IMG/VR virus record: IMGVR_UViG_3300033993_001384
Coordinates: 1-64,000 of that record
Direction: 5' to 3' (one strand)
DNA: 64,000 nt
Source: a virus
Notes under the pieces: generated by a model
What the model was told of the DNA's origin: nothing
The model's database searches: none
Seen by the model: the letters and a program-made list of their open reading frames with translations, nothing else
Shown here: in pieces, positions 1 to 64,000 of the stretch
Layout of the letters: each line of letters starts with the position of its first letter
Numbering within the stretch: the first letter of the stretch is position 1
Translations under genes and position numbers: made by a program

Positions 1-3000
1 GAAAGACCAAATTCCCGCAGGTATGGTTGATACATTCGGATAAGTTGAGGGTGTTAAATATGATTGAATAGTTGATGTTACACCATTCGCAATAGTAACC
101 GTAACTGTTTGTTGTGACCCTGATGTCGATATTGGTGAAAATTCTTTATAAGGGGTTTGTGTTACTGATTCGTTAAAGTAATAAACAGCACCACCTGAAA
201 TACCATTAACACCGCTCGTACCACTAGAACCTGATGTTCCTGATGAACCTGAAGTTCCTGAAGAACCGCTTGTTCCTGAAGAACCTGACGTTCCTGATGA
301 ACCACTTGTTCCATCAATACCCGAAGAACCTGAAGTACCGCTTGAACCTGATGTTCCACTAACTCCTGAAGAACCACTTGTTCCACTTGAACCTGATGTA
401 CCTGAAGAACCGCTAGTTCCATCAATACCACTTGAACCTGAAGTTCCTGAAGAACCGCTTGTTCCATCAATACCTGAAGAACCTGAAGTTCCGCTTGAAC
501 CTGATGTTCCTGACGTTCCTGATGAACCTGAAGTTCCTGAAGAACCTGAAGTACCTGAAGAACCACTTGTTCCACTAGAACCTGATGTTCCCGAAGAACC
601 ACTTGTACCTGATGTACCACTAGAACCTGATGTACCACTAGTTCCTGACGAACCACTTGTTCCACTTGAACCTGATGTACCATCTATTCCACTTGAACCC
701 GAAGTTCCTGACGAACCACTTGTCCCTGAAGTTCCTGAAGAACCACTTGTACCTGAAGAGCCGCTTGTACCGTCTATACCACTTGAACCAGAAGTTCCTG
801 AAGAACCTGAAGTTCCACTAGAACCTGAAGTCCCTGAAGAACCACTTGTTCCATCAATACCACTAGAACCTGATGTCCCTGAAGAACCACTTGTTCCTGA
901 TGTTCCACTTGAACCACTTGTTCCACTTGAACCGCTTGTCCCACTAGTCCCTGAAGAACCTGAAGTTCCACTAGAACCTGAAGTCCCTGAAGAACCACTT
1001 GTTCCATCAATACCACTAGAACCTGATGTCCCTGAAGAACCACTTGTTCCTGATGTTCCACTTGAACCACTTGTTCCATCAATACCACTTGAACCTGATG
1101 TTCCCGAAGAACCTGAAGTTCCACTTGTGCCTGATGAACCTGAAGTACCACTAGAACCTGAAGTCCCTGAAGAACCACTTGTTCCTGAAGTCCCTGAAGA
1201 ACCACTTGTACCATCTATACCGCTAGAACCTGATGTTCCACTAGAACCACTTGTCCCACTTGAACCTGATGTTCCTGATGAACCGCTAGTTCCATCAATA
1301 CCACTTGAACCTGAAGTTCCCGAAGAACCTGAAGTTCCCGAAGAACCTGATGTACCATCGATACCTGAAGAACCTGAAGTCCCACTTGTTCCTGACGAAC
1401 CACTCGTACCTGAAGAACCCGAAGTTCCATCTACACCGCTTGAACCAGAAGTTCCTGATGAACCTGAAGTACCATCAATACCACTAGACCCTGAAGTCCC
1501 TGATGAACCACTTGTACCATCTATACCGCTAGAACCTGATGTCCCGCTAGAACCTGATGTCCCACTAGAACCACTTGTACCTGAAGAACCTGAAGTTCCA
1601 CTTGTTCCTGATGAACCTGAAGTTCCACTTGTTCCTGATGAACCTGATGTTCCACTAGAACCTGATGTCCCACTTGTACCTGATGAACCGCTAGTTCCAT
1701 CAATACCACTTGAACCAGAAGTCCCTGATGAACCACTTGTACCATCTATACCGCTAGAACCTGATGTCCCGCTAGAACCTGATGTCCCACTAGAACCACT
1801 TGTACCTGAAGAACCTGATGTCCCTGAAGAACCGCTAGTTCCATCAATACCACTTGAACCTGAAGTTCCCGAAGAACCTGAAGTTCCCGAAGAACCTGAT
1901 GTACCATCGATACCTGAAGAACCTGAAGTTCCACTTGTACCACTAGAACCACTTGTACCTGATGAACCACTTGTTCCTGAAGTCCCTGAAGAACCACTTG
2001 TCCCATCTATACCGCTAGACCCTGATGTTCCCGAAGAACCGCTTGTTCCCGAAGAACCACTTGTTCCTGAAGAACCTGATGTTCCATCTATACCACTAGA
2101 ACCGGATGTTCCTGAAGAACCTGAAGAACCGCTTGTACCGTCTATACCACTAGAACCTGACGTTCCTGACGAACCACTTGAACCTGACGTTCCTGATGTT
2201 CCGCTTGAACCTGATGTTCCTGATGAACCACTTGTTCCGTCTATACCTGAAGAACCGCTAGTTCCTGAAGAACCTGATGTTCCATCTATACCTGAAGAAC
2301 CTGAAGTCCCTGAAGAACCTGATGTTCCTGAAGAACCTGATGTTCCCGAAGAACCTGATGTTCCATCTATACCACTAGAACCGGATGTTCCTGAAGAACC
2401 TGATGTTCCATCTATACCTGAAGAACCTGAAGTCCCTGAAGAACCACTTGAACCTGACGTTCCTGATGTTCCACTTGAACCTGATGTTCCTGATGAACCA
2501 CTTGTTCCGTCTATACCTGAAGAACCGCTAGTTCCTGAAGAACCTGATGTTCCGTCTATACCTGAAGAACCTGATGTTCCTGAAGAACCACTTGAACCTG
2601 ATGTGCCTGACGTTCCAGAAGAACCACTAGTACCTGAAGTACCTGAAGAACCTGAAGTCCCTGATGAACCGCTTGTTCCATCTATACCTGAAGAACCTGA
2701 TGTTCCACTAGACCCTGAAGTCCCTGATGTTCCTGATGAACCGCTAGTTCCATCTACACCTGAAGAACCCGATGTTCCTGATGAGCCACTTGTTCCATCA
2801 ACACCTGATGAACCTGATGTTCCTGATGAGCCACTTGTTCCACTAGACCCTGAAGTTCCTGATGTTCCTGATGAACCACTTGTTCCGTCTATACCGCTTG
2901 AACCTGATGTTCCTGATGAACCACTAGTTCCATCTATACCACTAGACCCTGAAGTCCCAGACGAACCACTTGTTCCTGAAGAACCCGAAGTTCCTGACGA

Positions 3001-4380
3001 ACCACTTGTTCCGTCTATACCTGAAGAACCTGATGTTCCTGATGAACCACTAGTCCCTGAAGAACCACTTGTTCCTGAAGAACCTGAAGAACCACTTGTT
3101 CCTGATGTTCCTGATGAACCACTTGTACCATCTATACCACTAGACCCTGAAGTTCCTGACGAACCACTTGTTCCTGACGAACCACTTGTCCCTGAAGAAC
3201 CACTTGTTCCTGAAGAACCTGATGTACCATTTGTTCCACTTGAACCACTTGAACCTGAAGTACCGTTTATACCTGAAGAGCCACTTGTCCCTGAAGAACC
3301 ACTTGTCCCTGAAGAACCACTTGTTCCTGACGAACCTGATGTACCACTTGAACCTGAAGTCCCTGAAGAACCACTTGTTCCGGCAGTTCCTGAAGTTGAA
3401 GTATACGCTACAGCCGCGACACCTACATTTTTTATATCAACAATAATTGAAGGTGCCGCAGGTATTAATGGTGATGTTTGACCACTAATTGCCGTTAATT
3501 GAACACCTGTTTTAGTTGCTGAAAACGCAATTTCAATATAATCTCCTTGATTTAATTGAAGTATTGTTTGTATATATGGTAATGCTTTAATATTAGGGCT
3601 CGCAAAACCTTCAACACTATTTGTCCTGTCAACATTATTACCATTTATTTTTAACCAAACATTAACATCTAAATCACCATTAAATAGAGTTTTTTCAACC
3701 ATTGGTGAAAACCCAATTTCATATATACCATTATATTGGATTGTAATTTTTGACCCATTAACAATTGAAATACCATTTTCTATTTCAACAGTATCATAAG
3801 TTACGATATATTCGGTATTTGCAGAAGTAGCAAATTGAGTTTGAGAACTACTATATGTTGCATAATAGTTAGCGACACCTATACCTGATGTCCCTGACGA
3901 ACCACTTGTCCCTGATGAACCACTAGTTCCATCTATACCACTAGACCCTGAAGTTCCTGAAGAACCTGACGTTCCTGATGAACCACTTGTTCCGTCTATA
4001 CCCGAAGAACCTGATGTTCCTGAAGTACCGGCTTGAGCAATTAAACCCCAATTGAAATTGGTGTCCGGAGCACCTCCACCTGATGGTATTGTTGTTGTTG
4101 CAAGATATGAACTACCATTATAATAGACAACATCTCCTTCAATATAATTAATTGAAGATGACCAAGTCCCTTTCCAAATAAAACTTTTTCCGTCAATACC
4201 GGAAGTTCCACTTGTACCTGATGAGCCAGAAGTTCCCGCACTAAATTGTGCAGTTAAGGCTGAATAATATATGTAATTTGTCTGTCCGGTAGGTACCAGG
4301 TCATAGTTTACTATAACTAAAAGAGATTCCGGAAATGCCGAAAACGCTTGAGGTAACTGTGAAATAGGTATATTTGCCAT
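1..4380 (-). CDS. Giant collagen-like fibre protein with C1q-like domain (3' end beyond window)
   Basis: The reading frame starts at ATG 4380 and is still open at base 1, so more than 1,450 residues are encoded. The N-terminus reads MANIPISQLPQAFSAF. Short Gly-X-Y patches (GTS, GSS, GID triplets) occur near residues 48-60 and 117-166. Residues about 170-300 resemble a C1q/TNF-like jelly roll, with YNGIYEIGFSP and LNQGDYIEIAFSA. From about residue 325 to 1395 the chain is almost unbroken Gly-X-Y, mostly GTS and GSS with GID, GVD and GIN interruptions. After the tract it becomes globular again. Collagen-like tracts are known in phage tail fibres, where they form rigid triple helices. It is the last gene of the minus-strand surface cluster. 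I infer a long trimeric tail fibre or capsid fibre; receptor binding is not shown. Confidence 0.85.
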   Translation of the reverse strand, partial: MANIPISQLPQAFSAFPESLLVIVNYDLVPTGQTNYIYYSALTAQFSAGTSGSSGTSGTSGIDGKSFIWKGTWSSSINYIEGDVVYYNGSSYLATTTIPSGGGAPDTNFNWGLIAQAGTSGTSGSSGIDGTSGSSGTSGSSGTSGSSGIDGTSGSSGTSGSSGTSGIGVANYYATYSSSQTQFATSANTEYIVTYDTVEIENGISIVNGSKITIQYNGIYEIGFSPMVEKTLFNGDLDVNVWLKINGNNVDRTNSVEGFASPNIKALPYIQTILQLNQGDYIEIAFSATKTGVQLTAISGQTSPLIPAAPSIIVDIKNVGVAAVAYTSTSGTAGTSGSSGTSGSSGTSGSSGTSGSSGTSGSSGTSGSSGINGTSGSSGSSGTNGTSGSSGTSGSSGTSGSSGTSGSSGTSGSSGIDGTSGSSGTSGTSGSSGSSGTSGSSGTSGSSGTSGSSGIDGTSGSSGTSGSSGTSGSSGTSGSSGIDGTSGSSGTSGSSGIDGTSGSSGTSGTSGSSGTSGSSGTSGSSGVDGTSGSSGTSGSSGVDGTSGSSGTSGTSGSSGTSGSSGIDGTSGSSGTSGSSGTSGTSGSSGTSGTSGSSGSSGTSGSSGIDGTSGSSGTSGSSGIDGTSGSSGTSGSSGTSGTSGSSGSSGTSGSSGIDGTSGSSGTSGSSGIDGTSGSSGTSGSSGTSGSSGTSGSSGIDGTSGSSGTSGSSGIDGTSGSSGTSGSSGTSGTSGSSGSSGTSGSSGIDGTSGSSGSSGTSGSSGIDGTSGSSGTSGSSGTSGSSGTSGSSGIDGTSGSSGTSGTSGSSGTSGSSGTSGTSGSSGIDGTSGSSGTSGSSGTSGSSGIDGTSGSSGTSGSSGTSGSSGTSGSSGTSGSSGIDGTSGSSGTSGSSGIDGTSGSSGTSGTSGSSGTSGSSGTSGTSGSSGTSGTSGSSGTSGSSGTSGSSGTSGSSGIDGTSGSSGTSGSSGIDGTSGSSGTSGSSGVDGTSGSSGTSGSSGTSGTSGSSGIDGTSGSSGTSGSSGTSGSSGIDGTSGSSGTSGSSGTSGSSGTSGSSGIDGTSGSSGTSGTSGSSGTSGSSGTSGSSGTSGTSGSSGTSGSSGIDGTSGSSGTSGTSGSSGTSGSSGIDGTSGSSGTSGSSGTSGSSGTSGTSGSSGTSGSSGTSGTSGSSGTSGSSGIDGTSGSSGTSGSSGTSGSSGTSGSSGIDGTSGSSGTSGSSGTSGTSGSSGTSGSSGIDGTSGSSGTSGSSGTSGTSGSSGTSGTSGSSGTSGSSGTSGSSGTSGSSGTSGSSGTSGTSGSSGTSGSSGIDGTSGSSGTSGSSGIDGTSGSSGTSGSSGTSGSSGVSGTSGSSGTSGSSGIDGTSGSSGTSGSSGTSGSSGTSGSSGTSGSSGTSGVNGISGGAVYYFNESVTQTPYKEFSPISTSGSQQTVTVTIANGVTSTIQSYLTPSTYPNVSTIPAGIWSF
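190..3405 (-). repeat. Gly-X-Y (collagen-like) coding repeat
   Basis: About 3.2 kb of degenerate 9-bp and 18-bp units encode roughly 350 consecutive Gly-X-Y triplets. X-Y is nearly always Thr-Ser or Ser-Ser, with an Ile-Asp triplet recurring every few units. Synonymous codons vary (ggt/gga, tca/tct/agt), so the protein periodicity is more conserved than the DNA, which argues for selection on the protein. Opposite-strand and off-frame open stretches here (for example a Glu/Pro/Val-rich plus-strand frame at 1127-3481) are by-products of the repeat. Confidence 0.9.
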
Positions 4381-4405
4381 CTATATGTCTAAAGTTATTT
4401 ATCCT

Positions 4406-4412
4406 ATAAATA
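4406..4412 (-). promoter_or_regulatory. TATTTAT motif upstream of the collagen-like fibre gene
   Basis: The coding strand reads GTATTTATAGG 25 nt before the ATG at 4380. The same motif precedes most structural genes in the window and is a candidate phage late promoter element. Confidence 0.4.
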
Positions 4413-4448
4413 CTTGTGAAATCAGTATTTACTCAACAAACTAAAAAA

Positions 4449-4479
4449 ATAAATCCCCCAATTAATTTGGAGGATTTAA
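4449..4479 (-). terminator. Hairpin terminator after the oxygenase-like gene
   Basis: The minus strand reads AAATCCTCC-AAATTAATT-GGGGGATTT followed by a T-rich run. It lies just after the stop at 4493 and before the fibre gene. Confidence 0.6.
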
Positions 4480-4492
4480 TATTTGTTAATTA

Positions 4493-5125
4493 TTATTTTT
4501 TATTTTGAAAATAATTTTCAATTCTACGGCTTAATCTTATTCTTGGGTCATTTTCATTTCTACCTAAAACATTATATGGTACTAAAAACCCAAAACTTAA
4601 AAAAACTCTTCTTGAGTTAAACTCCTCTGTCCAATGTTTATATAGTGACGCTTCAAAACAATACAAATCTTTTTGTTCTATAGTTGGGGATGATTTATCT
4701 ATAAAAATTTTATAATCTTCAGATAAAACACTTATATTACATTTGTAATTAATGTATCCATCAACAGATGCGTCGTAATGTGGTTGTATTCTACCACCCT
4801 TATTCATATCAACAGCTTGAAGAAATATATTATCAAGGGGTATATTATTTTCCTTTGAGATTCTTTCAAAGATGTTCATTATAATTTGTGGGACTTCTTG
4901 GTTTGAAACTTTAGAAACCGATTGAAAATTTGTAATGTAGTTTGTAAGTTTAGTCTTTGAAATATCTATAATACAAGATTTACCCTTCAGTGCTTTTGAA
5001 ATTTCACTTAAGTGGTAATTGGGGTCGCCGTCTTCCGGATGTAACGAATCAACCCAACTAACGAGTTGTAAAACCTCGTCATCGTTAATAAACCCTTTTA
5101 CTATTTTATAATCTTCACTCCCCAT
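4493..5125 (-). CDS. Putative 2OG-Fe(II) oxygenase-fold protein
   Basis: This 210-residue protein shows the facial-triad pattern of 2-oxoglutarate/Fe(II) dioxygenases: H116-Y-D118 within QPHYD, a distal H164 in KHW, and R172/R173 seven to eight residues on, leading into the strand VFLSFGF. Spacing and strand pattern fit the double-stranded beta-helix fold (prolyl hydroxylase or AlkB-like). Large phages often carry such enzymes, with substrates ranging from nucleobases to proline and lysine side chains. The substrate cannot be read from sequence. Its start overlaps the preceding gene by 25 nt, indicating co-transcription. A hydroxylase acting on a structural protein is possible but is inference. 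Confidence 0.6.
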   Translation of the reverse strand: MGSEDYKIVKGFINDDEVLQLVSWVDSLHPEDGDPNYHLSEISKALKGKSCIIDISKTKLTNYITNFQSVSKVSNQEVPQIIMNIFERISKENNIPLDNIFLQAVDMNKGGRIQPHYDASVDGYINYKCNISVLSEDYKIFIDKSSPTIEQKDLYCFEASLYKHWTEEFNSRRVFLSFGFLVPYNVLGRNENDPRIRLSRRIENYFQNKK

Positions 5126-5349
5126 TTATTAAGAAATTCTTTTGGACCGATTTCTAACTCCATTATAGATAAGTTTTTTTTATTGTAAATCAGCATCATT
5201 TTTTCTTCAGAACCGGCCATTGTACAAAACCAATGAGTTGCAGGTTCTTCTCCTGTTGGGGAACAAGGTATTTTCATTACATTTTTATTTACCCAAGCTT
5301 CTCTAACTTGTTCTACCTTATCGTTTTCTGTTAAAATATTTATTCTCAT
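5101..5349 (-). CDS. Small hypothetical protein
   Basis: Eighty-two residues, starting MRINILTENDKVEQVREAW. No family was recognised. The central PCSPTGEEPATHWFCTMAG has two cysteines and one histidine but no complete metal-binding pattern. It overlaps the downstream oxygenase-like gene by 25 nt and follows the upstream small gene by one base, so the three appear to form one operon. Confidence 0.6.
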   Translation of the reverse strand: MRINILTENDKVEQVREAWVNKNVMKIPCSPTGEEPATHWFCTMAGSEEKMMLIYNKKNLSIMELEIGPKEFLNKWGVKIIK

Positions 5350-5350
5350 A

Positions 5351-5593
5351 TTATTTATTTTTTAATAAATTAAGTAGTTCTTTTTTTTCTTCTCTTGATT
5401 TCGGTTTACTCTTGAACAAATTAAAAACTTCAGTAATTTCTTCAGAAGTATATGTATTAAGTAATGTAGTTTTAGTATCCTCACACTCTCTGTGTGTCAT
5501 TTCATAAGCCTCCTTTGAGTTATCAACCCAAATATCGTTTTCTAAAGATTGTAGAAACTTATTATCACTTTTTCTTTTAATATATTTTATCAT
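5351..5593 (-). CDS. Small basic hypothetical protein with MIKYIKRK N-terminus
   Basis: I chose the internal ATG at 5593, giving MIKYIKRKSDNKFLQ and 80 residues; a longer frame begins at 5632 but would overlap the upstream gene. The first eight residues match the start of the unrelated-looking 147-residue protein at 36647. The C-terminal half is charged and probably helical. The function is unknown. Confidence 0.6.
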   Translation of the reverse strand: MIKYIKRKSDNKFLQSLENDIWVDNSKEAYEMTHRECEDTKTTLLNTYTSEEITEVFNLFKSKPKSREEKKELLNLLKNK

Positions 5594-5612
5594 TTTTTTA
5601 ATTTTTATAAAG

Positions 5613-6575
5613 TTAGTCGTTGAAGACCTCAAAAGTTAATGTGCTATTAGCACAGAATTGATTTACTAAATTGGTTGGCATTTCTAAATTCACAAATCCA
5701 TCTCCAGCATCAGAATATGTCCCTAAATAACTCATATCTGGTTCAGAGTTTAAGTAAGTTATAAGTTCTGACATATCATTTACTGTACCATCTCCGTAAA
5801 GTGATTGAATGTAATTTCCATTACAAAACAAAGCAATACTAGTAAGAGTAATAGGAAACGATGATTCCACAGTTCCACTTAAAGTAATTGGTGTTGTATC
5901 AGTATCTTGTATAATTTGAATCTCAATAGGGAAATAATACAAACTATTAGAAACTGGTTCAGGAACACTAACATCAAAAACCGCAAGAAGAATACTATCG
6001 TCTTTTTCAATAACAGTATAGGGTAATACGAAAGTATCTATTGTGGTAGGACCAAAAAATGGTATTGCAACATTTCCACTTAAAACAAATGTTGTGTTTC
6101 TATTAAAAGTATTATACAATGGACCTGTGGTTGAATTAAACCCTACATAAACCCCTGTAAAATCCTCAATCCACTCAATATCGAATCCCAAGTTATTTTC
6201 TAATACTGTTACCGCTAAATTACCACTAGACACTAAAGTAGAACCGTTATCCCAATTTGTTGGTGTTTCTCCTGTTGCAATGAATACACATCCCGTTGTG
6301 TCTATAACTCCACTTGTTACATTAGCGATATTACTAAAACTATCACCACTAACATAAGTGGCTATGGTGTAAGTTTCACCTATAATAAAACCATCATTAA
6401 AACCACCAAAATCATTTAAGGTAGTACCAGTCTGAGAACCTATCTGAGTTAGTAGTGCTTTGTAAGTTGCTAAACTTCCTGTTGTAACTCCGGTAACACT
6501 TAAATTCCCATTAATTGTTATATTACCATTTATGGTTTGTCCCGATAAGTTATTTACTATGTATTTTGTTTCCAT
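5613..6575 (-). CDS. Putative tail or fibre structural protein
   Basis: This 320-residue protein begins METKYIVNNLSGQTINGNI and continues with NGNLSVTGVTTG, a Gly/Asn/Thr-rich beta pattern typical of phage fibre shaft and attachment segments. The rest is Thr/Ser/Val-rich with few lysines and no catalytic motif, consistent with a beta-structured virion protein. It sits two bases downstream of the large beta-helix protein gene in the same direction. The assignment to tail fibre or adaptor rests on composition and location only. Confidence 0.6.
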   Translation of the reverse strand: METKYIVNNLSGQTINGNITINGNLSVTGVTTGSLATYKALLTQIGSQTGTTLNDFGGFNDGFIIGETYTIATYVSGDSFSNIANVTSGVIDTTGCVFIATGETPTNWDNGSTLVSSGNLAVTVLENNLGFDIEWIEDFTGVYVGFNSTTGPLYNTFNRNTTFVLSGNVAIPFFGPTTIDTFVLPYTVIEKDDSILLAVFDVSVPEPVSNSLYYFPIEIQIIQDTDTTPITLSGTVESSFPITLTSIALFCNGNYIQSLYGDGTVNDMSELITYLNSEPDMSYLGTYSDAGDGFVNLEMPTNLVNQFCANSTLTFEVFND

Positions 6576-6577
6576 TT

Positions 6578-9178
6578 TTATTCGTTAATATTTTTTATTG
6601 TTAAGACATCACTTGCGTCGTAGTAAGATAATCTATTTGTTAGATTCGAGTTTTTGAAAATATTACAAGTATATAACTCATAAACTGAAGGGTTTTGACT
6701 AATACTTGTAACCGTAATGATTACATCATCAGAATAAACGGATTCAACAATTATGGTTATGTCTTCCGTACTACCAAACACATCTCCAGATATTGTTAAT
6801 AGCTCTCCAACTAAATAACCTGTGCCTCCCTGATTTAACACTACGCTACTAACTACTCCGCTAGTGACTGTAACATCAAAAGATGCGTTTTCGCCACTAC
6901 CCGTACCTTGAGCAAATATATTAGGATATGAACCTGTAACCCCTGTTATTCCAATCCCATTCCCTGAAAATGTAGTAATAATACCTGTGTCACCTCCAAT
7001 AGATGTACCTAATATTGTTATTGTATCACCAATAACATATAGTTTACCTGAATTATTTACACTAACATTAATAACACTTCCACTAACCACATCAATTTGA
7101 AATAATGCGTTAACACCATTACCATTAGTTGTACCACCAACATTACCATAACTAGAATCTGTAGCGGTGTTTCCTGTTGCAAAATAAGTAATACCACTTA
7201 TGTTTCCATAATTTGTGGTGAAATCGATATTATCTACATAGGTATCAACAATATTCCATTGGAAGTATTCCCCAATTGTGTTATTGTAAAAGTTATCAGG
7301 AATTGTATTGTTGTAAAAGTATTCACCAATAGTATTATCATTAAAATAATTTCCAATTCTATTTCCCTGATTATATGAACCACCAAAACCAAATCCATCT
7401 TGTATTTCATTACTTCGAAAATCTGTACCCAGTGTATTGTATAAAAATGAACCATAACAAGTATTAAATGAAAAATAATCCCCAATATTGTTATGTGATG
7501 TATTACCACTAAAAGTATTTGGTGAACACCCAAACCCTATATTATTAAATCCAAACTCCTCAAATATATCATTACCCTTAAAATCTGTTTTAATTTGGTT
7601 ACTCCAAAAATTACCTTGAATGTCGTTACCCTTAAAATTATTCATAATTTGGTTGTTTTCAAAAGTAAGTAAGTTGTCAACTCCACCAATTGTGTTTAGA
7701 TTGAAACCATTTAATATTGAATTTTTTCTAAACATAAAATATATTGTATTAGTATTAAAATCATCTCCTATACTATTTGAGTAGAAAGAGTTTGGTATGA
7801 TATTGTCATAAAAATTATCACCTATAAAATTGTCATTGAAGGACTGATTAATAATAAGATTGCTATAAAAGTCACCAACAATAGTATTGTTTCGGAATCC
7901 ACTATCTATGAGGTTATTATTAAAGCTGTCCCCAATATTATTGTTAATGAAATCACCATTTATATTCGTTAAGAAATTATTTGTGAAATATGAACCTATT
8001 CGGTTAAAATCAAAATCTTGTCCATCAGCATTTCCTAACATATTATTTTGAAAATAGTTACCAATCTGATTTGAGTCCATATCACAATCAATAATATTAT
8101 ATTGAAAATATGAACCTATAATATTTCCGTCAAAATTATTTGTTATTATATTATATTGACAATACGGTCCGACTATATTTGAGTTCATAACATCATTGAA
8201 GGTATTACTCACCACATTTCCACCAAATGTGTTATTTTCATATGGTCCGCTTAAAAATACGTTATTTGATAATATGAAAATATTATAATCAATATTATTC
8301 CCCAAGTATGTGTTATAATTATTCCCATCATTAAATGTATAATACTCCGCAAATTCATCATTAGTTGTTCCTGTGATATTACATTGGAATGGATTCATAT
8401 AATCAGGTAATCTTATCCCCGCAGAATAATAGACATTACTCACATTTGCTAATGTTCTACCTGTGACATACATTTCAACATTACTAACTATCGATGAAAT
8501 TTCATAATATTGGAAACTAGCTATCCCATTAATACCCGGTGAGTAAACTCCAAAAATATCACCAACAGTAAAATCAGTTGTGAATGATGTTCCTGATTGT
8601 GCTGTAGTAACTTGTCCGGTTGTACCATCCAAATTAATTTTACCATTATAGAATTGTTCTGAAAAATAACCAACATATCTTATAAATTGAACCGCTCTGA
8701 AATCATAGTCGGCTCTGTTATTAAATTGGTCAATTCTTTCAGTAATTCTACCTTTAGCCGGTCCACCTGTTACTTCAGTTATATTCCAAGTTATATCATA
8801 AGATATTTTATCTTGTGGGTGTAATGTTGAATATACCGTAGGAGAGAATCCTGTTGTTGATATTGCTAACAATAATATAGGTTCTGTTGACCCTGTCTTA
8901 TAATTACCGGTAGCTATTGGGGTACCATTAACATCATAGTTTGGTTGGTCGTAACACGTTTGGAAGTCAGTCATTAAATAATAACTTCCTGCGGTTAGTG
9001 TTTCACCTGTGGCGAATGAATATAACTCATCGTAAGTTCCTTCGTTATAGTTTGAATTAGTGAATGCCGAATATGCTATATGGTATGTGTCACCGCTCAA
9101 TTCTACGGGAAATAATGTATCGTTTGTTGGAAATTGTAAAAGAGATAATTCTCCGATTGTTTTACCTGTTAATGCCAT
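6578..9178 (-). CDS. Large beta-helix tail protein with FxxNxI repeats
   Basis: The protein has 866 residues. The N-terminal part (MALTGKTIGELSLLQFP, to about residue 280) looks like a virion attachment region. Residues about 285-640 hold tens of 10-11-residue repeats of the form F-x-x-N-x-I-G-x-x-F (for example NNTIGEYFYNNTI), the pattern of a right-handed beta-helix with stacked Asn and aromatic ladders. The C-terminal part has two copies of a motif resembling GSGENASFDVTVTSG...GGTGYLVGELLTI, common in structural proteins of T4-like phages. I infer a tailspike or fibre subunit. No glycosidase active site could be identified, so enzymatic activity is open. Confidence 0.75.
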   Translation of the reverse strand: MALTGKTIGELSLLQFPTNDTLFPVELSGDTYHIAYSAFTNSNYNEGTYDELYSFATGETLTAGSYYLMTDFQTCYDQPNYDVNGTPIATGNYKTGSTEPILLLAISTTGFSPTVYSTLHPQDKISYDITWNITEVTGGPAKGRITERIDQFNNRADYDFRAVQFIRYVGYFSEQFYNGKINLDGTTGQVTTAQSGTSFTTDFTVGDIFGVYSPGINGIASFQYYEISSIVSNVEMYVTGRTLANVSNVYYSAGIRLPDYMNPFQCNITGTTNDEFAEYYTFNDGNNYNTYLGNNIDYNIFILSNNVFLSGPYENNTFGGNVVSNTFNDVMNSNIVGPYCQYNIITNNFDGNIIGSYFQYNIIDCDMDSNQIGNYFQNNMLGNADGQDFDFNRIGSYFTNNFLTNINGDFINNNIGDSFNNNLIDSGFRNNTIVGDFYSNLIINQSFNDNFIGDNFYDNIIPNSFYSNSIGDDFNTNTIYFMFRKNSILNGFNLNTIGGVDNLLTFENNQIMNNFKGNDIQGNFWSNQIKTDFKGNDIFEEFGFNNIGFGCSPNTFSGNTSHNNIGDYFSFNTCYGSFLYNTLGTDFRSNEIQDGFGFGGSYNQGNRIGNYFNDNTIGEYFYNNTIPDNFYNNTIGEYFQWNIVDTYVDNIDFTTNYGNISGITYFATGNTATDSSYGNVGGTTNGNGVNALFQIDVVSGSVINVSVNNSGKLYVIGDTITILGTSIGGDTGIITTFSGNGIGITGVTGSYPNIFAQGTGSGENASFDVTVTSGVVSSVVLNQGGTGYLVGELLTISGDVFGSTEDITIIVESVYSDDVIITVTSISQNPSVYELYTCNIFKNSNLTNRLSYYDASDVLTIKNINE
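7250..8330 (-). repeat. Coding repeat for the FxxNxI beta-helix
   Basis: A periodic segment of about 30-33 bp per unit encodes F/Y-x-x-N-x-I/L steps over roughly 350 residues. DNA identity between units is low while the Phe/Asn/Ile spacing is kept, so selection appears to act on the protein fold. Confidence 0.7.
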
Positions 9179-9195
9179 AATTTGTTTTTTATTTT

Positions 9196-9202
9196 ATAAA
9201 TA
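9196..9202 (-). promoter_or_regulatory. TATTTAT motif upstream of the beta-helix protein gene
   Basis: The coding strand reads AATATTTATAAAAT, 17 nt before the ATG at 9178. It belongs to the window-wide motif class described in the findings. Confidence 0.4.
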
Positions 9203-9216
9203 TTTTTAATTTTATT

Positions 9217-10203
9217 TTAATACATTAAATAAAAATTATCACCAACAATAATATATTCATCATTTTCAGTTATAATTGGATTAATTAAAATGTCAATTGG
9301 TGTTGAAGGTGTAGGAGTTGGTGTAGGAGTACTTGTCAATGTAGGTGTAGGGGTACTTGTAAATGTAGGTGTTGGCGTTGGCGTAGGAATAAAAGGAATA
9401 ACAATAATTTCATATGTACTTCCAACCGGAGTTCCTGATAATTGACTAAAAAATGGCTCTCCTGTGTAGTTGTTATAATCTTCATCTATTGTAACAATAG
9501 TTTGTCCTGATAAACTTCCCAAATTAACCGTAACACCTGTAAATATTGTAATTGGAGAACCACTATAAACATTTAGAACATTTTCAAAAGTAACATTTAT
9601 TTCTTCACTATATGGACGATTTAATACTAATGTATAATATGCAATTATAGACCCCGGTTCATATTCGACAAAAAGAGTTAAATTTAATGGTTCTAATGTT
9701 GGCGTTGGAGTTGATGTCTGCGTAGGGGTATTTGTTTGTGTTGGTGTTAAAGTTGGTGTTGATGTTGAAGTTGGTGTTACTAAACAAGGATTAAGTGTAA
9801 CAGTAGGTGTTGGAGTAGACGTTAACGTTGGAGTTACGGTTGATGTGTTTGTTGGTGTTGGTGTTGGAGTTAATAAACAAGGGTTTACCGTTACTGTTGG
9901 TGTTGGAGTACTTGTTTGAGTTGGAGTTAATGTAGGTGTACTTGTCGGGGTTAATGTCGGAGTTGGTGTTGGGGTAGGTCTTGGAACATTTAATAAGTTT
10001 GGACATTGAACCCCATTTACTGTAACAACAATAGTATAAGTACCGTAAACATCTCTAGGTGGAGATAATAAATAAGGTCTAAACAAAAACGGTAATGTTT
10101 GTTGTCCCAAATTAATTACTACATTATCAACGTCAGGGGTAAAGATTATATTAGCAATCTCCCCATCGTAATTTATACTATTAATTATTATTGACTGTGA
10201 CAT
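9217..10203 (-). CDS. Virion surface protein with Thr/Pro-rich stalk
   Basis: The protein has 328 residues. The N-terminal approximately 70 residues form a beta-rich domain (INLGQQTLPFLF, YGTYTIVVTVNG). Residues about 75-170 are an extended T-P/T-S-T-P repeat interrupted by two similar NPCL(L/V)TP segments. A second beta domain (about 170-265, with YTLVLNRPYSEEINVTFEN) is followed by a second T-P stretch and a short C-terminal tail. Such tracts form stiff, extended, potentially O-glycosylated linkers. Only 10 bp separate it from the upstream 754-residue gene, so they are probably co-transcribed. The role is inferred: accessory head or tail decoration, or fibre. Confidence 0.6.
   Translation of the reverse strand: MSQSIIINSINYDGEIANIIFTPDVDNVVINLGQQTLPFLFRPYLLSPPRDVYGTYTIVVTVNGVQCPNLLNVPRPTPTPTPTLTPTSTPTLTPTQTSTPTPTVTVNPCLLTPTPTPTNTSTVTPTLTSTPTPTVTLNPCLVTPTSTSTPTLTPTQTNTPTQTSTPTPTLEPLNLTLFVEYEPGSIIAYYTLVLNRPYSEEINVTFENVLNVYSGSPITIFTGVTVNLGSLSGQTIVTIDEDYNNYTGEPFFSQLSGTPVGSTYEIIVIPFIPTPTPTPTFTSTPTPTLTSTPTPTPTPSTPIDILINPIITENDEYIIVGDNFYLMY
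9300..9990 (-). repeat. Thr-Pro microsatellite-like coding tracts
   Basis: Two blocks of GTTGGTGTTGGAGT-type sequence on the plus strand (about 9300-9390 and 9700-9990) encode alternating Thr-Pro. Similar tracts occur in three other genes here (11345-11405, 47585-47640 and 47745-47835), which points to recurrent expansion or exchange of the same low-complexity cassette. Confidence 0.75.
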
Positions 10204-10213
10204 ATTAATTTAC

Positions 10214-12478
10214 TTATTGTATTATTGTTGTTGTCGTTGTTGTTACAGGTATTGTTGTTGTCGTGGTTGTTACCGGAATAGTTGTCGTTGTTGTAGTTGA
10301 GATATCACCTATTGTGTATGTAAAATCATCAGGAGGACAAATTTCTGTACTACAATCAGGACAATCAGGATTAAACATTCTAAATGTATTTTTCAATATA
10401 TTAAAATTGTGTTTAACTTCCGGAGCTGATAATGGTGTTACATACATTCTAAATTGAGAAATTCCCCCTTCAAATGTTCCTGCAAAATTTTGTTCAATAA
10501 CTATATTTGTGTTCATCCCATTAAATGTTGTTCCTGTCAAATCATTAACAGGGAAACATTCAGGGTCTTGTTGATATGGACCATAAGGTAATGTACAAGA
10601 TGAAAATGTTAAATTTTCTCTTAAACCTTGAGTTCCACCACCCCATGATATATTAAAAGGAACACCAACTTGTTTTTCCTTATCAGTACTTAACGCTCTT
10701 GGTATTATTTCTTGAAAATCTTCTATGGTATAAAATATTTTACCATTAATATAAATTTTTAATCTTCCTCTTCTGTATTTTTCCTCCTCTAACCATCTTG
10801 CATTTAAATTAACCAATTCAATTTTTGCTGGGTCGATGTTTAATTGTGAAGTATAAGGTACATTAATTAATGATACCGAGTTATGTGCTAATGATTCTAA
10901 ATATTTTTCTTGAGTAATAATACCTAAACCACCTCTATACCATAAATCACAATCATCAAGCCAAGTGTATCTTTCCCACACAGCGTCTAATTGAAACCAA
11001 TGTTCCTCATCTAACCACGCAGGGTTTTCTGTGTAACAAGTTGGATAAATTCCTCCCGGTGAACAATATTCTGTAACAGTATATCCTGTTGTATAAGTTA
11101 ATCCACTAGTTGAACATGTTCCGCTAGTTTCACAACCACCGGTAAATCTTAAAACCTTAACACCTATTTGAGGATTTTTAGGGTCACCACATAATTTAAA
11201 TGATAATGCGTTAGACATCGCATCAAACAATGGATTTGTTTCACACGTATATTCTATTGATGAGTATCCCGTAGGTACACAAGTGTTACAATTATTAAAA
11301 TCATAACATGGATTACAATCACTACAAGTTTCTGTACACGTCGGTGTAGATGGTAAACAATTTGTTGGTGTTGATGTCGGTGTTGGTGTTGGAGTAGGCG
11401 TTGGTTCAATAATTGACGCACAAGTATGTGTCTGACATTCCCATCCACAAGATTCACACGGGTCTAAATTACAATTACAACCACAAGTTATTTTTTGTTC
11501 AGGAATACCACGACATTCATGACATCCATAATTAACGTGTGGGTCGTGAATACCATATAATGACCTTGGAGGATAAACATAGATACATCTACTATCCGTC
11601 ACCGTTCTATTACAACAAGCACAAGTTTGAATACAATTATATAAATCTGATGTTACACGAGTATATCCTGTAAAACAATTTGGTGTTCCGTTAGCGTGAT
11701 GATAAAATTTATTTTCGGCTCTCGCACCTAAATAAAAGAATATGTTTTTATTTTGTGGATAAATTTTGTTTAATGTTGTTTCACCTGATGTTGGAATATA
11801 TTCATTAAACAATCTTGGTTTTAACAACATTTCAACAGACCACCCTCTATTCATTCTTTCAGGAAATATTTCGTAATCATAACCAAATAATTTATAAAAC
11901 CCTTGATAGAATCCACCGTATAATTCGTGGTATCTTCCTTCATAAGGACTATATTTACTTACAACTTCATATAAAACAGTTTTATTAAATCCGGAAAATC
12001 TAACATTAGGTGATTGAGTGTTTCCGGTTACTTGGAACAATTTCAATCTTCTATCAAAATACATTCTATTAAACTTTAAGTCATCAGAAAATAACCCTTC
12101 GGTAAATGTAATAGTTTCTCCGGTCATTTTAGTAACCAAACCATTATCAATACCGGTCAATCCAATATCACAAGAAGTATGTGATTTAAAACATGTTATA
12201 TCTAATTCTTTAGGATTGTAAAAATTTTGAGAAACAAAAATATTATTTCTATTGTAGTCCTTATATGTTAATGTTAAATCTTGAACACTTAATGGATTAT
12301 TAATGTCAAAATAAAATGGTAATCTATTACCATAGGTCTGAGCAATCAAATATGGGGAGAAAACAACCTCTTGATTGTATCCTCTCTCATCTGATGTTAA
12401 AGACATATCGTAGGATTCTAAAGCAAAATTTAGACCCCAATTTGGATAGACGTATTGATTTATATTTTGTTGTGCCAT
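10214..12478 (-). CDS. Large Cys-rich tail surface protein with mucin-like C-terminus
   Basis: The protein has 754 residues. The N-terminal approximately 270 residues are globular (MAQQNINQYVYPNWGLNFAL). A Cys-rich middle (about 275-440) contains many CxxC-type pairs such as CACC, CGCNCNLDPCESCGWECQ and CSDCNPCYDFNNCNTC, plus a T-P linker. The next part resembles a LamG/concanavalin-like lectin domain, ending in GGISQFRMYVTPLSAPEVKHNF. The C-terminus is three Thr-rich blocks spaced by IPV. The Cys-rich part suggests disulfide or metal-stabilised folding outside the cell. The LamG-like part suggests glycan binding. It is the first gene of the minus-strand surface cluster, opposite the divergent promoter region at 12488-12516. 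Confidence 0.7.
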   Translation of the reverse strand: MAQQNINQYVYPNWGLNFALESYDMSLTSDERGYNQEVVFSPYLIAQTYGNRLPFYFDINNPLSVQDLTLTYKDYNRNNIFVSQNFYNPKELDITCFKSHTSCDIGLTGIDNGLVTKMTGETITFTEGLFSDDLKFNRMYFDRRLKLFQVTGNTQSPNVRFSGFNKTVLYEVVSKYSPYEGRYHELYGGFYQGFYKLFGYDYEIFPERMNRGWSVEMLLKPRLFNEYIPTSGETTLNKIYPQNKNIFFYLGARAENKFYHHANGTPNCFTGYTRVTSDLYNCIQTCACCNRTVTDSRCIYVYPPRSLYGIHDPHVNYGCHECRGIPEQKITCGCNCNLDPCESCGWECQTHTCASIIEPTPTPTPTPTSTPTNCLPSTPTCTETCSDCNPCYDFNNCNTCVPTGYSSIEYTCETNPLFDAMSNALSFKLCGDPKNPQIGVKVLRFTGGCETSGTCSTSGLTYTTGYTVTEYCSPGGIYPTCYTENPAWLDEEHWFQLDAVWERYTWLDDCDLWYRGGLGIITQEKYLESLAHNSVSLINVPYTSQLNIDPAKIELVNLNARWLEEEKYRRGRLKIYINGKIFYTIEDFQEIIPRALSTDKEKQVGVPFNISWGGGTQGLRENLTFSSCTLPYGPYQQDPECFPVNDLTGTTFNGMNTNIVIEQNFAGTFEGGISQFRMYVTPLSAPEVKHNFNILKNTFRMFNPDCPDCSTEICPPDDFTYTIGDISTTTTTTIPVTTTTTTIPVTTTTTTIIQ
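10217..10310 (-). repeat. Poly-Thr (TTTTTTIPV) C-terminal repeat
   Basis: Three runs of ACA/ACG/ACT/ACC Thr codons separated by IPV or IST encode a mucin-like tail on the 754-residue protein. The mixed Thr codons indicate selection for threonine rather than simple slippage. Confidence 0.7.
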
Positions 12479-12487
12479 CTTTTTTAT

Positions 12488-12516
12488 GATAAATACATTA
12501 AAACGAAGTATTTATA
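12488..12516. promoter_or_regulatory. Divergent pair of TATTTAT motifs
   Basis: Near-palindromic GATAAATAC-ATTAAAACGAA-GTATTTATA lies between the divergent genes starting at 12478 (minus) and 12529 (plus). Each coding strand therefore carries GTATTTAT(A/C) 9-12 nt before its ATG. The arrangement fits a bidirectional phage promoter. Confidence 0.5.
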
Positions 12517-12528
12517 TGAAAAAGTTAT

Positions 12529-13359
12529 ATGATAAATTTTAATACAGAGTACTATAGTAATAATTATTACTTCTTTTTGAAAGAGAGAGCGGACAAAATC
12601 TCCTTATATTATTCTATTGCGGATACTTTAACTGAATCTCGAAAGAATGATGAGAGAATTGACTTCGATAAAAAAGATTCTAAAAAAGTTAAAAATATTG
12701 TTGGAAATGTTTTAAAATCTAAAACAAAAGTTTCCAAAGACGCATTAACCAAAAAGTTAAAAAGTATTAAACCTAAAAAAGAAATTGATGAATTAGTTGA
12801 TTCTGATGGAACAATGTTAAGTTCAAAAATACCATTTCTTAATCAAACTTTAACACCACACAAAACTACTGACCAAACTGTTGCTATGGCAAGAATTACG
12901 AATGACCCGGTAACAAGAGGTTATAGAGTTTATTATGGTGAAAGTGAAGAAGGTTCTGATGAAGTTATTAATGAGGTTGATTATTCTGAAGCATTTGGGT
13001 ATGAAGAAACCAAAGATATGGATTTTAAAGATACGGTTAAAACACTTAAAGAAATGGGTGTTGAGAATGCGATTGAAAGAGCGAAACAATTTGGTAAATT
13101 ACCAAAACAAAAAAGAGAAGATGGTGAATTAAAACAAAGATTATCTGAAAAAGATAGTATTGAAGAACAACAAAGAAAAAAAATGATTAAAATGGTTGAG
13201 GATATGTTAACCAAAAAATCATCAAATAATTCTGATGTAGTAAAAGATAAAGGAATAAGTAAAATATTATTAAAAAATATTCAATCAATTAAAAAAATTG
13301 CTGATAAAGAAGGTATCAGTATCAATATGTTAATCAAAGCGTTAAAATCTAATGAATAA
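12529..13359 (+). CDS. Hypothetical protein, likely virion-associated
   Basis: The protein has 276 residues and is rich in Lys, Asp and Glu. The N-terminal 100 residues are basic and helical (KKVKNIVGNVLKSKTKVSK). The middle has ITNDPVTRGYRVYYGESEEG. The C-terminal approximately 120 residues look like coiled coil, ending GISINMLIKALKSNE. No family was recognised. It is the first of five tightly packed plus-strand genes, overlaps the next by 8 nt, and starts just after a TATTTAT motif, so late expression is likely. Confidence 0.6.
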   Translation: MINFNTEYYSNNYYFFLKERADKISLYYSIADTLTESRKNDERIDFDKKDSKKVKNIVGNVLKSKTKVSKDALTKKLKSIKPKKEIDELVDSDGTMLSSKIPFLNQTLTPHKTTDQTVAMARITNDPVTRGYRVYYGESEEGSDEVINEVDYSEAFGYEETKDMDFKDTVKTLKEMGVENAIERAKQFGKLPKQKREDGELKQRLSEKDSIEEQQRKKMIKMVEDMLTKKSSNNSDVVKDKGISKILLKNIQSIKKIADKEGISINMLIKALKSNE

Positions 13360-13822
13360 AGATTTATATGGAAATACCGTTCAATTACCTGAAGATGTTG
13401 TAGAATATTTACAACAATGCTTTGATTCTGCAAACACAGATGATTCAACCATTGAAGGATTTAAAAGAAATCAAGAATTAAGAGATAGTCGTGAAACCAC
13501 TTATCAACAATTAAAACGAATGAAAAATTGGTTTGATAATTTTAATGGTCTTGAAAATGATTTACCTTTTATTTTGAATGGTGGACACTATGTAAAAAAT
13601 TGGGTTAACGACACATTAGGTGGAATGAGAAATAATGTATATATGGGTAAGAAATCAAAATCTGAAGTTTTACCAAATCAATTTATACAAACTCACACTA
13701 AAGATAATTTAAATACAATGAATAGACAAAGTAAAAGTCATAGTTCAACCACCGGTAATATTAACAAAGATATCACAGAAAGTTTAAAAAGAATAAACGA
13801 ATTAATAAAAAAAATAATTTAA
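13352..13822 (+). CDS. Hypothetical protein
   Basis: The protein has 156 residues and starts MNKDLYGNTVQLPEDVVEYL. It is predicted helical, with EGFKRNQELRDSRETTYQQLKRMKNWFDNF near the middle, and has a short Lys-rich C-terminus. It overlaps the preceding gene by 8 nt and is one base from the next. The LP-E-V-YLQQCF pattern recalls small phage head or neck proteins, but no family can be claimed. Confidence 0.6.
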   Translation: MNKDLYGNTVQLPEDVVEYLQQCFDSANTDDSTIEGFKRNQELRDSRETTYQQLKRMKNWFDNFNGLENDLPFILNGGHYVKNWVNDTLGGMRNNVYMGKKSKSEVLPNQFIQTHTKDNLNTMNRQSKSHSSTTGNINKDITESLKRINELIKKII

Positions 13823-13823
13823 T

Positions 13824-14117
13824 ATGGCAAATTTAGAACCTTTAGATTTCGCACAACCCGAAAATGAATTATCAGCAATTGCGGATATGCAAAGAAAAAT
13901 GTTATTCCCAAAGAATGACTTTAAAATCACAAATCAATACTCAGCCGTTAACCCTGACGCTTTAGCCGATGGTGATGAGCAAGGTAAAGGTACTGGTGGA
14001 TTTTTAGATGTTTATAATCAAGGTGCGGGGGCAATACAAGACATTATGGAAAGAAAATCTGAAATAGTTGTTAATAAATACAAAGAAGTAAAACCATACA
14101 CAACACCAAGTGCATAA
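13824..14117 (+). CDS. Small hypothetical virion-type protein
   Basis: This 97-residue protein is largely disordered in appearance, with FAQPENELSAIADMQRKML near the N-terminus and Gly/Asp-rich GDEQGKGTGGFLDVYNQGAG in the middle. No catalytic motif is visible. The stop codon overlaps the start of the next gene (TAATGA), so translation is probably coupled. The position among virion-type genes suggests a small structural or internal protein. Confidence 0.55.
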   Translation: MANLEPLDFAQPENELSAIADMQRKMLFPKNDFKITNQYSAVNPDALADGDEQGKGTGGFLDVYNQGAGAIQDIMERKSEIVVNKYKEVKPYTTPSA

Positions 14118-14797
14118 TGAAACTTTACAACACATTTAAATCACTTATTTTAGAAATAGCGTCTGTTGACTCTATAGTCGACGCTATAAAAAAACGAGAT
14201 AAGATTATAATTTACTATGATGGGGATGAACCAGGTGGACGTGGATTACGTTTAATTGAACCGGTTTGTTTTGGTTATTCAAAAGCTGATAATCCTGTTG
14301 TAAGAGCGTGGGACTCTCAAGGAGCTTCTCATACCGCGTATTTAGGAGAACAACCTTTACCGGGATGGAGACTTTTTAGAGCTGACAAAATATTCTCTTT
14401 TAAACCAACGGGTGAAACATTTAACGAACCAAAACCAAACTACAATCCAAATGGTGATAAAAGTATGAATCGTGTTATTATTAATGCCGATTTTTCTGAA
14501 GTCACACCACAACAAGCACCTGAACCAACTACACCAGAAACTGAAGTTGAAGTTAATGATGTAATTGATGATGTAATTATCACCACAGTTAATGATATGA
14601 TTAACAATATCATTGAAAAAGATGGTGCCGATTCATTAGAAGGTGTTGATTTATCTAAAGCCGCAGAATCATATAAAAGAATATATTCCGGTATTGAAGA
14701 TAAGATTCGTAGAAATTTATCCAATCAAGAGAAAAATGATTTAAGACCAAAAGTTTCAGAACTAATACAACAATCTCAAAGTTTAATTAAAAAATAA
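14117..14797 (+). CDS. WYL-like domain protein with possible capsid-targeting N-terminus
   Basis: The protein has 226 residues. Residues about 28-95 read KIIIYYDGDEPGGRGLRLIEP followed by VVRAWDSQG and GWRLFRADKIFSF. These are the strands and spacing of a WYL (SH3-like barrel, ligand-binding) domain. WYL domains usually sit in transcription regulators with an N-terminal HTH; no HTH is present here. The start MKLYNTFKSLILE resembles T4 capsid-targeting peptides and ends in an L-x-E-like site. An acidic Pro/Thr linker and a helical C-terminus follow. The role could be virion-internal cargo or nucleic-acid binding; both are inferred. Confidence 0.55.
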   Translation: MKLYNTFKSLILEIASVDSIVDAIKKRDKIIIYYDGDEPGGRGLRLIEPVCFGYSKADNPVVRAWDSQGASHTAYLGEQPLPGWRLFRADKIFSFKPTGETFNEPKPNYNPNGDKSMNRVIINADFSEVTPQQAPEPTTPETEVEVNDVIDDVIITTVNDMINNIIEKDGADSLEGVDLSKAAESYKRIYSGIEDKIRRNLSNQEKNDLRPKVSELIQQSQSLIKK

Positions 14798-14798
14798 T

Positions 14799-15395
14799 AT
14801 GACAAACGAAAATGATTTAATTCAAAAACTTATGATTTCCAAACAAATCATGGAAAAACATAATCAAACCCCAAGAGGTGGTCTACCATCTATAGATACG
14901 TATGGTACACCTGAAGTAGCAACATACAATGCTCCTCCGGCAACTTATAACTTACCTCAAGATATGTTACAAGAAGCCTCTGTACCGGTACAAACAGTTA
15001 GCCAACCAATGACTCAAGATAGAGTTATGGCTTCAAAATTACCGGATGAGATTAAACGATTAATGATTGAACACCCAATAGCTCAACCGGCAGGTATGGG
15101 TGGACCTACTCTATCCAATGATTTAATTGATAAGGCGGCAAGATTAATGAATGCAGATGCCAGAGGTAATCAAGTAAGCCAACCAAAACAAAGAGTTCAA
15201 GAACAATCTCAACCTCAATCTAACTTTAATAACAAACAATTAAGAGATATGTTAAAAGAAGTTGTAGAAGAAGTATTACTAGAAAATGGGATTTTAGCTG
15301 AATCAACACAAAAATCAAATAACGAACTATTTTCTTTTAAAGTAGGAAAGCATATATTTGAGGGTAAGGTTACTAAGATTAAAAAAATATCTTAA
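14799..15395 (+). CDS. Hypothetical protein with C-terminal helical module
   Basis: The protein has 198 residues. The N-terminal two thirds are Pro/Gln/Ala-rich and probably disordered (TPEVATYNAPPATYNLPQDM). Near the C-terminus NNKQLRDMLKEVVEEVLLE forms an amphipathic helix like the modules at the ends of several other proteins in this window (for example NIIKKVLKEE at the end of the gene at 37080). It closes the five-gene plus-strand operon and is followed by a strong terminator. Confidence 0.55.
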   Translation: MTNENDLIQKLMISKQIMEKHNQTPRGGLPSIDTYGTPEVATYNAPPATYNLPQDMLQEASVPVQTVSQPMTQDRVMASKLPDEIKRLMIEHPIAQPAGMGGPTLSNDLIDKAARLMNADARGNQVSQPKQRVQEQSQPQSNFNNKQLRDMLKEVVEEVLLENGILAESTQKSNNELFSFKVGKHIFEGKVTKIKKIS

Positions 15396-15416
15396 ACTTT
15401 ATTTACTCTAAAAACT

Positions 15417-15447
15417 AAACCCTCAAGGAAACTTGGGGGTTTTTTAT
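15417..15447 (+). terminator. Rho-independent terminator
   Basis: ACCCTCAAG-GAAA-CTTGGGGGT forms a nine-pair stem with a GAAA tetraloop, followed by TTTTTT. It ends the 12529-15395 operon. Confidence 0.85.
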
Positions 15448-15506
15448 TTCTTAATAGTTGATATTATAATACTCTTTAATTATACTTTCTGTGATAATAT
15501 TAAACT

Positions 15507-16727
15507 ATGAAAGAAAAAATTAATGTTTTAGTTCTCCCATCAGACAAAACCGGTGTTGGGAAATTCAGGTCTATTGACCCTCACGTATTTTTACAAAATC
15601 TATATCCTGACGATTTTCACGTTGAGATTGATTATGAACCAAAAATAAACGATATCAAATATTGGGATAAATACCAAATTATCCACGTACACCGAAACAT
15701 CGGCAGTCATTACGACCAAACACCATCAATCATTAAGTATTTAAAGTCGATTGGTAAAGTTGTTATTATTGATATTGATGATTATTGGTTACCTACTGTT
15801 GACCACCCAATCCACAGTATTATTGTACAAAACAAAATTCACGAAAAAATTGTAGCAAATTTAAAAGAAGCTGATTGGGTAACAACAACAACGGATATAT
15901 TTGCAAATGAAATTCGTAAACTAAATAAGAATGTGTTGGTGTTACCAAATGCAATCGACCCTAAAGAACCTCAATTTAATCAAGTGACACCACCATCAGA
16001 TAAAATTAGAATTGGTTGGTTAGGAGGTTCATCTCACTTACACGATTTAGGTTTATTAGACGCGTTTGTTCAAAAGAATCAAGACATCAACGATAAATTA
16101 CAATATGTAATTTGTGGGTTCGATACAAGAGGTTCTGTAACTGAAATTAATCCAACAACCGGAGAACAAAAGAAAAGAGATATTTTACCTCACGAAACAG
16201 TGTGGGTTAATTATGAGGGAATTTTCACAAATAATTATAAAACGTTAGACGAAAATTATGTTAAATTTTTAAAGGAATTTAAAGACGAAAACTATATTTC
16301 AGATAAAGAATTACCTTACGTTAGAGTTTGGACAAAACCTGTTAACTCTTACGCCATGAATTATTCAAAATTTGATATATCTTTAGCACCAATTAAAAAC
16401 CACATTTTTAATAGAATGAAATCTCAATTAAAAGTAATTGAAGCAGGATTTTATAAAAAAGCATTAATTGCTTCAGAGATTGGACCATACACCATAGATT
16501 TGGTTCATTGTTTAAAAAATGGTGAGTTTAACGATAATGGTAATGCAATTTTAATACCTGAATCAAGAAACCATAGTGATTGGTCAAAATCAATTAAAAA
16601 ATTAGTTCAAAACCCTGAAATGATAACCGAATTAGGTGAGAGATTATATAACACCGTAAAAGACAAATATGACCTTAATAAGGTTACAGTTACAAGAGCG
16701 GAATTTTATAAAAGTTTAATTAAATAA
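15507..16727 (+). CDS. Glycosyltransferase, GT-B fold (GT4-like)
   Basis: The 406-residue protein opens INVLVLPSDKTGVGKFRSIDP, a Rossmann start with the G-x-G-x-R loop of family 4 enzymes. It continues with HVHRNIG, VVIIDIDDYW and VLVLPNAIDP at the inter-domain hinge. The second domain begins IRIGWLGGSSHLHDLG and ends with KVIEAGFYKKALIASEIGPY, the donor-binding E-A-G region. It should transfer a sugar from a nucleotide donor to a phage or host acceptor in the cytoplasm. It is the first gene of the plus-strand sugar cluster and starts only 60 bp after a terminator. Acceptor and sugar are unknown. Confidence 0.8.
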   Translation: MKEKINVLVLPSDKTGVGKFRSIDPHVFLQNLYPDDFHVEIDYEPKINDIKYWDKYQIIHVHRNIGSHYDQTPSIIKYLKSIGKVVIIDIDDYWLPTVDHPIHSIIVQNKIHEKIVANLKEADWVTTTTDIFANEIRKLNKNVLVLPNAIDPKEPQFNQVTPPSDKIRIGWLGGSSHLHDLGLLDAFVQKNQDINDKLQYVICGFDTRGSVTEINPTTGEQKKRDILPHETVWVNYEGIFTNNYKTLDENYVKFLKEFKDENYISDKELPYVRVWTKPVNSYAMNYSKFDISLAPIKNHIFNRMKSQLKVIEAGFYKKALIASEIGPYTIDLVHCLKNGEFNDNGNAILIPESRNHSDWSKSIKKLVQNPEMITELGERLYNTVKDKYDLNKVTVTRAEFYKSLIK

Positions 16728-16729
16728 AA

Positions 16730-17185
16730 ATGAATACAAAAAAAACAATCGGTTTTACCGCAGGTAATTTTGACTTACTTCATCCGGGATATATCTATAC
16801 ATTTGAAGAAGCTAAACGTCATTGTGATTATTTTATGGTTTTTTTACAAAGAGACCCATCTGAAACTAGATTCACAAAATATAAACCTGTCGTTCCTTTA
16901 TATGAACGATATAAAACATTAATGTCAATTAAATATGTTGATGAAGTGGTCACATATCAAACTGAAGAAGATTTGATTCAATTAATGGAATTTTACAAAC
17001 CTGACGTTAGAATTTTAGGCGATGATTATATTGGAAAAAGATTTACCGGAGACCATTTACCTATTAAAGTAATTTATACAACAAGGTCTCACAATTGGTC
17101 AACAACTAAAATTAAAGATTTAATTACAAGACAAACAATCATACAAAATCCGGATATTATTAAAAATTTAGAATCAAATGATTAA
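16730..17185 (+). CDS. Cytidylyltransferase-like nucleotidyl transferase (TagD/HldE-C type)
   Basis: The protein has 151 residues, as expected for the family. The N-terminal signature GNFDLLHPGY (residues 12-21) corresponds to G-x-F-D-x-x-H-x-G-H, but the second histidine is tyrosine (Y21). The later TTRSHNWSTTKIKDLI matches the R-T-x-G-x-S-T-T nucleotide-binding loop. Family members activate glycerol phosphate, heptose phosphate or similar as CDP or ADP derivatives. Its position between a glycosyltransferase and an exonuclease gene fits a role in donor synthesis. The H to Y change may alter or reduce activity. It overlaps the next gene by 8 nt. Confidence 0.75.
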   Translation: MNTKKTIGFTAGNFDLLHPGYIYTFEEAKRHCDYFMVFLQRDPSETRFTKYKPVVPLYERYKTLMSIKYVDEVVTYQTEEDLIQLMEFYKPDVRILGDDYIGKRFTGDHLPIKVIYTTRSHNWSTTKIKDLITRQTIIQNPDIIKNLESND

Positions 17186-17888
17186 AACACCATTAACTAA
17201 AATATTATTTTTAGATATTGAAACAGTTGGAATTGAAAAAGATTACGACACTTGTTTAGAAAAAAGACCTGAATTGGCAAAACAATTTGACAAATATTAT
17301 GATTGGTTTTTAAAACGTTTCCCTGAAGACAAGGAAATTGAATCAGACCAAAAGAATAAAGTATTTTCAACAAGAACCGCATTAGTTCCTGAATTTGCAA
17401 AAATTGTTTGTATGAGTGTCGCCTTTGTAATGGAAAATGGCGAGATTAAAAAACAAACGTTTTCAGGGGATGACGAAAAAGTGTTACTAAAAGAATGTCA
17501 AAATTTATTAGAACGTTGTGGAAAATTAGATTTTTTCCTATGTGGTCATAATTTAAAAAACTTTGATATTCCAATGACCGCCAAAAGAATGATAATCAAT
17601 GGATTATTACCCCCATCGATTCTACCATCTTATGATACAAAACCGTGGGAAATAAAAGCAATTGATACCAGAGAAATTTGGCAATACGGAGCATACACCG
17701 CAATTGGTTCATTAGATTTAATGTGTACATCAATGGAAGTTCCTTCACCAAAAGAAGGTGATGTTACCGGAGATAAAGTACACGACGCATATTGGAATAA
17801 AAATATGTTAGAAGAGATATCAGCATACTGTGAACGTGATGTACTAGTATTGATTGATTTAATAAAAAAATTAAAAAATTTAGAATAA
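17178..17888 (+). CDS. DnaQ-like 3'-5' exonuclease (PolB-exonuclease type)
   Basis: The protein has 236 residues and all DEDD exonuclease motifs: ExoI FLDIET (D13, E15), ExoII GHNLKNFDIP and ExoIII near the C-terminus in YCERDVL. The order and spacing fit the predicted 3'-5' exonucleases related to the PolB proofreading domain (PF10108-like) found in phages. It likely trims or proofreads single-stranded DNA ends in the cytoplasm. It overlaps both neighbours (8 nt upstream, 1 nt downstream), so it is co-translated with the cytidylyltransferase and dUTPase despite the sugar-gene context. Confidence 0.8.
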   Translation: MIKTPLTKILFLDIETVGIEKDYDTCLEKRPELAKQFDKYYDWFLKRFPEDKEIESDQKNKVFSTRTALVPEFAKIVCMSVAFVMENGEIKKQTFSGDDEKVLLKECQNLLERCGKLDFFLCGHNLKNFDIPMTAKRMIINGLLPPSILPSYDTKPWEIKAIDTREIWQYGAYTAIGSLDLMCTSMEVPSPKEGDVTGDKVHDAYWNKNMLEEISAYCERDVLVLIDLIKKLKNLE

Positions 17889-18484
17889 TGTTAAACGAAG
17901 ATTTAGATTTCTTAAAAAACAAAGCCGAGGAATTAAAAAAATTGGCAAATATTGATTTAGATGATTTAAGTTATGAGGACATAATGAGTGAGTTTGGTTT
18001 GGATTTAAAGCAACTTGAAGACGATATGATGAATTCAAGAACTAGGCTTCCATTAGGGTTTGTAAAACTTCATCCTGACGCAGTAACACCAAAATATAAT
18101 TATGATAGTGATTCAGGGTTTGACCTACACTCTATTGAAGAGGTTACAATTGAACCTTTTGGTAGAGCATTAGTCCCAAGTGGATTATCATTTGATATTA
18201 AAGACGGATATGAACTTCAAGTAAGAACTAAAAGTGGATTAGCAATCAATCAAGGACTTATGGTTTTAAACTCACCGGGGACTGTTGATAATGGTTATAC
18301 AGGTGAAGTTAAAGGTATTATATTTAACACCAACCATCACCCCGTAACTATCCATAAAGGAATGAAATTTGGCCAAGCGGTATTATGTCCCGTTGTAAAT
18401 GGGGGTTGGGTTCATTTGGACCAAAGAAAAGAAGTAATTGATAAAGAAAGAGGTAATAACGGATTTGGGTCAACAGGAATTTAA
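17888..18484 (+). CDS. dut: dUTP diphosphatase (trimeric dUTPase) with N-terminal extension
   Basis: All five dUTPase motifs are present: DSGFDLHS (75-82), RTKSGLA (113-119), GTVDNGYTGEV (131-141), GMKFGQAVLCP (158-168) and the P-loop-like RGNNGFGSTG (188-197). Asp134 and Tyr137 are the expected catalytic and uracil-binding residues. The enzyme hydrolyses dUTP to dUMP and keeps uracil out of phage DNA. The first approximately 50 residues form an acidic helical extension not found in minimal dUTPases. It shares an A with the stop of the exonuclease gene. Confidence 0.92.
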   Translation: MLNEDLDFLKNKAEELKKLANIDLDDLSYEDIMSEFGLDLKQLEDDMMNSRTRLPLGFVKLHPDAVTPKYNYDSDSGFDLHSIEEVTIEPFGRALVPSGLSFDIKDGYELQVRTKSGLAINQGLMVLNSPGTVDNGYTGEVKGIIFNTNHHPVTIHKGMKFGQAVLCPVVNGGWVHLDQRKEVIDKERGNNGFGSTGI

Positions 18485-18485
18485 A

Positions 18486-19208
18486 ATGGAAATAAATAAT
18501 GTAAATGTAGGTATTTGTTTAATAATTAAAAACGAAACCCAATATTTGGATGAATGGTTAGAACATTATCGTAAATTAGGTGTTGATAAATTTTTTATTT
18601 ATGATAACAATTCTTCAACACCAATTAAAATTGACGATAATGATGTTGAAGTTATTTTATGGGATAATGAGTTATTTGGTTCTCAAAATAACGCATATTT
18701 AGATTGTTGTCAAAAAAATCTATCATTTGATTTTATAGGATTTTTTGATACTGATGAGTTTTATTTTTCAAAAAGTATGAACATTAAGTCAGACATTAAT
18801 CATTTTAAATCTTTATATGGTGATTTTGATGGATTTGCAATCTATTGGAGATTATATGGTAAACAATCTCCTTATTTCACAGAAAGACAATCTATTGAAA
18901 TGTATACCCAATATTATGAAGATGGTCATATAAAAAGTTTATTAACCCCTAAAAAAGTTGTAAGTTTTGGTCAACCCCATTTTGCTAGTTTACTTAACGG
19001 TAAATATATTGATGAATTAGGTAGAATTGTTTTTTCCCCAATAGGAGAACATACTAGTGATTATGTGTGGATAAAACATATTTGGGCTAGAAGTGAAGAA
19101 GAATTCAAAGAAAAATTAATAAGAGGTGATGTTAATTGGAGAAAACAAATAAACACAGATTTTAACGAATTTTACAATTATAATGATAGATGTGTTTTAA
19201 ATGACTAA
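18486..19208 (+). CDS. Glycosyltransferase, GT-A fold (GT92/GT2_4-like)
   Basis: I chose ATG 18486 just after the dUTPase stop, giving 240 residues; an in-frame start at 18438 would lie inside dut. ICLIIKNETQYLDEWLEHYRK, then GVDKFFIYDNNSSTP, and later FIGFFDTDEFYF are the hallmarks of the family: KNE-x-x-YL-x-EW, Y-D-N-x-S and a D-x-D metal site. The enzyme probably transfers a hexose in the cytoplasm. It sits directly downstream of dut with a 1-bp gap, and 12 bp before the next glycosyltransferase. Confidence 0.8.
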   Translation: MEINNVNVGICLIIKNETQYLDEWLEHYRKLGVDKFFIYDNNSSTPIKIDDNDVEVILWDNELFGSQNNAYLDCCQKNLSFDFIGFFDTDEFYFSKSMNIKSDINHFKSLYGDFDGFAIYWRLYGKQSPYFTERQSIEMYTQYYEDGHIKSLLTPKKVVSFGQPHFASLLNGKYIDELGRIVFSPIGEHTSDYVWIKHIWARSEEEFKEKLIRGDVNWRKQINTDFNEFYNYNDRCVLND

Positions 19209-19220
19209 CAGATAAAATTT

Positions 19221-20729
19221 ATGATAACAATAATATATTCAACACATAAAGATGAACAATTTAATAACAAATTTAAACAACATTTGTTACAAACTGTTGG
19301 TCTAAAAGATGTTCAAATTTTGGAATATAAAAACAATAATGAATTTAGTTTGAGTGAGATTTATAATAAAGGTATATCTCATTCAAATTTTGATATTGTG
19401 GTTTGTTGCCATAATGATATAAAATTAGAAAATGGGTGGGGTAAAAAACTTTTAAAAGATTACTCTGATAATCCTGAATATAGTATTATTGGAAAAGCAG
19501 GTACATCATATTTTCCTGAATCAGGGGTGTTTTGGGAAAAAATGCAACAAACTATGGTGGGACAAGTTTACCATCAACCTGATAAAGATAAGTGGTTAAG
19601 TAAATATTCCCCAAAATTACCAATAATTGTTCCCGTAGTTTCAATAGACGGTTTATTTTTATCATTTAATAAGACAAAAATAAAACATACGTTTGATGAA
19701 AGTATTGGTAGATTTCACTTTTATGACCATTTATTTTGTTTACCAAATTATTTAGACGGAGTTAAGATTGGTGTCACATCATCTTTTGAAATTATTCATC
19801 AATCAATCGGAAGACCAAATCAGGAGTTTTACGAAACCAAAGAAAAATTTGTGGAGAAATGGAAACACGTTTTACCATTAGATTTAAAACCTGAAAAAAT
19901 TTACATTCCGGAAATAAAAGAAAAACCAATTAAAAATATTGGTAAAGTAGCCGTTATCATCCCAACCAAAGGAAATATTGAAATGTTGAAAGAATGTGTT
20001 GATTCATTTTACATTCATTGTAACTCTGAATTATTTGACATTTTCATTGCTGATACCGGTTCAACAGATGACGAAAAAGAAACATTAAAAAGTAATATAA
20101 AAGATTATAATAACATAAAATTAATTGAATATGATTATTATAATTTTGCAAAAATTAATAATGATGTTGTTAAAAATCACGTAACTGATGAATACGAATT
20201 TTTATTATTCTGTAATAATGATATTAAATTATTGAATAATGTAATTTATGGAATGTTAAACATTTTTAAAACAACACCTAAAGTTGGTACGATTGGATGT
20301 AGATTACATTTTGAAGACAATACCATCCAACATGACGGTGTCATTTGTTTATTTGATAGTAAACAAAATTTATTAATATCTCATCACGGATTAAATAGTT
20401 ATTACAATTTTTCAAATAATAACAGAAAAATATTAGGTTCTACGGCAGCATTACTTATCATTAAAAAAGAGGTATTTATTAAATGTGGTTATTTTAATGA
20501 AAATTACACCACTTGTTTTGAAGATGTTGAATTGAATTTAAAGTGTTTAATGTTGGGTTTAGATAACTATTGTAATAGTAATTTAGTTTCTTATCATTAT
20601 GAAAGTCAAACAAGAAATAACGATGATGAAAAATCTAAAAAACAATTTAATGATTATAACAATATATTAAAACCATTTGTTATTAACAATTATGATAAGT
20701 TAAAAACTCATATACAAATAATAAAATAA
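19221..20729 (+). CDS. Two-domain glycosyltransferase (two GT-A modules)
   Basis: The 502-residue protein holds two GT-A-like halves. Residues 1-235 begin MITIIYSTHKDEQFNNKF, with DIVVCCHNDIKLENGWG as the first metal-site region. Residues about 243-500 begin KVAVIIPTKGNIEMLKECVDS, with IADTGSTDD and LLFCNNDIKLL as the second, and CFEDVELNLKCLMLG as the catalytic-base region of GT2 enzymes. Such fusions usually add two different sugars or alternate linkages, as in polysaccharide polymerising enzymes. The substrate is unknown. Confidence 0.8.
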   Translation: MITIIYSTHKDEQFNNKFKQHLLQTVGLKDVQILEYKNNNEFSLSEIYNKGISHSNFDIVVCCHNDIKLENGWGKKLLKDYSDNPEYSIIGKAGTSYFPESGVFWEKMQQTMVGQVYHQPDKDKWLSKYSPKLPIIVPVVSIDGLFLSFNKTKIKHTFDESIGRFHFYDHLFCLPNYLDGVKIGVTSSFEIIHQSIGRPNQEFYETKEKFVEKWKHVLPLDLKPEKIYIPEIKEKPIKNIGKVAVIIPTKGNIEMLKECVDSFYIHCNSELFDIFIADTGSTDDEKETLKSNIKDYNNIKLIEYDYYNFAKINNDVVKNHVTDEYEFLLFCNNDIKLLNNVIYGMLNIFKTTPKVGTIGCRLHFEDNTIQHDGVICLFDSKQNLLISHHGLNSYYNFSNNNRKILGSTAALLIIKKEVFIKCGYFNENYTTCFEDVELNLKCLMLGLDNYCNSNLVSYHYESQTRNNDDEKSKKQFNDYNNILKPFVINNYDKLKTHIQIIK

Positions 20730-20750
20730 ACAAAAAAAAAATAATTAAAA

Positions 20751-21899
20751 ATGAAAAGAGAAACAATACAACTGTTCAAAGTTTTTATGTCTGAAAACGC
20801 AGCACCTGAAGTTGCCAAAGTATTAAACAGTGGATATATTGGTCAAGGTGAAAAGGTTGAACAATTTGAATCTAAATTACAAGATTTCTTTATGAAAGAT
20901 TACATTGTAACATTAAACTCCGGTACTAGCGGACTTCATTTAGCTTTAGATTTATTAAAAAAATCTTCAGGTAAATGGCCAGGATTAGAAGATGGTGATG
21001 AGGTATTAGCAACATCATTAACGTGTACAGCGTCAAATTTTCCAATTTTAGCAAACAATTTAAATATTAAATGGGTAGATGTTGACCCAACAACATTAAA
21101 TATGGATTTAGATGACTTGTCAAGAAAAATAAGTCCAAAAACCAAAGCCATTATGTTAGTACACTGGGGTGGTTATCCAAATGATTTAGATAGAATTAAA
21201 GAAATTCAAAATAAATGTTTTGAGTTATATGGGTTTAAACCGGCGGTTATTGAAGATGGTGCTCACTCATTTGGTTCTAAATATAAAGGCAAATATATTG
21301 GTAACCATGGTAATATGACTATGTATAGTTTACAAGCTATTAAACATATCACATCCATTGATGGTGGTTTATTATTATTACCTCACCAAGAATTATATGA
21401 TAGAGCGAAATTATTAAGATGGTACGGTATCGACAGAAATTCAAACAGAAAAGATTTTAGATGTGAGGCGGATATTCAAGAGTGGGGTTTTAAATTTCAT
21501 ATGAATGATGTTTGTGCAACAGTTGGTATGGAAAATTTAAAACACGCAGAGGAAATTGTTGGTAGACATCAATCTAACGCAAAATTTTATGATGAAAATC
21601 TACAAAATATTCCGGGATTAACAACATTAACTAGACATGAGGGTCATGAATCAGCATTTTGGATTTATAGTATGTTAGTTGAAAATAGAGACGGTTTTTA
21701 TAAACACATGAAAGATTGTGGTATTGTAGTTTCTCAAGTTCACGAAAGAAATGATAAACACACTTGTGTTTCTGATTATAAATCATCATTACCTACTTTA
21801 GATAGAATTATTGGGAAAGTTGTTTCAATACCTGTTGGATGGTGGGTTACAGATGAAGATAGACAATACATTGTTGATTGTATTAAAAAAGGTTGGTAA
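20751..21899 (+). CDS. DegT/DnrJ/EryC1/StrS-family sugar aminotransferase
   Basis: The 382-residue protein has the fold-type I PLP pattern of the family: LNSGTSGLHLALDLL (phosphate-binding loop), VDVDPTTLNMD, VIEDGAHSFGSKYKG and YSLQAIKHITSIDGGLL with the Schiff-base lysine. RWYGIDR and the C-terminal HFGWW-like GWWVTDED also fit. Members convert keto-nucleotide sugars to amino sugars. The acetyltransferase 1.7 kb downstream would acylate the new amine, as in known dTDP-amino-sugar pathways. No dehydratase is visible in this window, so host or distant phage genes must supply the keto-sugar. Confidence 0.85.
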   Translation: MKRETIQLFKVFMSENAAPEVAKVLNSGYIGQGEKVEQFESKLQDFFMKDYIVTLNSGTSGLHLALDLLKKSSGKWPGLEDGDEVLATSLTCTASNFPILANNLNIKWVDVDPTTLNMDLDDLSRKISPKTKAIMLVHWGGYPNDLDRIKEIQNKCFELYGFKPAVIEDGAHSFGSKYKGKYIGNHGNMTMYSLQAIKHITSIDGGLLLLPHQELYDRAKLLRWYGIDRNSNRKDFRCEADIQEWGFKFHMNDVCATVGMENLKHAEEIVGRHQSNAKFYDENLQNIPGLTTLTRHEGHESAFWIYSMLVENRDGFYKHMKDCGIVVSQVHERNDKHTCVSDYKSSLPTLDRIIGKVVSIPVGWWVTDEDRQYIVDCIKKGW

Positions 21900-21900
21900 T

Positions 21901-22848
21901 ATGATTAATTCAGAACAAAGAAATCTTTTGAATGAAATGATTTTGGATTTAAATAACTCCAAAATTTCAGAATATAAACCTAGTAGTGTGTGTTGGGAAA
22001 GTTTATCAAACCAATTTGAGATATTTTTCAATGAAATTGGTATTAATAATGTTCAAAACCAAATAAGGTATAATAATTTATTTTCTTTTATACATGATAT
22101 TCCAGGATTGTCATTTCAGTCTGCTGTATGGAGTTACTATAGTTATTTGAAATTAAAAGATAAGTACAATATATTAACTCTAACAACCGCTTTACCATCA
22201 GGTAATTCTAATTTAGATTATAACCCATCTGAAAAAATAGATGGTAGACCTAAAGATAGAGAAAATAAATTAATTAATTGGGATTATTTAATTTCTTTAG
22301 ATACGATTATGACTATCTTGGAATGTAATCCTGATTTATTAAACAAACCTGTAACTATTTGTGAAGTAGGTGCTGGATGGGGTCGAGTAGGTTATTATTT
22401 AACACAAATTAATAATAAAATATCTTATAACATATTTGATATCCCGCACACTTTATTAATATCGTCTGATTATTTGTATAATAATGTTAAACACATTAAA
22501 GTATTTAAGTATTTAGAAACTAAACAAAATAATTTTACAACCAAAAAATTACTGTTAAAAAATCCGGGTATAAATTTTTATACACCAAATAAGTTAGAAG
22601 ATTTTGAAGATAAGTGTTTTGATTTATTTATTAACATAGCGTCATTTCAAGAAATGAATATTGAACAAGTGACAAATTATTATAAAAAAATTAATCAGTT
22701 GTCAGATAATTTTTATAATCAACAAAGATATAAAGATTTAGATATGGAATATAATAAATATCCATTGTACGATAACTGGAAAAAGGTGTTTGATAAAGAC
22801 ATAAACTTTCACCCATTATGGTTTGAGCAATATTTTAAAATAAGTTAA
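21901..22848 (+). CDS. Putative sugar O-methyltransferase
   Basis: The start ATG 21901 lies 1 bp after the aminotransferase stop; an upstream in-frame start at 21811 would sit inside that gene. The protein has 315 residues. TICEVGAGWGRVGYYL is SAM-binding motif I, and YNIFDIPHTLLISSDYL and CFDLFINIASFQEM follow in methyltransferase order. The layout, including a long helical N-terminus and SFQEMN, matches the putative sugar O-methyltransferase family seen in glycan clusters. It probably caps or decorates a glycan. Confidence 0.7.
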   Translation: MINSEQRNLLNEMILDLNNSKISEYKPSSVCWESLSNQFEIFFNEIGINNVQNQIRYNNLFSFIHDIPGLSFQSAVWSYYSYLKLKDKYNILTLTTALPSGNSNLDYNPSEKIDGRPKDRENKLINWDYLISLDTIMTILECNPDLLNKPVTICEVGAGWGRVGYYLTQINNKISYNIFDIPHTLLISSDYLYNNVKHIKVFKYLETKQNNFTTKKLLLKNPGINFYTPNKLEDFEDKCFDLFINIASFQEMNIEQVTNYYKKINQLSDNFYNQQRYKDLDMEYNKYPLYDNWKKVFDKDINFHPLWFEQYFKIS

Positions 22849-22852
22849 AAAA

Positions 22853-23554
22853 ATGTTTGATTACATTGTTTGTTTTTATTTTGGAGAAAGAAGAGTTAGA
22901 ACAACCAATTCATTATTATTATCTGATAGATATTTTTTTGTTAAAAAACATTTAGATTTTATAAAAAATAATGAAACAGTTTTAAACGACATTAATAACG
23001 TAATTTTAGTTATTAATAATTCAAATGATGACGATTTAAAATCCGTTACAAATATTAAAAATGAATATCCCTTCTCAGATAAAATTATTATCATAGGAAG
23101 GGATAATTCAAATTATTCTTATGGTGGGTGGAATGAATCATTAATTCATCAAATAAATTTAAATACCCCATCGTTACACGCATTTCTTTGTGAAGATGAT
23201 TACATACCTTGTAATGATAATTTTCATAAAAAATTTATAGAATTTTTTAATTCCGATGTTATATATGTTTGTCAATTATTTATGAATAATCATGCGGCAA
23301 TTTCAAATGGTTTCATAACTTATAACATAATAAAAGATTATTATAATAATACCAAAGAATTATTTGTGCTCACTAATAGTTATGATTATAGAAGTGCCGA
23401 AATTAACCAAGTTAACTTTTTAAATAATTTTAAAAATTTAAAGTGTGTTGACATCAGTGAAAAATATTGTTCAAAATTTTTAGATTTCAATAATAGTATT
23501 GTTGTTTATGGGAATAAAACCGGTGAAGAATTAATAAAACCAATTTTAGAATAA
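22853..23554 (+). CDS. Putative glycosyltransferase, GT-A-like
   Basis: The 233-residue protein begins MFDYIVCFYFGERRV. NNVILVINNSNDDDLKS, RDNSNYSYGGWNESL and AFLCEDDYIP follow, a GT-A-like order with an acidic metal-site motif and a Gly-rich acceptor loop. It does not match a glycosyltransferase family closely, so the call rests on motif order and the cluster context. Its stop overlaps the next start (TAATGA). Confidence 0.55.
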   Translation: MFDYIVCFYFGERRVRTTNSLLLSDRYFFVKKHLDFIKNNETVLNDINNVILVINNSNDDDLKSVTNIKNEYPFSDKIIIIGRDNSNYSYGGWNESLIHQINLNTPSLHAFLCEDDYIPCNDNFHKKFIEFFNSDVIYVCQLFMNNHAAISNGFITYNIIKDYYNNTKELFVLTNSYDYRSAEINQVNFLNNFKNLKCVDISEKYCSKFLDFNNSIVVYGNKTGEELIKPILE

Positions 23555-24036
23555 TGATAAAATTTAAAAAATTAGAAGAAGACGACTTACAATTCTTAAA
23601 CGATGTAAGAAACGAATATTGCGAAGAATTTTTACATGATAGTAGACAATTCACATTAGAAGAAACCAAACAATGGTTCCATAAATATAATCCGGACTTT
23701 TACATTATTACGTTAGACGATGAAAGAATTGGGTATTTTAGACTATCCAACTATTCTGATGTGAATAAAAATATTTACATTGGTGCCGACATTTCACCAA
23801 AATTTAAAGGTAAAGGTTTGGGTAAATTATCTTATGAAAAATTTATACCTTTTTTGTTTGAAACCTATAATTTGAATAAAATAAGTTTAGAAGTATTGTC
23901 TAATAACATAATTGCTTTAAATTTATATAATAAACTTGGGTTTGTAACCGAAGGTGTTAAACGTCAAGAAGTTTATAAAAATAATCAATGGGTTGATTCC
24001 ATTATTATGTCAATATTAAAAAATGAATATGAATAA
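23554..24036 (+). CDS. GNAT-family N-acetyltransferase (RimJ/RimL-like)
   Basis: The protein has 160 residues, the usual length. YIGADISPKFKGKGLGKLSYEKFI is the acetyl-CoA-binding V/I-x-x-x-x-[QR]-G-x-G-x-[GA] segment, with K-G-K-G-L-G in place. ISLEVLSNNIIALNLYNKLGF is the typical C-terminal motif. In glycan clusters these enzymes acetylate amino-sugar nucleotides; the aminotransferase upstream supplies a plausible substrate. A protein substrate cannot be excluded. Confidence 0.8.
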   Translation: MIKFKKLEEDDLQFLNDVRNEYCEEFLHDSRQFTLEETKQWFHKYNPDFYIITLDDERIGYFRLSNYSDVNKNIYIGADISPKFKGKGLGKLSYEKFIPFLFETYNLNKISLEVLSNNIIALNLYNKLGFVTEGVKRQEVYKNNQWVDSIIMSILKNEYE

Positions 24037-24760
24037 TTTAAAATTTGAACTTATTATAGCTTACTATAAAAGACCTAAAATTGTTTTAAATGCTTTAGAA
24101 TCTATATTAAAATCCACATATGACAATTGGCATCTAACATTTGTTGATGATTCCGGTGACGATTCTTTTAAAGAGACCTTTTTAAATTATGGTTTTGATT
24201 CTTCTAAAATAACATATTCCCCAATATTAATGTCTGATGACGAAAAAAATAATATAGGAGGTTCAATATTTGGTAAGTACGTTAACGACGCTATCCAAAA
24301 TACCGATGCCGATATTATTATATTAATATGTGATGATGACGCAATATTTCCTGATTATATGGAAAATCTTAATAAATTTTATACTAAAAATCCTGATAAA
24401 ATGTGGGGGTATTGTCATGTTGAATTTTATAACCCTGAAATTGAACATTATACCCAATCAACCAAAACTAACGGAGACTCATCTTTAGGATTTTCAGATT
24501 TAAATGCTTTAACAATCCCAATAATGCCAGTTAATAAAATTGATAGTTCTCAAATTTCTTTTAGAAAAACCGCATTTACTGATGGTAATGTTTGGTATCC
24601 ACATCCGTATACCGTAAGTTTAGATGCCCACGTTTTTCGTAATATGTTTAAGGTTTGGGGATTATGTGAGTTCACAAATTGTTATGGACAATATAAAGGT
24701 TGGTTCGCAAATCAATTAGGGGTTAGAGTTAGAAAAAAAATAGGTACATTTATAAAATAA
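24029..24760 (+). CDS. Glycosyltransferase family 2-like, tandem copy A
   Basis: ATG 24029 gives 243 residues and matches the start of copy B; it overlaps the acetyltransferase stop by 8 nt. The N-terminus FELIIAYYKRPKIVLNALES and THFVDDSG-like TFVDDSGDDSF are GT2 donor-site strands, and IIILICDDDAIFPDYM holds the D-x-D metal site. The C-terminal NCYGQYKGWFANQLGVR is shared with copy B. About the first 130 residues are almost identical between copies; residues about 145-205 differ, presumably changing acceptor or sugar choice. Confidence 0.8.
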   Translation: MNNLKFELIIAYYKRPKIVLNALESILKSTYDNWHLTFVDDSGDDSFKETFLNYGFDSSKITYSPILMSDDEKNNIGGSIFGKYVNDAIQNTDADIIILICDDDAIFPDYMENLNKFYTKNPDKMWGYCHVEFYNPEIEHYTQSTKTNGDSSLGFSDLNALTIPIMPVNKIDSSQISFRKTAFTDGNVWYPHPYTVSLDAHVFRNMFKVWGLCEFTNCYGQYKGWFANQLGVRVRKKIGTFIK

Positions 24761-24772
24761 TAAAAAATAAAT

Positions 24773-25504
24773 ATGAATAATTTAAAATTTGAACTAATAA
24801 TCGCTTATTATAAAAGACCCAAAATTGTCTTAAACGCGTTAGAATCTATATTAAAATCTACATATGATAATTGGCATTTAACATTCGTTGATGATTCCGG
24901 TGACGATTCTTTTAAAGAAACTTTTATAAACTACGGGTTTACACCTTCTAAAATAACATACTCACCAATATTAATGTCAGATGATGAGAAAATTAAAATA
25001 GGTGGGTCAATATTTGGAAAGTACGTTAACGACGCAATACAAACCACAGATGCTGATATCATTATACTAATATGTGATGACGACGCATTGTTTCCGGATT
25101 GTATGGAAAACCTTAATAAATTTTATACCGAAAACCCTGATAAAATGTGGGGGTATTCTCATGTTAAATTCTTCAATCCCGAAAAACAACATTATTCAGA
25201 ATCAACCGATGTACCAAGCGATAGAACATTTAACACATCAAATTTAAATGATTACACATCACCAATTCAACCATCGTGTAGAGTTGATAGTTCTCAAGTA
25301 TCTTTTAGAAAAAACGCTTTTACACAAACAAATTTATGGTACCCTTATCCACATACAAAAGATTTAGATAGAAATGTTTTTGAAAAATTATATAAAAAAA
25401 TAGGACTATGTCATTTTACTAACTGCTACGGACAATATAAAGGTTGGTTTGCAAATCAATTAGGTGTTAGAGCACGAACAGGTAAAGGAGATTTTATTAA
25501 CTAA
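24773..25504 (+). CDS. Glycosyltransferase family 2-like, tandem copy B
   Basis: The protein has 243 residues and is a clear paralogue of the gene 12 bp upstream. It shares FELIIAYYKRPKIVLNALES, VDDSGDDSFKETF, LICDDDALFPDCM and the C-terminal NCYGQYKGWFANQLGVR. The region around residues 145-205 (for example STDVPSDRTFNTSNLNDYTS) has diverged from copy A. DNA differences are mostly synonymous in the conserved parts, so both copies appear functional and the duplication is not brand new. Confidence 0.8.
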   Translation: MNNLKFELIIAYYKRPKIVLNALESILKSTYDNWHLTFVDDSGDDSFKETFINYGFTPSKITYSPILMSDDEKIKIGGSIFGKYVNDAIQTTDADIIILICDDDALFPDCMENLNKFYTENPDKMWGYSHVKFFNPEKQHYSESTDVPSDRTFNTSNLNDYTSPIQPSCRVDSSQVSFRKNAFTQTNLWYPYPHTKDLDRNVFEKLYKKIGLCHFTNCYGQYKGWFANQLGVRARTGKGDFIN

Positions 25505-25522
25505 ACAACTAAAATAATTTAA

Positions 25523-26269
25523 ATGGCTACATACAGCAAATCAAAGAACGCTAAACCTACCCCTACTCCGGAAACTACAAGTAAACCGGTTAATAAGAAA
25601 GAATTAATTAACCAAATTATTAAAAGAAAAACTAAAGAAAAGTTTTTAACCAACAATCAAAAAAAATATTATGATACTTTAATTGACAGTGAAATCACTG
25701 TTTGTTCCGGACCTGCGGGTGTTGGTAAAAGTTATATTACAATGAAAGCCGCGATTGACTTACTCGCTGACCCTGAAACACCATATGAAAAAATTATTAT
25801 TGTTAGACCCGCTGTTGAAGCTGAAGAAAAATTAGGTTCACTACCAGGTAATGTTGAAGAAAAATTAGACCCATACATTTTCCCATCATATTATTTATTA
25901 AATAAAATTATTGGGAAAGAATCTAGAGAAAAATTAAAAGAAATCGATGTTATTGAAGTATTTGCCTTGGCATTTATGAGAGGTATGAACATTGATAATT
26001 CTATTTTAATTTTTGAAGAGGGTCAAAATGCCACCCCAAGTCAAATGAAATTACTTTTAACTAGAATTGGGTTTAACAGTAAATTCTTTATATCCGGTGA
26101 TGTAGAACAATCAGACAAATATAAAAATAAAACTCATAGTGGTTTATGGGACGCAATTGAAAAATTTAGAGATAGTGAATATATATCAATTTTTGAATTT
26201 AAAGATAAAAAAGATATCGTTAGAAATCCGTTGATTAGTAGAATATTAGACAAGTACGAAGAAAACTAA
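25523..26269 (+). CDS. phoH: PhoH-like ATPase
   Basis: The 248-residue protein has the PhoH P-loop: Walker A GPAGVGKS (63-70), then IIIVRPAVEAEEKLGSLPG and the Walker B region ILIFEEGQNATPSQMK, where D-E-A-Q-N is replaced by E-E-G-Q-N. FISGDVEQSD is the sensor motif. A disordered Thr/Pro-rich N-terminus (KPTPTPETTSKP) precedes the ATPase. PhoH proteins are common in marine and T4-like phages and probably act in RNA handling; the exact role is unsettled. A strong terminator follows. Confidence 0.88.
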   Translation: MATYSKSKNAKPTPTPETTSKPVNKKELINQIIKRKTKEKFLTNNQKKYYDTLIDSEITVCSGPAGVGKSYITMKAAIDLLADPETPYEKIIIVRPAVEAEEKLGSLPGNVEEKLDPYIFPSYYLLNKIIGKESREKLKEIDVIEVFALAFMRGMNIDNSILIFEEGQNATPSQMKLLLTRIGFNSKFFISGDVEQSDKYKNKTHSGLWDAIEKFRDSEYISIFEFKDKKDIVRNPLISRILDKYEEN

Positions 26270-26288
26270 TTTTAATATATTTTATTAT

Positions 26289-26332
26289 AAAAGATAGGTA
26301 AACACAATTTAGTTTACTTATCTTTTTTTTTA
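26289..26332 (+). terminator. Rho-independent terminator after phoH
   Basis: AAAGATAGGTAAAC and GTTTACTTATCTTT pair (one G-T) around an ACAATTTA loop, followed by a run of T. Confidence 0.85.
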
Positions 26333-26348
26333 TATAACTTTTGTTGAT

Positions 26349-26951
26349 ATGAGAATTGGTATAGAAATTAATGGAGTGTTAAGAGATACTTTAGGAAAAA
26401 TTGAACAAACTTATCAGAAATTTTTAATCGATAAAACTGATGGTATTGAAGACGACGAGTCATTTGAATATAAAATGACCTACCCGATAAATAGTTTAAC
26501 ATTAAACGACCATTTTTCATTTCCGGATGATGATGAATTATATTCATTTTTATATGAAGAATTTGCTATGGAAATTTTTGGTCACGCACAATCCTCAGAA
26601 TATAATACATTTATTGATTTAAACGAAATTTATATATCTTTAAGAGATAATCACGATTTATTAATTGTTTCGGATGAAATAGGAAAATCAAAACCCGCAT
26701 CATTATTCTTTTTATCAAAATTTGGATGTCAATTAGAAAAAGTAAAATTTTATAGTAATTCAACAATTAATTCAATGTGGGATGAATTAGATATTTTACT
26801 TACATCCAATCCAGCCTTATTATTGGATTATCCGTCAGATAAAATATTAATAAAATATGAAACGGATTATAATGAGAATATTACCACAATCCATTCTATA
26901 AAATCTATAAAAGAATTGGATGATAAATTAAAACAAATTTTAGAATGTTAA
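26349..26951 (+). CDS. HAD-like protein with altered nucleophile motif
   Basis: The 200-residue protein starts MRIGIEINGVLRDTLGKIE. It follows the HAD motif I layout (hhhDxDGVxxD), but the two key aspartates are Glu and Asn (EIN). Motif II is LLIVSDE, motif III is GKSKPASLFFLSKFG, and DILLTSNPALLLDYP lies where motif IV is expected. The architecture resembles small nucleotidase or phosphatase HADs of T4-like phages. Loss of the Asp nucleophile suggests altered or lost phosphatase activity. The next gene overlaps its stop by 7 nt. Confidence 0.6.
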   Translation: MRIGIEINGVLRDTLGKIEQTYQKFLIDKTDGIEDDESFEYKMTYPINSLTLNDHFSFPDDDELYSFLYEEFAMEIFGHAQSSEYNTFIDLNEIYISLRDNHDLLIVSDEIGKSKPASLFFLSKFGCQLEKVKFYSNSTINSMWDELDILLTSNPALLLDYPSDKILIKYETDYNENITTIHSIKSIKELDDKLKQILEC

Positions 26952-27223
26952 AAGTATTAGGAGAAAACTATTATGTAGATTTGGATAAAATTGACGATTA
27001 TGTTCAAATAAAAGCAAAAAAAACCGTCACGTCAGGTGACACTGAAGGGACTACCATAAGTATAATTAAATACGAAACAATTAAATTAATGTTAGAGATA
27101 GTTATGGATGAACCTGAAGAAATTGATGAGCAATTAGGGGCTAAAGGTACTAACAACTTATCAATCCCATTTAAACTAGCGTTTAATACTCTATTGTATA
27201 AAAAATTAATAAATAAAATATAA
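26945..27223 (+). CDS. Small hypothetical protein
   Basis: Ninety-two residues starting MLKVLGENYYVDLDKIDDYV. The N-terminal half looks like a small beta-sheet with a disordered Thr/Gly loop (TVTSGDTEGTT); the C-terminal half is helical and acidic. It overlaps the HAD-like gene by 7 nt and is followed after 5 bp by a glycosyltransferase gene. No family was recognised. Confidence 0.6.
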   Translation: MLKVLGENYYVDLDKIDDYVQIKAKKTVTSGDTEGTTISIIKYETIKLMLEIVMDEPEEIDEQLGAKGTNNLSIPFKLAFNTLLYKKLINKI

Positions 27224-27228
27224 TAAAC

Positions 27229-28290
27229 ATGACACAAGAACAAATTACAAAATTAGAACAGTCGATTCAAAACATGAAAGATAAAAAGTCAAGGATTTAT
27301 CTTTTAGTTCAAGACACTAAAGGTAATGCAAAAGCTTCAGTCGCTTACATATACGAGTTAGGTATGGCATTATTAAAAAATGGATACAACCCAATTATCT
27401 TACACGAAACACCTGATTATACTGGAGTTGGTGAATGGTTAGGTGAGGATTATATGACATTACCACATAAAACAATTGAAGGCCAAAATTTAGAAATTGC
27501 ACCTGAAGATTTAATTGTTATCCCTGAATTATACGGGTTTGTGATGAGTCAAATTTCAAAATTACCTTGTGGTAAAATTGTATTGTCTCAAGCCCATGAC
27601 CATATCTTGGAAACATTACAACCAGGCCAGACATGGTCACAATTAGGGTTTTATAAATGTATAACAACTTCTGAAGCTCAAAAAGAATATATCGAGAATA
27701 TTATGAGAGGTATTTCGATAGATGTTTTAAAACCATTTATTTCTGATAAATTTAAACCACATACTTTACCATCAAAACCTATTATTGCAATTCATGCTAG
27801 AGAACAAAGAGAAGCCCTTAACATGATTAAAAGTTTTTACATTAAATTTCCTCAATACAGATGGATAACTTTTAGAGACATGAGAGGACTATCTATTGAT
27901 GAGTTTGCAAGTGCTATGAAAGATTGTTTCTTATCTGTTTGGATTGATGAAACAAGCTCTTATGGTACATTCCCATTGGAATCTATGAAATGTAAAATAC
28001 CTGTAGTTGGTTTAGTACCAAATTTAGTTCCTGAATGGATGAATGAAGACAATGGTGTTTGGGTTAACAATAAAATCCAAATGGTTGATTTTGTCGCGGA
28101 CTTTTTACAAAATTGGTTGGAAGACAGTATTAATGAAAATTTAGAAACTGAAATTATTAAAACTGCAGAAAATTTAAGTACTAAAGAAGATTTTGAAAAA
28201 ATTTCATTAAACTTATTTGAAGGATATCTAACTAAAAGATTGGAATCATTTGAAGAACAATTAAATAAACTACAAACAATAGAAGAATAA
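27229..28290 (+). CDS. Glycosyltransferase-like protein, GT-B fold
   Basis: The 353-residue protein begins with a helix, then IYLLVQDTKGNAKASVAYIYELG and PIILHETPDYTG, a Rossmann start. The hinge is near KPIIAIHAREQREALNMIKSF. ETSSYGTFPLESMKCKIPVVG gives the family's donor-binding E-x-x-x-C-x-x-P-V pattern. The donor-binding half is convincing; the N-terminal half is atypical. Two bases separate it from the next glycosyltransferase gene. The substrate is unknown. Confidence 0.7.
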   Translation: MTQEQITKLEQSIQNMKDKKSRIYLLVQDTKGNAKASVAYIYELGMALLKNGYNPIILHETPDYTGVGEWLGEDYMTLPHKTIEGQNLEIAPEDLIVIPELYGFVMSQISKLPCGKIVLSQAHDHILETLQPGQTWSQLGFYKCITTSEAQKEYIENIMRGISIDVLKPFISDKFKPHTLPSKPIIAIHAREQREALNMIKSFYIKFPQYRWITFRDMRGLSIDEFASAMKDCFLSVWIDETSSYGTFPLESMKCKIPVVGLVPNLVPEWMNEDNGVWVNNKIQMVDFVADFLQNWLEDSINENLETEIIKTAENLSTKEDFEKISLNLFEGYLTKRLESFEEQLNKLQTIEE

Positions 28291-28291
28291 T

Positions 28292-29098
28292 ATGGAAAAT
28301 TACTTTGACGTATCAGTTATATTACCGATTAAATCGGCAACCGCACCATTTTTTGAAGATTACTTTAAGAAATGTATTGAATCATTAAATAATCAAAAAT
28401 TAAAAATTAATGAATTAGTTATTGTTCACACAAATGAAATACCTTTAGTTGAACTTTTAAAAGATTACGATTTTGGTGACTTAAATGTAGTTAAATTAGA
28501 ATGGGAAAAAGAACCTAATTACGCGGCACAAGTTAATCACGGTGTTAGAAATTCAAAATCTGAATGGGTTTCATTATTTGAATTTGATGATGAATATTCT
28601 AACATATGGTTTAAGAATGTTGACATCTACTCAAAAGCATACCCTAATATGGATGCGTTTTTACCAATCGTTGTTGATACAGACCAACAAGGTAAATTTG
28701 CCGGGTTTACTAATGAAGCAACTTTCGCGGCAAACTTTACTCCGGAAATGGGTGTATTAACTCACGATACTTTATTAGATTATCAAAACTTCCAATCATC
28801 AGGAATGGTAATCAAAAAATCAAAATTTGTTGATTATGGATTAATCAAACCTTCGTTTAAATTAACGTTTGGGTATGAATTATTTTTACGATTAACACAT
28901 AATTCAATTAACATTATGTCTATCCCAAGAATTGGTTATAAACATACTAATTTAAGAGATGGGTCAATCTTTTGGAATTACAAAAATGGTAGAGATGTCT
29001 TAACTCCGGAAGAAGTTAAATTTTGGATTGAGTCCGCAAAAAAAGAATATTTTTTCATTAATGACAGAGCGATAAAATTTGAATCTCAAGAAGTTTAA
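28292..29098 (+). CDS. Glycosyltransferase family 2
   Basis: The 268-residue protein has VSVILPIKSATAPFFEDYF, KINELVIVHTNE, NYAAQVNHGVRNSKSEWVSL and FEFDDEYSNIWF, which hold the nucleotide- and metal-binding E/D-x-D-D motif of GT2 enzymes. SSGMVIKKSKFVDYGL and FGYELFLRLTHN follow. It ends the sugar cluster, and its stop overlaps the start of the sigma-like gene (TAATGA), linking sugar genes and the late factor in one transcript. Confidence 0.8.
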   Translation: MENYFDVSVILPIKSATAPFFEDYFKKCIESLNNQKLKINELVIVHTNEIPLVELLKDYDFGDLNVVKLEWEKEPNYAAQVNHGVRNSKSEWVSLFEFDDEYSNIWFKNVDIYSKAYPNMDAFLPIVVDTDQQGKFAGFTNEATFAANFTPEMGVLTHDTLLDYQNFQSSGMVIKKSKFVDYGLIKPSFKLTFGYELFLRLTHNSINIMSIPRIGYKHTNLRDGSIFWNYKNGRDVLTPEEVKFWIESAKKEYFFINDRAIKFESQEV

Positions 29099-29847
29099 TG
29101 ACTGAAAATATTAATTTAACAGGGGATACAAATGTTGAGTTAAAAAAGAAAGGTAGAAAACCAACCCAATTAAATTATTTTGATGTCCGAGAAGAAATGG
29201 CGGTAATAAGATTTTTAGAGTCCACGTCTTACGAAGAAAAAAATAAAATATACAATGAGTTTTTAAAAAAACCTTTAGACAAAATGATATCTTCAATCAT
29301 ACGAAGATACAAATTATATAGAAAAGACATGGATTTCACTGATATACATGTAGATACTCACTCGTTTTTAATGACAAAGATAGATAAGTTTAAACCTTCT
29401 AGAGAAAAGAAGGCTTATTCTTATTTTGGTACAATATGTAAAAACTATTTAATGGGTCAAATCATTAAAGACCAAAAAGAAACAAATAGAAAAATATCTT
29501 ATGAAGATATTTCAACTAATTTGGAAAATAATGAAAATTTTTCCTATTACATAGAAAATGACGGACTAGATTCTGAAAAAGTAATTAAACACTTTTTAAT
29601 TGAATTAGACAGATTCATTAAAGAAGAAAATTTATCAGAAAATGAAATTAAATTAGGACACGCACTTTACGACATTTTTGAAAATTATGACTCGATATTT
29701 ATTGGTAACGATAATAACAAGTTTAATAAAAATATTATTTTATTGTCTTTAAGAGAAATGACCAATCTTTCAACTAAAGAAATTAGGGGTTCAATGAGAA
29801 AATACAAAAATATGTATTACTCATTGATTCAACAGATGGTTAATTAA
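29098..29847 (+). CDS. Sigma-factor-like late transcription factor (T4 gp55-like)
   Basis: The 249-residue protein carries a sigma-70 region 2-like segment around residues 75-140: MDFTDIHVDTHSFLMTKIDKF, then SYFGTICKNYLMGQIIKDQKE and KISYED. This is the core-binding and -10-recognition arrangement of T4 gp55 and related factors. A C-terminal helix-turn-helix-like part reads LSLREMTNLSTKEIRGSMRKY. It should direct host RNA polymerase to phage late promoters. It lies at the boundary between the sugar genes, which lack the TATTTAT motif, and the structural genes that carry it. Confidence 0.7.
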   Translation: MTENINLTGDTNVELKKKGRKPTQLNYFDVREEMAVIRFLESTSYEEKNKIYNEFLKKPLDKMISSIIRRYKLYRKDMDFTDIHVDTHSFLMTKIDKFKPSREKKAYSYFGTICKNYLMGQIIKDQKETNRKISYEDISTNLENNENFSYYIENDGLDSEKVIKHFLIELDRFIKEENLSENEIKLGHALYDIFENYDSIFIGNDNNKFNKNIILLSLREMTNLSTKEIRGSMRKYKNMYYSLIQQMVN

Positions 29848-29863
29848 AAAATAATAAATTAAA

Positions 29864-29870
29864 TATTTAT
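29864..29870 (+). promoter_or_regulatory. TATTTAT motif upstream of the structural operon
   Basis: AAATATTTATAATTATG places the motif 4 nt before the start codon at 29875. If it is a -10 element, the transcript is almost leaderless. Confidence 0.45.
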
Positions 29871-29874
29871 AATT

Positions 29875-30255
29875 ATGGCAAGACCGACAAAAAAAGAAAT
29901 TAATTTAAGTAAAGAATCAATGTTATCATTGATGCAGGAAATCTACAATGAACTTGTGGAACAAAGAAGTACTGCTATTAGAATTCAAAACAAAATGTTA
30001 ACAATGATGAAAGGTCCTGAAGATATGACTTTAATTGGTCCGGTGATTGAAAAACAACAAAAAATTATTAATGATTGTGTTGAAAAAAAATTAACCCTAT
30101 CTAAACTACAATCAAGTATGTGGGAAAAAACAAACAACAATGATGATGGTGGAGGATTTTCTATTACTGATTTAGGAGTTGACGACGCAATGCTTAAAAC
30201 TTTAATTGAGAAAGACGCGTCTAAATCAGAGGGTTCTTATAAAATGAAAAAATAA
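29875..30255 (+). CDS. Hypothetical protein, likely structural operon member
   Basis: The protein has 126 residues and a basic start (MARPTKKEINLSK). It is mostly helical, with ESMLSLMQEIYNELVEQRSTAIRIQNKM likely coiled coil, and a Gly/Asp linker before the C-terminal GVDDAMLKTLIEKDASKSEG. The sequence ends six bases before the hub-like gene. It resembles small chaperone or packaging adaptor proteins in shape only; no family is claimed. Confidence 0.55.
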   Translation: MARPTKKEINLSKESMLSLMQEIYNELVEQRSTAIRIQNKMLTMMKGPEDMTLIGPVIEKQQKIINDCVEKKLTLSKLQSSMWEKTNNNDDGGGFSITDLGVDDAMLKTLIEKDASKSEGSYKMKK

Positions 30256-30261
30256 TTTGTT

Positions 30262-32175
30262 ATGGCGTCATTAGATTTAGGTGTTGATTATAAAAAAATA
30301 CAAGACAAGGTTACTGCTACCAGAAATTATAATGAGTTAAAAACTCAATATGATGATACTAGAAAACAAGCCGGTGAAGCTTTTGAACAGAAAAAAGCCG
30401 CTGTTACAGGTCAACTTGGTAAAATCAAGGAACAAACTAAACGTTATCAAAAAGAAATAAAAAATCAATTTGAACAACTTTTAGATTTAGCAAACACTAC
30501 CGGAGGAAAAGGGAGCGGTTCTCCAAGTTATATTAAAAGATTATTAATCACCGCTCTTAAAAATATTGAACCTAAACTTTCTCAAATAGCTTTAGAAGAA
30601 TCAATAAACGCGGTTGGTTGTGACCAACAACAAGAATATAATGGTAGTTCTACATATTATATTAAAGTAAAATCAGTTGATTTATTAAATATTTTAACTT
30701 TAGACCCGAAAACTGAAGGTAAACCTTTATATGAAAAAGACCCAATATTAGTTCAGAATTATCCATTTTCAATGAATAAAGAATTATATCAATTGATTCA
30801 AACGGGTCAACCATATTCTGTGGATAATGGTCAAAATTACATAGGTCAATCAGGTCAAGATTTATTTGATATCCAATACGTTAATTTAAACGCAAACAAT
30901 GAAACCGGTCCTTGGTTTAAAGTTACATTATCAGATAGAGTTAATGGTGTTAATAAAGTTGGGACATTTCTAGTTGATTATTATAAAACAATTAAAATTA
31001 CCGAACCAACCAATATGATAGCGTCAATAATGGAATCGTTAAGTGGTGCAGTATCAATGAGTGTTGGTGCCGGTGTAGGTCAAGTTGAAGACCAAAGTAA
31101 ATTTGATATATTAATTCAACGAATTCTTGGATTATGTTTTGATAATAGAAGTGAAATTGATGTTAGCGGTATTGCTAAAGTACCTGAACTTGATGGTGTT
31201 GACGAAACGTTTTTTGAATTTACTGATATTGATTTAAGAAAAATAGACCAAAGAGTAACTAATATTAAAAATAAAGTAATAGAATTAGAAGAGTGTGATA
31301 ATATATTATTACCTGTTGATTATCCGGCAGTTATCGCTCAAATTAATAATTTAAATTTAATTGATAATAATAGTGACTTTATAAACGCTGCGGATAATTT
31401 AACTCAAGTATTAGCAGATAACCCTCAATGGGGTGCGGGTATTCAAACCAATGCTCAAGCGGCCCTAAATTTTAATTTTATTAAATTAATCGCTCAAGGT
31501 ATTGCGGGAGCATTTTTAACACCTAAAATATTACTACCAATATACGTAATGTTAAAAGCTATAGGTCAAGAAACAACCGACGCAATAAAAGGATTTGTTG
31601 ATTTTGTAAAACAATTTAAAAAATTCGCAATAAATTTTATTTCTAAAATAGGTGCATTATTTGTTCAAGAATTATTTGAATTAATTAAAAGAGATATTTT
31701 ATTATTAATTCAAAGAGTTATAAGTGATATTGTTAAAGAAAAAATTGATAAAAGAATTTCAATGATTTTAAAACTTATTCAGTTATTGTTAATTGTTGCT
31801 TCTTTTATAAGTGATTGGAGGAAGTGTAAAAGTGTCGTTGATGAATTACTGGCCCTATTAGATTTAATAACAAGTAGTTTAGGTTTTGGTAGTCAAATCC
31901 CTTTACCATTATTATTCGCGTCACAACTATTAGACGGGTATTCCGAATCAAGAGCTTTTGTTGGGGCTATTGAAGAATTCCAAAAAAGCGGTATCCCAAC
32001 GGGAGCATTACCTGATGGTAGTCCTAATTTAGATATTTTAGGTAAATTTGGACAAATGAAGGCTATGGCAAGAGAAGATTCCGATAATAATAAAGTTCAA
32101 CTTGCTATCGGCCCATTAACTATAACTCCAGCCGGTTTAACAGTACCTTCGAGTGCTTTTGGTAAAAAATTATAA
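30262..32175 (+). CDS. Large baseplate or tail-hub protein
   Basis: The protein has 637 residues. The N-terminal approximately 80 residues form coiled coil (KTQYDDTRKQAGEAFEQKK). A folded middle includes the Cys-containing segment NAVGCDQQQEYNG. Residues about 400-540 are strongly hydrophobic, with GIAGAFLTPKILLPIYVML, IKRDILLLIQRVISDIVK and LIQLLLIVASFISDW. The C-terminus has QIPLPLLFASQLLDGYSESRAF. Long hydrophobic helices in a virion protein suggest contact with a membrane during DNA entry or a tape-measure-like role. The order with the OB-fold baseplate protein below supports a baseplate location. Confidence 0.5.
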   Translation: MASLDLGVDYKKIQDKVTATRNYNELKTQYDDTRKQAGEAFEQKKAAVTGQLGKIKEQTKRYQKEIKNQFEQLLDLANTTGGKGSGSPSYIKRLLITALKNIEPKLSQIALEESINAVGCDQQQEYNGSSTYYIKVKSVDLLNILTLDPKTEGKPLYEKDPILVQNYPFSMNKELYQLIQTGQPYSVDNGQNYIGQSGQDLFDIQYVNLNANNETGPWFKVTLSDRVNGVNKVGTFLVDYYKTIKITEPTNMIASIMESLSGAVSMSVGAGVGQVEDQSKFDILIQRILGLCFDNRSEIDVSGIAKVPELDGVDETFFEFTDIDLRKIDQRVTNIKNKVIELEECDNILLPVDYPAVIAQINNLNLIDNNSDFINAADNLTQVLADNPQWGAGIQTNAQAALNFNFIKLIAQGIAGAFLTPKILLPIYVMLKAIGQETTDAIKGFVDFVKQFKKFAINFISKIGALFVQELFELIKRDILLLIQRVISDIVKEKIDKRISMILKLIQLLLIVASFISDWRKCKSVVDELLALLDLITSSLGFGSQIPLPLLFASQLLDGYSESRAFVGAIEEFQKSGIPTGALPDGSPNLDILGKFGQMKAMAREDSDNNKVQLAIGPLTITPAGLTVPSSAFGKKL

Positions 32176-32177
32176 TT

Positions 32178-32399
32178 ATGAATAATATTGAGAAATCCGA
32201 AAAAACAAAAAATATAATTAAAGATTATAAAAATTCATCAAACAAAGATTTATCGTTTGCTATGGATTTTATTCAAGAAGATTTTAAGTTAACTAAAGAA
32301 TCATTAATAAATTTAACACATCATTTAGATAAATTAGAATTAACTTATAATACAATATTAAAAGAGTATCAGTCAAGAACAAAGAAAAATGGTCAATAA
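32178..32399 (+). CDS. Small helical hypothetical protein
   Basis: Seventy-three residues, Lys/Asn/Asp-rich and helical, starting [20 protein letters not shown]. It is nested between two large baseplate-type genes (2 bp gap upstream, 11 nt overlap downstream), which suggests translational coupling and a chaperone or small structural role. No family was recognised. Confidence 0.55.
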
Positions 32400-33954
32400 T
32401 CAAATAATTTTTCCCGGAATAGTACTTAACAATCAAGACCCTATGATGTTAGGGAGACTTCGTGTTATACCTGAAACTAAAAATTATCAAGATATTATTG
32501 CGTCAATTCCAGATTGGAATGAAGAAACTGACCCGTGGACATCAAGAGACCCTTTAATTTGTTTATCATTATTACCTTTTTACGTTAGTCAAGTACCTCT
32601 TAAAGATGAATATGTTCATATAATTTATTCTAATAAAGATTTCCCATTTACTAATCAATTTTATGTTCAAGGGCCTTTTTCATCTCCAATGATAAGTCCA
32701 TTTGAGAATTATCAAGGGGCTAAAAAATTCTTAGCATCAGGTGATAGAATTGCTCAAGGTATCTCAATTAAAAACCAAGTAGGTGCTTATAGAAATCAAG
32801 GTAGTGTAGGAGTATTTCCTGAACCAGGTGACAATGCGTTGTTAGGTAGAGGAACTGCTGATGTGGTTGTTAAAGAAAATGAAGTATTAATAAGAGCCGG
32901 TAAAACTAAACGATTAGTAAAAGACCAACTACCTTTAGGTAATGTTAATAGAGCGTTTCTTCAATTATCTAATTTTACACAACAAAAAATAACTAAAGAC
33001 CCTGAAGGTGTAACAAGATTAGTTGAACAGGTAAAAGTTGTTAAAAAAATGATTATATGGAACATTGATAATTTAGAAAATCTTCAAGGAGCGTTTAATG
33101 GTTCTGTTGGTTTATATAATGTGGTTCCAAGTGTTAGTGTAAATAGTGCAAATTTTAAATCAGATACTATTACACAGTTGTCCGTTGGAACAAATTATGG
33201 GTCACCATTAGAGGAAATTAAATTTAATCAAAAAACATTTGATGAAGCATCTAGTATAATTAATAACTTTGTACAAGGTGTGTTTAGTGGTTTTATAAAT
33301 ATATCAGGTTATACTGTTAATAACCCCCAAAATTTTGCGCCAAACGTAACATTCCCATTAGTCGTTACCCCTTCAAAATTAACATATACAACCGGTAATA
33401 AATTTTCACCTAACGACCTTGTTAGTGAAGTTGCGGAATATGTTAATTATGTAAGATTTTCTGATAAAATAACATTAGACCCTGCAAGTAAAAAATACAA
33501 AGGATGGTTTTTAGTTTGGGAAAACAAATCAGGTAAACCAATTCTTGGTCCACAAGCCGATTTAAAAGAAGAAATAGTTATACCAACAGAGTTTATTCCT
33601 TCAGATATTACTTATAGTATTATGGGGTCTCAACGTATGTATTTCTTATCACAAGATTCCGCAGGGCCTAAAGGAAAAATTAGTTTAAGTCAAACTTTAT
33701 ATGGAATACCTCAAGATAAATTTATTGGAGATGAAAATAGTATTCTTAATCAAACATACCCTGTTGTTAGAGGAGATGAATTAATGGCGTTACTTAGAAA
33801 AATATTTTCATTTGTTACAGGACACGTTCATCCGGTGGCCACAATGGCACCTGTTCCGGTCGCAGCGGGTAACGGACAAACAACCGCAGAAATCAATGCA
33901 ATCCTTGCAGATGCAGAAAATACCATCTTAAATCAAAATATTAGAATTAATTGA
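32389..33954 (+). CDS. Baseplate hub/spike protein with N-terminal OB-like domain (gp5-like)
   Basis: The protein has 521 residues. The N-terminal [21 protein letters not shown] matches the start of phage baseplate OB-fold domains (G-x-V-x-x-x-x-D-P-x-x-x-G-R-x-x-V). Residues about 60-115 continue the domain with [14 protein letters not shown]. The C-terminal [21 protein letters not shown] and [12 protein letters not shown] is the helical tail often found at the end of T4-like hub proteins. No lysozyme domain is present. It overlaps the upstream small gene by 11 nt. Confidence 0.65.
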
Positions 33955-33961
33955 TATTTAT
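33955..33961 (+). promoter_or_regulatory. TATTTAT motif upstream of the 492-residue structural gene
   Basis: GATATTTATATG lies 15 nt before the ATG at 33977, overlapping the end of the previous gene. Confidence 0.4.
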
Positions 33962-33976
33962 ATGTAAAACATATTC

Positions 33977-35455
33977 ATGTCAATAATTAATTCATATTTC
34001 AGCAAGAACAATACCCTTATATCAAATAGCTTTACCAATACAGGTAGAAACCCTGTAATGGAACTATTTTATGGTAATGTTGCCACAACTCAATACCCAA
34101 ATAACTATAGCCGTTTTATTTTTGATTTAGATTTAACTTTATTAAAACAACTAATTTTTAACGGAACTATAACTACAGGGTGTACAGATAATATGACGCA
34201 TACTTTAAGAATGACAAATACGTCTACTTTTGATGCCGAACTATTAAACACACTCACGTCTCAAATGAGAATGAGAGCCACTTCATTTGATTTAATCTTA
34301 TTTAGAATCCCTTATTTAAATAATAATCCGTCAACACCTCAACTTTGGGATGAAGGTGTTGGGTATGATTTTGCGGATTTAATTTATCAATATAGTGAAT
34401 CAGATAAAAACTTTTCAAATAGACCATCAAATTGGTATCAAACAACAACTATTGGTGTTTGGCAACAACAGGGAATTTATAATAATAAAAATTTAGGTCC
34501 TGTTCCTTTTAGTGGAATTACCATTGTGGATACACAACATTTTGAATTTGGTAACGAAAATATTGCTTTCGATATGACGGCAGAAATTAATGGTGTATTA
34601 AATGGTTCAATACCAAATGTATCAGGGTGGGGAATTGCATATAAACCTCAAGTTGAAAATCTTACAGGTCTTACCGATAACTATGAAGTTCAATTTTTTA
34701 CTCGTCATACTCAAACATTCTACGAACCATATCTTGAAACAAGTTACAATGATTTAATTGAAGACGATAGAAATCAATTTACTTTAGGTAAAGTTAACAA
34801 ATTATATTTATACCTATTTGATAATGGTAACCCAATAAATTTAGATTACCCCCCAAATGTTGATATATTAGATATGATGGGTGATGTTATTCCGGGATTA
34901 TCCGGATTAACAACGTGTCAAAGAACTAGAGGTGTTTATGAGGTTGTTATCCCACCTCTTATGGGATATCAAACTCCTTGTACATTTTCAGATAGATGGT
35001 ACAACTTAAGTTATAACAACTTTCCACTTCCACAGGTATTAAATGATTTTACATTACAACCATTTAAAAATGCAATTCAAATTGGTGTTGTATCCGCAAA
35101 CCCATTATTATACGGATTTGATTTTTACGGATTAAAACAAGATGAACAAATTGTAAATACGGATACTCGTAAAGTAGGTGTAATTATTAAACAAGCTTAT
35201 ACAACCCAAAATTTATTATTAAACGTGGATGCGTCATATAGAATTTATGTTAAAGAGGGGACAACTGAAGTACAAGTTCAAGGGTGGACAAAAATTAATA
35301 GAACACCTAACGAATACTATTTTATATTTGATAGTAGAGACAAAATACCAAATGAATATTTCATTGATATACAAGTAATTAGTAGCGGTGAAATAAACAC
35401 ATATAAACGACAAATTAAATTTCAAGTGGTAAATACAAAATATTTACAATTATAA
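33977..35455 (+). CDS. Tail or baseplate structural protein
   Basis: The 492-residue protein is rich in Asn, Thr and Tyr with few charges, typical of beta-structured tail proteins. The N-terminus reads MSIINSYFSKNNTLISNSFT. A repeated YNLSYNNFPLP and QIGVVSANPLLYGFDFYG occur in the C-terminal third, and the last 90 residues look Ig-like (VGVIIKQAYTTQNLLLNVD). No catalytic residues were recognised. It is preceded and followed by TATTTAT motifs, in line with late expression. Confidence 0.6.
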   Translation: MSIINSYFSKNNTLISNSFTNTGRNPVMELFYGNVATTQYPNNYSRFIFDLDLTLLKQLIFNGTITTGCTDNMTHTLRMTNTSTFDAELLNTLTSQMRMRATSFDLILFRIPYLNNNPSTPQLWDEGVGYDFADLIYQYSESDKNFSNRPSNWYQTTTIGVWQQQGIYNNKNLGPVPFSGITIVDTQHFEFGNENIAFDMTAEINGVLNGSIPNVSGWGIAYKPQVENLTGLTDNYEVQFFTRHTQTFYEPYLETSYNDLIEDDRNQFTLGKVNKLYLYLFDNGNPINLDYPPNVDILDMMGDVIPGLSGLTTCQRTRGVYEVVIPPLMGYQTPCTFSDRWYNLSYNNFPLPQVLNDFTLQPFKNAIQIGVVSANPLLYGFDFYGLKQDEQIVNTDTRKVGVIIKQAYTTQNLLLNVDASYRIYVKEGTTEVQVQGWTKINRTPNEYYFIFDSRDKIPNEYFIDIQVISSGEINTYKRQIKFQVVNTKYLQL

Positions 35456-35457
35456 GA

Positions 35458-35464
35458 TATTTAT
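35458..35464 (+). promoter_or_regulatory. TATTTAT motif upstream of the 125-residue gene
   Basis: AAGATATTTATAAATAA lies 14 nt before the ATG at 35479. Confidence 0.4.
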
Positions 35465-35478
35465 AAATAAAAAAAATT

Positions 35479-35856
35479 ATGGGATATAATGTTAATGTAA
35501 CCGCAACAACTTGTGAAGGAATATCACAATTAATTATTTTACCGGGTGATGTAGAATTTGACGAAAGTAAAATTTATCAATTACCTACCGGACAATGTGT
35601 ATCGTTAACTTCAGGAGATACTGTTGGATTTTACGCAAATTCAATGATAATTGCGGGGCCATTTGACACCTGTGACGAATGTGCTGAACCAACTATAGCT
35701 AATGATGGTGGTAATGGTGGATTAGTTTGTCAAGATAATTGTAGTGGAGGAACATTTACTATTGTCCCACCACACCCTGTTTATACTAATGGACAAAATC
35801 AAGCTATCGTACAATTAAACGCAATCACAATTGGTGGTAATGGATTAAACTCATAA
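35479..35856 (+). CDS. Small Cys-containing structural protein
   Basis: The protein has 125 residues and starts MGYNVNVTATTCEGISQLII. A Cys cluster (DTCDECAEP, then VCQDNCSGG) precedes a beta-rich C-terminus, TNGQNQAIVQLNAITIGGNG. The style resembles the Cys-rich surface protein at 10214. No family was recognised; a small fibre tip or decoration protein is plausible. Four bases separate it from the next gene. Confidence 0.55.
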   Translation: MGYNVNVTATTCEGISQLIILPGDVEFDESKIYQLPTGQCVSLTSGDTVGFYANSMIIAGPFDTCDECAEPTIANDGGNGGLVCQDNCSGGTFTIVPPHPVYTNGQNQAIVQLNAITIGGNGLNS

Positions 35857-35860
35857 TAAT

Positions 35861-36538
35861 ATGAAAAGAGTAGTTAAATTATCAGAATCTAAATTAACTG
35901 AATTAGTTAAACGAATTATGTCTGAACAAGATAGTGAAAGATATATGTTTTTTAGTAATTTAGAACAAATTCATAGACAAACAGGTTTATTATTAGAATT
36001 AAATAAAAACACTGTTGAAGGTATTTTAGATGGTGGACACGATTGGGCTCAAGACCACGTATCAACCGCAAAAGAAAGCCTTGACCAAGTTTTTGATTTT
36101 ATGATGAATGAAACTAAAAATGAAGACAATATAACTGTTTTAGAACAAGATTATTCTTCAGACACTGAAAGACCTACAAGTGACAGAGAACGTCAAGTAA
36201 AGTCCTTATTTGGTGATAAATATGGACAGTATATTCCTAACGATGTTATTAGATATATAAGAAAGAGTCCTGCTCAATTCATTAAGAAAATCTATCAAAT
36301 GTACGGAGACAAGGTTTATGATTATCTTGATAAAGCAAAAAGTCAAAGTAATGATGAGGTAGTTTCTGAAGGTAAAAAGAAACCCGGTACTAAATTATGT
36401 GCTCGTGGTAAAGCGGCTGCTAAATCAAAATTTAAAGTTTATCCTTCAGCTTATTCAAACGGCTTTGCGGTTCAAGTTTGTAAAGGAACTAAAGCAGGGT
36501 TAGACGGTCAAAAGAGGTGTTCATCACCATATTGTTAA
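35861..36538 (+). CDS. Virion-type protein with N-terminal helical module and PSAY/VCKG motif
   Basis: The protein has 225 residues. The start, MKRVVKLSESKLTELVKRIM followed by SEQ, matches the start of the OmpA-like protein at 54624 in layout and ends in an M-S-E|Q site like prohead-protease sites. A helical middle follows. The C-terminal motif, KFKVYPSAYSNGFAVQVCKG after LCARGKAAAKS, is a short domain that recurs in T4-like marine phages and some giant viruses; its function is unknown. I infer a protein packaged in the head. A terminator follows immediately. Confidence 0.55.
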   Translation: MKRVVKLSESKLTELVKRIMSEQDSERYMFFSNLEQIHRQTGLLLELNKNTVEGILDGGHDWAQDHVSTAKESLDQVFDFMMNETKNEDNITVLEQDYSSDTERPTSDRERQVKSLFGDKYGQYIPNDVIRYIRKSPAQFIKKIYQMYGDKVYDYLDKAKSQSNDEVVSEGKKKPGTKLCARGKAAAKSKFKVYPSAYSNGFAVQVCKGTKAGLDGQKRCSSPYC

Positions 36539-36543
36539 AAATA

Positions 36544-36575
36544 AAAAACCCCCATTAATTGGGGGTTTTATTTTA
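36544..36575 (+). terminator. Rho-independent terminator
   Basis: AAAACCCCC-ATTAATT-GGGGGTTTT with a following T-rich run ends the 29875-36538 block. Confidence 0.85.
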
Positions 36576-36596
36576 TAAATAATATTTCTTATTATT

Positions 36597-36627
36597 TTTG
36601 GTTATTTAAAAAATTTGTGTATCTTTG
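36597..36627 (+). promoter_or_regulatory. Host-type (Bacteroidota) promoter
   Basis: TTTG (36597-36600), a 19-bp spacer and TATCTTTG (36620-36627) match the Bacteroidota primary-sigma consensus. The ATG at 36647 lies 19 nt downstream. Confidence 0.8.
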
Positions 36628-36646
36628 TCGTGTTAAAATTATTAAG

Positions 36647-37090
36647 ATGATAAAATACATAAAACGAAAATTAAAACGTAGAGCAGTTAGAAAAAAATTA
36701 TTGCAGTTCCAAATAATTTATGATGTTGTTGACGCGGGTAAGTTAGCAGACATGAACGATTGTATGTTTATTTTTCGTAATACATTAAAACATCCAAGTT
36801 CTATCTATGAAATTGCTCCACTATCTTCACATAGAATTATCGAAAATAAAAAATTGGGAGTGTTTGTAGTATTAGATGATAAAAAAATAACAATCATTAA
36901 TCACGTTTGTTATTATAGTAATATTTCCATGACCGATAGAGATTGGAATAAAATGGTTAGAATGTTCGATAATAGAGTTCAAGAAAATCGTATGAGAAGA
37001 ATTGAACAAATGAAATCTCAAGTAGAACATTCATTATCAAAGTTAAAGAATAAAATCTTACTTAAATCAAAAACCCCTACTATCGAGTAA
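36647..37090 (+). CDS. Basic hypothetical protein with MIKYIKRK N-terminus
   Basis: ATG 36647 was chosen because it follows the promoter; a longer frame from 36617 would begin inside the promoter. The protein has 147 residues with a very basic N-terminus (MIKYIKRKLKRRAVRKKLL), a folded middle (IYEIAPLSSHRIIENKKLGVFVVLD) and a basic helical C-terminus. It may bind nucleic acid. The first eight residues match those of the small gene at 5351. Host-type promoter use suggests early expression, possibly in host takeover. Confidence 0.65.
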   Translation: MIKYIKRKLKRRAVRKKLLQFQIIYDVVDAGKLADMNDCMFIFRNTLKHPSSIYEIAPLSSHRIIENKKLGVFVVLDDKKITIINHVCYYSNISMTDRDWNKMVRMFDNRVQENRMRRIEQMKSQVEHSLSKLKNKILLKSKTPTIE

Positions 37091-37102
37091 GGGGTTTTTT
37101 AA
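37068..37102. terminator. Bidirectional terminator
   Basis: AAAACCCCTAC-TATCGA-GTAAGGGGTTTT lies at the convergent ends of the genes at 36647 and 37080, and contains both stop codons. Confidence 0.8.
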
Positions 37103-37781
37103 ATTCTTCTTTTAATACCTTTTTAATTATATTTCTTAATGATTCATTTTTTGAAGGGGTTTTTAGTCCATTTGGGACAACATCTTCTATAAGGGTGTCT
37201 TTGGTTATCTCAACCCATTCATTAACCGTATTTACATCGTATGTATCAATGTGGTATGTACCATCCACACCTTTTTCCCACATACCAACAACGGTGTCTC
37301 TATTACCTTTTAATGTTTTACTTTTACTCTTATTATTAAATTCAGATTCAAGGGTATTTACAAATGGGTCTAATTCAGATTTAATCCATTTTCTCAAACC
37401 TAATTCAATAGGACCATTGTATTCTCCGGCACTAACGGTCGTTGTATTTTCATCAATAGGAACAATTTTCTTACCTTTACCAGGAGTTTGATTTAATACC
37501 CCACCTTCTTCATCATTCTGCTCCGGATGTTTTTTTACGTATTTGGCAATTTTTCTTGATTCTTTCTCTATTTTAGATATTTTAGATTTTGGAGTACTCA
37601 TCTCACCATCATAACTATCAAACGCTAATTCAGCACTATCATATTTTGATGTAGGTACAGTAAATGGTTGTAGTTGCTCTTTATTGAACAATCTAACTCC
37701 CGGGCTCAAAGGAACTCTTACTTGTCCCGAGCCACGATGACCGGTTGCCTCTTTAATTTGATTTTTGTTATTTTTATTCAT
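37080..37781 (-). CDS. Hypothetical protein with terminal IKE/LKE helical modules
   Basis: ATG 37781 (MNKNNKNQIKEATGHRGSG) gives 233 residues; a longer frame from 37865 overlaps the opposing gene. The protein is charged, with a predicted disordered middle (EGGVLNQTPGKGKK) and a folded part that includes VGMWEKGVDGTYHIDTYDV. The C-terminal LRNIIKKVLKEEFKKPLTR resembles the modules of other proteins here. QIKE|A near the start and VLKE|E near the end fit the (I/L)-x-E pattern. A virion-internal protein is inferred. Confidence 0.5.
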   Translation of the reverse strand: MNKNNKNQIKEATGHRGSGQVRVPLSPGVRLFNKEQLQPFTVPTSKYDSAELAFDSYDGEMSTPKSKISKIEKESRKIAKYVKKHPEQNDEEGGVLNQTPGKGKKIVPIDENTTTVSAGEYNGPIELGLRKWIKSELDPFVNTLESEFNNKSKSKTLKGNRDTVVGMWEKGVDGTYHIDTYDVNTVNEWVEITKDTLIEDVVPNGLKTPSKNESLRNIIKKVLKEEFKKPLTR

Positions 37782-37787
37782 ATACTT

Positions 37788-37794
37788 ATAAATA
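37788..37794 (-). promoter_or_regulatory. TATTTAT motif upstream of the gene ending at 37080
   Basis: TATATTTATAAG on the minus strand lies 6 nt before the ATG at 37781. Confidence 0.4.
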
Positions 37795-37809
37795 TACAAA
37801 ATTTTAATT

Positions 37810-38040
37810 ATGGAACAACAACAAGAACTATTCGGAAAATTATTTAATACAATCCCATTGTACAACGAAGACCATTTAGATGTCCTACTATCAACAATGG
37901 ATAAAGAACAATCAATCTATATCCTAACACAAGCAGTTAGTTTTGCATTTCATTCAGGGATATTTTCATTGGGGGAATCTGAAATCATCTCAAAATCAAT
38001 TAGAACTTTAAATAAAGTTGAAAAAAATGTTGTAGAGTAA
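37810..38040 (+). CDS. Small hypothetical protein
   Basis: Seventy-six residues, helical, starting MEQQQELFGKLFNTIPLYNED. The DKEQSIYILTQAVSFAFHSG and SLGESEIISKSIRTLNK segments look like two helical hairpins. It is divergent from the 37080-37781 gene, with only 28 bp between the starts. No family was recognised. Confidence 0.6.
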   Translation: MEQQQELFGKLFNTIPLYNEDHLDVLLSTMDKEQSIYILTQAVSFAFHSGIFSLGESEIISKSIRTLNKVEKNVVE

Positions 38041-38059
38041 AAAATAATAATTACATTTG
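38029..38059 (+). promoter_or_regulatory. Probable host-type promoter
   Basis: GTTG (38029-38032), a 19-bp spacer and TACATTTG (38052-38059) fit TTTG-N19-TAnnTTTG with one -33 mismatch. A TATTTAT motif follows at 38067-38073, 3 nt before the ATG, so this gene may use both classes. Confidence 0.5.
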
Positions 38060-38076
38060 TAAAAAATATTTATATT

Positions 38077-38331
38077 ATGAAAAAATTATTAATTATCTTG
38101 TTATTATTAGTTAGTGGTTTGTCGTTTTCTCAAGAAAAGAAAAAAGTTTCAACCAAAAAAATAGACCAAACCGTTACTCAAAAAATGGACTCCTTATCTA
38201 AAGTTTATAAAGTAAAAGTTATTGGCTCATATAAAATAACCCATAACGATGTTTATGTTGAAGGAATTGTTTATGAAGACAAATCAGGAAATGTCCACGA
38301 TAAAGAAACTAAAAGAATTAAAATTAATTAA
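38077..38331 (+). CDS. Small secreted protein
   Basis: Eighty-four residues with a classic signal peptide: MKKLLIILLLLVSGLSFSQ, cleavage expected near SFS-Q. The mature part is about 65 residues, Lys-rich, ending with a small beta domain (IGSYKITHNDVYVEGIVYED). It would act in the periplasm or at the outer membrane. Secreted small phage proteins often alter receptors or block superinfection, but nothing in the sequence proves that. It converges on the gene ending at 38342 with a 10-bp gap. Confidence 0.7.
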   Translation: MKKLLIILLLLVSGLSFSQEKKKVSTKKIDQTVTQKMDSLSKVYKVKVIGSYKITHNDVYVEGIVYEDKSGNVHDKETKRIKIN

Positions 38332-38341
38332 AAAAGGGTGA

Positions 38342-39472
38342 TTAAATACAACCTCCCTCTATTTTAAATCCTGTTGACCCCATTCCAGGACCCCCAATAG
38401 GTGCATAAACAAAAAATAAATTATTACCTTTACTAGTATCATATACTAATTCATATGGTGTAGTTCTTTTTTCATAAAGTACGAACTCTCTAACACCATT
38501 ATTATATTGCTCTAATAAATTAACGAATCCTAAAGAAACTTCACCAGTACCTGTATTAGCTTGTAATATTGACTTTAATTTTTTCAAATCATTTTTGTTA
38601 ATTAAATCTAATGAAATATTTTTTAATTTTTCGTTTTTAAAAATCAATGAAACTAATTCATCTATTGATGAAACATTTTTAGTAATTATTTTACTACCAC
38701 TAACTGCAGGGGATTTTTGGTTATATATTTTAGTTAAACTATCAACCCACGCAGGTATATAATTTATTATATCATCCAAATATAATTCTGTAGATACATA
38801 TCCGGTGTCTAATGTTATTTGTTTTTGAGTATCAGTAACAATTAATCTATCAGGCATTGTTCCCGTATCAAAACTCAATTTACCTTTATCATTTAAGTCA
38901 TTTTGATATTTTGAAGGTAAAATTGCAATATAATTATTCGATTTAGAACCTTGAACTCCTTCATAGTCAATGTTAAAGTTACACTTCTCAGTAGATTTTT
39001 CTGCGGATAAATTTAAAGTTACATATTGATATTTTGTATAGTCAGGGTGTTTAGAACCTTTGGTTTCATCCCACTCAGGACCTTGAGCTCCTAAATTATT
39101 AATTTTAATAGATATTTTATCACCTAATTTTGATTTTATATATTTTTCAACTTCCGAAGCTCTTAATTTGGATAAATCTCCTGAGTTTAACCCTACACCT
39201 TCATTTGGAACTTTCGATTCTGATGAATTAATCACGATAGTGTTAAATGAACCTTTACCGGATTTTAAATAATCATTAATTTGTTTTATTGCATTATCAA
39301 TTTCAGTAGTATTATTTAACTCATATTCACCACTAGGAAACGAATTTGAAATATTAAATTTTATAGGTTCTGTAATATCTTCTTTAATTAAATAAAGTTT
39401 TTTAGTAGCACTTTCATGAAGTCCTAAAATTCTATTTTTTTCTTCACTTGAAATTTCAAATAAATTTTTCAT
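38342..39472 (-). CDS. OmpA-C-like protein with N-terminal propeptide-like module
   Basis: ATG 39472 (MKNLFEISSEEKNRILGLH) gives 376 residues; an upstream frame from 39544 would include terminator sequence. The first approximately 35 residues match the start of the protein at 59230 and end in LIKE|D. The following region has SGDLSKLRASEVEKYIKSKLG and a GAQGPEW...YVTLNLS pattern, as in OmpA-family peptidoglycan-binding domains. There is no signal peptide. The remainder (about residues 175-376) is unrecognised. It lies directly after the capsid gene terminator. I infer a virion protein that touches peptidoglycan. Confidence 0.5.
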   Translation of the reverse strand: MKNLFEISSEEKNRILGLHESATKKLYLIKEDITEPIKFNISNSFPSGEYELNNTTEIDNAIKQINDYLKSGKGSFNTIVINSSESKVPNEGVGLNSGDLSKLRASEVEKYIKSKLGDKISIKINNLGAQGPEWDETKGSKHPDYTKYQYVTLNLSAEKSTEKCNFNIDYEGVQGSKSNNYIAILPSKYQNDLNDKGKLSFDTGTMPDRLIVTDTQKQITLDTGYVSTELYLDDIINYIPAWVDSLTKIYNQKSPAVSGSKIITKNVSSIDELVSLIFKNEKLKNISLDLINKNDLKKLKSILQANTGTGEVSLGFVNLLEQYNNGVREFVLYEKRTTPYELVYDTSKGNNLFFVYAPIGGPGMGSTGFKIEGGCI

Positions 39473-39487
39473 AATTTTTCTTTTAAT

Positions 39488-39494
39488 ATAAATA
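39488..39494 (-). promoter_or_regulatory. TATTTAT motif upstream of the OmpA-like gene
   Basis: TATATTTATATT on the minus strand lies 15 nt before the ATG at 39472. Confidence 0.4.
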
Positions 39495-39504
39495 TAAGAT
39501 AAAA

Positions 39505-39534
39505 AAAAAGAGGACAAATATTTGTCCTCTTTTT
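39505..39534 (-). terminator. Terminator after the major capsid gene
   Basis: AAAAAGAGGACAAAT and its exact reverse complement form a long palindrome followed by T residues on the minus strand. Confidence 0.85.
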
Positions 39535-39554
39535 GGTATATCATAAGATATTGA

Positions 39555-41471
39555 TTATCTCAATTCTCTTAAGTCAAATGTTCTAACACCATCAACGGTA
39601 ATTCTTCCGTAAAAACGGTTATTTACCATCTTTTTCGCGTAACGAGTCATTATACCTTTAATCGGTGTAAAGTTGAATGGGTTGTACATTGTAGGTGTTA
39701 ATTGTAATGGTACATACGGAGCGTAAATGTATCCTGTGTCTAACAATGATGTTCCTTTGTGTCCAATTAACACTTGGTTAGCTGGGAAGTAAGGGTCACG
39801 GTAAACTTGGTAACGACCTGCTAATGTACCTACTCTTTCAATACCCATGTTGTATTGGTCTTGCTCAGGAGACGCATTAGATACGTGGAAGTACTCTAAA
39901 TCATCAAAGATAGCTGAAACTTCAGAAGAAACAACAATCCAGTTTGCTCCACCTCTTAATGTAGATTTGTGGATTTGTGCAGACAATTGGTTGATTGCTG
40001 TAATTAATGTTTGGTTCCAATCTTTTTGAGTATAAGAAGTTGTTTGAGAAATTCTTCTCCAACCATTGTAATCCCAACGTAAGTTCCATGCTGCACCTTT
40101 ACGTAAATCTCTTAAGATTTCACGGTCGATTTCAGCCGCAACTTGTTCAGATAATAAAGCTGTTAATTCAGCTTCAGCATCGATGTTGTGGAAAGCCGCA
40201 ACGTCTTGAGCTAACTCAGGAGACCATTGTGCTCTTAATTTTCTTTCTGTAACAGATACAGTAACTGAATCTAAATCGAAAGAAACCTCACCGATTTTAT
40301 CTTCAAATTCTAACTCTTCGTAACGTCTGAAAGCCGCTGCGAATGAAGTTCCTGATACCGCAGTTTCGATAGTAGTACCTGTGTAACCATCTAAAGATGT
40401 AGAATCACAATCAGCACATACCGGACAAGATAAATCAACTTCTAACCAAATACATCCATCAGCGTCACAAACATTTTTGAATGAACCACCGTTACCTGTA
40501 TTAGATGCTGTACCCGCTGGGTTACCTGAAGGGAAGTAAGTTTGAGTAGTATTACCATATTTCACAATACCTCTACCATAGATTTGAGTCACAACTCTAA
40601 ATAATAAAGAACCTGTACTAACTGTACATGGTGAAGTTGAAGAAACAGTTAAACCATTTCCTGTGTAAACGATTAAGTCAGATAAGAATGATTCAGTATC
40701 CATTTCGTTACCATCAGGTCCGATTAATTTTCCTGCACCTGTATCAGCAAAACCACACATTTTAATGATAACTTTTCTTGTGTTACCTGAAGCAATAACT
40801 GCTGCTCCATCAGTTGTTCCTGAAATGTTAGCATCAACTAAAACTCCACCTGTCCATTTTTGGATAGTTGTAGTAGCAGTGATTGCTGACCAACGACCTT
40901 TAGAATAATCAAATAATCCTGGAGGGTCTAATTGAGCCTCATTTCCTTCATAGAATAAATCATAAAGATTTTTTTCGTATACAGGGTTATAAGTTCCTGA
41001 ACCTGTAGTGTAACCTGCATTTGGATTACCACCTGTACCGTTAGGTGAAGGTAATGTACCATCATTGTAGTTACCCGGAGCTCCAACAGGTGCATAGTGC
41101 TCACCTGAATATTGTCCTGCAATACCATCTTTATATCCTTGGATTTTTGGTACAAAGTAGAATAATTTACCGATTGGTAAGTTCATAGCTTGTACAGAAA
41201 CGATGTCATTCGCTAATAATTTAGAGAATACTCTTCTTACGATAGGAAATACAACAGTTTCGAATGAACCTGAAGACCCGTCAGAAGTTGCTTCGTTTAT
41301 TAAGAAAGACGCTTGGTTCTCATATAACTGAGCTACGTTTTCTCTTAAGTGACCTTTAAGACCTTCTAGAAATCCTAATTTGTCCCATTTATTAATTGTG
41401 TCCTCTTTAATAACTTTAAGGTGTTTTAACCCGATGTTACCAACTAGACCTGATTCTAATAATGCTCCCAT
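39555..41471 (-). CDS. Major capsid protein (T4 gp23-like)
   Basis: The protein has 638 residues. The layout follows T4 gp23: an N-terminal scaffold-binding prodomain, then SFLINE|ATSDGSSGSF at residues 55-70, the equivalent of the T4 cleavage at E65|A66, then FPIVRRVFSKLLANDIVSVQ and MNLPIGKLFYFVPKIQG, the conserved start of the mature fold. The C-terminal LTALLSEQVAAEIDREILRD and PYVPLQLTPTMYNPFNFTP also fit gp23-type capsids. An extra earlier site VIKE|D occurs at residue 23. Codons are richer in G/C than those of most neighbours, as expected for a highly expressed gene. It forms the icosahedral shell. Confidence 0.88.
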   Translation of the reverse strand: MGALLESGLVGNIGLKHLKVIKEDTINKWDKLGFLEGLKGHLRENVAQLYENQASFLINEATSDGSSGSFETVVFPIVRRVFSKLLANDIVSVQAMNLPIGKLFYFVPKIQGYKDGIAGQYSGEHYAPVGAPGNYNDGTLPSPNGTGGNPNAGYTTGSGTYNPVYEKNLYDLFYEGNEAQLDPPGLFDYSKGRWSAITATTTIQKWTGGVLVDANISGTTDGAAVIASGNTRKVIIKMCGFADTGAGKLIGPDGNEMDTESFLSDLIVYTGNGLTVSSTSPCTVSTGSLLFRVVTQIYGRGIVKYGNTTQTYFPSGNPAGTASNTGNGGSFKNVCDADGCIWLEVDLSCPVCADCDSTSLDGYTGTTIETAVSGTSFAAAFRRYEELEFEDKIGEVSFDLDSVTVSVTERKLRAQWSPELAQDVAAFHNIDAEAELTALLSEQVAAEIDREILRDLRKGAAWNLRWDYNGWRRISQTTSYTQKDWNQTLITAINQLSAQIHKSTLRGGANWIVVSSEVSAIFDDLEYFHVSNASPEQDQYNMGIERVGTLAGRYQVYRDPYFPANQVLIGHKGTSLLDTGYIYAPYVPLQLTPTMYNPFNFTPIKGIMTRYAKKMVNNRFYGRITVDGVRTFDLRELR

Positions 41472-41504
41472 TTTTTTGGTTTTTATTAATTTTTTAGTTT
41501 ATTT

Positions 41505-43031
41505 TTATTTTAATTTTGACATTAAATCTTTCATTCTCAAGAACTGTGGATTCTCATATGTTTTAGATTCAATTAAGTTAACTGCCGACCCTGTTGAAGG
41601 TGCTTTAGCAATTGTTCTTTCTAATGATTCATTCATAGGTTGAGATGCAGTCCCTGTAAGTTCATCTTTAATGACTTTGTATAAGTTTTTAGATTCTTTA
41701 ATGTTTTCAACACCGTCAAATCTTCTTAAGATATTTATTTTTTCTTGTTTTGATGTTGAATGTTCTGTGAACAAACGAGTAGCGTAAGCTAAGTTTGAAT
41801 TAAACACTGCAACCTCATTCAATTTATTTCTAAATACGTTAAGAGCTTTTCTGTATTCTTCATTCTTTTCTCTTAAAACTTTTAATTCACTTGTGTTTTG
41901 GTTCTCTTTAATTGCGGTATTAAAAGATGAGTGAGCTCTTGGTTTTGGTAACCCACCTCTTCTGAAATTACTTCCATTACCTAATGTACGAGAAGCCTCT
42001 TTAGGTTCAACTTTTTTAGTTGTATTAGCAATTTTAGTTGTTTGCTCTTTTGTTTCTGTTTTTTTAACAGATTTCATTTTTCCTTCAAGATTTTCACCTT
42101 CTTTATATTCAAATTTAGCTTTACCTGTTCCCATTGTTGGATTAACTGATTTTTTCACAGTTTTAAATCCACCATTTTGGTTTGGTTTTGCATCATATTT
42201 AAATTTACTAGGATTACCCATTCCGGTTCCTTTTGGTTTTACAGACATTTTAGATTCCATCATTGTGTCATCATCCATATCCATATCGTCTTGTTCTTCT
42301 ATTTCCATGTCCATGTCGTCTTGCTCTTCTAACTCTGAATCATCTTCGTCATCAAAAGAAATTTCATAAACGATTTCTTCATCGTCCATATCTTCTTCTT
42401 CGTCAAACATCATTTCATCACTTTCTCCAAATTCAGAATCTTCGTCGTCATTATCAAATACTCTAGAGATAATATCTTCGATACCTTCAGAATCCATGTC
42501 CTCTTCTTCGTCATCGAAGTCCATATCTTCTTCTTCGTCGTCAAATTCTTCGAACATTTCTAATTCATCTTCACCTTCACCAACAATCATATATTCTTTG
42601 TTGTTCTCTTCGTCTTTTAAACTGATGTTACCAGAATCATCTTTAGTAACAACAATATTATCTTCAGGTCCCATCAATTGGAATACACGTAAGATTTCTT
42701 CATCATCTTCTACGTCAGTAAGGTCTATGGTGTCTTCATCATCCATATCCATATCCATATTATCGGTATCCATGTCATCTTCCATATCCATATCAACATC
42801 TACGTCGTCCATTTCTGTATCGTCCATATCTGTATCCATATCCATGTCATCCATGTCAACCTCAGTGTCAATCTCCTCATCATCTTGTTCTGTAAGAGAT
42901 TCTTTTACTAGTTCTTTGATTTCTTGCGACATTGTCGAAGCAAGTATTCCTTTTGCATTTTCCGCTACCGCCTCTTCCAAATTTTTCATTTGGATGATAG
43001 CTTCTTCAACTAAAGATTTTTCTTTTGCCAT
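41505..43031 (-). CDS. Prohead scaffold protein (gp22-like) with hyperacidic middle
   Basis: The protein has 508 residues. The N-terminal 50 residues are helical (MAKEKSLVEEAIIQMKNLEE). Residues about 50-260 are extremely Asp/Glu/Met-rich, with DMDMDTDMDD-type repeats. The remainder is Lys-rich with coiled coil (VLREKNEEYRKALNVFRNKL) and ends KTYENPQFLRMKDLMSKLK. The location immediately before the capsid gene and after the protease is that of T4 gene 22. An acidic core that is later degraded is typical of scaffolds. The opposite-strand Ser-rich frame is an artefact of the acidic repeats. Confidence 0.75.
   Translation of the reverse strand: MAKEKSLVEEAIIQMKNLEEAVAENAKGILASTMSQEIKELVKESLTEQDDEEIDTEVDMDDMDMDTDMDDTEMDDVDVDMDMEDDMDTDNMDMDMDDEDTIDLTDVEDDEEILRVFQLMGPEDNIVVTKDDSGNISLKDEENNKEYMIVGEGEDELEMFEEFDDEEEDMDFDDEEEDMDSEGIEDIISRVFDNDDEDSEFGESDEMMFDEEEDMDDEEIVYEISFDDEDDSELEEQDDMDMEIEEQDDMDMDDDTMMESKMSVKPKGTGMGNPSKFKYDAKPNQNGGFKTVKKSVNPTMGTGKAKFEYKEGENLEGKMKSVKKTETKEQTTKIANTTKKVEPKEASRTLGNGSNFRRGGLPKPRAHSSFNTAIKENQNTSELKVLREKNEEYRKALNVFRNKLNEVAVFNSNLAYATRLFTEHSTSKQEKINILRRFDGVENIKESKNLYKVIKDELTGTASQPMNESLERTIAKAPSTGSAVNLIESKTYENPQFLRMKDLMSKLK
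42240..42900 (-). repeat. Asp/Met/Glu-rich low-complexity coding repeat
   Basis: Degenerate GATATGGATATGGA-type units encode D-M-D-M and D-D-E-E-D-M blocks in the scaffold protein; copies cluster around 42260-42310, 42370-42540 and 42735-42860. Confidence 0.7.
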
Positions 43032-43054
43032 TTGTGTTTAAGTTATTTTAATAT

Positions 43055-43061
43055 ATAAATA
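43055..43061 (-). promoter_or_regulatory. TATTTAT motif upstream of the scaffold gene
   Basis: GATATTTATATATT on the minus strand lies 23 nt before the ATG at 43031. This would drive scaffold and capsid genes. Confidence 0.45.
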
Positions 43062-43151
43062 TCTCCCATTATCAAAAAAGCATTATTTTTGCTAATTTGA
43101 TAATGAGTTTTTTATATTAATAAATATTACCAAAAAAATAAAAGCATAAAA

Positions 43152-43175
43152 AAAGGAGACATTTCTGTCTCCTTA
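43152..43175 (-). terminator. Terminator between the protease block and the scaffold gene
   Basis: AAGGAGACA-GAAA-TGTCTCCTT with a following T run on the minus strand. Confidence 0.8.
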
Positions 43176-43197
43176 ATTAATTATTGAATATAAATTC

Positions 43198-43407
43198 TTA
43201 TTCTATCACTTCATCAATTTTACTTTCAACAATTGCTGTGATTCTCCATTCCATTGTATAATGCTCAAATACTTTTGTTACTTTAGCCTCTACGTCAGTT
43301 GGGTTGTAACCACTCACTAATTTTTCTTCTCTTAATTTTTTAATCTTACCTGATGCCTCATCAACTGAGTCCAATGTAATTTTTGCAATGAAATACTTTT
43401 CGTCCAT
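43198..43407 (-). CDS. Small protein downstream of the prohead protease
   Basis: The 69-residue protein begins MDEKYFIAKITLDSVDEASG and contains KKLREEKLVSGYNPTDVEAKV and HYTMEWRITAIVESKIDEVIE. The beta-alpha-beta-beta pattern is reminiscent of small ferredoxin-like proteins. It lies 17 bp after the protease gene and before a terminator. No family was recognised; the position suggests a head assembly role. Confidence 0.6.
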   Translation of the reverse strand: MDEKYFIAKITLDSVDEASGKIKKLREEKLVSGYNPTDVEAKVTKVFEHYTMEWRITAIVESKIDEVIE

Positions 43408-43424
43408 AATTTTTTCTATTTAGT

Positions 43425-44150
43425 TTAATATCCTAAATAATCGTTTAATTTTTTCATTAAGTCAAGTGATTTATTTCCTGAATCACCAACATGTCTTTCA
43501 ATACTCATTTTTTTCTCTTCTTCTAAGTTCTCGTCATACAGATGTTTGTCATCTTTATTTAAGAATAGATACGCTCCCGGAGTTGAAGGTGAGGACACCA
43601 AGTCAAAACAAATTAATTCAAAATCGTCTTGTACTTCATTTTGTTCACCAATCTTTTTAAGAGAACCTACACCTCTTGACGATATACCTAAAGTAACACC
43701 TTGTCTTAAGTAATTTGCTGCCAAATCTCCTTTGGTTGAACAAATACCTCTTTCGTGGTATCCCGGTGATGTCAATAATTTAATCTTTCCCATTAGGACA
43801 TTACCTTCCCACCATACTTCGGTGATTGCGTGAGAAACTCTATCTAAATCAATTAAAGATGATTCCGGGTGATTTAACTCTGAAAGAGCTGTACCCTTTT
43901 TAATCATTTTTTTATAATTATCAGCTTCTCTTTTTAATATACGTTCAGGGTATAATCGACCATTTCTATTTGGTGTATCATATTTTTGTAATACAGCATA
44001 AAATTCAAATGGTTTTGAGTGGTCTAACATTTCATTAGATTCTCTTATTAATGTTTCGTTACGATTATCCTTTGGATTAATATATCCGGCATCGTATTCA
44101 ACTAATATACCTTTTCCTGATTCGTTCGGTTGTAATATTCTTAAACTCAT
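43425..44150 (-). CDS. Prohead core protease (T4 gp21-like, S78/U9 type)
   Basis: The 241-residue protein shows prohead-protease landmarks: KYDTPNRNGRLYPERIL (54-71), ALSELNHPESS with the likely catalytic H94, and GVTLGISSRGVGS with the likely nucleophile at S157 or S158. CFDLVSSPSTPGAYLFL closes the fold. It degrades the scaffold and trims capsid and internal proteins during head maturation. Cleavage after (I/L)-x-E would match LINE|A in the capsid protein here. It lies between a core-protein gene and the scaffold gene, as in T4. Confidence 0.85.
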   Translation of the reverse strand: MSLRILQPNESGKGILVEYDAGYINPKDNRNETLIRESNEMLDHSKPFEFYAVLQKYDTPNRNGRLYPERILKREADNYKKMIKKGTALSELNHPESSLIDLDRVSHAITEVWWEGNVLMGKIKLLTSPGYHERGICSTKGDLAANYLRQGVTLGISSRGVGSLKKIGEQNEVQDDFELICFDLVSSPSTPGAYLFLNKDDKHLYDENLEEEKKMSIERHVGDSGNKSLDLMKKLNDYLGY

Positions 44151-44166
44151 TTTAAATGTTTTAATA

Positions 44167-44173
44167 ATAAATA
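44167..44173 (-). promoter_or_regulatory. TATTTAT motif upstream of the protease gene
   Basis: AATATTTATTATT on the minus strand lies 16 nt before the ATG at 44150 and abuts the stop of the upstream gene. Confidence 0.4.
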
Positions 44174-44644
44174 TTAAACATTTTCGGTTTGTAACGTATC
44201 TTTAACGGATTTGATTTTTTTAGTTAGATAAAACTTAAAATAATTGTTGTCATAAAAGTTATCGTTGTAGATTTTATTTGTAATTTTTAATAATGTATCT
44301 TTAATTTGTTTTGATTTAAAATCGAGGTTTTCTTCTATAACATAGAAATTAACTTCTAAATTCATAAATGATTTTTTACCCAAATTTAATCCACTTGACC
44401 TTAAATCTAAATCTACAATAAATTTTGTATCAAAAATTTTATTATTTAACGACTCGTAAACCGAGTGTTTAATACCCCTACTTAAATTTAAAACTGTTCT
44501 CGACCAATTATCGGATTCATAGATTGGTTCAACCCATGTTTGTACGTTTAAGTAAAGTGATTTCAAGTTTACAGAATCAACTGTCCCATAAACAACTTTC
44601 GCGGTTTTGAAACCTGTTAGTTGAGAGGTTTTCCCCTTTTTCAT
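44174..44644 (-). CDS. Hypothetical head or neck protein
   Basis: The protein has 156 residues and starts MKKGKTSQLTGFKTAKVVYG. It is beta-rich, with FDTKFIVDLDLRSSGLNLG and SFMNLEVNFYVIEENLDF, then a helical C-terminus. The position between core protein and protease genes corresponds to the gp67/gp68 region of T4, but the sequence is not acidic like those and I do not assign it. It has the bS21 gene divergently upstream. Confidence 0.55.
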   Translation of the reverse strand: MKKGKTSQLTGFKTAKVVYGTVDSVNLKSLYLNVQTWVEPIYESDNWSRTVLNLSRGIKHSVYESLNNKIFDTKFIVDLDLRSSGLNLGKKSFMNLEVNFYVIEENLDFKSKQIKDTLLKITNKIYNDNFYDNNYFKFYLTKKIKSVKDTLQTENV

Positions 44645-44736
44645 TAATTTTCATATTTTTCCTTTTATTTTTAAAAAAGATAGGTAAAATAAGGGGTCAG
44701 GTCAAATTTTTTGTTATTTTGATATATATGTTATAT

Positions 44737-44931
44737 ATGTTAATAGTTAAATTAGATAAAAATACACCAATAGAGAAAGCACTGAAACTCTATAAAAGTA
44801 AAGTTATCAAGACACGTCAAAGTTCTGAACTTAATAAGCGAAAAGAATTTATCAAACCTTCCGTAAAAAAAAGAAACGTGTTAGCTAAGGCTAAACACGT
44901 TCAATTAAAATATTATTCGGATAACGATTAA
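44737..44931 (+). CDS. rpsU: Ribosomal protein bS21
   Basis: ATG 44737 gives 64 residues (MLIVKLDKNTPIEKALKLYK). The chain follows bS21: I-x-K-A-L-K at 13-18, then KRKEFIKPSVKKRNVLAKAK, which matches the R-x-x-F-x-K-P-S-V-x-x-R-x-x-x-K-A core of Bacteroidota bS21, and an acidic tail. Near position 54, where I recall a tyrosine in host bS21, it has His. It should replace host bS21 on the 30S platform near the 16S 3' end. It lies alone on the plus strand inside the minus-strand head block, and its stop overlaps the convergent gene by 4 nt. No Shine-Dalgarno sequence is seen directly upstream. Confidence 0.85.
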   Translation: MLIVKLDKNTPIEKALKLYKSKVIKTRQSSELNKRKEFIKPSVKKRNVLAKAKHVQLKYYSDND

Positions 44932-45647
44932 AGATTCTCGTTTAAACTTTTAAGTTTAAAATACGTTAATTTGTCGTACTTCTCTGATAACACTTTTGTA
45001 AGTGTTTCATCAATTCTAGTTTTCACTGAATTATCTTCGGACGAATTCTTCATTGCTTTTAATTTATCAACTACATTTTCTTTAAGGGTGTTATATTTCA
45101 CGGATAATTCACCATCATCTTCAGATAACAATTTAACTATTTCAGCTTTGTCAGATTCACTTAAAGTATCAATATAATTCTTAATAGTTTTATTTGCAAC
45201 ACTAACCATAGTTGATAATGGAAGTTCAATACCTTTGGATTCTGTAATTGGAAGTTTTTTCAAATTCTCAATAATTAAATTTTTACTTTTAATTCTTGAT
45301 TCAATGGTTAAAACATCTGTTGAAAATAAGTTATCGATATTTTCGTATGAGTTATTAGATTTAGTATTTCTAACCCACATATTTAATTTTTTCAAATCTG
45401 CCGGTAAAATTTTATTCACAGCATTTTCATATAGAGTAATACATTCGTGGATGTATTCTCTTGAATATGATTCACTCAAACCTTTTTTAGAGTTTAACTC
45501 ATCATACATATAGAAAATCTTACTAACATTTTTATTCTCTAATACAAGTTTTTTAAATGTTTTTAATTCGTCTTTAAATGTGTCGTTTTTATACGACTCA
45601 AGTAATACGTTTTCTATCTTCGATTTTAATATACCAAACTTTGTCAT
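44928..45647 (-). CDS. Putative prohead core protein
   Basis: The 239-residue protein is helical and Lys/Glu/Ser-rich. It begins MTKFGILKSKIENVLLESYK, an amphipathic start ending L-L-E|S like the propeptide modules discussed in the findings. ITESKGIELPLSTMVSVANK and LSESDKAEIVKLLSEDDGEL follow. It sits directly after the portal gene, where T4 encodes core proteins gp67 and gp68. The sequence does not resemble those closely, so the call rests on composition and order. It ends in a 4-nt convergent overlap with the bS21 gene. Confidence 0.55.
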   Translation of the reverse strand: MTKFGILKSKIENVLLESYKNDTFKDELKTFKKLVLENKNVSKIFYMYDELNSKKGLSESYSREYIHECITLYENAVNKILPADLKKLNMWVRNTKSNNSYENIDNLFSTDVLTIESRIKSKNLIIENLKKLPITESKGIELPLSTMVSVANKTIKNYIDTLSESDKAEIVKLLSEDDGELSVKYNTLKENVVDKLKAMKNSSEDNSVKTRIDETLTKVLSEKYDKLTYFKLKSLNENL

Positions 45648-45661
45648 TTTCTTTTTTAATT

Positions 45662-45668
45662 ATAAATA
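45662..45668 (-). promoter_or_regulatory. TATTTAT motif upstream of the core-protein gene
   Basis: TGATATTTATAATT on the minus strand lies 14 nt before the ATG at 45647 and directly after the portal stop. Confidence 0.45.
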
Positions 45669-47537
45669 TCAATCATTTAAGATTTTATCCAATTCTTTTT
45701 CCATATCACCTAAAGAATTTCTTGCTCGAGATAAATCAATGTAAGAATCGTCTTCAGTTAGATTACCACTTTCCAATAAGATATTCAAATTATCTCGTTT
45801 GACTGATTCAGGAGTTATTTCAGCTTCACCACCCGGTGCCGGTGCTCCACCCGGTTCAGGTGCTCCACCCGGTTCAGGTTCTCCACCTAAGTCAAGTCCT
45901 CCACCTAAGTCAGATTCAAGACCTCCTCCACCTCCTCCACCAGGTGGTGGGGCAGGAGCAGCCGCTCCAACGGCCGTAGTTCCGGATTTACTCGCGTATA
46001 ATTTATCTATAGTATCAAATACACCCGTATGAGTAATTATGGTTGCGGTATTAGTTAATTCCGCACCAACCGCTTTTTCAATACGTTGTTGTTGTAAATC
46101 TAATTTAATTTCTTCATCAGAGAATCCTAATACGTGTTTCTTAGCCCATGTAACAGATACCGGAGCGATACCTTCGATAGCCGCAACAGCATCTTTATAC
46201 AATAAAATTTTCTCTTTCCAAATATCAATTTTTAATAAATCTGCTTGAGATGATGGGTTTGTAAGAGCCAATGTAAAGTTTGACAATTCATCCTCAAATC
46301 CTAATAAGAATAAATGAATAATTGCAACTTTATTTAATTCGGCAATCATAGATTTTTGAATTCTATTAATTGTTCTTGCGAAACGAATATCCATTAAAGA
46401 TAAATTTTTACCATCACCCGTTACTTCCTCAAAACCTAAAAACGCTTTAGGAACACGAAGTGCTGTTAATAATTTCTTTTGGATATATTCAATATCGGCA
46501 ATCTCCGCCAAATTTTGTGCTCCCGGTAAGGTATCAATTGGACTTGGTGCCGCAGGGTCACGAACAGGAATAAAGTAATCTTGGTCAACAGCCATTTGAT
46601 TAAATCTCATATCTACATTCCCTGTTTGAGAATCAACCACTTGACTTCTTTTAAATTTGTTAGCCACACGTTGTACATATGGTTCAACATCTTTATCGTC
46701 CATATTACCAACATAAACTTTAAATACACGTCTTTCAGGAGCTCTTGAAGTTCTATAAATCAACATCGCATCTTCTGAAAGTAATAATTGTTTCCAAATA
46801 CGTCTCGCTTTCTCCAACATAGAAGTACCATAAGGAAGTTTTCTATCATCACCTAATAATCTAAAATGGGCAATCTCCCATGAATTGAATTCCATGTCTT
46901 TAATTTTCCATTTGAAACGTAATCCTTTACTATCCGCAGGTTCTTCAACATTTGCTGATTTCGCAGCCATACCTCTCTCCAAACGTTCTATTTCAATGTT
47001 TGGTAATTGCATACACCCAACAATGCCTTTTTCCGCATCCAATTTTAGATACACGAAGTTATCTCCATATTTACAAGTATTTCTTGTCCACATAGGTAAA
47101 TTAGTATTTAAATCTAATACGTTGTTAAATAAGTCAGTTAAGATTCCTTTAATTCTTTTTGATTCAGAATAAATCTGTAACATATATCCATTTTGGTCAA
47201 CAGTTGTTGATTCTTCACCATAGATATCCAAAGCGGCAGAAATTTCAGGAGTATACTCCATCGATTCATAATCATAAAATGAAGCTAAACGAGTTGGTTC
47301 ATAATATACCGCTTGAGTATATAAATTACTTTCAATTTTAGTCCATTGATTGGCTAGATAATAAGTTTGTTGTGCCTGTAATTTTTCTCTCTCGTATTCG
47401 GCTTTAGACGTGGTTTTTAATAATTCCTTCTTATCTAACTGATATACGGGATAATCTTGATTCAATAACGAATTTGGTCCAAATGCTTTGGATAACCTTT
47501 GCCAAACTGTTAAATCATTATTTTGATTGTTTTCCAT
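45669..47537 (-). CDS. Portal protein (T4 gp20-like)
   Basis: The protein has 622 residues. Conserved portal features include TPEISAALDIYGEESTTVD (residues about 90-110), SRAPERRVFKVYVGNM, DYFIPVRDPAAPSPIDTLPG followed by AQNLAEIADIEY, and LRVPKAFLGFEE. The C-terminal approximately 100 residues form a Gly/Pro-rich tail (GGEPEPGGAPEPGGAPAPGG) absent from T4 gp20, which accounts for its greater length. It forms the dodecameric vertex through which DNA is packaged and to which the neck attaches. Confidence 0.9.
   Translation of the reverse strand: MENNQNNDLTVWQRLSKAFGPNSLLNQDYPVYQLDKKELLKTTSKAEYEREKLQAQQTYYLANQWTKIESNLYTQAVYYEPTRLASFYDYESMEYTPEISAALDIYGEESTTVDQNGYMLQIYSESKRIKGILTDLFNNVLDLNTNLPMWTRNTCKYGDNFVYLKLDAEKGIVGCMQLPNIEIERLERGMAAKSANVEEPADSKGLRFKWKIKDMEFNSWEIAHFRLLGDDRKLPYGTSMLEKARRIWKQLLLSEDAMLIYRTSRAPERRVFKVYVGNMDDKDVEPYVQRVANKFKRSQVVDSQTGNVDMRFNQMAVDQDYFIPVRDPAAPSPIDTLPGAQNLAEIADIEYIQKKLLTALRVPKAFLGFEEVTGDGKNLSLMDIRFARTINRIQKSMIAELNKVAIIHLFLLGFEDELSNFTLALTNPSSQADLLKIDIWKEKILLYKDAVAAIEGIAPVSVTWAKKHVLGFSDEEIKLDLQQQRIEKAVGAELTNTATIITHTGVFDTIDKLYASKSGTTAVGAAAPAPPPGGGGGGGLESDLGGGLDLGGEPEPGGAPEPGGAPAPGGEAEITPESVKRDNLNILLESGNLTEDDSYIDLSRARNSLGDMEKELDKILND
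45820..45960 (-). repeat. Gly/Pro-rich repeat in the portal C-terminus
   Basis: Tandem GGAPEPGG and GGGLDLGG units are encoded by CCACCCGGTTCAGGTGCT-type 18-bp repeats read on the plus strand. Confidence 0.7.
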
Positions 47538-47566
47538 ATGAAAAATTTAAATATTTTTTTATTTTA

Positions 47567-47573
47567 ATAAATA
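47567..47573 (-). promoter_or_regulatory. TATTTAT motif upstream of the portal gene
   Basis: CTATTTATTAAAAT on the minus strand lies 29 nt before the ATG at 47537. Confidence 0.4.
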
Positions 47574-47594
47574 GTTTAGATTAACCAAATATCA

Positions 47595-48098
47595 TCATGG
47601 GATTGTTGGTGTGGGGGTTGGCGTTGGATAATTAACCGGTGGTACAGGTATTGGGAACGGGTCACAATCAACAATTAAGTTATCACCATTTTCTGCTATA
47701 ATACGGATAAAGTCCTCAGTCGCTAAGTAACAAATCTCAACAATTGGTGAAGGTGTCATTGTAGGTGTTGGCGTAGGTGTTGGCGTACCCGTTGGTGGTG
47801 GTGTAGGTGTTGGAGTAGGTGTTGGTTCTGCCGTTGGTGTTGGTGGAAGAGCTCCACTAAATGTGTCAATAGTTCTAGGTCTATTAAAATCAGGTTCAAA
47901 TACTTTAACACTTAAAATATCTTGACCAGGAACAACCATTCTAGACCCTGCGAAAATTTTACCTGATTTTTTTCGATTTACAAAACCACCTGATTTACCG
48001 ACACCCAAATTAAGAGTTGCATTAGCATACAAATCTGCATTTGCATCAAATGTTATACTATTATTTAAAGTAGAAGTTTTTCTATCGGTAATACCCAT
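47595..48098 (-). CDS. Small virion-type protein with Thr-Pro tracts
   Basis: The 167-residue protein begins MGITDRKTSTLNNSITFDAN. A beta-rich first half (LNLGVGKSGGFVNRKKSGKI) precedes T-P tracts at about residues 85-115, a short domain with EICYLATEDFIRIIAENGDN, and a last T-P tail. In T4 the corresponding place between genes 17 and 20 holds sheath and tube genes, but this is not either. The second domain resembles the C-terminal tail of the 9217-10203 protein in style. I infer surface decoration. Confidence 0.5.
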   Translation of the reverse strand: MGITDRKTSTLNNSITFDANADLYANATLNLGVGKSGGFVNRKKSGKIFAGSRMVVPGQDILSVKVFEPDFNRPRTIDTFSGALPPTPTAEPTPTPTPTPPPTGTPTPTPTPTMTPSPIVEICYLATEDFIRIIAENGDNLIVDCDPFPIPVPPVNYPTPTPTPTIP

Positions 48099-48111
48099 TT
48101 ATGTTTATTTG

Positions 48112-48118
48112 ATAAATA
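48112..48118 (-). promoter_or_regulatory. TATTTAT motif downstream of the terminase gene
   Basis: TAATATTTATCAAAT on the minus strand lies 13 nt before the ATG at 48098. Confidence 0.4.
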
Positions 48119-49888
48119 TTATCTTGTACCAAATAACCAGCCATATTTCATATAATCGTCTCGACTTATATTTCCATTACTAAATTGACCAATTCTTTCT
48201 CGAGTATTTGGTATTACGGGGTTAAACGCTAATGATTCACTTACATTGTCATTATTAGTGACCGCCCAAGAATCAATCATCGCTTTAGTATGTTCAGTAA
48301 CTTTAGTTAATTTACTAAACGATGATTCAGCAACGTAGGTTGCCATCGCAATAGACATGATTAAATCGTCGTGATGACCTTTTTGGTGGTCAGGTCTACC
48401 ATTCATATAAATAAATGTATTCATTTCATTATACAAACGAGAACTATAAATTCTAAATCCATGTCTCATTACTTCTTCAAACGAAGCAATAATTTGAACT
48501 CTTTTATTATTAAAGTTTATTCCCGGAATTTTCTCCGCAGCTTTTGGGTCGTATTTCCATTTGTTTGCCGTGTCAACACCATCAACATATAAATCTTTAT
48601 AATTCATTTCTTGAAGTTTTCTTGATGTTGAAACACCCATACCTCCAGTGATATCTATTACCACAAAACAAGAATAGTTTGTCGCCCATTTGTGACAAAT
48701 TTCCGCCATAGTGTCCGGAGGTAATTTACCCACATACTCAGCGACTTGTTCTTGAGTATCAAAATCGACAATTTGGAATGAACTAAAATCTTCAGAATCC
48801 CCACGAGAAACGTCGACACCCATAATGTATTTATGTCCAATCACAGGTTCTTTCCAAATCCAAAGAGCATTCCCCATTAACTTTGATATAGGTTCAAGAA
48901 TCATATTTTCACGAATCTTTTGCATCATAAGAGAATCAAATACGTTATCCCCCGAACCTAAGAAGTTACATTCTAACTCTTGGGATACTTTACGTTTATC
49001 GTATTTTAATTTCTTAACCATCGCCTCAAACCAAGATGAACAAGGTTTATACCCGGCATCCATAATAATTCTTAACTCTTTATAATTTCTATTTTCATAA
49101 GGTATTTTAGACCAATCAAGAAATTCATCTGGTTTATAATCTTCTTTATTCAATAGGAAATGAATTATATCATCAGTTTTTACCAAGAATAAATCTTTAG
49201 TATAACGTGGGTCACGATACCAAAACATCTCGGTAATTTTGAAGTCATTCATATTACGTAATGCTTGGTCATATATTTCGTAGTAAATTGGGTCGTATCC
49301 GTTTGGAGTTGAAACAACAATTACTTTACCCCCCGTAGATAGGGACGCCATACAAGCAGCCCAAAAGTCACTGTCAGCTTCGATAAACGCCGCCTCGTCA
49401 AATACAAGTATTGTTGGTGTAAACCCACGCAAGGCATCTTTCGATGTCGCAACGGCTTTAACCTCACAACCATTTGTTAATTTATAATGTTTTTGGGAAT
49501 TTTTTGCTTTATCAAAATCTACACCTGTCCAAGACGGCCATTGAGCAACGAACGCTTTTATTTTATTAGCCATCTCCAGTGAAGTATCCAACTTATTGGC
49601 GATAATCAATATTTTTTCGGGGGTTTCTTTTCTTGCGAATACTAACTTTCGTGACATCCAAGCCGCGGTAACTGTTGATACCCCGGCCTGTCTGTACTTT
49701 AATGCAATGTTTTCATTGTATTCTTCGTAATCTTCTAATAAAGATAATTGGTCAGGAAAAAGTTCTAATGGAACATATTTTTTAACCGTATTATCATATG
49801 TTTCTAAATACGTTCTAAGTGCGTATTCAACATCTCGATTACATTTTACGTATTCAATTAATACTTGTTCTTTTGTTAAATTTGACAT
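48119..49888 (-). CDS. terL: Terminase large subunit (T4 gp17-like)
   Basis: The 589-residue protein has a Walker A-like YRQAGVST (65-72), Walker B ILVFDEAAFIEAD (160-172) and the coupling motif VVSTPNGY. The nuclease domain has MGVDVSRGDSEDFSSF (D359 and D364), VVIDITGGMG and HHDDLIMSIAMA. It is the packaging motor and headful nuclease that docks on the portal. Length and motif order match T4 gp17. It lies 15 bp downstream of an unrecognised 452-residue gene; no small terminase was identified. Confidence 0.93.
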   Translation of the reverse strand: MSNLTKEQVLIEYVKCNRDVEYALRTYLETYDNTVKKYVPLELFPDQLSLLEDYEEYNENIALKYRQAGVSTVTAAWMSRKLVFARKETPEKILIIANKLDTSLEMANKIKAFVAQWPSWTGVDFDKAKNSQKHYKLTNGCEVKAVATSKDALRGFTPTILVFDEAAFIEADSDFWAACMASLSTGGKVIVVSTPNGYDPIYYEIYDQALRNMNDFKITEMFWYRDPRYTKDLFLVKTDDIIHFLLNKEDYKPDEFLDWSKIPYENRNYKELRIIMDAGYKPCSSWFEAMVKKLKYDKRKVSQELECNFLGSGDNVFDSLMMQKIRENMILEPISKLMGNALWIWKEPVIGHKYIMGVDVSRGDSEDFSSFQIVDFDTQEQVAEYVGKLPPDTMAEICHKWATNYSCFVVIDITGGMGVSTSRKLQEMNYKDLYVDGVDTANKWKYDPKAAEKIPGINFNNKRVQIIASFEEVMRHGFRIYSSRLYNEMNTFIYMNGRPDHQKGHHDDLIMSIAMATYVAESSFSKLTKVTEHTKAMIDSWAVTNNDNVSESLAFNPVIPNTRERIGQFSNGNISRDDYMKYGWLFGTR

Positions 49889-49903
49889 AAGTCGGTTTGG
49901 TTT

Positions 49904-51262
49904 TTAGAACCCAAGTGCCGACAAATCAAAATCATCCAAGTCGTCGTCACCGTAGTCGTCATCATCATTATCGTCACCCATTTTTTCATCATACTCATCT
50001 TTTTTCAAATCATTAACGATTTCGTCAACCATTCTTTGAATAAATTGAGCACCTTGTGGGTTTCCTTCTAATATTAGTTTAGCTACTCTTAAAAACTCTT
50101 GTGCTGATAGTTTCGAGAATCTCACAAATAAATAATGTTGGATGTGTTTCATATCATCATCAAACAATTTATCAGGATACGCCTCTAAAAATTTTTCCCA
50201 AAATATTGGACCTAATCTAGAATCCCATATTTCGGCAGGTAATGTATCTTCCGCCCCTAAAACCATTTCGGCTTGTTTTGGGTCATCAGGTAAACCATGT
50301 GTTCCAAATACTTCATAAACACCTTTCACTAATTCGTGAACTAATAATGGAAACGTCATAGCTCTTGCCTTAACTGTTGGTGGGTCTGTTTCATCATCCA
50401 CTTCACTTTGACCCATTTGTCCACCACCTGAACCTGCCATACCTTCCATATCCGGGTATAACCAATATAAGTGTTCCATAAGGGCTTGTGTAACACCATA
50501 ATGATTAAGTAAGTTAGGGTCTAATCTACTTAATTCATCACTAACTAACACATACATATGACCACCTTTAAAAGCCGCTCCTTGTATTAACGAGTTAATT
50601 AATCTTCTTTTTGATTTTTCTAAATTAAATTTTTCAAATTCATCAGCAAAATCCTCTAATTCTTCAGAATGGTCTTCCGCCTTTTTAAATGCGTCTTTAA
50701 CTTCTTCATCACTAGGTTGTTGAGGTTCTGTCTGCATTCCTTGAGCCGCAGCCATAGGTCCGTGAACTAATTGAGCATCGAATTGTAATGACCCTTCAGG
50801 AATACCAAGTTCTTTAACAACTAAATTAACTGCTAATCTTTCAAGATATTCTTTATTTTGAGATTCAACCTGTACAATTCTTTGCAAACCATTCATTACT
50901 GTCGACATTAGACCCATCATTGGATTGTTTCCTTGAATTGCGGTAGTATCCCCCAAATATCTTCTTACTTTGTCTACAGAATCCTTAAAACGTTTAGAGG
51001 AGATTACTTCAATATAATCTTTATCACCATCTTTTGGTAAAGCTGGATTTTGATTAAATGGAGTTTGTTTTGAAGTAATTTTTCTTTCGATACCCGGTTC
51101 CATTCTTTCAGGACCTTCATAATCAATTGGTGCTTCAACTAAACTACTTTTAATTTCTTTAAGTAATGAACGTTCATTTTTAGTAATTGTACCTTCAGAT
51201 AATTTTCTTTCTAATTTTGTTTTAGCTTTTAAAATCTCTTCTATTTTTATATTTAAACTCAT
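49904..51262 (-). CDS. Hypothetical protein upstream of terminase
   Basis: The protein has 452 residues. The N-terminal half is charged and helical (EEILKAKTKLERKLSEGTIT). The middle is folded and helical (RRLINSLIQGAAFKGGHMYV, then HYGVTQALMEHLYWLYPDM). The C-terminal half has FPLLVHELVKGVYEVFGTHG and QHYLFVRFSKLSAQEFLRV. The last 30 residues are strongly acidic (DDNDDDDYGDDDLDDFDLS). It may be a virion or packaging protein with an acidic chaperone-like tail. No family was recognised; two bases separate it from the gene above. Confidence 0.6.
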   Translation of the reverse strand: MSLNIKIEEILKAKTKLERKLSEGTITKNERSLLKEIKSSLVEAPIDYEGPERMEPGIERKITSKQTPFNQNPALPKDGDKDYIEVISSKRFKDSVDKVRRYLGDTTAIQGNNPMMGLMSTVMNGLQRIVQVESQNKEYLERLAVNLVVKELGIPEGSLQFDAQLVHGPMAAAQGMQTEPQQPSDEEVKDAFKKAEDHSEELEDFADEFEKFNLEKSKRRLINSLIQGAAFKGGHMYVLVSDELSRLDPNLLNHYGVTQALMEHLYWLYPDMEGMAGSGGGQMGQSEVDDETDPPTVKARAMTFPLLVHELVKGVYEVFGTHGLPDDPKQAEMVLGAEDTLPAEIWDSRLGPIFWEKFLEAYPDKLFDDDMKHIQHYLFVRFSKLSAQEFLRVAKLILEGNPQGAQFIQRMVDEIVNDLKKDEYDEKMGDDNDDDDYGDDDLDDFDLSALGF

Positions 51263-51264
51263 GA

Positions 51265-52278
51265 TTAATCAATTTTAAGACCTATACTATCAAACGATAA
51301 CCAAGTAGGTAATTCTTTTTTAATAGCTTTAGGTGCCGGTTTAGCACCCGGTTTAGGTTTGTAAGGAGAATCTGTTCCCGGTCTTGTACCTGGTTTAACT
51401 TTTGGTTTTACAGGCGCCGTTTTAGTATCTTCGTCAATTTCTTTTTTAGCTTTAGGAGCTGGTTTAACACCCGGTTTAGGTTTGTATGGTGAATCTGTTC
51501 CCGGTTTTGTCCCCGGTTTAACTTTTGGTTTTGCCGGAGCAGTTTTTGTGTCCTCACCAATTAAACTTAAAAAATCTTTTTTAGACATTTTAGGTGTTAT
51601 ATGTTTTTCAACTAATCTCATAATTTGTTTTTCTATTTCGTTTTCACCAATATTAACACTTGGAGATATTTTAGTCAAATTATTTTTCATTCCACCTGCC
51701 AATGCCGCACCTACTTTTTTAGTATAATCGTCAAAACTAAAATTTTCTTTTGGTTCTTTTTTCTTTTCAGGTAATTTATTAAATTTGGTATCTTTAGCAA
51801 ACTCATCAGCCATTCTACACCACTTATCTCTAATTTTTTTAGATTGTGTTTTATCATTACATCTTGCAAAGAAATATTTTTGTTGACTTTTAGATTCAAA
51901 TTTTTCTTGAAGTTGGTTATCCGAATCATCATCCATTCCATCAGGTCCTTGTACTTGTACAGGGTCTTGACTTACTTCACCTTTATCTTCGTCATCTTTA
52001 TCTACTTCAGTATCTTCACCTAAATCTTTTTGTTCATTAGGTATCGCAGTTATACTACCATCAGTATTTTTATTAATATTATAACCTTTAGGCGCCGCAG
52101 GTAAGTTACCACCTTTTTCACCAATTTTATACCCTTTTTTGGCAGGTTCTGTTACAGCACTAACTTGTTCTTGTAATCTATTGAATAATGCGTTAATTTG
52201 TTTATCCGACAAATATTGTAATGTTGAAGCTTTAAATCCTTCTTTAATAAGTTTCAATTTTTTTTGATTAGTGTTCAT
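51265..52278 (-). CDS. Virion-type protein with IKE/LQE modules and Lys-Pro tandem repeat
   Basis: ATG 52278 (MNTNQKKLKLIKEGFKAST) gives 337 residues; the longer frame from 52296 would start at TTG. The N-terminal helix carries LIKE|G and then RLQE|Q, both (I/L)-x-E sites. A middle motif, SKSQQKYFFARCNDKTQSKK then WCRMADEFAKDTKFNKLPEK, recurs in other phage proteins; its role is unknown. The C-terminus has two copies of a approximately 40-residue KPKVKPGTKPGTDSPYKPKP repeat. It overlaps the upstream gene by 11 nt. Confidence 0.55.
   Translation of the reverse strand: MNTNQKKLKLIKEGFKASTLQYLSDKQINALFNRLQEQVSAVTEPAKKGYKIGEKGGNLPAAPKGYNINKNTDGSITAIPNEQKDLGEDTEVDKDDEDKGEVSQDPVQVQGPDGMDDDSDNQLQEKFESKSQQKYFFARCNDKTQSKKIRDKWCRMADEFAKDTKFNKLPEKKKEPKENFSFDDYTKKVGAALAGGMKNNLTKISPSVNIGENEIEKQIMRLVEKHITPKMSKKDFLSLIGEDTKTAPAKPKVKPGTKPGTDSPYKPKPGVKPAPKAKKEIDEDTKTAPVKPKVKPGTRPGTDSPYKPKPGAKPAPKAIKKELPTWLSFDSIGLKID
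51318..51555 (-). repeat. Two-copy approximately 120-bp tandem coding repeat (KPKPG)
   Basis: Two adjacent units encode KPKVKPGTxPGTDSPYKPKP plus PAPKA with few amino-acid changes. The DNA copies remain close to identical over long stretches, so the duplication is fairly recent. Confidence 0.75.
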
Positions 52279-52678
52279 ATACAACTTTTTTTTCAAATTC
52301 TAAAACGATGTCTCGTTCATATAATTTATTTTTTACTGATTCTTCTGTTTCACCAAACGAAAATACTAATCTAGTTTGTCTATCAAAATCAACGTCATCA
52401 CTTTCATTTTCATACCCCAAAGCAATTATCCCATCCATAGAATCAATCATCGAAAAATAATCAGAGTTTTGAATTACTGACATGGTTATCATATCATTCT
52501 TCAAAACTCCTACTTTTTTTATGTGTTCTAAATCAGGTGGGAGTGGGTATCTGTTGGATGGTTTAGCATCCCAGTTTTCACCCCAAATGTTTTCCAAACT
52601 ATCCGAGAAAATAAATTCATATATGTTATCCCCTTTATAATTTGGTCCTAATTCGTTAACATATATTAAATAACTCAT
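52268..52678 (-). CDS. Hypothetical protein
   Basis: The protein has 136 residues, starts MSYLIYVNELGPNYKGDNIY, and is acidic, with NIWGENWDAKPSNRYPLPPD and MIDSMDGIIALGYENESDD. The layout looks like a compact alpha/beta fold. It overlaps the upstream 449-residue gene by 4 nt (ATGA) and the downstream gene by 11 nt, so all three are translationally coupled. No family was recognised. Confidence 0.6.
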   Translation of the reverse strand: MSYLIYVNELGPNYKGDNIYEFIFSDSLENIWGENWDAKPSNRYPLPPDLEHIKKVGVLKNDMITMSVIQNSDYFSMIDSMDGIIALGYENESDDVDFDRQTRLVFSFGETEESVKNKLYERDIVLEFEKKVVYEH

Positions 52679-54024
52679 AGTATCTCACCTTTAGTGTTTA
52701 CTCTAAGTTGTTTATTATTCATTTCAAATACCAAGTTATGTTTGTTAGTTTTACCAACTAATTTCGCTCCCGGATATTTTGTTATTAATTTTGTAGAAGC
52801 AACTTCTTGAGAAATACTTTCAGAAATTTGTTTGATTTTAGAAATCTTATTTTTTCTATCTTCTTTAATTAAATTAACTTTTTGTTTTTTATTTTCAATT
52901 AATTGTTTTTCTTTTTGGTCTATTTTAAAATAACCTCTTAATACTTCATCAACTTTTGATTCTGTGAACATACCTTCAAACATACCTTCTAAACGGTCAG
53001 CGTGGCTGTCTTTCATTGAATGAGGTCTTAATCTTCTATGTCTTGGGTGAGAAGGTAATTCGTCTTCTACTTCAAAATCAAATTCAAAATCATCAGGATT
53101 ATCTTCGTCAACGTCATCATACATAAATCCTTCGGCCATTTCAGGTTCTACATCCATATCAGCTTGGATATCTTCAACTTCACTATCATCAGTTAAATCT
53201 TCACCATCCATATCGTCACCACCTAAATAATCGTCAGCTTCAATATCTTCAAATTTATTCATTATTTCTTCTTTATCTTCCTCATCTAAAGATGCTAAAT
53301 CTAAAGCTGATAAGATTGAGTTAATAACATACTTAATGTCTTTAGAAGTCATTGGTTCGTCTTCTTGAGCATCTTCAAACGCTCTTAATTTTTGAGCCAA
53401 TTTACCGGTTAACTTTTGAATAACTTTTAACGTAACAATTTCGTCATCTTCAGTATCCATTTCGTCATCACCTAAATCAAGTTCTTCTGTATCATCAATA
53501 TCAAATTCGTCTTCAGGTGCCGGAGCAGGTGCCGGAGCGGGAGCCGGAGCGGGAGCCGGAGCGGGAGCCGGAGCAGGTGCCGGAGCGGGAGCTGGAGCCG
53601 GTGCCGGTGCTTGTTCTTCTGTTTCTCCACCTTTCATTTTTAAAATATACTTGGTAGCATCATTTTCATAAAATAAATTAACGTTAGCCTCTTGACCTTC
53701 ATTAACATTTACTTCTTTTGCAATTAAGTTAAGCCTTTTGAACGCTTGAGAATAAGATGAATAATACTTTCTATTTTTCATTGGCTCTAAATAATCCACT
53801 TCATCAGTAGATTCAGTCAAACTTCTTTTAATGATATAACCATTTTTTTCTTTAATAATTTGATAATTTCTACCGTCGGCTAATGTTCTATTATAGTCAA
53901 CTGATGTGTTCTCATTTATCGGTGTAGGTATGTTTTCATTGTATTTTGCGATTTCCATGATACGTTGAATTTTCTCCATACCTTGTAATTTTTCGCTACC
54001 AATCGGTTTTAAATTATTTCCCAT
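52675..54024 (-). CDS. Acidic virion or packaging protein with Ala-Pro tract
   Basis: The protein has 449 residues. The N-terminal helical segment (IGSEKLQGMEKIQRIMEIAK) is followed by a small beta domain (YQIIKEKNGYIIKRSLTEST). An approximately 32-residue Ala-Pro tract (about residues 138-170) and acidic regions (DIDDTEELDLGDDEMDTEDD) come next, with the basic stretch HPRHRRLRPHSM between them. The C-terminus is Lys-rich and ends in a small domain, KYPGAKLVGKTNKHNLVFEM. It is the first gene of the packaging block. I infer a head or packaging role from position; the function is unknown. Confidence 0.5.
   Translation of the reverse strand: MGNNLKPIGSEKLQGMEKIQRIMEIAKYNENIPTPINENTSVDYNRTLADGRNYQIIKEKNGYIIKRSLTESTDEVDYLEPMKNRKYYSSYSQAFKRLNLIAKEVNVNEGQEANVNLFYENDATKYILKMKGGETEEQAPAPAPAPAPAPAPAPAPAPAPAPAPAPAPAPEDEFDIDDTEELDLGDDEMDTEDDEIVTLKVIQKLTGKLAQKLRAFEDAQEDEPMTSKDIKYVINSILSALDLASLDEEDKEEIMNKFEDIEADDYLGGDDMDGEDLTDDSEVEDIQADMDVEPEMAEGFMYDDVDEDNPDDFEFDFEVEDELPSHPRHRRLRPHSMKDSHADRLEGMFEGMFTESKVDEVLRGYFKIDQKEKQLIENKKQKVNLIKEDRKNKISKIKQISESISQEVASTKLITKYPGAKLVGKTNKHNLVFEMNNKQLRVNTKGEIL
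53514..53612 (-). repeat. Ala-Pro coding microsatellite
   Basis: About 16 tandem GCxCCx units (GGTGCCGGAGCG-type on the plus strand) encode an Ala-Pro run, locally far more G+C-rich than its surroundings. Confidence 0.85.
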
Positions 54025-54054
54025 TTGTTAATTTTTTATAAAATTATTTTATAT

Positions 54055-54061
54055 ATAAATA
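54055..54061 (-). promoter_or_regulatory. TATTTAT motif upstream of the packaging block
   Basis: AATATATTTATATATAAAAT on the minus strand lies 30 nt before the ATG at 54024. Confidence 0.4.
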
Positions 54062-54162
54062 TATTCGGAATCAAAAATGTTGTAATCCCGACAGGTTTAT
54101 TATTGATAATACCTATTTTTTATTTAAAAAAGATTTATATCAACGAATTTTATTTATAAATA

Positions 54163-54193
54163 GTTGTGAATTAAAAAAAAAATATTATCTTTG
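54163..54193 (+). promoter_or_regulatory. Host-type promoter for the secreted protein gene
   Basis: GTTG (54163-54166), a 19-bp spacer and TATCTTTG (54186-54193); the -7 element is exact and the -33 element has one mismatch. Confidence 0.7.
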
Positions 54194-54218
54194 TATAAAT
54201 ATTAAAACATCAACAGAT

Positions 54219-54608
54219 ATGAAAAAATTAATCACCATTATTCTTTTTATTTTTATTTCAAGTTTATCTTTTGGTCAACATGCAATAAAAGCCGGTAAAT
54301 ATTATGAATTAGATAAAGTGTTTACACGAGATTCCATATCAGTTAAATTATTAATGGATACCTACAAATTAGATATCACTAAATTATCCGCTGTTAAATT
54401 TTTTGGGGAATTTGAGTTATCTGACAATTTACATCATAATTACTCTCATTCAGAATACACATATATTTTAGAGAAAAAAACTGGAGTAGTTACATTAAAA
54501 TCACTTAATTATAATGAAAATCTATTAAAACTTAATAAATACGTTATGGTTTTTTGTTTTGACGATAATACTACAGAGAAAAAAACTATCACCATTAAAA
54601 TATTTTAA
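54219..54608 (+). CDS. Small secreted protein
   Basis: The protein has 129 residues and a signal peptide MKKLITIILFIFISSLSFG with cleavage expected before QHAIKAGKYYEL. The mature domain is about 110 residues and looks beta-rich (KFFGEFELSDNLHHNYSHSE, then YTYILEKKTGVVTLKSLNYN). A host-type promoter precedes it, and a shared terminator follows. It acts outside the cytoplasm. Superinfection exclusion is one possibility, unproven. Confidence 0.7.
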   Translation: MKKLITIILFIFISSLSFGQHAIKAGKYYELDKVFTRDSISVKLLMDTYKLDITKLSAVKFFGEFELSDNLHHNYSHSEYTYILEKKTGVVTLKSLNYNENLLKLNKYVMVFCFDDNTTEKKTITIKIF

Positions 54609-54611
54609 TAA

Positions 54612-54640
54612 AAAAAAGGGTCTTTAAGACCCTTTTTTAG
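54612..54640. terminator. Bidirectional terminator
   Basis: AAAAAAGGGTCTT-TAAGACCCTTTTTT lies between convergent genes ending at 54608 and 54624. Confidence 0.85.
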
Positions 54641-55688
54641 TTATTTGTGGAAGTTTAATAATTAATCTTCTATTAGGTGCCGTTTGATTTTCATCTGTTA
54701 CGTCAGGCCATTTTTTACCCTTAGCAAATTGGTCAGTTTCTCCAATACCTTTAGGTATAAAATTTAATTTAATTCCCGGTAAACTATTTTTAAGAAGTGA
54801 AGCAATTGTTTCTGCTCTTTTTTTAGATAAATCCATATTATAATCTTTTCTTTTTTGACCTGTTTTAAGTTTACCTTCAGGGTCTTCATCGATAGATGCT
54901 GATGATATTACTTCTACATCTCCTGTAGCATCAGAATAATTAGTTTTAATTGATTTGATAAAATCTTTAAATTCTTGTTTAGCCTCATCTGTTAAATTAG
55001 TCTCATTAAATCTAAATGGACTTTCAATATTTAATTCAAATGGTGTATCTTCTGGTGTGTCTTCAGGTGTTTCAGGTGTAGGTTTATTTGAAAAATATTT
55101 AGCACTAGCACCAGGAAACAATTGTATTAAAATTCCATATCCTCCTTTTTTAACATACATTACCGGAGATATTGTATCATCTTTAGATTCTTCATATCTA
55201 CCCTTTAATAAACTTAAGTCTTGTTTTATTATCTTTGCAGTGTAAAGTGTTGGTGAACCAACCTTTGATTTGTCGGTTGGAGATGGGAGTCTTCGGTCAT
55301 TTGGTGCCATTGCAACAAATTTATAATCCATATTAGCATTTTGTAATGGTACTAAAGGCTCACCACCTACCGAAGATGAATAAAGGTCAGGCCAATATTT
55401 GTCAGTAAGTTCAAAATTTAAACCCCAACCATAATCTGAAACTAATTCTTTTGTTTTATAATTAACTTTAAAATTATATAAATCACCATTTACATATTTC
55501 CACTGTTGTCCATCAGCAACATCAACAATTGAATATAAGTAATTTTGATTAATTTTAAAATAAAATTCACTTCCTAATTTATAAAAAGATTCATCAATTT
55601 CTTCTTCTTTTTCTTCTTGTTCTTGAAGAACTTTTTTAACTAAATTGTATAATTCTGATTCTGTTAGTTTTATAATTTTTTTTCCCAT
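54624..55688 (-). CDS. OmpA-C-domain protein with N-terminal propeptide-like module
   Basis: The protein has 354 residues. The start, MGKKIIKLTESELYNLVKKV followed by LQEQEE, parallels the 35861 protein and ends in V-L-Q-E|Q. The middle (about 30-200) is unrecognised. Residues about 210-350 form an OmpA-family peptidoglycan-binding domain: FRFNETNLTDEAKQEFKDFI, YNMDLSKKRAETIASLLKNS, PKGIGETDQFAKG and NRRLIIKLPQ, with the typical L-S-x-x-R-A and N-R-R. No signal peptide is present. If packaged, it could bind peptidoglycan at entry; this is inference. Confidence 0.65.
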   Translation of the reverse strand: MGKKIIKLTESELYNLVKKVLQEQEEKEEEIDESFYKLGSEFYFKINQNYLYSIVDVADGQQWKYVNGDLYNFKVNYKTKELVSDYGWGLNFELTDKYWPDLYSSSVGGEPLVPLQNANMDYKFVAMAPNDRRLPSPTDKSKVGSPTLYTAKIIKQDLSLLKGRYEESKDDTISPVMYVKKGGYGILIQLFPGASAKYFSNKPTPETPEDTPEDTPFELNIESPFRFNETNLTDEAKQEFKDFIKSIKTNYSDATGDVEVISSASIDEDPEGKLKTGQKRKDYNMDLSKKRAETIASLLKNSLPGIKLNFIPKGIGETDQFAKGKKWPDVTDENQTAPNRRLIIKLPQITKKGS

Positions 55689-55700
55689 AATTTTTATTTA

Positions 55701-56480
55701 TTAATATATATACCTTTCTTTCAAAGAAAGATTTTTATCTGAGTGTTTTGTTTGAAAATCAAATAGTTTTTGAATATAACCATTTCGTCTTAAAACTTTA
55801 AAAACCAAGTTTTCATTTGAGAATTCCCCCCCATCTTCTAAACCTCGTGTTCTGTATTTTTTAAGTTTATCTTTAAATTTATTTATAATTTCTTTAGAAG
55901 TTTCTAACGAATCCTCATCTTCAGCATCATTGATTACATCATCAATCATTTTCATCCATTCTTCAGATTTAGTTTTAATTAACGTTGTGTCAATCTCAAC
56001 ATCTTCTTTTTTTGGTTTAGTTATCCACTCATCCATCAATACAGAATACTCTCCACTACTAGTGTGAGGTTCACTTGTATCCTGAACATACAATTCAACA
56101 TCATAACCAAAAATGGTAATATTATGTTTATCGTTATATAATGTTTTCTTTAATCGGAATAGTTCTTCGTATAAAGGTAATTCTTTTTCCGAGAATTGTT
56201 TGAAGTCAACAAGAATGTGTAGGTCAATATCAGAATATTTTGACCAATTGTAGTTTGCTAATGAACCGGTCATAACAACATCGTCCACAACCATATCCAC
56301 ACCAATAAAGTCAATAAATTCGTAAGCAATTTGAAGTAGACGTTCTCTAACCTTTGGCACCATGATTTCATCCTGACCTTTTGGGTCGGACATATACCTT
56401 TCATTAGGTAGTTCCCAAATTTTAGGATTTAACTCATCTTGTAGATGAAAGCTAGATAATATACTTTTTAAATTACTCAT
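55701..56480 (-). CDS. Nucleotidyltransferase-superfamily protein
   Basis: ATG 56480 (MSNLKSILSSFHLQDELNP) gives 259 residues. VVMTGSLANYNWSKYSDIDLHILVDF carries the G-S-x(n)-D-x-D core of polymerase-beta-like nucleotidyltransferases, and a third carboxylate is likely in VELYVQD. The C-terminal half is helical. Related proteins occur in T4-like marine phages with no known substrate; MNT-type toxins and RNA-modifying enzymes use the same core. The last residues (KLFDFQTKHSDKNLSLKERY) are basic. Confidence 0.65.
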   Translation of the reverse strand: MSNLKSILSSFHLQDELNPKIWELPNERYMSDPKGQDEIMVPKVRERLLQIAYEFIDFIGVDMVVDDVVMTGSLANYNWSKYSDIDLHILVDFKQFSEKELPLYEELFRLKKTLYNDKHNITIFGYDVELYVQDTSEPHTSSGEYSVLMDEWITKPKKEDVEIDTTLIKTKSEEWMKMIDDVINDAEDEDSLETSKEIINKFKDKLKKYRTRGLEDGGEFSNENLVFKVLRRNGYIQKLFDFQTKHSDKNLSLKERYIY

Positions 56481-56485
56481 TAACA

Positions 56486-56492
56486 ATAAATA
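56486..56492 (-). promoter_or_regulatory. TATTTAT motif upstream of the nucleotidyltransferase gene
   Basis: AAGTATTTATTGTT on the minus strand lies 5 nt before the ATG at 56480. Confidence 0.4.
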
Positions 56493-56510
56493 CTTAAATA
56501 AGTATAATTG

Positions 56511-56753
56511 TTATACTTTTTTGTATTTGAATTTTTTAGATATATCTGTGGTGAAGTATTTTCCTTGAGATTCCGCCAATCTAAATTTGGTATAAACATT
56601 ATGAGGTACATCTTCATATTCATATTTAGCCCCATTTTTAAATTCAGCAATCATTTTTTTTGTAGTAGTATCGTATTCAGTTCTTACGATGTTTGTTGAC
56701 TCAATCTCATTGATGATTTTAGTCCCGTCTATTATTTCTTTTTTTATCGCCAT
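56511..56753 (-). CDS. KTSC-domain protein
   Basis: Eighty residues matching the KTSC domain almost end to end: STNIVRTEYDTTTKKMIAEF, then GAKYEYEDVPHNVYTKFRLA and SQGKYFTTDISKKFKY. In other proteins the domain is linked to RNA- or translation-related partners, but its activity is not established. It overlaps the upstream gene by 35 nt and starts MAIKKEIIDGTK. It is likely co-expressed with the nucleotidyltransferase gene downstream. Confidence 0.75.
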   Translation of the reverse strand: MAIKKEIIDGTKIINEIESTNIVRTEYDTTTKKMIAEFKNGAKYEYEDVPHNVYTKFRLAESQGKYFTTDISKKFKYKKV

Positions 56754-57051
56754 TATCTAAAGGTGTTTTTAAGTCGATTATTTTTAGTTTATCCATAAGA
56801 TAATCACTAAACTCATTATGGTCAACATCACCGAAAAAACTTTTTATTTCAAAAAACACTTCATTTCTTAAATCTGAAAATTTTTGAAAATTTCTCATTA
56901 TATCAGTCGGATAATATGGGGGACTTTTCAAATCTTCTTCGGTCCACCCCTCACGTTTAAACGCCTTACGTAAATTGTAATAAGTTTGAGACAACTCATT
57001 ATCAACACCTAACGTGTCAATATATTTCATCCAATGTTTTTTATGTTCCAT
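56719..57051 (-). CDS. Hypothetical protein
   Basis: The protein has 110 residues and is helical, starting MEHKKHWMKYIDTLGVDNEL, with FKREGWTEEDLKSPPYYPTD and KSFFGDVDHNEFSDYLMDKL. No family was recognised. It overlaps the KTSC-domain gene by 35 nt and has a TATTTAT motif (57056-57062) 4 nt before its ATG. Confidence 0.6.
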   Translation of the reverse strand: MEHKKHWMKYIDTLGVDNELSQTYYNLRKAFKREGWTEEDLKSPPYYPTDIMRNFQKFSDLRNEVFFEIKSFFGDVDHNEFSDYLMDKLKIIDLKTPLDNGDKKRNNRRD

Positions 57052-57076
57052 TTCAATAAATATAATTTAAATTTGT

Positions 57077-57107
57077 TTTGTCCATTCAAATATTTGCATT
57101 ACTTTTG
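57077..57107 (+). promoter_or_regulatory. Host-type promoter for the ClpC-like gene
   Basis: TTTG (57077-57080), a 19-bp spacer and TACTTTTG (57100-57107) match the Bacteroidota consensus exactly. Confidence 0.8.
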
Positions 57108-57163
57108 TTCCAATCATTTGAAAAAGTGAAAATAACCCTTATACTTAAATAAAACAATTAATT

Positions 57164-59209
57164 ATGACAGAATCTATGGATGGTGGAAGTAACGGTGGAA
57201 ATAAAGCAGTTAAAACTGATTCATCAACTCCCGTATTAGACAATTTTAGTAGAGATTTAATAAAACTTGCCGAAGAGGGTAAACTTGACCCGGTGGTTGG
57301 TAGAGAAAGAGAAATCACTCGAATTGCACAAATCCTTTCACGTAGAAAGAAAAATAACCCAATTATTATTGGTGAACCTGGTTGTGGTAAAACCGCAATT
57401 GTTGAAGGTCTTGCCATTATGATTTATAATGGGGATTGTCCAAGAAACTTAATGGACAAAAGAATTGTGTCATTAGATATGACATCAATTGTTGCGGGAA
57501 CAAAATATCGTGGACAATTTGAAGAAAGAATGAAAGTCATTATCGAAGAACTTCAAAACGAACCAAACATCATTGTATTCATTGACGAAATCCACACAAT
57601 CGTTGGAGCAGGTAATTCATCAGGTTCAATGGACGCGTCGAATATCTTCAAACCAGCACTTGCTCGTGGAGAGATTCAATGTGTTGGGGCAACCACTTTG
57701 GATGAATACAGAAAAAACTTTGAGAAAGACGGAGCGTTAGAAAGACGTTTCCAAAAAGTTGTTGTGGATGCTGCAACCAAAGAAGAGACATTAATCATCC
57801 TTAAAAATGTAAAAGACAAATACGAGAACTACCACAAGGTAACTTATACTGATGAAGTATTGTCTGTATGTGTTGATTTAGCAGACCGTTATATCACAGA
57901 TAGAGAATTCCCGGACAAAGGATTCGACATTATTGATGAGGTTGGAGCGAGAAGTCAGGTAGATGTGAAAATGCCAGATTCAATTGAAAAATTGAAACTT
58001 CAAGCGTCAAACATTAAACAAGAAAAAATTGATGTAGTAAAACAACAACGATACGAGGAGGCGGCAAACCTACGTGATAAAGAAAAACGTATCTTAACCA
58101 AACTTGAAGCTGAAAAGAAAAAGTTTGAAGAAGAACTTCTTACACACAAAAAAGAAATCACTTTGGATTTAGTTTATGAAGTGGTTTCCAATATGACAAA
58201 AATTCCAGTTACCAAATTAAATGCTGATGAAACCAAACTATTGTCAGAGATGGAAACAAATCTATCTGATAAAGTTATTGGACAATCTGAAGCAGTTTCA
58301 AAGATTGCAAAATCAATCCGTAGAAACAGAATTGGTATTAAAGACCCGAACAAACCAATCGGTTCATTCATCTTTTTAGGTTCAACAGGTGTTGGTAAAA
58401 CATACTTGGCAAAACAACTAGCGAAACAAATGTTCGGTAGCGAAGATAATATGATTCGTGTGGATATGTCCGAGTACCAAGAAAAACACACCATTTCAAG
58501 ATTAATTGGAGCACCTCCGGGATACGTTGGATACGATGAAGGTGGACAATTAACCGAACAAGTGAAAAACAAACCTTATTCTGTAATTCTATTTGATGAA
58601 ATTGAGAAAGCAAACAAAGATATCTTTTCAACACTTCTTCAAGTATTAGACGATGGTCACCTTACCGATGGTATGGGGAGAAAGATTAACTTCAAAAATT
58701 GTGTCATCATTATGACATCAAATGTTGGAGCTAAAAAATTACAAGATTTTGGTTCAGGGGTTGGTTTTAAAACAGGAGCTAGTTCTTATGTAGAAGAAGA
58801 ATACAAACGTGAGACACTTAAAAAAGAACTTAAGAAATTCTTTACTCCGGAATTCTTAAACAGAATTGATGAGGTTGTTATCTTTAACTCTTTGGTTAAA
58901 GAAGACGTTAAGAAAATCGTTAAATTGGAATTGGACAAACTATCTAAAAGATTGGTTGGATTGAAATATAACATAACATTTGATGAAAGTATTTTAGAAC
59001 TAATCTCTGAAGTTGGATTTGATGAAACCTACGGGGCAAGACCAATCAAAAGAGCTATCCAAGATAAGATTGAGGATTTTGTATCTGAAGAGATTATCAA
59101 AGGAAATATGGTGGAGGGTGTTCCATACACCCTTGTATCCGTAGAGAAAGAAGTGGTGGTCAAAACAGAACCTACCAAAAAGACAAGAAAGAAAAAAGAG
59201 GACAATTAG
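57164..59209 (+). CDS. ClpC/ClpA-type AAA+ unfoldase lacking the N-domain
   Basis: The 681-residue protein has two AAA+ modules. D1 has Walker A GEPGCGKT (about 70-77) and Walker [15 protein letters not shown]2 has GSTGVGKT (about 406-413) and VILFDEIEK (about 474). A short middle domain with [17 protein letters not shown] is UVR-like, as in ClpC. The chain begins 20-odd residues before D1 ([20 protein letters not shown]), so the usual approximately 150-residue adaptor-binding N-domain is missing. GSGVGFK near residue 530 could serve as the ClpP-docking loop. It should unfold proteins, perhaps feeding host ClpP. A host-type promoter and a terminator flank it. Confidence 0.9.
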
Positions 59210-59220
59210 TCCTCTTTTTT
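59192..59220. terminator. Terminator at the end of the ClpC-like gene
   Basis: AAAAAAGAGGAC-AATTA-GTCCTCTTTTTT overlaps the last codons and sits between convergent genes. Confidence 0.85.
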
Positions 59221-59229
59221 TATATTAAA

Positions 59230-59652
59230 TTATTTTTCAAAACTCATAAGAAACCTTTCAAATTCTTGTAAAATATTAGGTTTTGACAATAAAGGAAACT
59301 TTTTAGGTTCAATTGCTAATCCCATTCCGTGAATTTTATCTTTAGTTCCTACCTGACTAGGTTCTTTAACTTTTTTGGTTTTAACAATAGCATAATCAGG
59401 ATTAAAAGTAACAAATAACGTTAATTTTTTTTCAGGTATATTTTTCATAAATTTTAATTCAGAACCCCCTGTTTCTATCGAATAATTAAGTTTTCTCAAA
59501 ACTGAGTCTAACATTTGAGGTGTTACCTTTTTTTCTTTTTTAGGAGTAGGAGTTGGTACTCCCTGTTCAGAAATTACATTTTTTTTACCTGAGTGCATCT
59601 CAAGGATTCTATTTTTCTCATCTTGAGAAATGTCATTAAATAAATTTTTCAT
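59230..59652 (-). CDS. Small protein with N-terminal propeptide-like module
   Basis: The protein has 140 residues. MKNLFNDISQDEKNRILEMH is nearly the same as the start of the protein at 38342 (MKNLFEISSEEKNRILGLH). Then VISE|QG gives an I-x-E site, followed by a short T-P linker and a compact alpha/beta domain (MLDSVLRKLNYSIETGGSEL, then KLTLFVTFNPDYAIVKTKKV). Cargo function is unknown. A TATTTAT motif (59670-59676) precedes it. Confidence 0.6.
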   Translation of the reverse strand: MKNLFNDISQDEKNRILEMHSGKKNVISEQGVPTPTPKKEKKVTPQMLDSVLRKLNYSIETGGSELKFMKNIPEKKLTLFVTFNPDYAIVKTKKVKEPSQVGTKDKIHGMGLAIEPKKFPLLSKPNILQEFERFLMSFEK

Positions 59653-59682
59653 ATCGTTATCTTTTTATTATAAATATATCGA

Positions 59683-59714
59683 AAAAAAAAGAGAACATTA
59701 AGTCCTCTTTTTTT
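59683..59714 (-). terminator. Terminator after the peptidase gene
   Basis: An imperfect AAAAAAGAGnAC / GTnCTCTTTTTT hairpin with a T run on the minus strand follows the stop at 59716. Confidence 0.65.
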
Positions 59715-59715
59715 A

Positions 59716-60537
59716 TTAAAACAATTTAAAATATTTACTATCAACTTTAAACGGATACTTCTTATATCCTAACCCCTCAATCATCTTTTTACCGGTCTCT
59801 ATTCCACTATAAACATCTTCGACAACAACATACTCATTTGGGGTGTGATAGTTGTAATAACCTATCGCAAAATTGATACAGGAGAAATCAAAGATATTCT
59901 TTAATGCGTAAACATCTGTATATGGGTGAGATTGATAGTCATGTCTACCGTTAAACCCTTCGTTTAATGCTACATCACAAATTTTAAAAAATTCACTATC
60001 TCTTTCAAACAATTGTGTTCCCATACAATATTCACTAACCATAACATTTCCCGGAGCATCAAACTGAATACCATAACCAACATTTAAAAAGAAATTTGGG
60101 TCGGCCTTTTTAGAACCATGACATCCGGTTTCTTCTGATACAAAGAATGCCGCTTTTAAATTTGGTAATTCTTTTAATAATTCCAAACAAGCAAAAACCC
60201 CACATTTATCGTCACCACCAATACCTGTTGGGTGTCCAAAATGATTATACGCTTTTAGGGATGGTTTTAAAACTTTTTGTTCGTTAGGTAATGTTTCCTC
60301 ACGAATAATAATGTTATCCAAAGAGTGGACCGTGTCGGTATGAGCAATCACACAAGGGAAATATTCAATAAATTCATCGGTTTGTTTAACCGCATAAATA
60401 TTATTATGCTCATCCATATTAAATGGAATCCCATTGTCTTCTAACCATTTGATTAGAAACTCAACCATAAGGTCTTCTTGATATGTTTTTGTCGGAACTG
60501 ACAAAACTTCTTTTAATAATTCATAATCTCTATCCAT
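59716..60537 (-). CDS. M20-family peptidase, PepT-like
   Basis: The protein has 273 residues, short for the family, whose members are near 400. Metal and catalytic positions are visible: H66-T-D68 in IAHTDTVHS, D109/D110 in GIGGDDKCGVF, E135-E136 in FVSEETGCHGS, D160 in IQFDAPG, and a C-terminal His in GYYNYHTPNEYV. Loss of about 120 residues probably removes most of the lid/dimerisation domain. PepT-like enzymes cut small peptides. It has its own host-type promoter and an almost leaderless start, and lies between the ClpC-like gene and tmRNA; peptide recycling is inferred. Confidence 0.8.
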   Translation of the reverse strand: MDRDYELLKEVLSVPTKTYQEDLMVEFLIKWLEDNGIPFNMDEHNNIYAVKQTDEFIEYFPCVIAHTDTVHSLDNIIIREETLPNEQKVLKPSLKAYNHFGHPTGIGGDDKCGVFACLELLKELPNLKAAFFVSEETGCHGSKKADPNFFLNVGYGIQFDAPGNVMVSEYCMGTQLFERDSEFFKICDVALNEGFNGRHDYQSHPYTDVYALKNIFDFSCINFAIGYYNYHTPNEYVVVEDVYSGIETGKKMIEGLGYKKYPFKVDSKYFKLF

Positions 60538-60541
60538 TCAA

Positions 60542-60572
60542 CAAAGATAATATAAAATATGACAATATTAAA
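60542..60572 (-). promoter_or_regulatory. Host-type promoter for the peptidase gene, leaderless start
   Basis: On the minus strand TTTA (60572-60569), a 19-bp spacer and TATCTTTG (60549-60542), then TTGA and the ATG at 60537. Transcription should begin at or a few bases from the start codon. Confidence 0.75.
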
Positions 60573-60579
60573 GATTTTA

Positions 60580-61947
60580 TTAGTTTATTCTAATAAACCC
60601 TTCAAATAACTCGGGAGAAACTAAAAAGTTATTAAATTCTTCTTCGGTGTAACTTCTATCTTCCAATCCACCACCATCTTTTTTAAACACTTGAACAACA
60701 ATTTTATTTGTTGCCGGGTCGATTTTTCTAATAAAAAACTCTCTACCTGATTTAGTTTCATATCTGTTGTTAAGATGATAATTTTTAGTAATTCTATTGA
60801 ATATATTAGAGTATTCATAAACATCAATAAATTCATCAGAATCTTCTATTTTTTCAAAGATTTTATCAAGTTGTCTTTCCACAGATTCATTGAATGATTT
60901 TTCATCAAAGCTGACACTATCAATTTCCCACCTATTCTCATCCCATCCGCCAATATTACTATCTCTATGACCAATATTTTTTAACACTTCTCGTAAAGAT
61001 AATGTTTTATCTCCAACGTTGTTATATAAAGATAATAATATACTCACAGTGGTGTAATACTGTCTAAAACAATCTTGTCTAATTAAACCATAATTAGAAA
61101 AATAATCACACACGTCACCCTCAATCCATTCTTTGGCACCATTATTTCTACTAGCATTTTCTTCGTCAGTCCAATCAGTAATAATGTAATCAACCTCATT
61201 TGGAAACATTTTCTCTAATAATTTACTAGATTGTTCTTTGTCTTCATCAGTATCTAATTTAGCGGTAGATGGACTAATAAGTCGAAGTATTTGTTTTAAT
61301 TTAGTTAAATTGTCATCTGAAAATTGATATAAAAGATATCCTTCATTCCATTCATTATATCCGTGGTCATAATCAATAAAATTGGCTCCATCATAATAAG
61401 AATAAACCGATTCCGCAAAAGGAATATCGTATTCGTCAATATCAAATAATTTTAAATAATCCTCCATATCATCAAACTGAAGTTTAACCATACTTTTAGT
61501 TGGATTTTTCTCATTATATATGAACTTCCAAACAAGGTCGTCAGCTCTTTGCATTTGATTAGACGTTACTTTTTCTCCGTTTTTAACATCCAATAGTAAT
61601 TTGTAAACATCTGATTGACCCACAATATTATCAACAACGGATTTAACCTCATCCGGTAAATCGGATTCAAATTCACTTCTATTTAATTCTCTGTGTCTGG
61701 TTGCTTCACCACCATAATATTCTATTTTATTATCTTGTGTTTTATGAATAACTGATGTTTGAATTGGTTCCTTATTTTTATCTATAATAAAATAAGTGTC
61801 CCCCTCTTTAAATTGATTCCATCTGTCTTTATAGTTTTCCGGTGCGTAATAAACAAAGGAATCGTAGTCCAATGGGTCTACAACCATCCAATCTTCATTA
61901 TCTAATAATATATTTTTCATCCCGTGAAAATCCTTTGTGTCAGGCAT
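60580..61947 (-). CDS. Hypothetical protein
   Basis: The protein has 455 residues. The N-terminus (DTKDFHGMKNILLDNEDWMV, then VDPLDYDSFVYYAPENYKDR and YFIIDKNKEPIQTSV) resembles phage proteins that hold small beta-sheet domains. The middle is acidic and helical with YSYYDGANFIDYDHGYNEWN, and the C-terminus has GREFFIRKIDPATNKIVVQV. No catalytic motif could be confirmed. It lies between the peptidase gene and tmRNA on the opposite strand to tmRNA. A TATTTAT motif (61965-61971) precedes its ATG by 17 nt. Confidence 0.6.
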   Translation of the reverse strand: MPDTKDFHGMKNILLDNEDWMVVDPLDYDSFVYYAPENYKDRWNQFKEGDTYFIIDKNKEPIQTSVIHKTQDNKIEYYGGEATRHRELNRSEFESDLPDEVKSVVDNIVGQSDVYKLLLDVKNGEKVTSNQMQRADDLVWKFIYNEKNPTKSMVKLQFDDMEDYLKLFDIDEYDIPFAESVYSYYDGANFIDYDHGYNEWNEGYLLYQFSDDNLTKLKQILRLISPSTAKLDTDEDKEQSSKLLEKMFPNEVDYIITDWTDEENASRNNGAKEWIEGDVCDYFSNYGLIRQDCFRQYYTTVSILLSLYNNVGDKTLSLREVLKNIGHRDSNIGGWDENRWEIDSVSFDEKSFNESVERQLDKIFEKIEDSDEFIDVYEYSNIFNRITKNYHLNNRYETKSGREFFIRKIDPATNKIVVQVFKKDGGGLEDRSYTEEEFNNFLVSPELFEGFIRIN

Positions 61948-61979
61948 TGATATTTATTTTAATAATAAATATAATTTTA

Positions 61980-62010
61980 TTTGGATTTATCCAAAAATGT
62001 ATTATCTTTG
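61980..62010 (+). promoter_or_regulatory. Host-type promoter for tmRNA
   Basis: TTTG (61980-61983), a 19-bp spacer and TATCTTTG (62003-62010), an exact consensus, lie 14 bp before the mature RNA 5' end. Confidence 0.85.
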
Positions 62011-62024
62011 TGGTATCAAAATAT

Positions 62025-62420
62025 GGGGGTAAAATGGTATTGACTGGCATATCTACTTATTTGGGGCACGTAGTGAGAAGTTTCCTATCACTTAAATCTA
62101 TGGATGACAAAATTATAAATGGCAACATTTTAAACAAAATGGCTCTAGTAGGTCTTGTACGTCAAGACGAGCTTGTGAACGTAGCGTAAGCAAACACACA
62201 TTCGGGCCGGTGAGCATTACGCCTAGGAACAGAAGCTTTTACAAAGGTGTGGTACCTATCCGAAAAGGTACAAGTGGAGGATTAGTTCTCAATAAACCGA
62301 ACCACTCAAAAATAAGGGAATTGTGAAATTTCGGATTGTTAGCTTAAACAATGTCCTAAACGTGTAGTCCTGAACACTTAGGGTGAGCAACACGAGGCTT
62401 CGAAGCCTCTACCTCCACCA
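62025..62420 (+). ncRNA. ssrA: Transfer-messenger RNA (tmRNA)
   Basis: The 5' GGGGGUA (62025-62031) pairs with UACCUCC (62410-62416) before the encoded ACCA end (62417-62420), giving the seven-pair acceptor stem. The T-arm is the palindrome GAGGCTTCGAAGCCTC. UAGUA directly before GGU at 62151 matches the tmRNA resume signal. The tag frame GGU to UAA (62151-62189) encodes GLVRQDELVNVA. The stop lies in a stem, GCGUAA with UUACGC (62209-62214), as in helix 5. The RNA works with SmpB to rescue stalled ribosomes. The loop of the T-arm is one base short of canonical, and the tag starts about 127 nt into the RNA. Confidence 0.9.
62151..62189 (+). other. tmRNA proteolysis tag reading frame
   Basis: The codons GGU CUU GUA CGU CAA GAC GAG CUU GUG AAC GUA GCG UAA encode G-L-V-R-Q-D-E-L-V-N-V-A. 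The end V-N-V-A differs from the usual A-L-A-A type end recognised by ClpXP and ClpAP. Confidence 0.75.
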
Positions 62421-62423
62421 AAA

Positions 62424-62455
62424 GAAAAACCCATCATTACGATGGGTTTTTTTAT
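62424..62455 (+). terminator. tmRNA terminator
   Basis: AAAACCCATC-ATTAC-GATGGGTTTT plus TTT lies 5 bp after the CCA end. Confidence 0.9.
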
Positions 62456-62476
62456 TATCAGTTCAATGTTTATTTT

Positions 62477-62809
62477 TTAATCTTGTAATAAATCCTTTTT
62501 ACTCGGATTCAATTTATTCGTTAATTTATCTAATCTTGAATCAACAAATCTATATATTTCGTCAATATGAGTCGTAATATGTCTATTCGTTGTTTCATTT
62601 AATTTATTTGTTCTATCAATCTCACCATCAATACGACGGTTAATCATTTGGTCTACCTCATCTATTCTTAAATAAATATTATTTATTATTTCTTGTTGAG
62701 TTCTAACCAATCCTTTTAATTTTTTGATGTTTGAATACATCCTAACCACAACTATAACCCCCAGTATCCCGAGAACCATAACCATACCTAAAAACATTCC
62801 TATAATCAT
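62477..62809 (-). CDS. Membrane-anchored coiled-coil protein
   Basis: The protein has 110 residues. Residues 1-23 form one transmembrane helix (MIIGMFLGMVMVLGILGVIV); the rest is a hydrophilic coiled coil (QQEIINNIYLRIDEVDQMIN and TTNRHITTHIDEIYRFVDSR) that probably faces the cytoplasm. No lysis or spanin signature is evident. It lies between tmRNA and the SET-domain gene. A role at the inner membrane during infection is inferred. Confidence 0.65.
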   Translation of the reverse strand: MIIGMFLGMVMVLGILGVIVVVRMYSNIKKLKGLVRTQQEIINNIYLRIDEVDQMINRRIDGEIDRTNKLNETTNRHITTHIDEIYRFVDSRLDKLTNKLNPSKKDLLQD

Positions 62810-62854
62810 AATTTCTGTGTTTTATTTATTTGTTTATTTGAACTGATAATTTTA

Positions 62855-63247
62855 TTACATTTTAACTTCTTGGTGACCCCCACCCCATAAATAACCATCA
62901 CCATAATTTGTACAAATTTCTTCACCGGGTTGGATTGTTTGTAAAGCATAAAATTGGAATGCTCTTTTTGTTGGATGATTTCTCCACATAGCATTATTTG
63001 TATCTGAATGATTATATATACACCCATAACCTAATGGAATCACATATTCTTCCCAATTTGGTCCTTGAGGATAACAAAATCTATAATCATCAAGTAGTTT
63101 TGATTTTTCCCATTTTTTTGTGGGTAATTTTACTAAATGACATTCTTCAATTACCTCATCTTTTTGAATAACGTCAATAGCAAAGACCCCCATTCCTTTT
63201 CCTGGTGAGGGTTTAATTTCTATTTTAGTAGGTATTAATAAATTCAT
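62855..63247 (-). CDS. SET-domain protein (putative lysine methyltransferase)
   Basis: The 130-residue protein has the SET core: GKGMGVFAIDVIQKDEVIEE (residues 17-36), GYGCIYNHSDTNNAMW with the N-H-S motif, and the C-terminal GEEICTNYGDGYLW with the G-E-E-x-x-x-x-Y-G motif. It should transfer methyl from SAM to a lysine. Small stand-alone SET proteins of this type are found in phages and bacteria, with substrates largely unknown. It lies 25 bp downstream of smpB on the same strand, so a ribosomal or SmpB substrate is an open idea, not shown. Confidence 0.85.
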   Translation of the reverse strand: MNLLIPTKIEIKPSPGKGMGVFAIDVIQKDEVIEECHLVKLPTKKWEKSKLLDDYRFCYPQGPNWEEYVIPLGYGCIYNHSDTNNAMWRNHPTKRAFQFYALQTIQPGEEICTNYGDGYLWGGGHQEVKM

Positions 63248-63262
63248 AATTTAATTATAATA

Positions 63263-63292
63263 AAAAAAGGAACTATTTCAAGTCCCTTTTCA
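63263..63292 (-). terminator. Weak terminator after smpB
   Basis: An imperfect hairpin AAAAGGGACT / AGTTCCTTTT followed by T residues on the minus strand overlaps the smpB stop; read-through into the SET gene is likely. Confidence 0.45.
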
Positions 63293-63710
63293 TATCTCTT
63301 TCAATATCCCGAGATTTAATACTATCTCGTTTATCGTGGAGTTTTTTTCCTTTGGCGAGAGCAATCTCCATCTTAACCAATCCGGTGTCATTTATGAAGA
63401 CACGATAAGGAATGATGGTTGTCCCGTTTATTAACTCACGTTCCAACTTATTTAGTTCTTTTTTCTTGGCCAATAGTTTTCTATCTTTAACTGTTTCATG
63501 GAATGACCCATAACCATAATCGGAGATGTTCATTCCCTTTATAAACAATTCCCCATCATTAAAATAACAATACCCTTCAGATATGGAGACCTTTCCTTGA
63601 CGGATGGACTTCACCTCTGAACCAACTAATTTGATTCCCACAATTAGGGTTTCTAAGAATGAATACTCAAACTTGGCTTTCTTATTGACTATGTTAATTG
63701 ATTTTTTCAT
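63273..63710 (-). CDS. smpB: SmpB, tmRNA-binding protein
   Basis: ATG 63710 gives 145 residues. An in-frame start at 63770 would put 20 hydrophobic residues (MLQKCDTFFCLYQFLYYLCP) ahead of it and would begin inside the terminator; the promoter at 63715-63745 argues against it. The OB-fold core reads LVGSEVKSIRQGKVSISEGY (28-47). GTTIIPYRVFINDTGLVKME (96-115) and the C-terminal ALAKGKKLHDKRDSIKSRDI (117-136) are diagnostic; HDKR and the basic tail enter the decoding centre. It loads tmRNA onto stalled ribosomes. Its presence with a phage tmRNA is unusual. Confidence 0.93.
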   Translation of the reverse strand: MKKSINIVNKKAKFEYSFLETLIVGIKLVGSEVKSIRQGKVSISEGYCYFNDGELFIKGMNISDYGYGSFHETVKDRKLLAKKKELNKLERELINGTTIIPYRVFINDTGLVKMEIALAKGKKLHDKRDSIKSRDIERDMKRDLK

Positions 63711-63714
63711 AGGA

Positions 63715-63745
63715 CAAAGATAATATAAAAATTGGTATAAACAAA
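63715..63745 (-). promoter_or_regulatory. Host-type promoter for smpB, leaderless start
   Basis: TTTG (63745-63742), a 19-bp spacer and TATCTTTG (63722-63715) on the minus strand, then TCCT and ATG. The -33 element overlaps the upstream terminator. Confidence 0.85.
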
Positions 63746-63777
63746 AAAAGGTGTCACATTTCTGTAACACCTTTTTG
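63743..63777 (-). terminator. Terminator upstream of smpB
   Basis: AAAAAGGTGTTACA-GAAA-TGTGACACCTTTTT with T residues on the minus strand; ends the preceding minus-strand gene and shares bases with the smpB -33 box. Confidence 0.8.
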
Positions 63778-63804
63778 GCTAATACGATGAGAATACTCGT
63801 GTTA

Positions 63805-63927
63805 TTAAGAATCTTCGGAAGGATTATTGTTTCCCTTCTTTTCCACCATCTTTTGAATGGTAATCCTCAGTGACAATTGGTTAGACCAATTACTCCTTGA
63901 GATATCATCTACTCTCTTATTATTCAA
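63805..63927 (-). CDS. Possible small protein (TTG start)
   Basis: A 40-residue frame from TTG 63927, LNNKRVDDISRSNWSNQLSL and on to KKGNNNPSEDS, stops at 63805. Its start overlaps the stop of another frame (TTGA). Composition is phage-like but the start codon is weak and no family is recognised. It could instead be the tail of a longer gene read after a frameshift. Confidence 0.3.
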   Translation of the reverse strand: MNNKRVDDISRSNWSNQLSLRITIQKMVEKKGNNNPSEDS

Positions 63928-64000
63928 CTCTCTTCAACCTTGCGGGCTGACTCCGGATTCGACTCCGTAGAGGTTTTTCGTAAGAATACATTCTGACTTG
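63924..64000 (-). CDS. Possible C-terminus of an upstream gene (partial)
   Basis: The frame reading SQNVFLRKTSTESNPESARK then VEES and stop (63924-63926) enters from the window edge. The other two frames are also open for over 60 bases here, so frame choice is uncertain. It is followed directly by the small TTG frame. Terminator at 63743-63777 would serve this operon. Confidence 0.3.
   Translation of the reverse strand, partial: SQNVFLRKTSTESNPESARKVEES

Follow-up and report, generated by a model that had tools for sequence, protein, structure and literature searches.

Bacterial trans-translation, linked to ClpXP, ClpAP or ClpC, is among the closest described systems to the locus reported here, and several of its parts have been found in phages. 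Huge phages carry the same two parts, tmRNA and SmpB (Al-Shayeb 2020, PMC7162821); in the available main text of that paper the words 'Clp' and 'peptidase' occur 0 times, and a tag comparison, the gene order and GOLLD RNA are absent from its available passages. Amino-acid recycling early in infection by a phage tmRNA is also in print (PMC9004378). Unlike the one studied here, the tmRNA of phage Melnitz in that paper has a riboswitch and belongs to the two-piece alphaproteobacterial type; the available text does not use the word 'peptidase' and mentions SmpB once, in general terms. In jumbo phages, ClpP, ClpS, ClpA and ClpX were described (PMC7824862), and ClpP was proposed to act on host proteins, whereas ClpA and ClpX were treated as translocases or assembly chaperones, and neither tmRNA nor SmpB is named in the main text as available. 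In our literature search, the gene neighbourhood, the phage tag and the link to GOLLD were not found in print. A preliminary description of this DNA had stated that no set combining its four parts was described; in our search this held for the neighbourhood, but tmRNA, SmpB, ClpP and recycling were already published.

The locus lies in a 64,000-nt stretch of viral DNA, hereafter the window, and consists of the following features:

57164..59209, + strand: ClpC-type AAA+ unfoldase, 681 aa (Pfam AAA, AAA_lid_9, AAA_2, ClpB_D2-small)
59716..60537, - strand: M20-type metallopeptidase, 273 aa (Pfam M20)
60580..61947, - strand: 455-aa protein of no known family, the usual tmRNA neighbour in relatives
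62025..62420, + strand: tmRNA (ssrA), one-piece (RF00023, 50.3 bits), with encoded CCA and G3-U70
63273..63710, - strand: smpB, 145 aa, ATG at 63710 (TIGR00086, NF003843)
63784..64000 and on to 64195 beyond the window, - strand: GOLLD RNA, conserved 3' domain (RF02032)

The four parts named in the preliminary description (an N-domain-less ClpC, a short M20 peptidase, tmRNA and SmpB) are all real, and two usual members, the 455-aa gene and the GOLLD RNA, had been overlooked. As in bacterial trans-translation, the tmRNA is one-piece with alanine identity elements, SmpB exceeds curated cut-offs and ClpC carries a ClpP loop. Unlike the bacterial system, all parts are phage-borne here, the tag has about 22 aa and mostly a -VA end compared to 8-10 aa in host tags, ClpC has no N-domain, and an M20 gene and a 455-aa gene of no known family lie nearby.

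The best reading of this locus, to which we give a probability of about one half, is a phage-run module leading from ribosome rescue to degradation. It builds on the genes themselves, their conserved linkage, tmRNA features compatible with alanine charging, a conserved tag frame, the ClpP loop and the phage ClpP of relatives. The phage tmRNA, together with phage or host SmpB, would free ribosomes stalled on broken mRNA and would add a tag that is specific to the lineage, about 22 residues long and in most cases ending in -VA. The N-domain-less phage ClpC with its ClpP loop would unfold tagged or other proteins into ClpP, which would come from the phage in most long relatives and otherwise from the host, and the M20 peptidase would trim the peptides released by ClpP. 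The delivery of the tag to phage ClpC, the transfer of products to M20 and the early timing are proposed from sequence features.

The order ClpC, M20, 455-aa gene and tmRNA was identical in 49/49 ClpC loci whose downstream sequence was 6 kb or longer (80 loci were fetched; 13 ClpC clusters at 90%). The possibility raised earlier, that relatives carry the genes without co-occurrence, is contradicted by ClpC, M20 and tmRNA standing together in the same order at all of these loci. The 49 loci do not represent 49 events, because linkage within the main clade reflects shared descent, and the independent linkages outside this clade are few and were found after the fact. Among M20-first loci with ClpC, tmRNA was present in 54/63 and the 455-aa gene in 55/63; at eight of the nine loci without tmRNA the sequence ends close to M20. 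The ClpC fragment locus L426 had room for a tmRNA and none was seen.

ClpC, M20 and tmRNA were also kept together in other orders at eight loci, two of them without a recognised 455-aa gene. This argues against a rather unlikely alternative, in which the phage provides ribosome rescue only: tmRNA and SmpB would be companions to a large tRNA set and would release ribosomes after mRNA cleavage by host or phage nucleases, tagged products would pass to host ClpXP, and ClpC and M20 would be mere neighbours with takeover or scavenging roles of their own. The 22 tRNA genes farther along the window's own record are consistent with rescue alone, as is the frequency of M20 relatives in phages (341/50,697 records), few of these records sharing SmpB matches.

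SmpB scored 154.7 bits with TIGR00086 (cut-off 119.1) and 157.3 bits with NF003843, again over the cut-off; the profile query had one extra leading codon (63711-63713), and the ATG start had been placed correctly in the preliminary description. The view of SmpB as an optional part, prompted by its absence from the 80-85% ClpC relatives, was dropped because many of these are fragments and 7/8 module-bearing records of at least 280 kb have SmpB. Thus, the presence of SmpB is the rule in long module records, and its position is not fixed.

Phage-encoded ClpP was found in 6/8 of these long relatives, so host ClpP, earlier proposed as the partner, need not be assumed. Ser-His-Asp is present in the phage ClpP (sequences read by eye, one alignment). 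Three phage ClpPs stayed below the NCBIfam ClpP cut-off (218-238 vs 361 bits, PRK14514), and the Lak ClpP was over the cut-off for two ClpP subfamily models. A head-maturation protease was ruled out, since ClpP models score far higher than prohead and head-maturation models (only 58-88 bits) and the listed neighbours at four loci are not structural-looking by eye. Two module-bearing records count against the module reading, namely G148 (304 kb) with neither SmpB nor ClpP and G044 without ClpP.

Linked parts were also observed in other phages. In G021 (353 kb), a DnaJ-like gene, ClpP, tmRNA and M20 lie within 4.8 kb on one strand, the last three within 3 kb and ClpP about 100 bp before tmRNA; this grouping in another phage again argues against rescue alone. 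In the cultured Cellulophaga phages (Callevirus), tmRNA lies 1.3 kb from M20. LR756504 has its best M20 place, its tmRNA and its SmpB at widely separated positions, and this scattering is a point against the module reading.

The window ClpC has two AAA+ modules, each with its Walker A and B motifs, and its residues 12-664 align with 151-801 of S. aureus ClpC 6em8 (E 9.7e-224), including the middle domain region. The N-terminal adaptor-binding domain is absent, the D1 motif being at residue 42 compared to ~184 in cellular ClpC, and the median length is 681 aa in phage and 826 aa in cellular ClpC. The ClpP-binding loop is VGF in the window and [VIL]GF in 163/181 phage ClpC ORFs, no loop being read in the other 18 (near copies were retained in this count). 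In the ClpC tree, a 34-row module clade had support of 100/100, and the placement of two long phage branches, L169 and L173, is unsure. The ClpC of LR745206 and LR756502 was ruled out as a member of this clade, since the tree groups both with a Bacteroidota ClpC (100/96); the N-domain is absent from these two as well, their D1 motifs starting from positions 60 and 66, respectively. ClpC may instead serve virion assembly or host takeover.

The window peptidase scored 25.4 bits with Pfam M20 (cut-off 24.6), and H66, D68, D109, E135, E136, D160 and H231, metal-binding residues included, were invariant in 37/37 M20 sequences. The best PDB match of its AF2 model (pLDDT 88.6) was the aminopeptidase PepT 3gb0 (Z 26.9, rmsd 2.5, 243 aligned, target 373 residues). 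The lid domain is absent: the protein has 273 aa, whereas the matched PepT structures have 373-416 aa and align over 243-252 residues. Judged by this model, the M20 protein is a PepT-like catalytic domain without the lid domain. The NCBIfam PepT cut-offs were not reached (25.0 vs 293 bits for PRK13381, 29.1 vs 274 for the PepT-like model).

The idea that M20 generally accompanies phage tmRNA was rejected, since an Rfam scan of up to 5 kb on each side found tmRNA at 2/17 M20 loci away from ClpC. The bond between M20 and tmRNA is confined to some lineages, because non-ClpC M20 loci mostly have no tmRNA. At the two tmRNA-bearing loci the tmRNA was ~4.6 kb off, and one tag was read as host-like. 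The 15/17 loci without tmRNA in the scanned stretch, which include the nearest matches to the M20 of G021, count against the module reading.

The window tmRNA passed RF00023 weakly (cut-off 47), and 38/50 related records had a tmRNA over this cut-off. ARAGORN found no tmRNA in the 64,000-nt window. The T-loop of the window tmRNA is non-standard, with 6 nt (TTCGAA); a 6-nt loop was read in 13/91 distinct tmRNAs, the window's included, and the standard 7-nt loop in 78/91. A T-arm of standard form was absent in 10/192 related tmRNA matches. The 6-nt loop was dropped as the sole cause of the ARAGORN miss, since most relatives with a 7-nt loop were missed too. The low score and the 6-nt T-loop are themselves points against the module reading. 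The acceptor stem covaries among relatives: pairs 4-7 were paired in 84/84 distinct tmRNAs compared to means of 62-72 with shuffled partners. G3-U70 was present in 83/84 distinct tmRNAs (86/91 before rows were dropped) and A73 in 87/91, and the window tmRNA has both. G3-U70 and A73 are identity elements for alanine charging of the tRNA-like domain, and the tmRNA features would allow such charging.

The predicted tag of the window is (A)GNILNKMALVGLVRQDELVNVA. The tag given earlier, GLVRQDELVNVA, is a real tag end, but only the end of this longer predicted tag. A tag was read in frame in 84/91 distinct tmRNAs when its length was restricted to 20-22 aa, and pN/pS was 0.56 and 0.44 (uncorrected) in the tag frame compared to 0.79-1.82 in shifted frames. 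Phage tags were ~22 aa long and had the -VA end in 69/84 distinct tmRNAs, whereas host tags were 8-10 aa with an A[LM]AA end in 28/29; this end was found in none of 51 phage tag strings from a wider list. The difference from host tags in length and end argues against rescue alone. The variant LVA is a known degradable ssrA tag, and the likeness of the -VA ends to such variants would suit rescue alone. The tag of G021 is longer and ends in AIAA, which counts against the module reading.

The same tag could have another purpose, which we regard as improbable: without the host A[LM]AA end, rescued proteins would be spared or rerouted, the tag would evade host proteolysis, and phage tmRNA would compete with host tmRNA. 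The prevailing -VA ends and the absence of A[LM]AA from the 51 listed tags are in line with evasion, and a tRNA-like-domain-only form described from phage DS6A inhibits tmRNA in E. coli, according to the available text of two papers (PMC4131195, PMC11915505). However, the phage tag ends are small and hydrophobic, as in degrons, and an unfoldase, often with ClpP too, is retained alongside the tag. Furthermore, among non-module phage loci, the tag of L365 was read as GNAEYAMAA, which is host-like, and that of a second locus is possibly host-like.

For expression signals, TTG-N19-TANNTTTG occurred 12 times in the window compared to a mean of 2.85 and a maximum of 6 in 20 dinucleotide shuffles. 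Spacers of 15 to 23 were tried, and the shuffle maximum was exceeded by 19 only. A sigma-70 scan of the sequence found 33 sites with 33.0 expected. The signals at the locus were as follows:

57078..57107, + strand: promoter-like TTG-N19-TANNTTTG before clpC, exact match
61981..62010, + strand: promoter-like TTG-N19-TANNTTTG before tmRNA, exact match
63715..63744, - strand: promoter-like TTG-N19-TANNTTTG before smpB, exact match, ending 4 nt before the ATG
62425..62451, no single strand: terminator-like hairpin separating tmRNA from the gene that follows, symmetric, listed on - with a T run also on +
63745..63776, - strand: terminator-like hairpin between GOLLD and smpB, 14 pairs and a T run

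Promoters with a 19-bp spacer had been assigned to all four genes; those of clpC, tmRNA and smpB are exact, and the count is three of four because the M20 gene, with TATCTTTG present, has TTA in place of TTG (read by eye). The smpB transcript would be leaderless or nearly so.

The 455-aa gene was present in the M20-tmRNA interval of 49/49 uncut ClpC loci. With the model of its protein (pLDDT 88.6), the PDB structure search gave no match (best E 0.36), and the best E of the profile search was 0.67. Pfam on 42 members of the family gave three stray matches, each in 1/42, and PHROG gave weak matches, the widest in 3/42 members. Two viral structure models matched at E <0.001 with TM-scores <0.2.

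The description of GOLLD RNA reportedly dates from 2009. With RF02032 (cut-off 150), the GOLLD part in the window scored 171.5 bits. The available text of a recent study (PMC12286853) describes a 14-mer cage for which ribosome binding in pull-downs is claimed. Like that GOLLD, the RNA here has the conserved 3' domain (in L161 the full domain scores 306.5 bits) and a tRNA-like gene upstream; tRNA islands are the usual setting there, whereas here GOLLD also regularly lies near tmRNA and ClpC.

GOLLD and tmRNA were less than 4 kb apart in 34/35 related records with both (minimum 139 bp) and on opposite strands in 35/35. This closeness, together with the cage and its claimed ribosome pull-down, would fit tmRNA and GOLLD as the actual unit, in which ClpC and M20 would be bystanders and the cage would store or protect ribosomes or rescued complexes; GOLLD also lies 2.1 kb from the separately derived ClpC of LR745206. 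We consider this decidedly improbable. In G013, GOLLD is 194 kb from tmRNA while ClpC, M20 and tmRNA stay together. GOLLD and SmpB occur without tmRNA in four records (G011, G012, G014, G015), and tmRNA without GOLLD in four others (G021, G022, G025, G049). Of the 26 GOLLD records in whose stretches no ClpC was seen, 24 gave no tmRNA match at E 1e-14, although 21 of the 24 are shorter than 100 kb.

A fuller form of the module reading, which we hold to be unlikely in its entirety, is a private salvage line. In it, tmRNA and SmpB would attach a phage-only degron, an adaptor-independent ClpC, having no N-domain, would recognise this degron and pass the proteins to phage ClpP, and amino acids would be returned by a minimal M20 peptidase, with the GOLLD cage acting in the same rescue process.

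In a group of very large phages, the locus points to a route of the virus's own by which failed protein synthesis would be cleared. If the module reading is true, the virus would replace ribosome rescue plus the subsequent degradation step, with its own degron. This would help explain the carriage of tmRNA by phages and would provide a private degradation tag. The function of GOLLD would become testable through a concrete neighbour, and the cultured Cellulophaga phages, with tmRNA near M20, make part of this reading testable in the laboratory.

The record carrying the window is 86,333 bp long, and the window is its first 64,000 bases. The preliminary description had proposed a phage set for ribosome rescue and proteolysis, consisting of a ClpC-like unfoldase, a PepT-like M20 peptidase, tmRNA and SmpB. 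All four parts were present where it had placed them, and a GOLLD RNA that it did not mention lies beyond SmpB on the same strand. The features of the locus are as follows (L161 is a locus of the same record).

55701-56477, minus strand: nucleotidyltransferase-fold protein near clpC (phrog_36119)
57164-59209, plus strand: ClpC-type AAA+ unfoldase
59716-60537, minus strand: M20 peptidase
Between M20 and tmRNA: 455-aa gene of no known family
62025-62420, plus strand: tmRNA (50.3 bits against a cut-off of 47)
62855-63247, minus strand: small SET-domain protein between tmRNA and SmpB (Pfam, 52.6 bits)
Between tmRNA and SmpB, alongside the SET-domain gene: 110-aa gene
63273-63710, minus strand: SmpB
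63784-64195 (L161 13785-14196), minus strand: 3' domain of GOLLD RNA (306.5 bits over its full length), crossing the window end
L161 14737-14828, minus strand: tRNA-like gene read as tRNA-Pro; the GOLLD conserved domain lies about 540 nt downstream of it

The window contains 12 promoter-like TTG-N19-TANNTTTG sites compared to a shuffle mean of 2.85, and such sites exceeded the shuffle maximum at spacer 19 only. These sites, which we take to be the Bacteroidota promoter consensus, point to a Bacteroidota host. The phrog_36119 protein occurred in all ClpC-first loci among the matches listed (L099-L160), and the SET-domain protein of the tmRNA-SmpB interval was found in 18 loci as four distinct proteins. 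Beyond the window, the same record contains a tRNA cluster (L162 6724-13442, minus strand) of 22 genes by ARAGORN and 20 by Rfam; by ARAGORN it serves 19 amino acids, Trp being the only one missing.

As judged by sequence comparison, the relatives settle that the window tmRNA is real, despite its modest score and the failure of ARAGORN to detect a tmRNA in the window. The tmRNA profile matched 192 loci, of which 165 could be trimmed, 9 were truncated by the locus end, 10 lacked a standard T-arm and 8 did not pass the acceptor rule. Acceptor pairs 4 to 7 were variable yet paired in 84 of 84 distinct tmRNAs, compared to means of 62 to 72 with shuffled partners; these rows, from which eight had been removed by name, were preselected for at least six acceptor pairs, which biases the count towards structure, and the shuffle control used identical rows. 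G3-U70, the alanine identity pair, was kept in 83 of the 84. With a T-loop read as 6 nt, the window tmRNA is one of 13 such cases among 91 distinct tmRNAs, and its function is therefore regarded with some caution. Related matches in seven loci (L382, L383, L386, L388, L391, L410 and L415) showed a T-arm without the TTCGA loop. The tmRNAs of six further loci (L008, L011, L020, L137, L348 and L431) shared a near-identical tag segment but differed at the acceptor ends and in the 3' parts; this suggests that tmRNA pieces recombine among these phages.

When only lengths of 20 to 22 aa were allowed, a tag was obtained for 84 of the 91 distinct tmRNAs, and all but one of these tags measured 21 or 22 aa. 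The predicted tags followed the pattern GNV[LI][ND]K[ML]xx[VI]GL[VI]R..., and 69 of the 84 ended in VA. Under a wider rule of 14 to 30 aa, applied to the set without 6-nt T-loops, 73 of 77 tags were 21 or 22 aa. Uncorrected pN/pS was lower in frame, at 0.56 for the 21-aa tags (46 sequences) and 0.44 for the 22-aa tags (14 sequences), than in shifted frames, where it ranged from 0.79 to 1.82. For comparison, 33 cellular loci (31 Bacteroidota tmRNA matches and two weak ones) were run through ARAGORN. Tags of 8 to 10 aa ending in A[LM]AA were returned for 28 and an odd tag for one; four of the 33, including both weak matches, gave none. Because the cellular tags are shorter and 28 end in A[LM]AA, the predicted phage tag is clearly not a copy of the host tag.

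The ClpC search of viral contigs returned 252 relatives, of which the best 80 were examined. Among these, 49 ClpC loci, from 13 clusters of ClpC at 90% identity, had at least 6 kb downstream. Every one of the 49 showed M20, the 455-aa gene and tmRNA in identical order, which agrees with the proposed set as far as ClpC, M20 and tmRNA are concerned, and GOLLD was present in 47. A search starting with M20 had at least 542 matches; among the best 80, 63 loci carried ClpC, 55 of them with the 455-aa gene and 54 with tmRNA. Eight of the nine M20-ClpC loci without tmRNA end within 1.25 kb of M20 on the tmRNA side; the ninth, L426, has space for a tmRNA but lacks one, and its ClpC is no more than a fragment at the locus edge. 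Eight loci kept ClpC, M20 and tmRNA together in other orders. A tree built from 38 phage and 25 cellular ClpCs placed those of the module in a single clade (34 rows, support 100/100), so the linkage is mostly inherited and was retained across some rearrangements.

Independent support for the linkage came from two phages. The 353-kb record G021 contains a DnaJ-like gene, ClpP, tmRNA and M20 on one strand inside 4.8 kb (L448 2731-7529), with about 100 bp from the ClpP end to tmRNA and about 740 bp from tmRNA to the M20 start. The DnaJ-like gene is separated from ClpP by two small ORFs, and tmRNA from M20 by one; the examined stretches, which are part of the record, showed no ClpC. In Cellulophaga phage phi40:1, a tmRNA unannotated in its record lies 1.3 kb from an M20 peptidase, with two genes intervening; the tmRNA is annotated in its relative Calle_1. 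The odds of random placement, rough and computed post hoc, were 0.8% for G021 M20, 0.5% for G021 ClpP and 5.7% for phi40:1. However, tmRNA was found in just 2 of 17 M20 loci away from ClpC, within the stretch examined per locus, and in phage record LR756504 the best M20 place, tmRNA and SmpB are widely separated; both count against the linkage. The cultured phage Calle_1 (L461 4379-12243) carries tmRNA, a phosphoribosyltransferase, the M20 peptidase and, about 4 kb further, an RtcB RNA ligase.

Eight module-bearing records of at least 280 kb (G004, G008, G010, G013, G016, G044, G116 and G148) were compared. SmpB was present in seven and ClpP in six; neither was found in G148, and ClpP was not found in G044. 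In G013 the ClpC-M20-455-tmRNA block is whole, with SmpB and GOLLD about 194 kb away. ClpP had no match in the window's own record, a fragment of 86,333 bp. Such absences weigh little, since the eight long records and the window's come without a completeness estimate.

GOLLD was found in 39 of 50 virus records searched and tmRNA over the cut-off in 38. The 35 records with both, including G004 with a tmRNA score slightly below the cut-off, had them on opposite strands in every case and within 4 kb in 34. Four records had GOLLD and SmpB without tmRNA, and four had tmRNA without GOLLD. A motif scan for GOLLD yielded 53 stretches; for 26 of them, in which no ClpC was seen, the records were searched in turn, and 24 had no tmRNA, 21 of these 24 being shorter than 100 kb. 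GOLLD lies 2.1 kb from ClpC in phage record LR745206 and 5.5 kb in LR756502, whose ClpCs cluster in the tree with Bacteroidota and not with the module clade. GOLLD is therefore a usual neighbour within this phage group and not everywhere. Near the upstream tRNA-like place, relatives showed differing or odd anticodons by ARAGORN; a pseudo-tRNA within GOLLD is known from mycobacteria (PMC6582537).

Published work already reports tmRNA and SmpB in huge phages (PMC7162821), ClpP and ClpA/X in jumbo phages (PMC7824862) and the amino-acid recycling idea for phage tmRNA (PMC9004378). A preprint lists CLP_protease as a frequent domain in a gut huge phage clade (PMC12363816), and the main text of a 2026 jumbo phage review has no mention of Clp, tmRNA or SmpB (PMC13282480). 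The module neighbourhood was undescribed in titles and abstract openings among the matches listed for phage tmRNA with SmpB, Clp or peptidase and for GOLLD with tmRNA or Clp, subscription papers being mostly outside reach.

The locus carries the genes and the RNA, and the phage ClpC keeps its VGF loop and is missing the adaptor-binding N-domain. The M20 protein consists of a PepT-like catalytic domain alone (Z 26.9 against 3gb0). From the linkage and from knowledge of these families, we infer a flow between rescue, unfolding and trimming: tmRNA and SmpB would release ribosomes that have stalled and add the tag to their product, ClpC would unfold substrates into ClpP, and M20 may trim the peptides.
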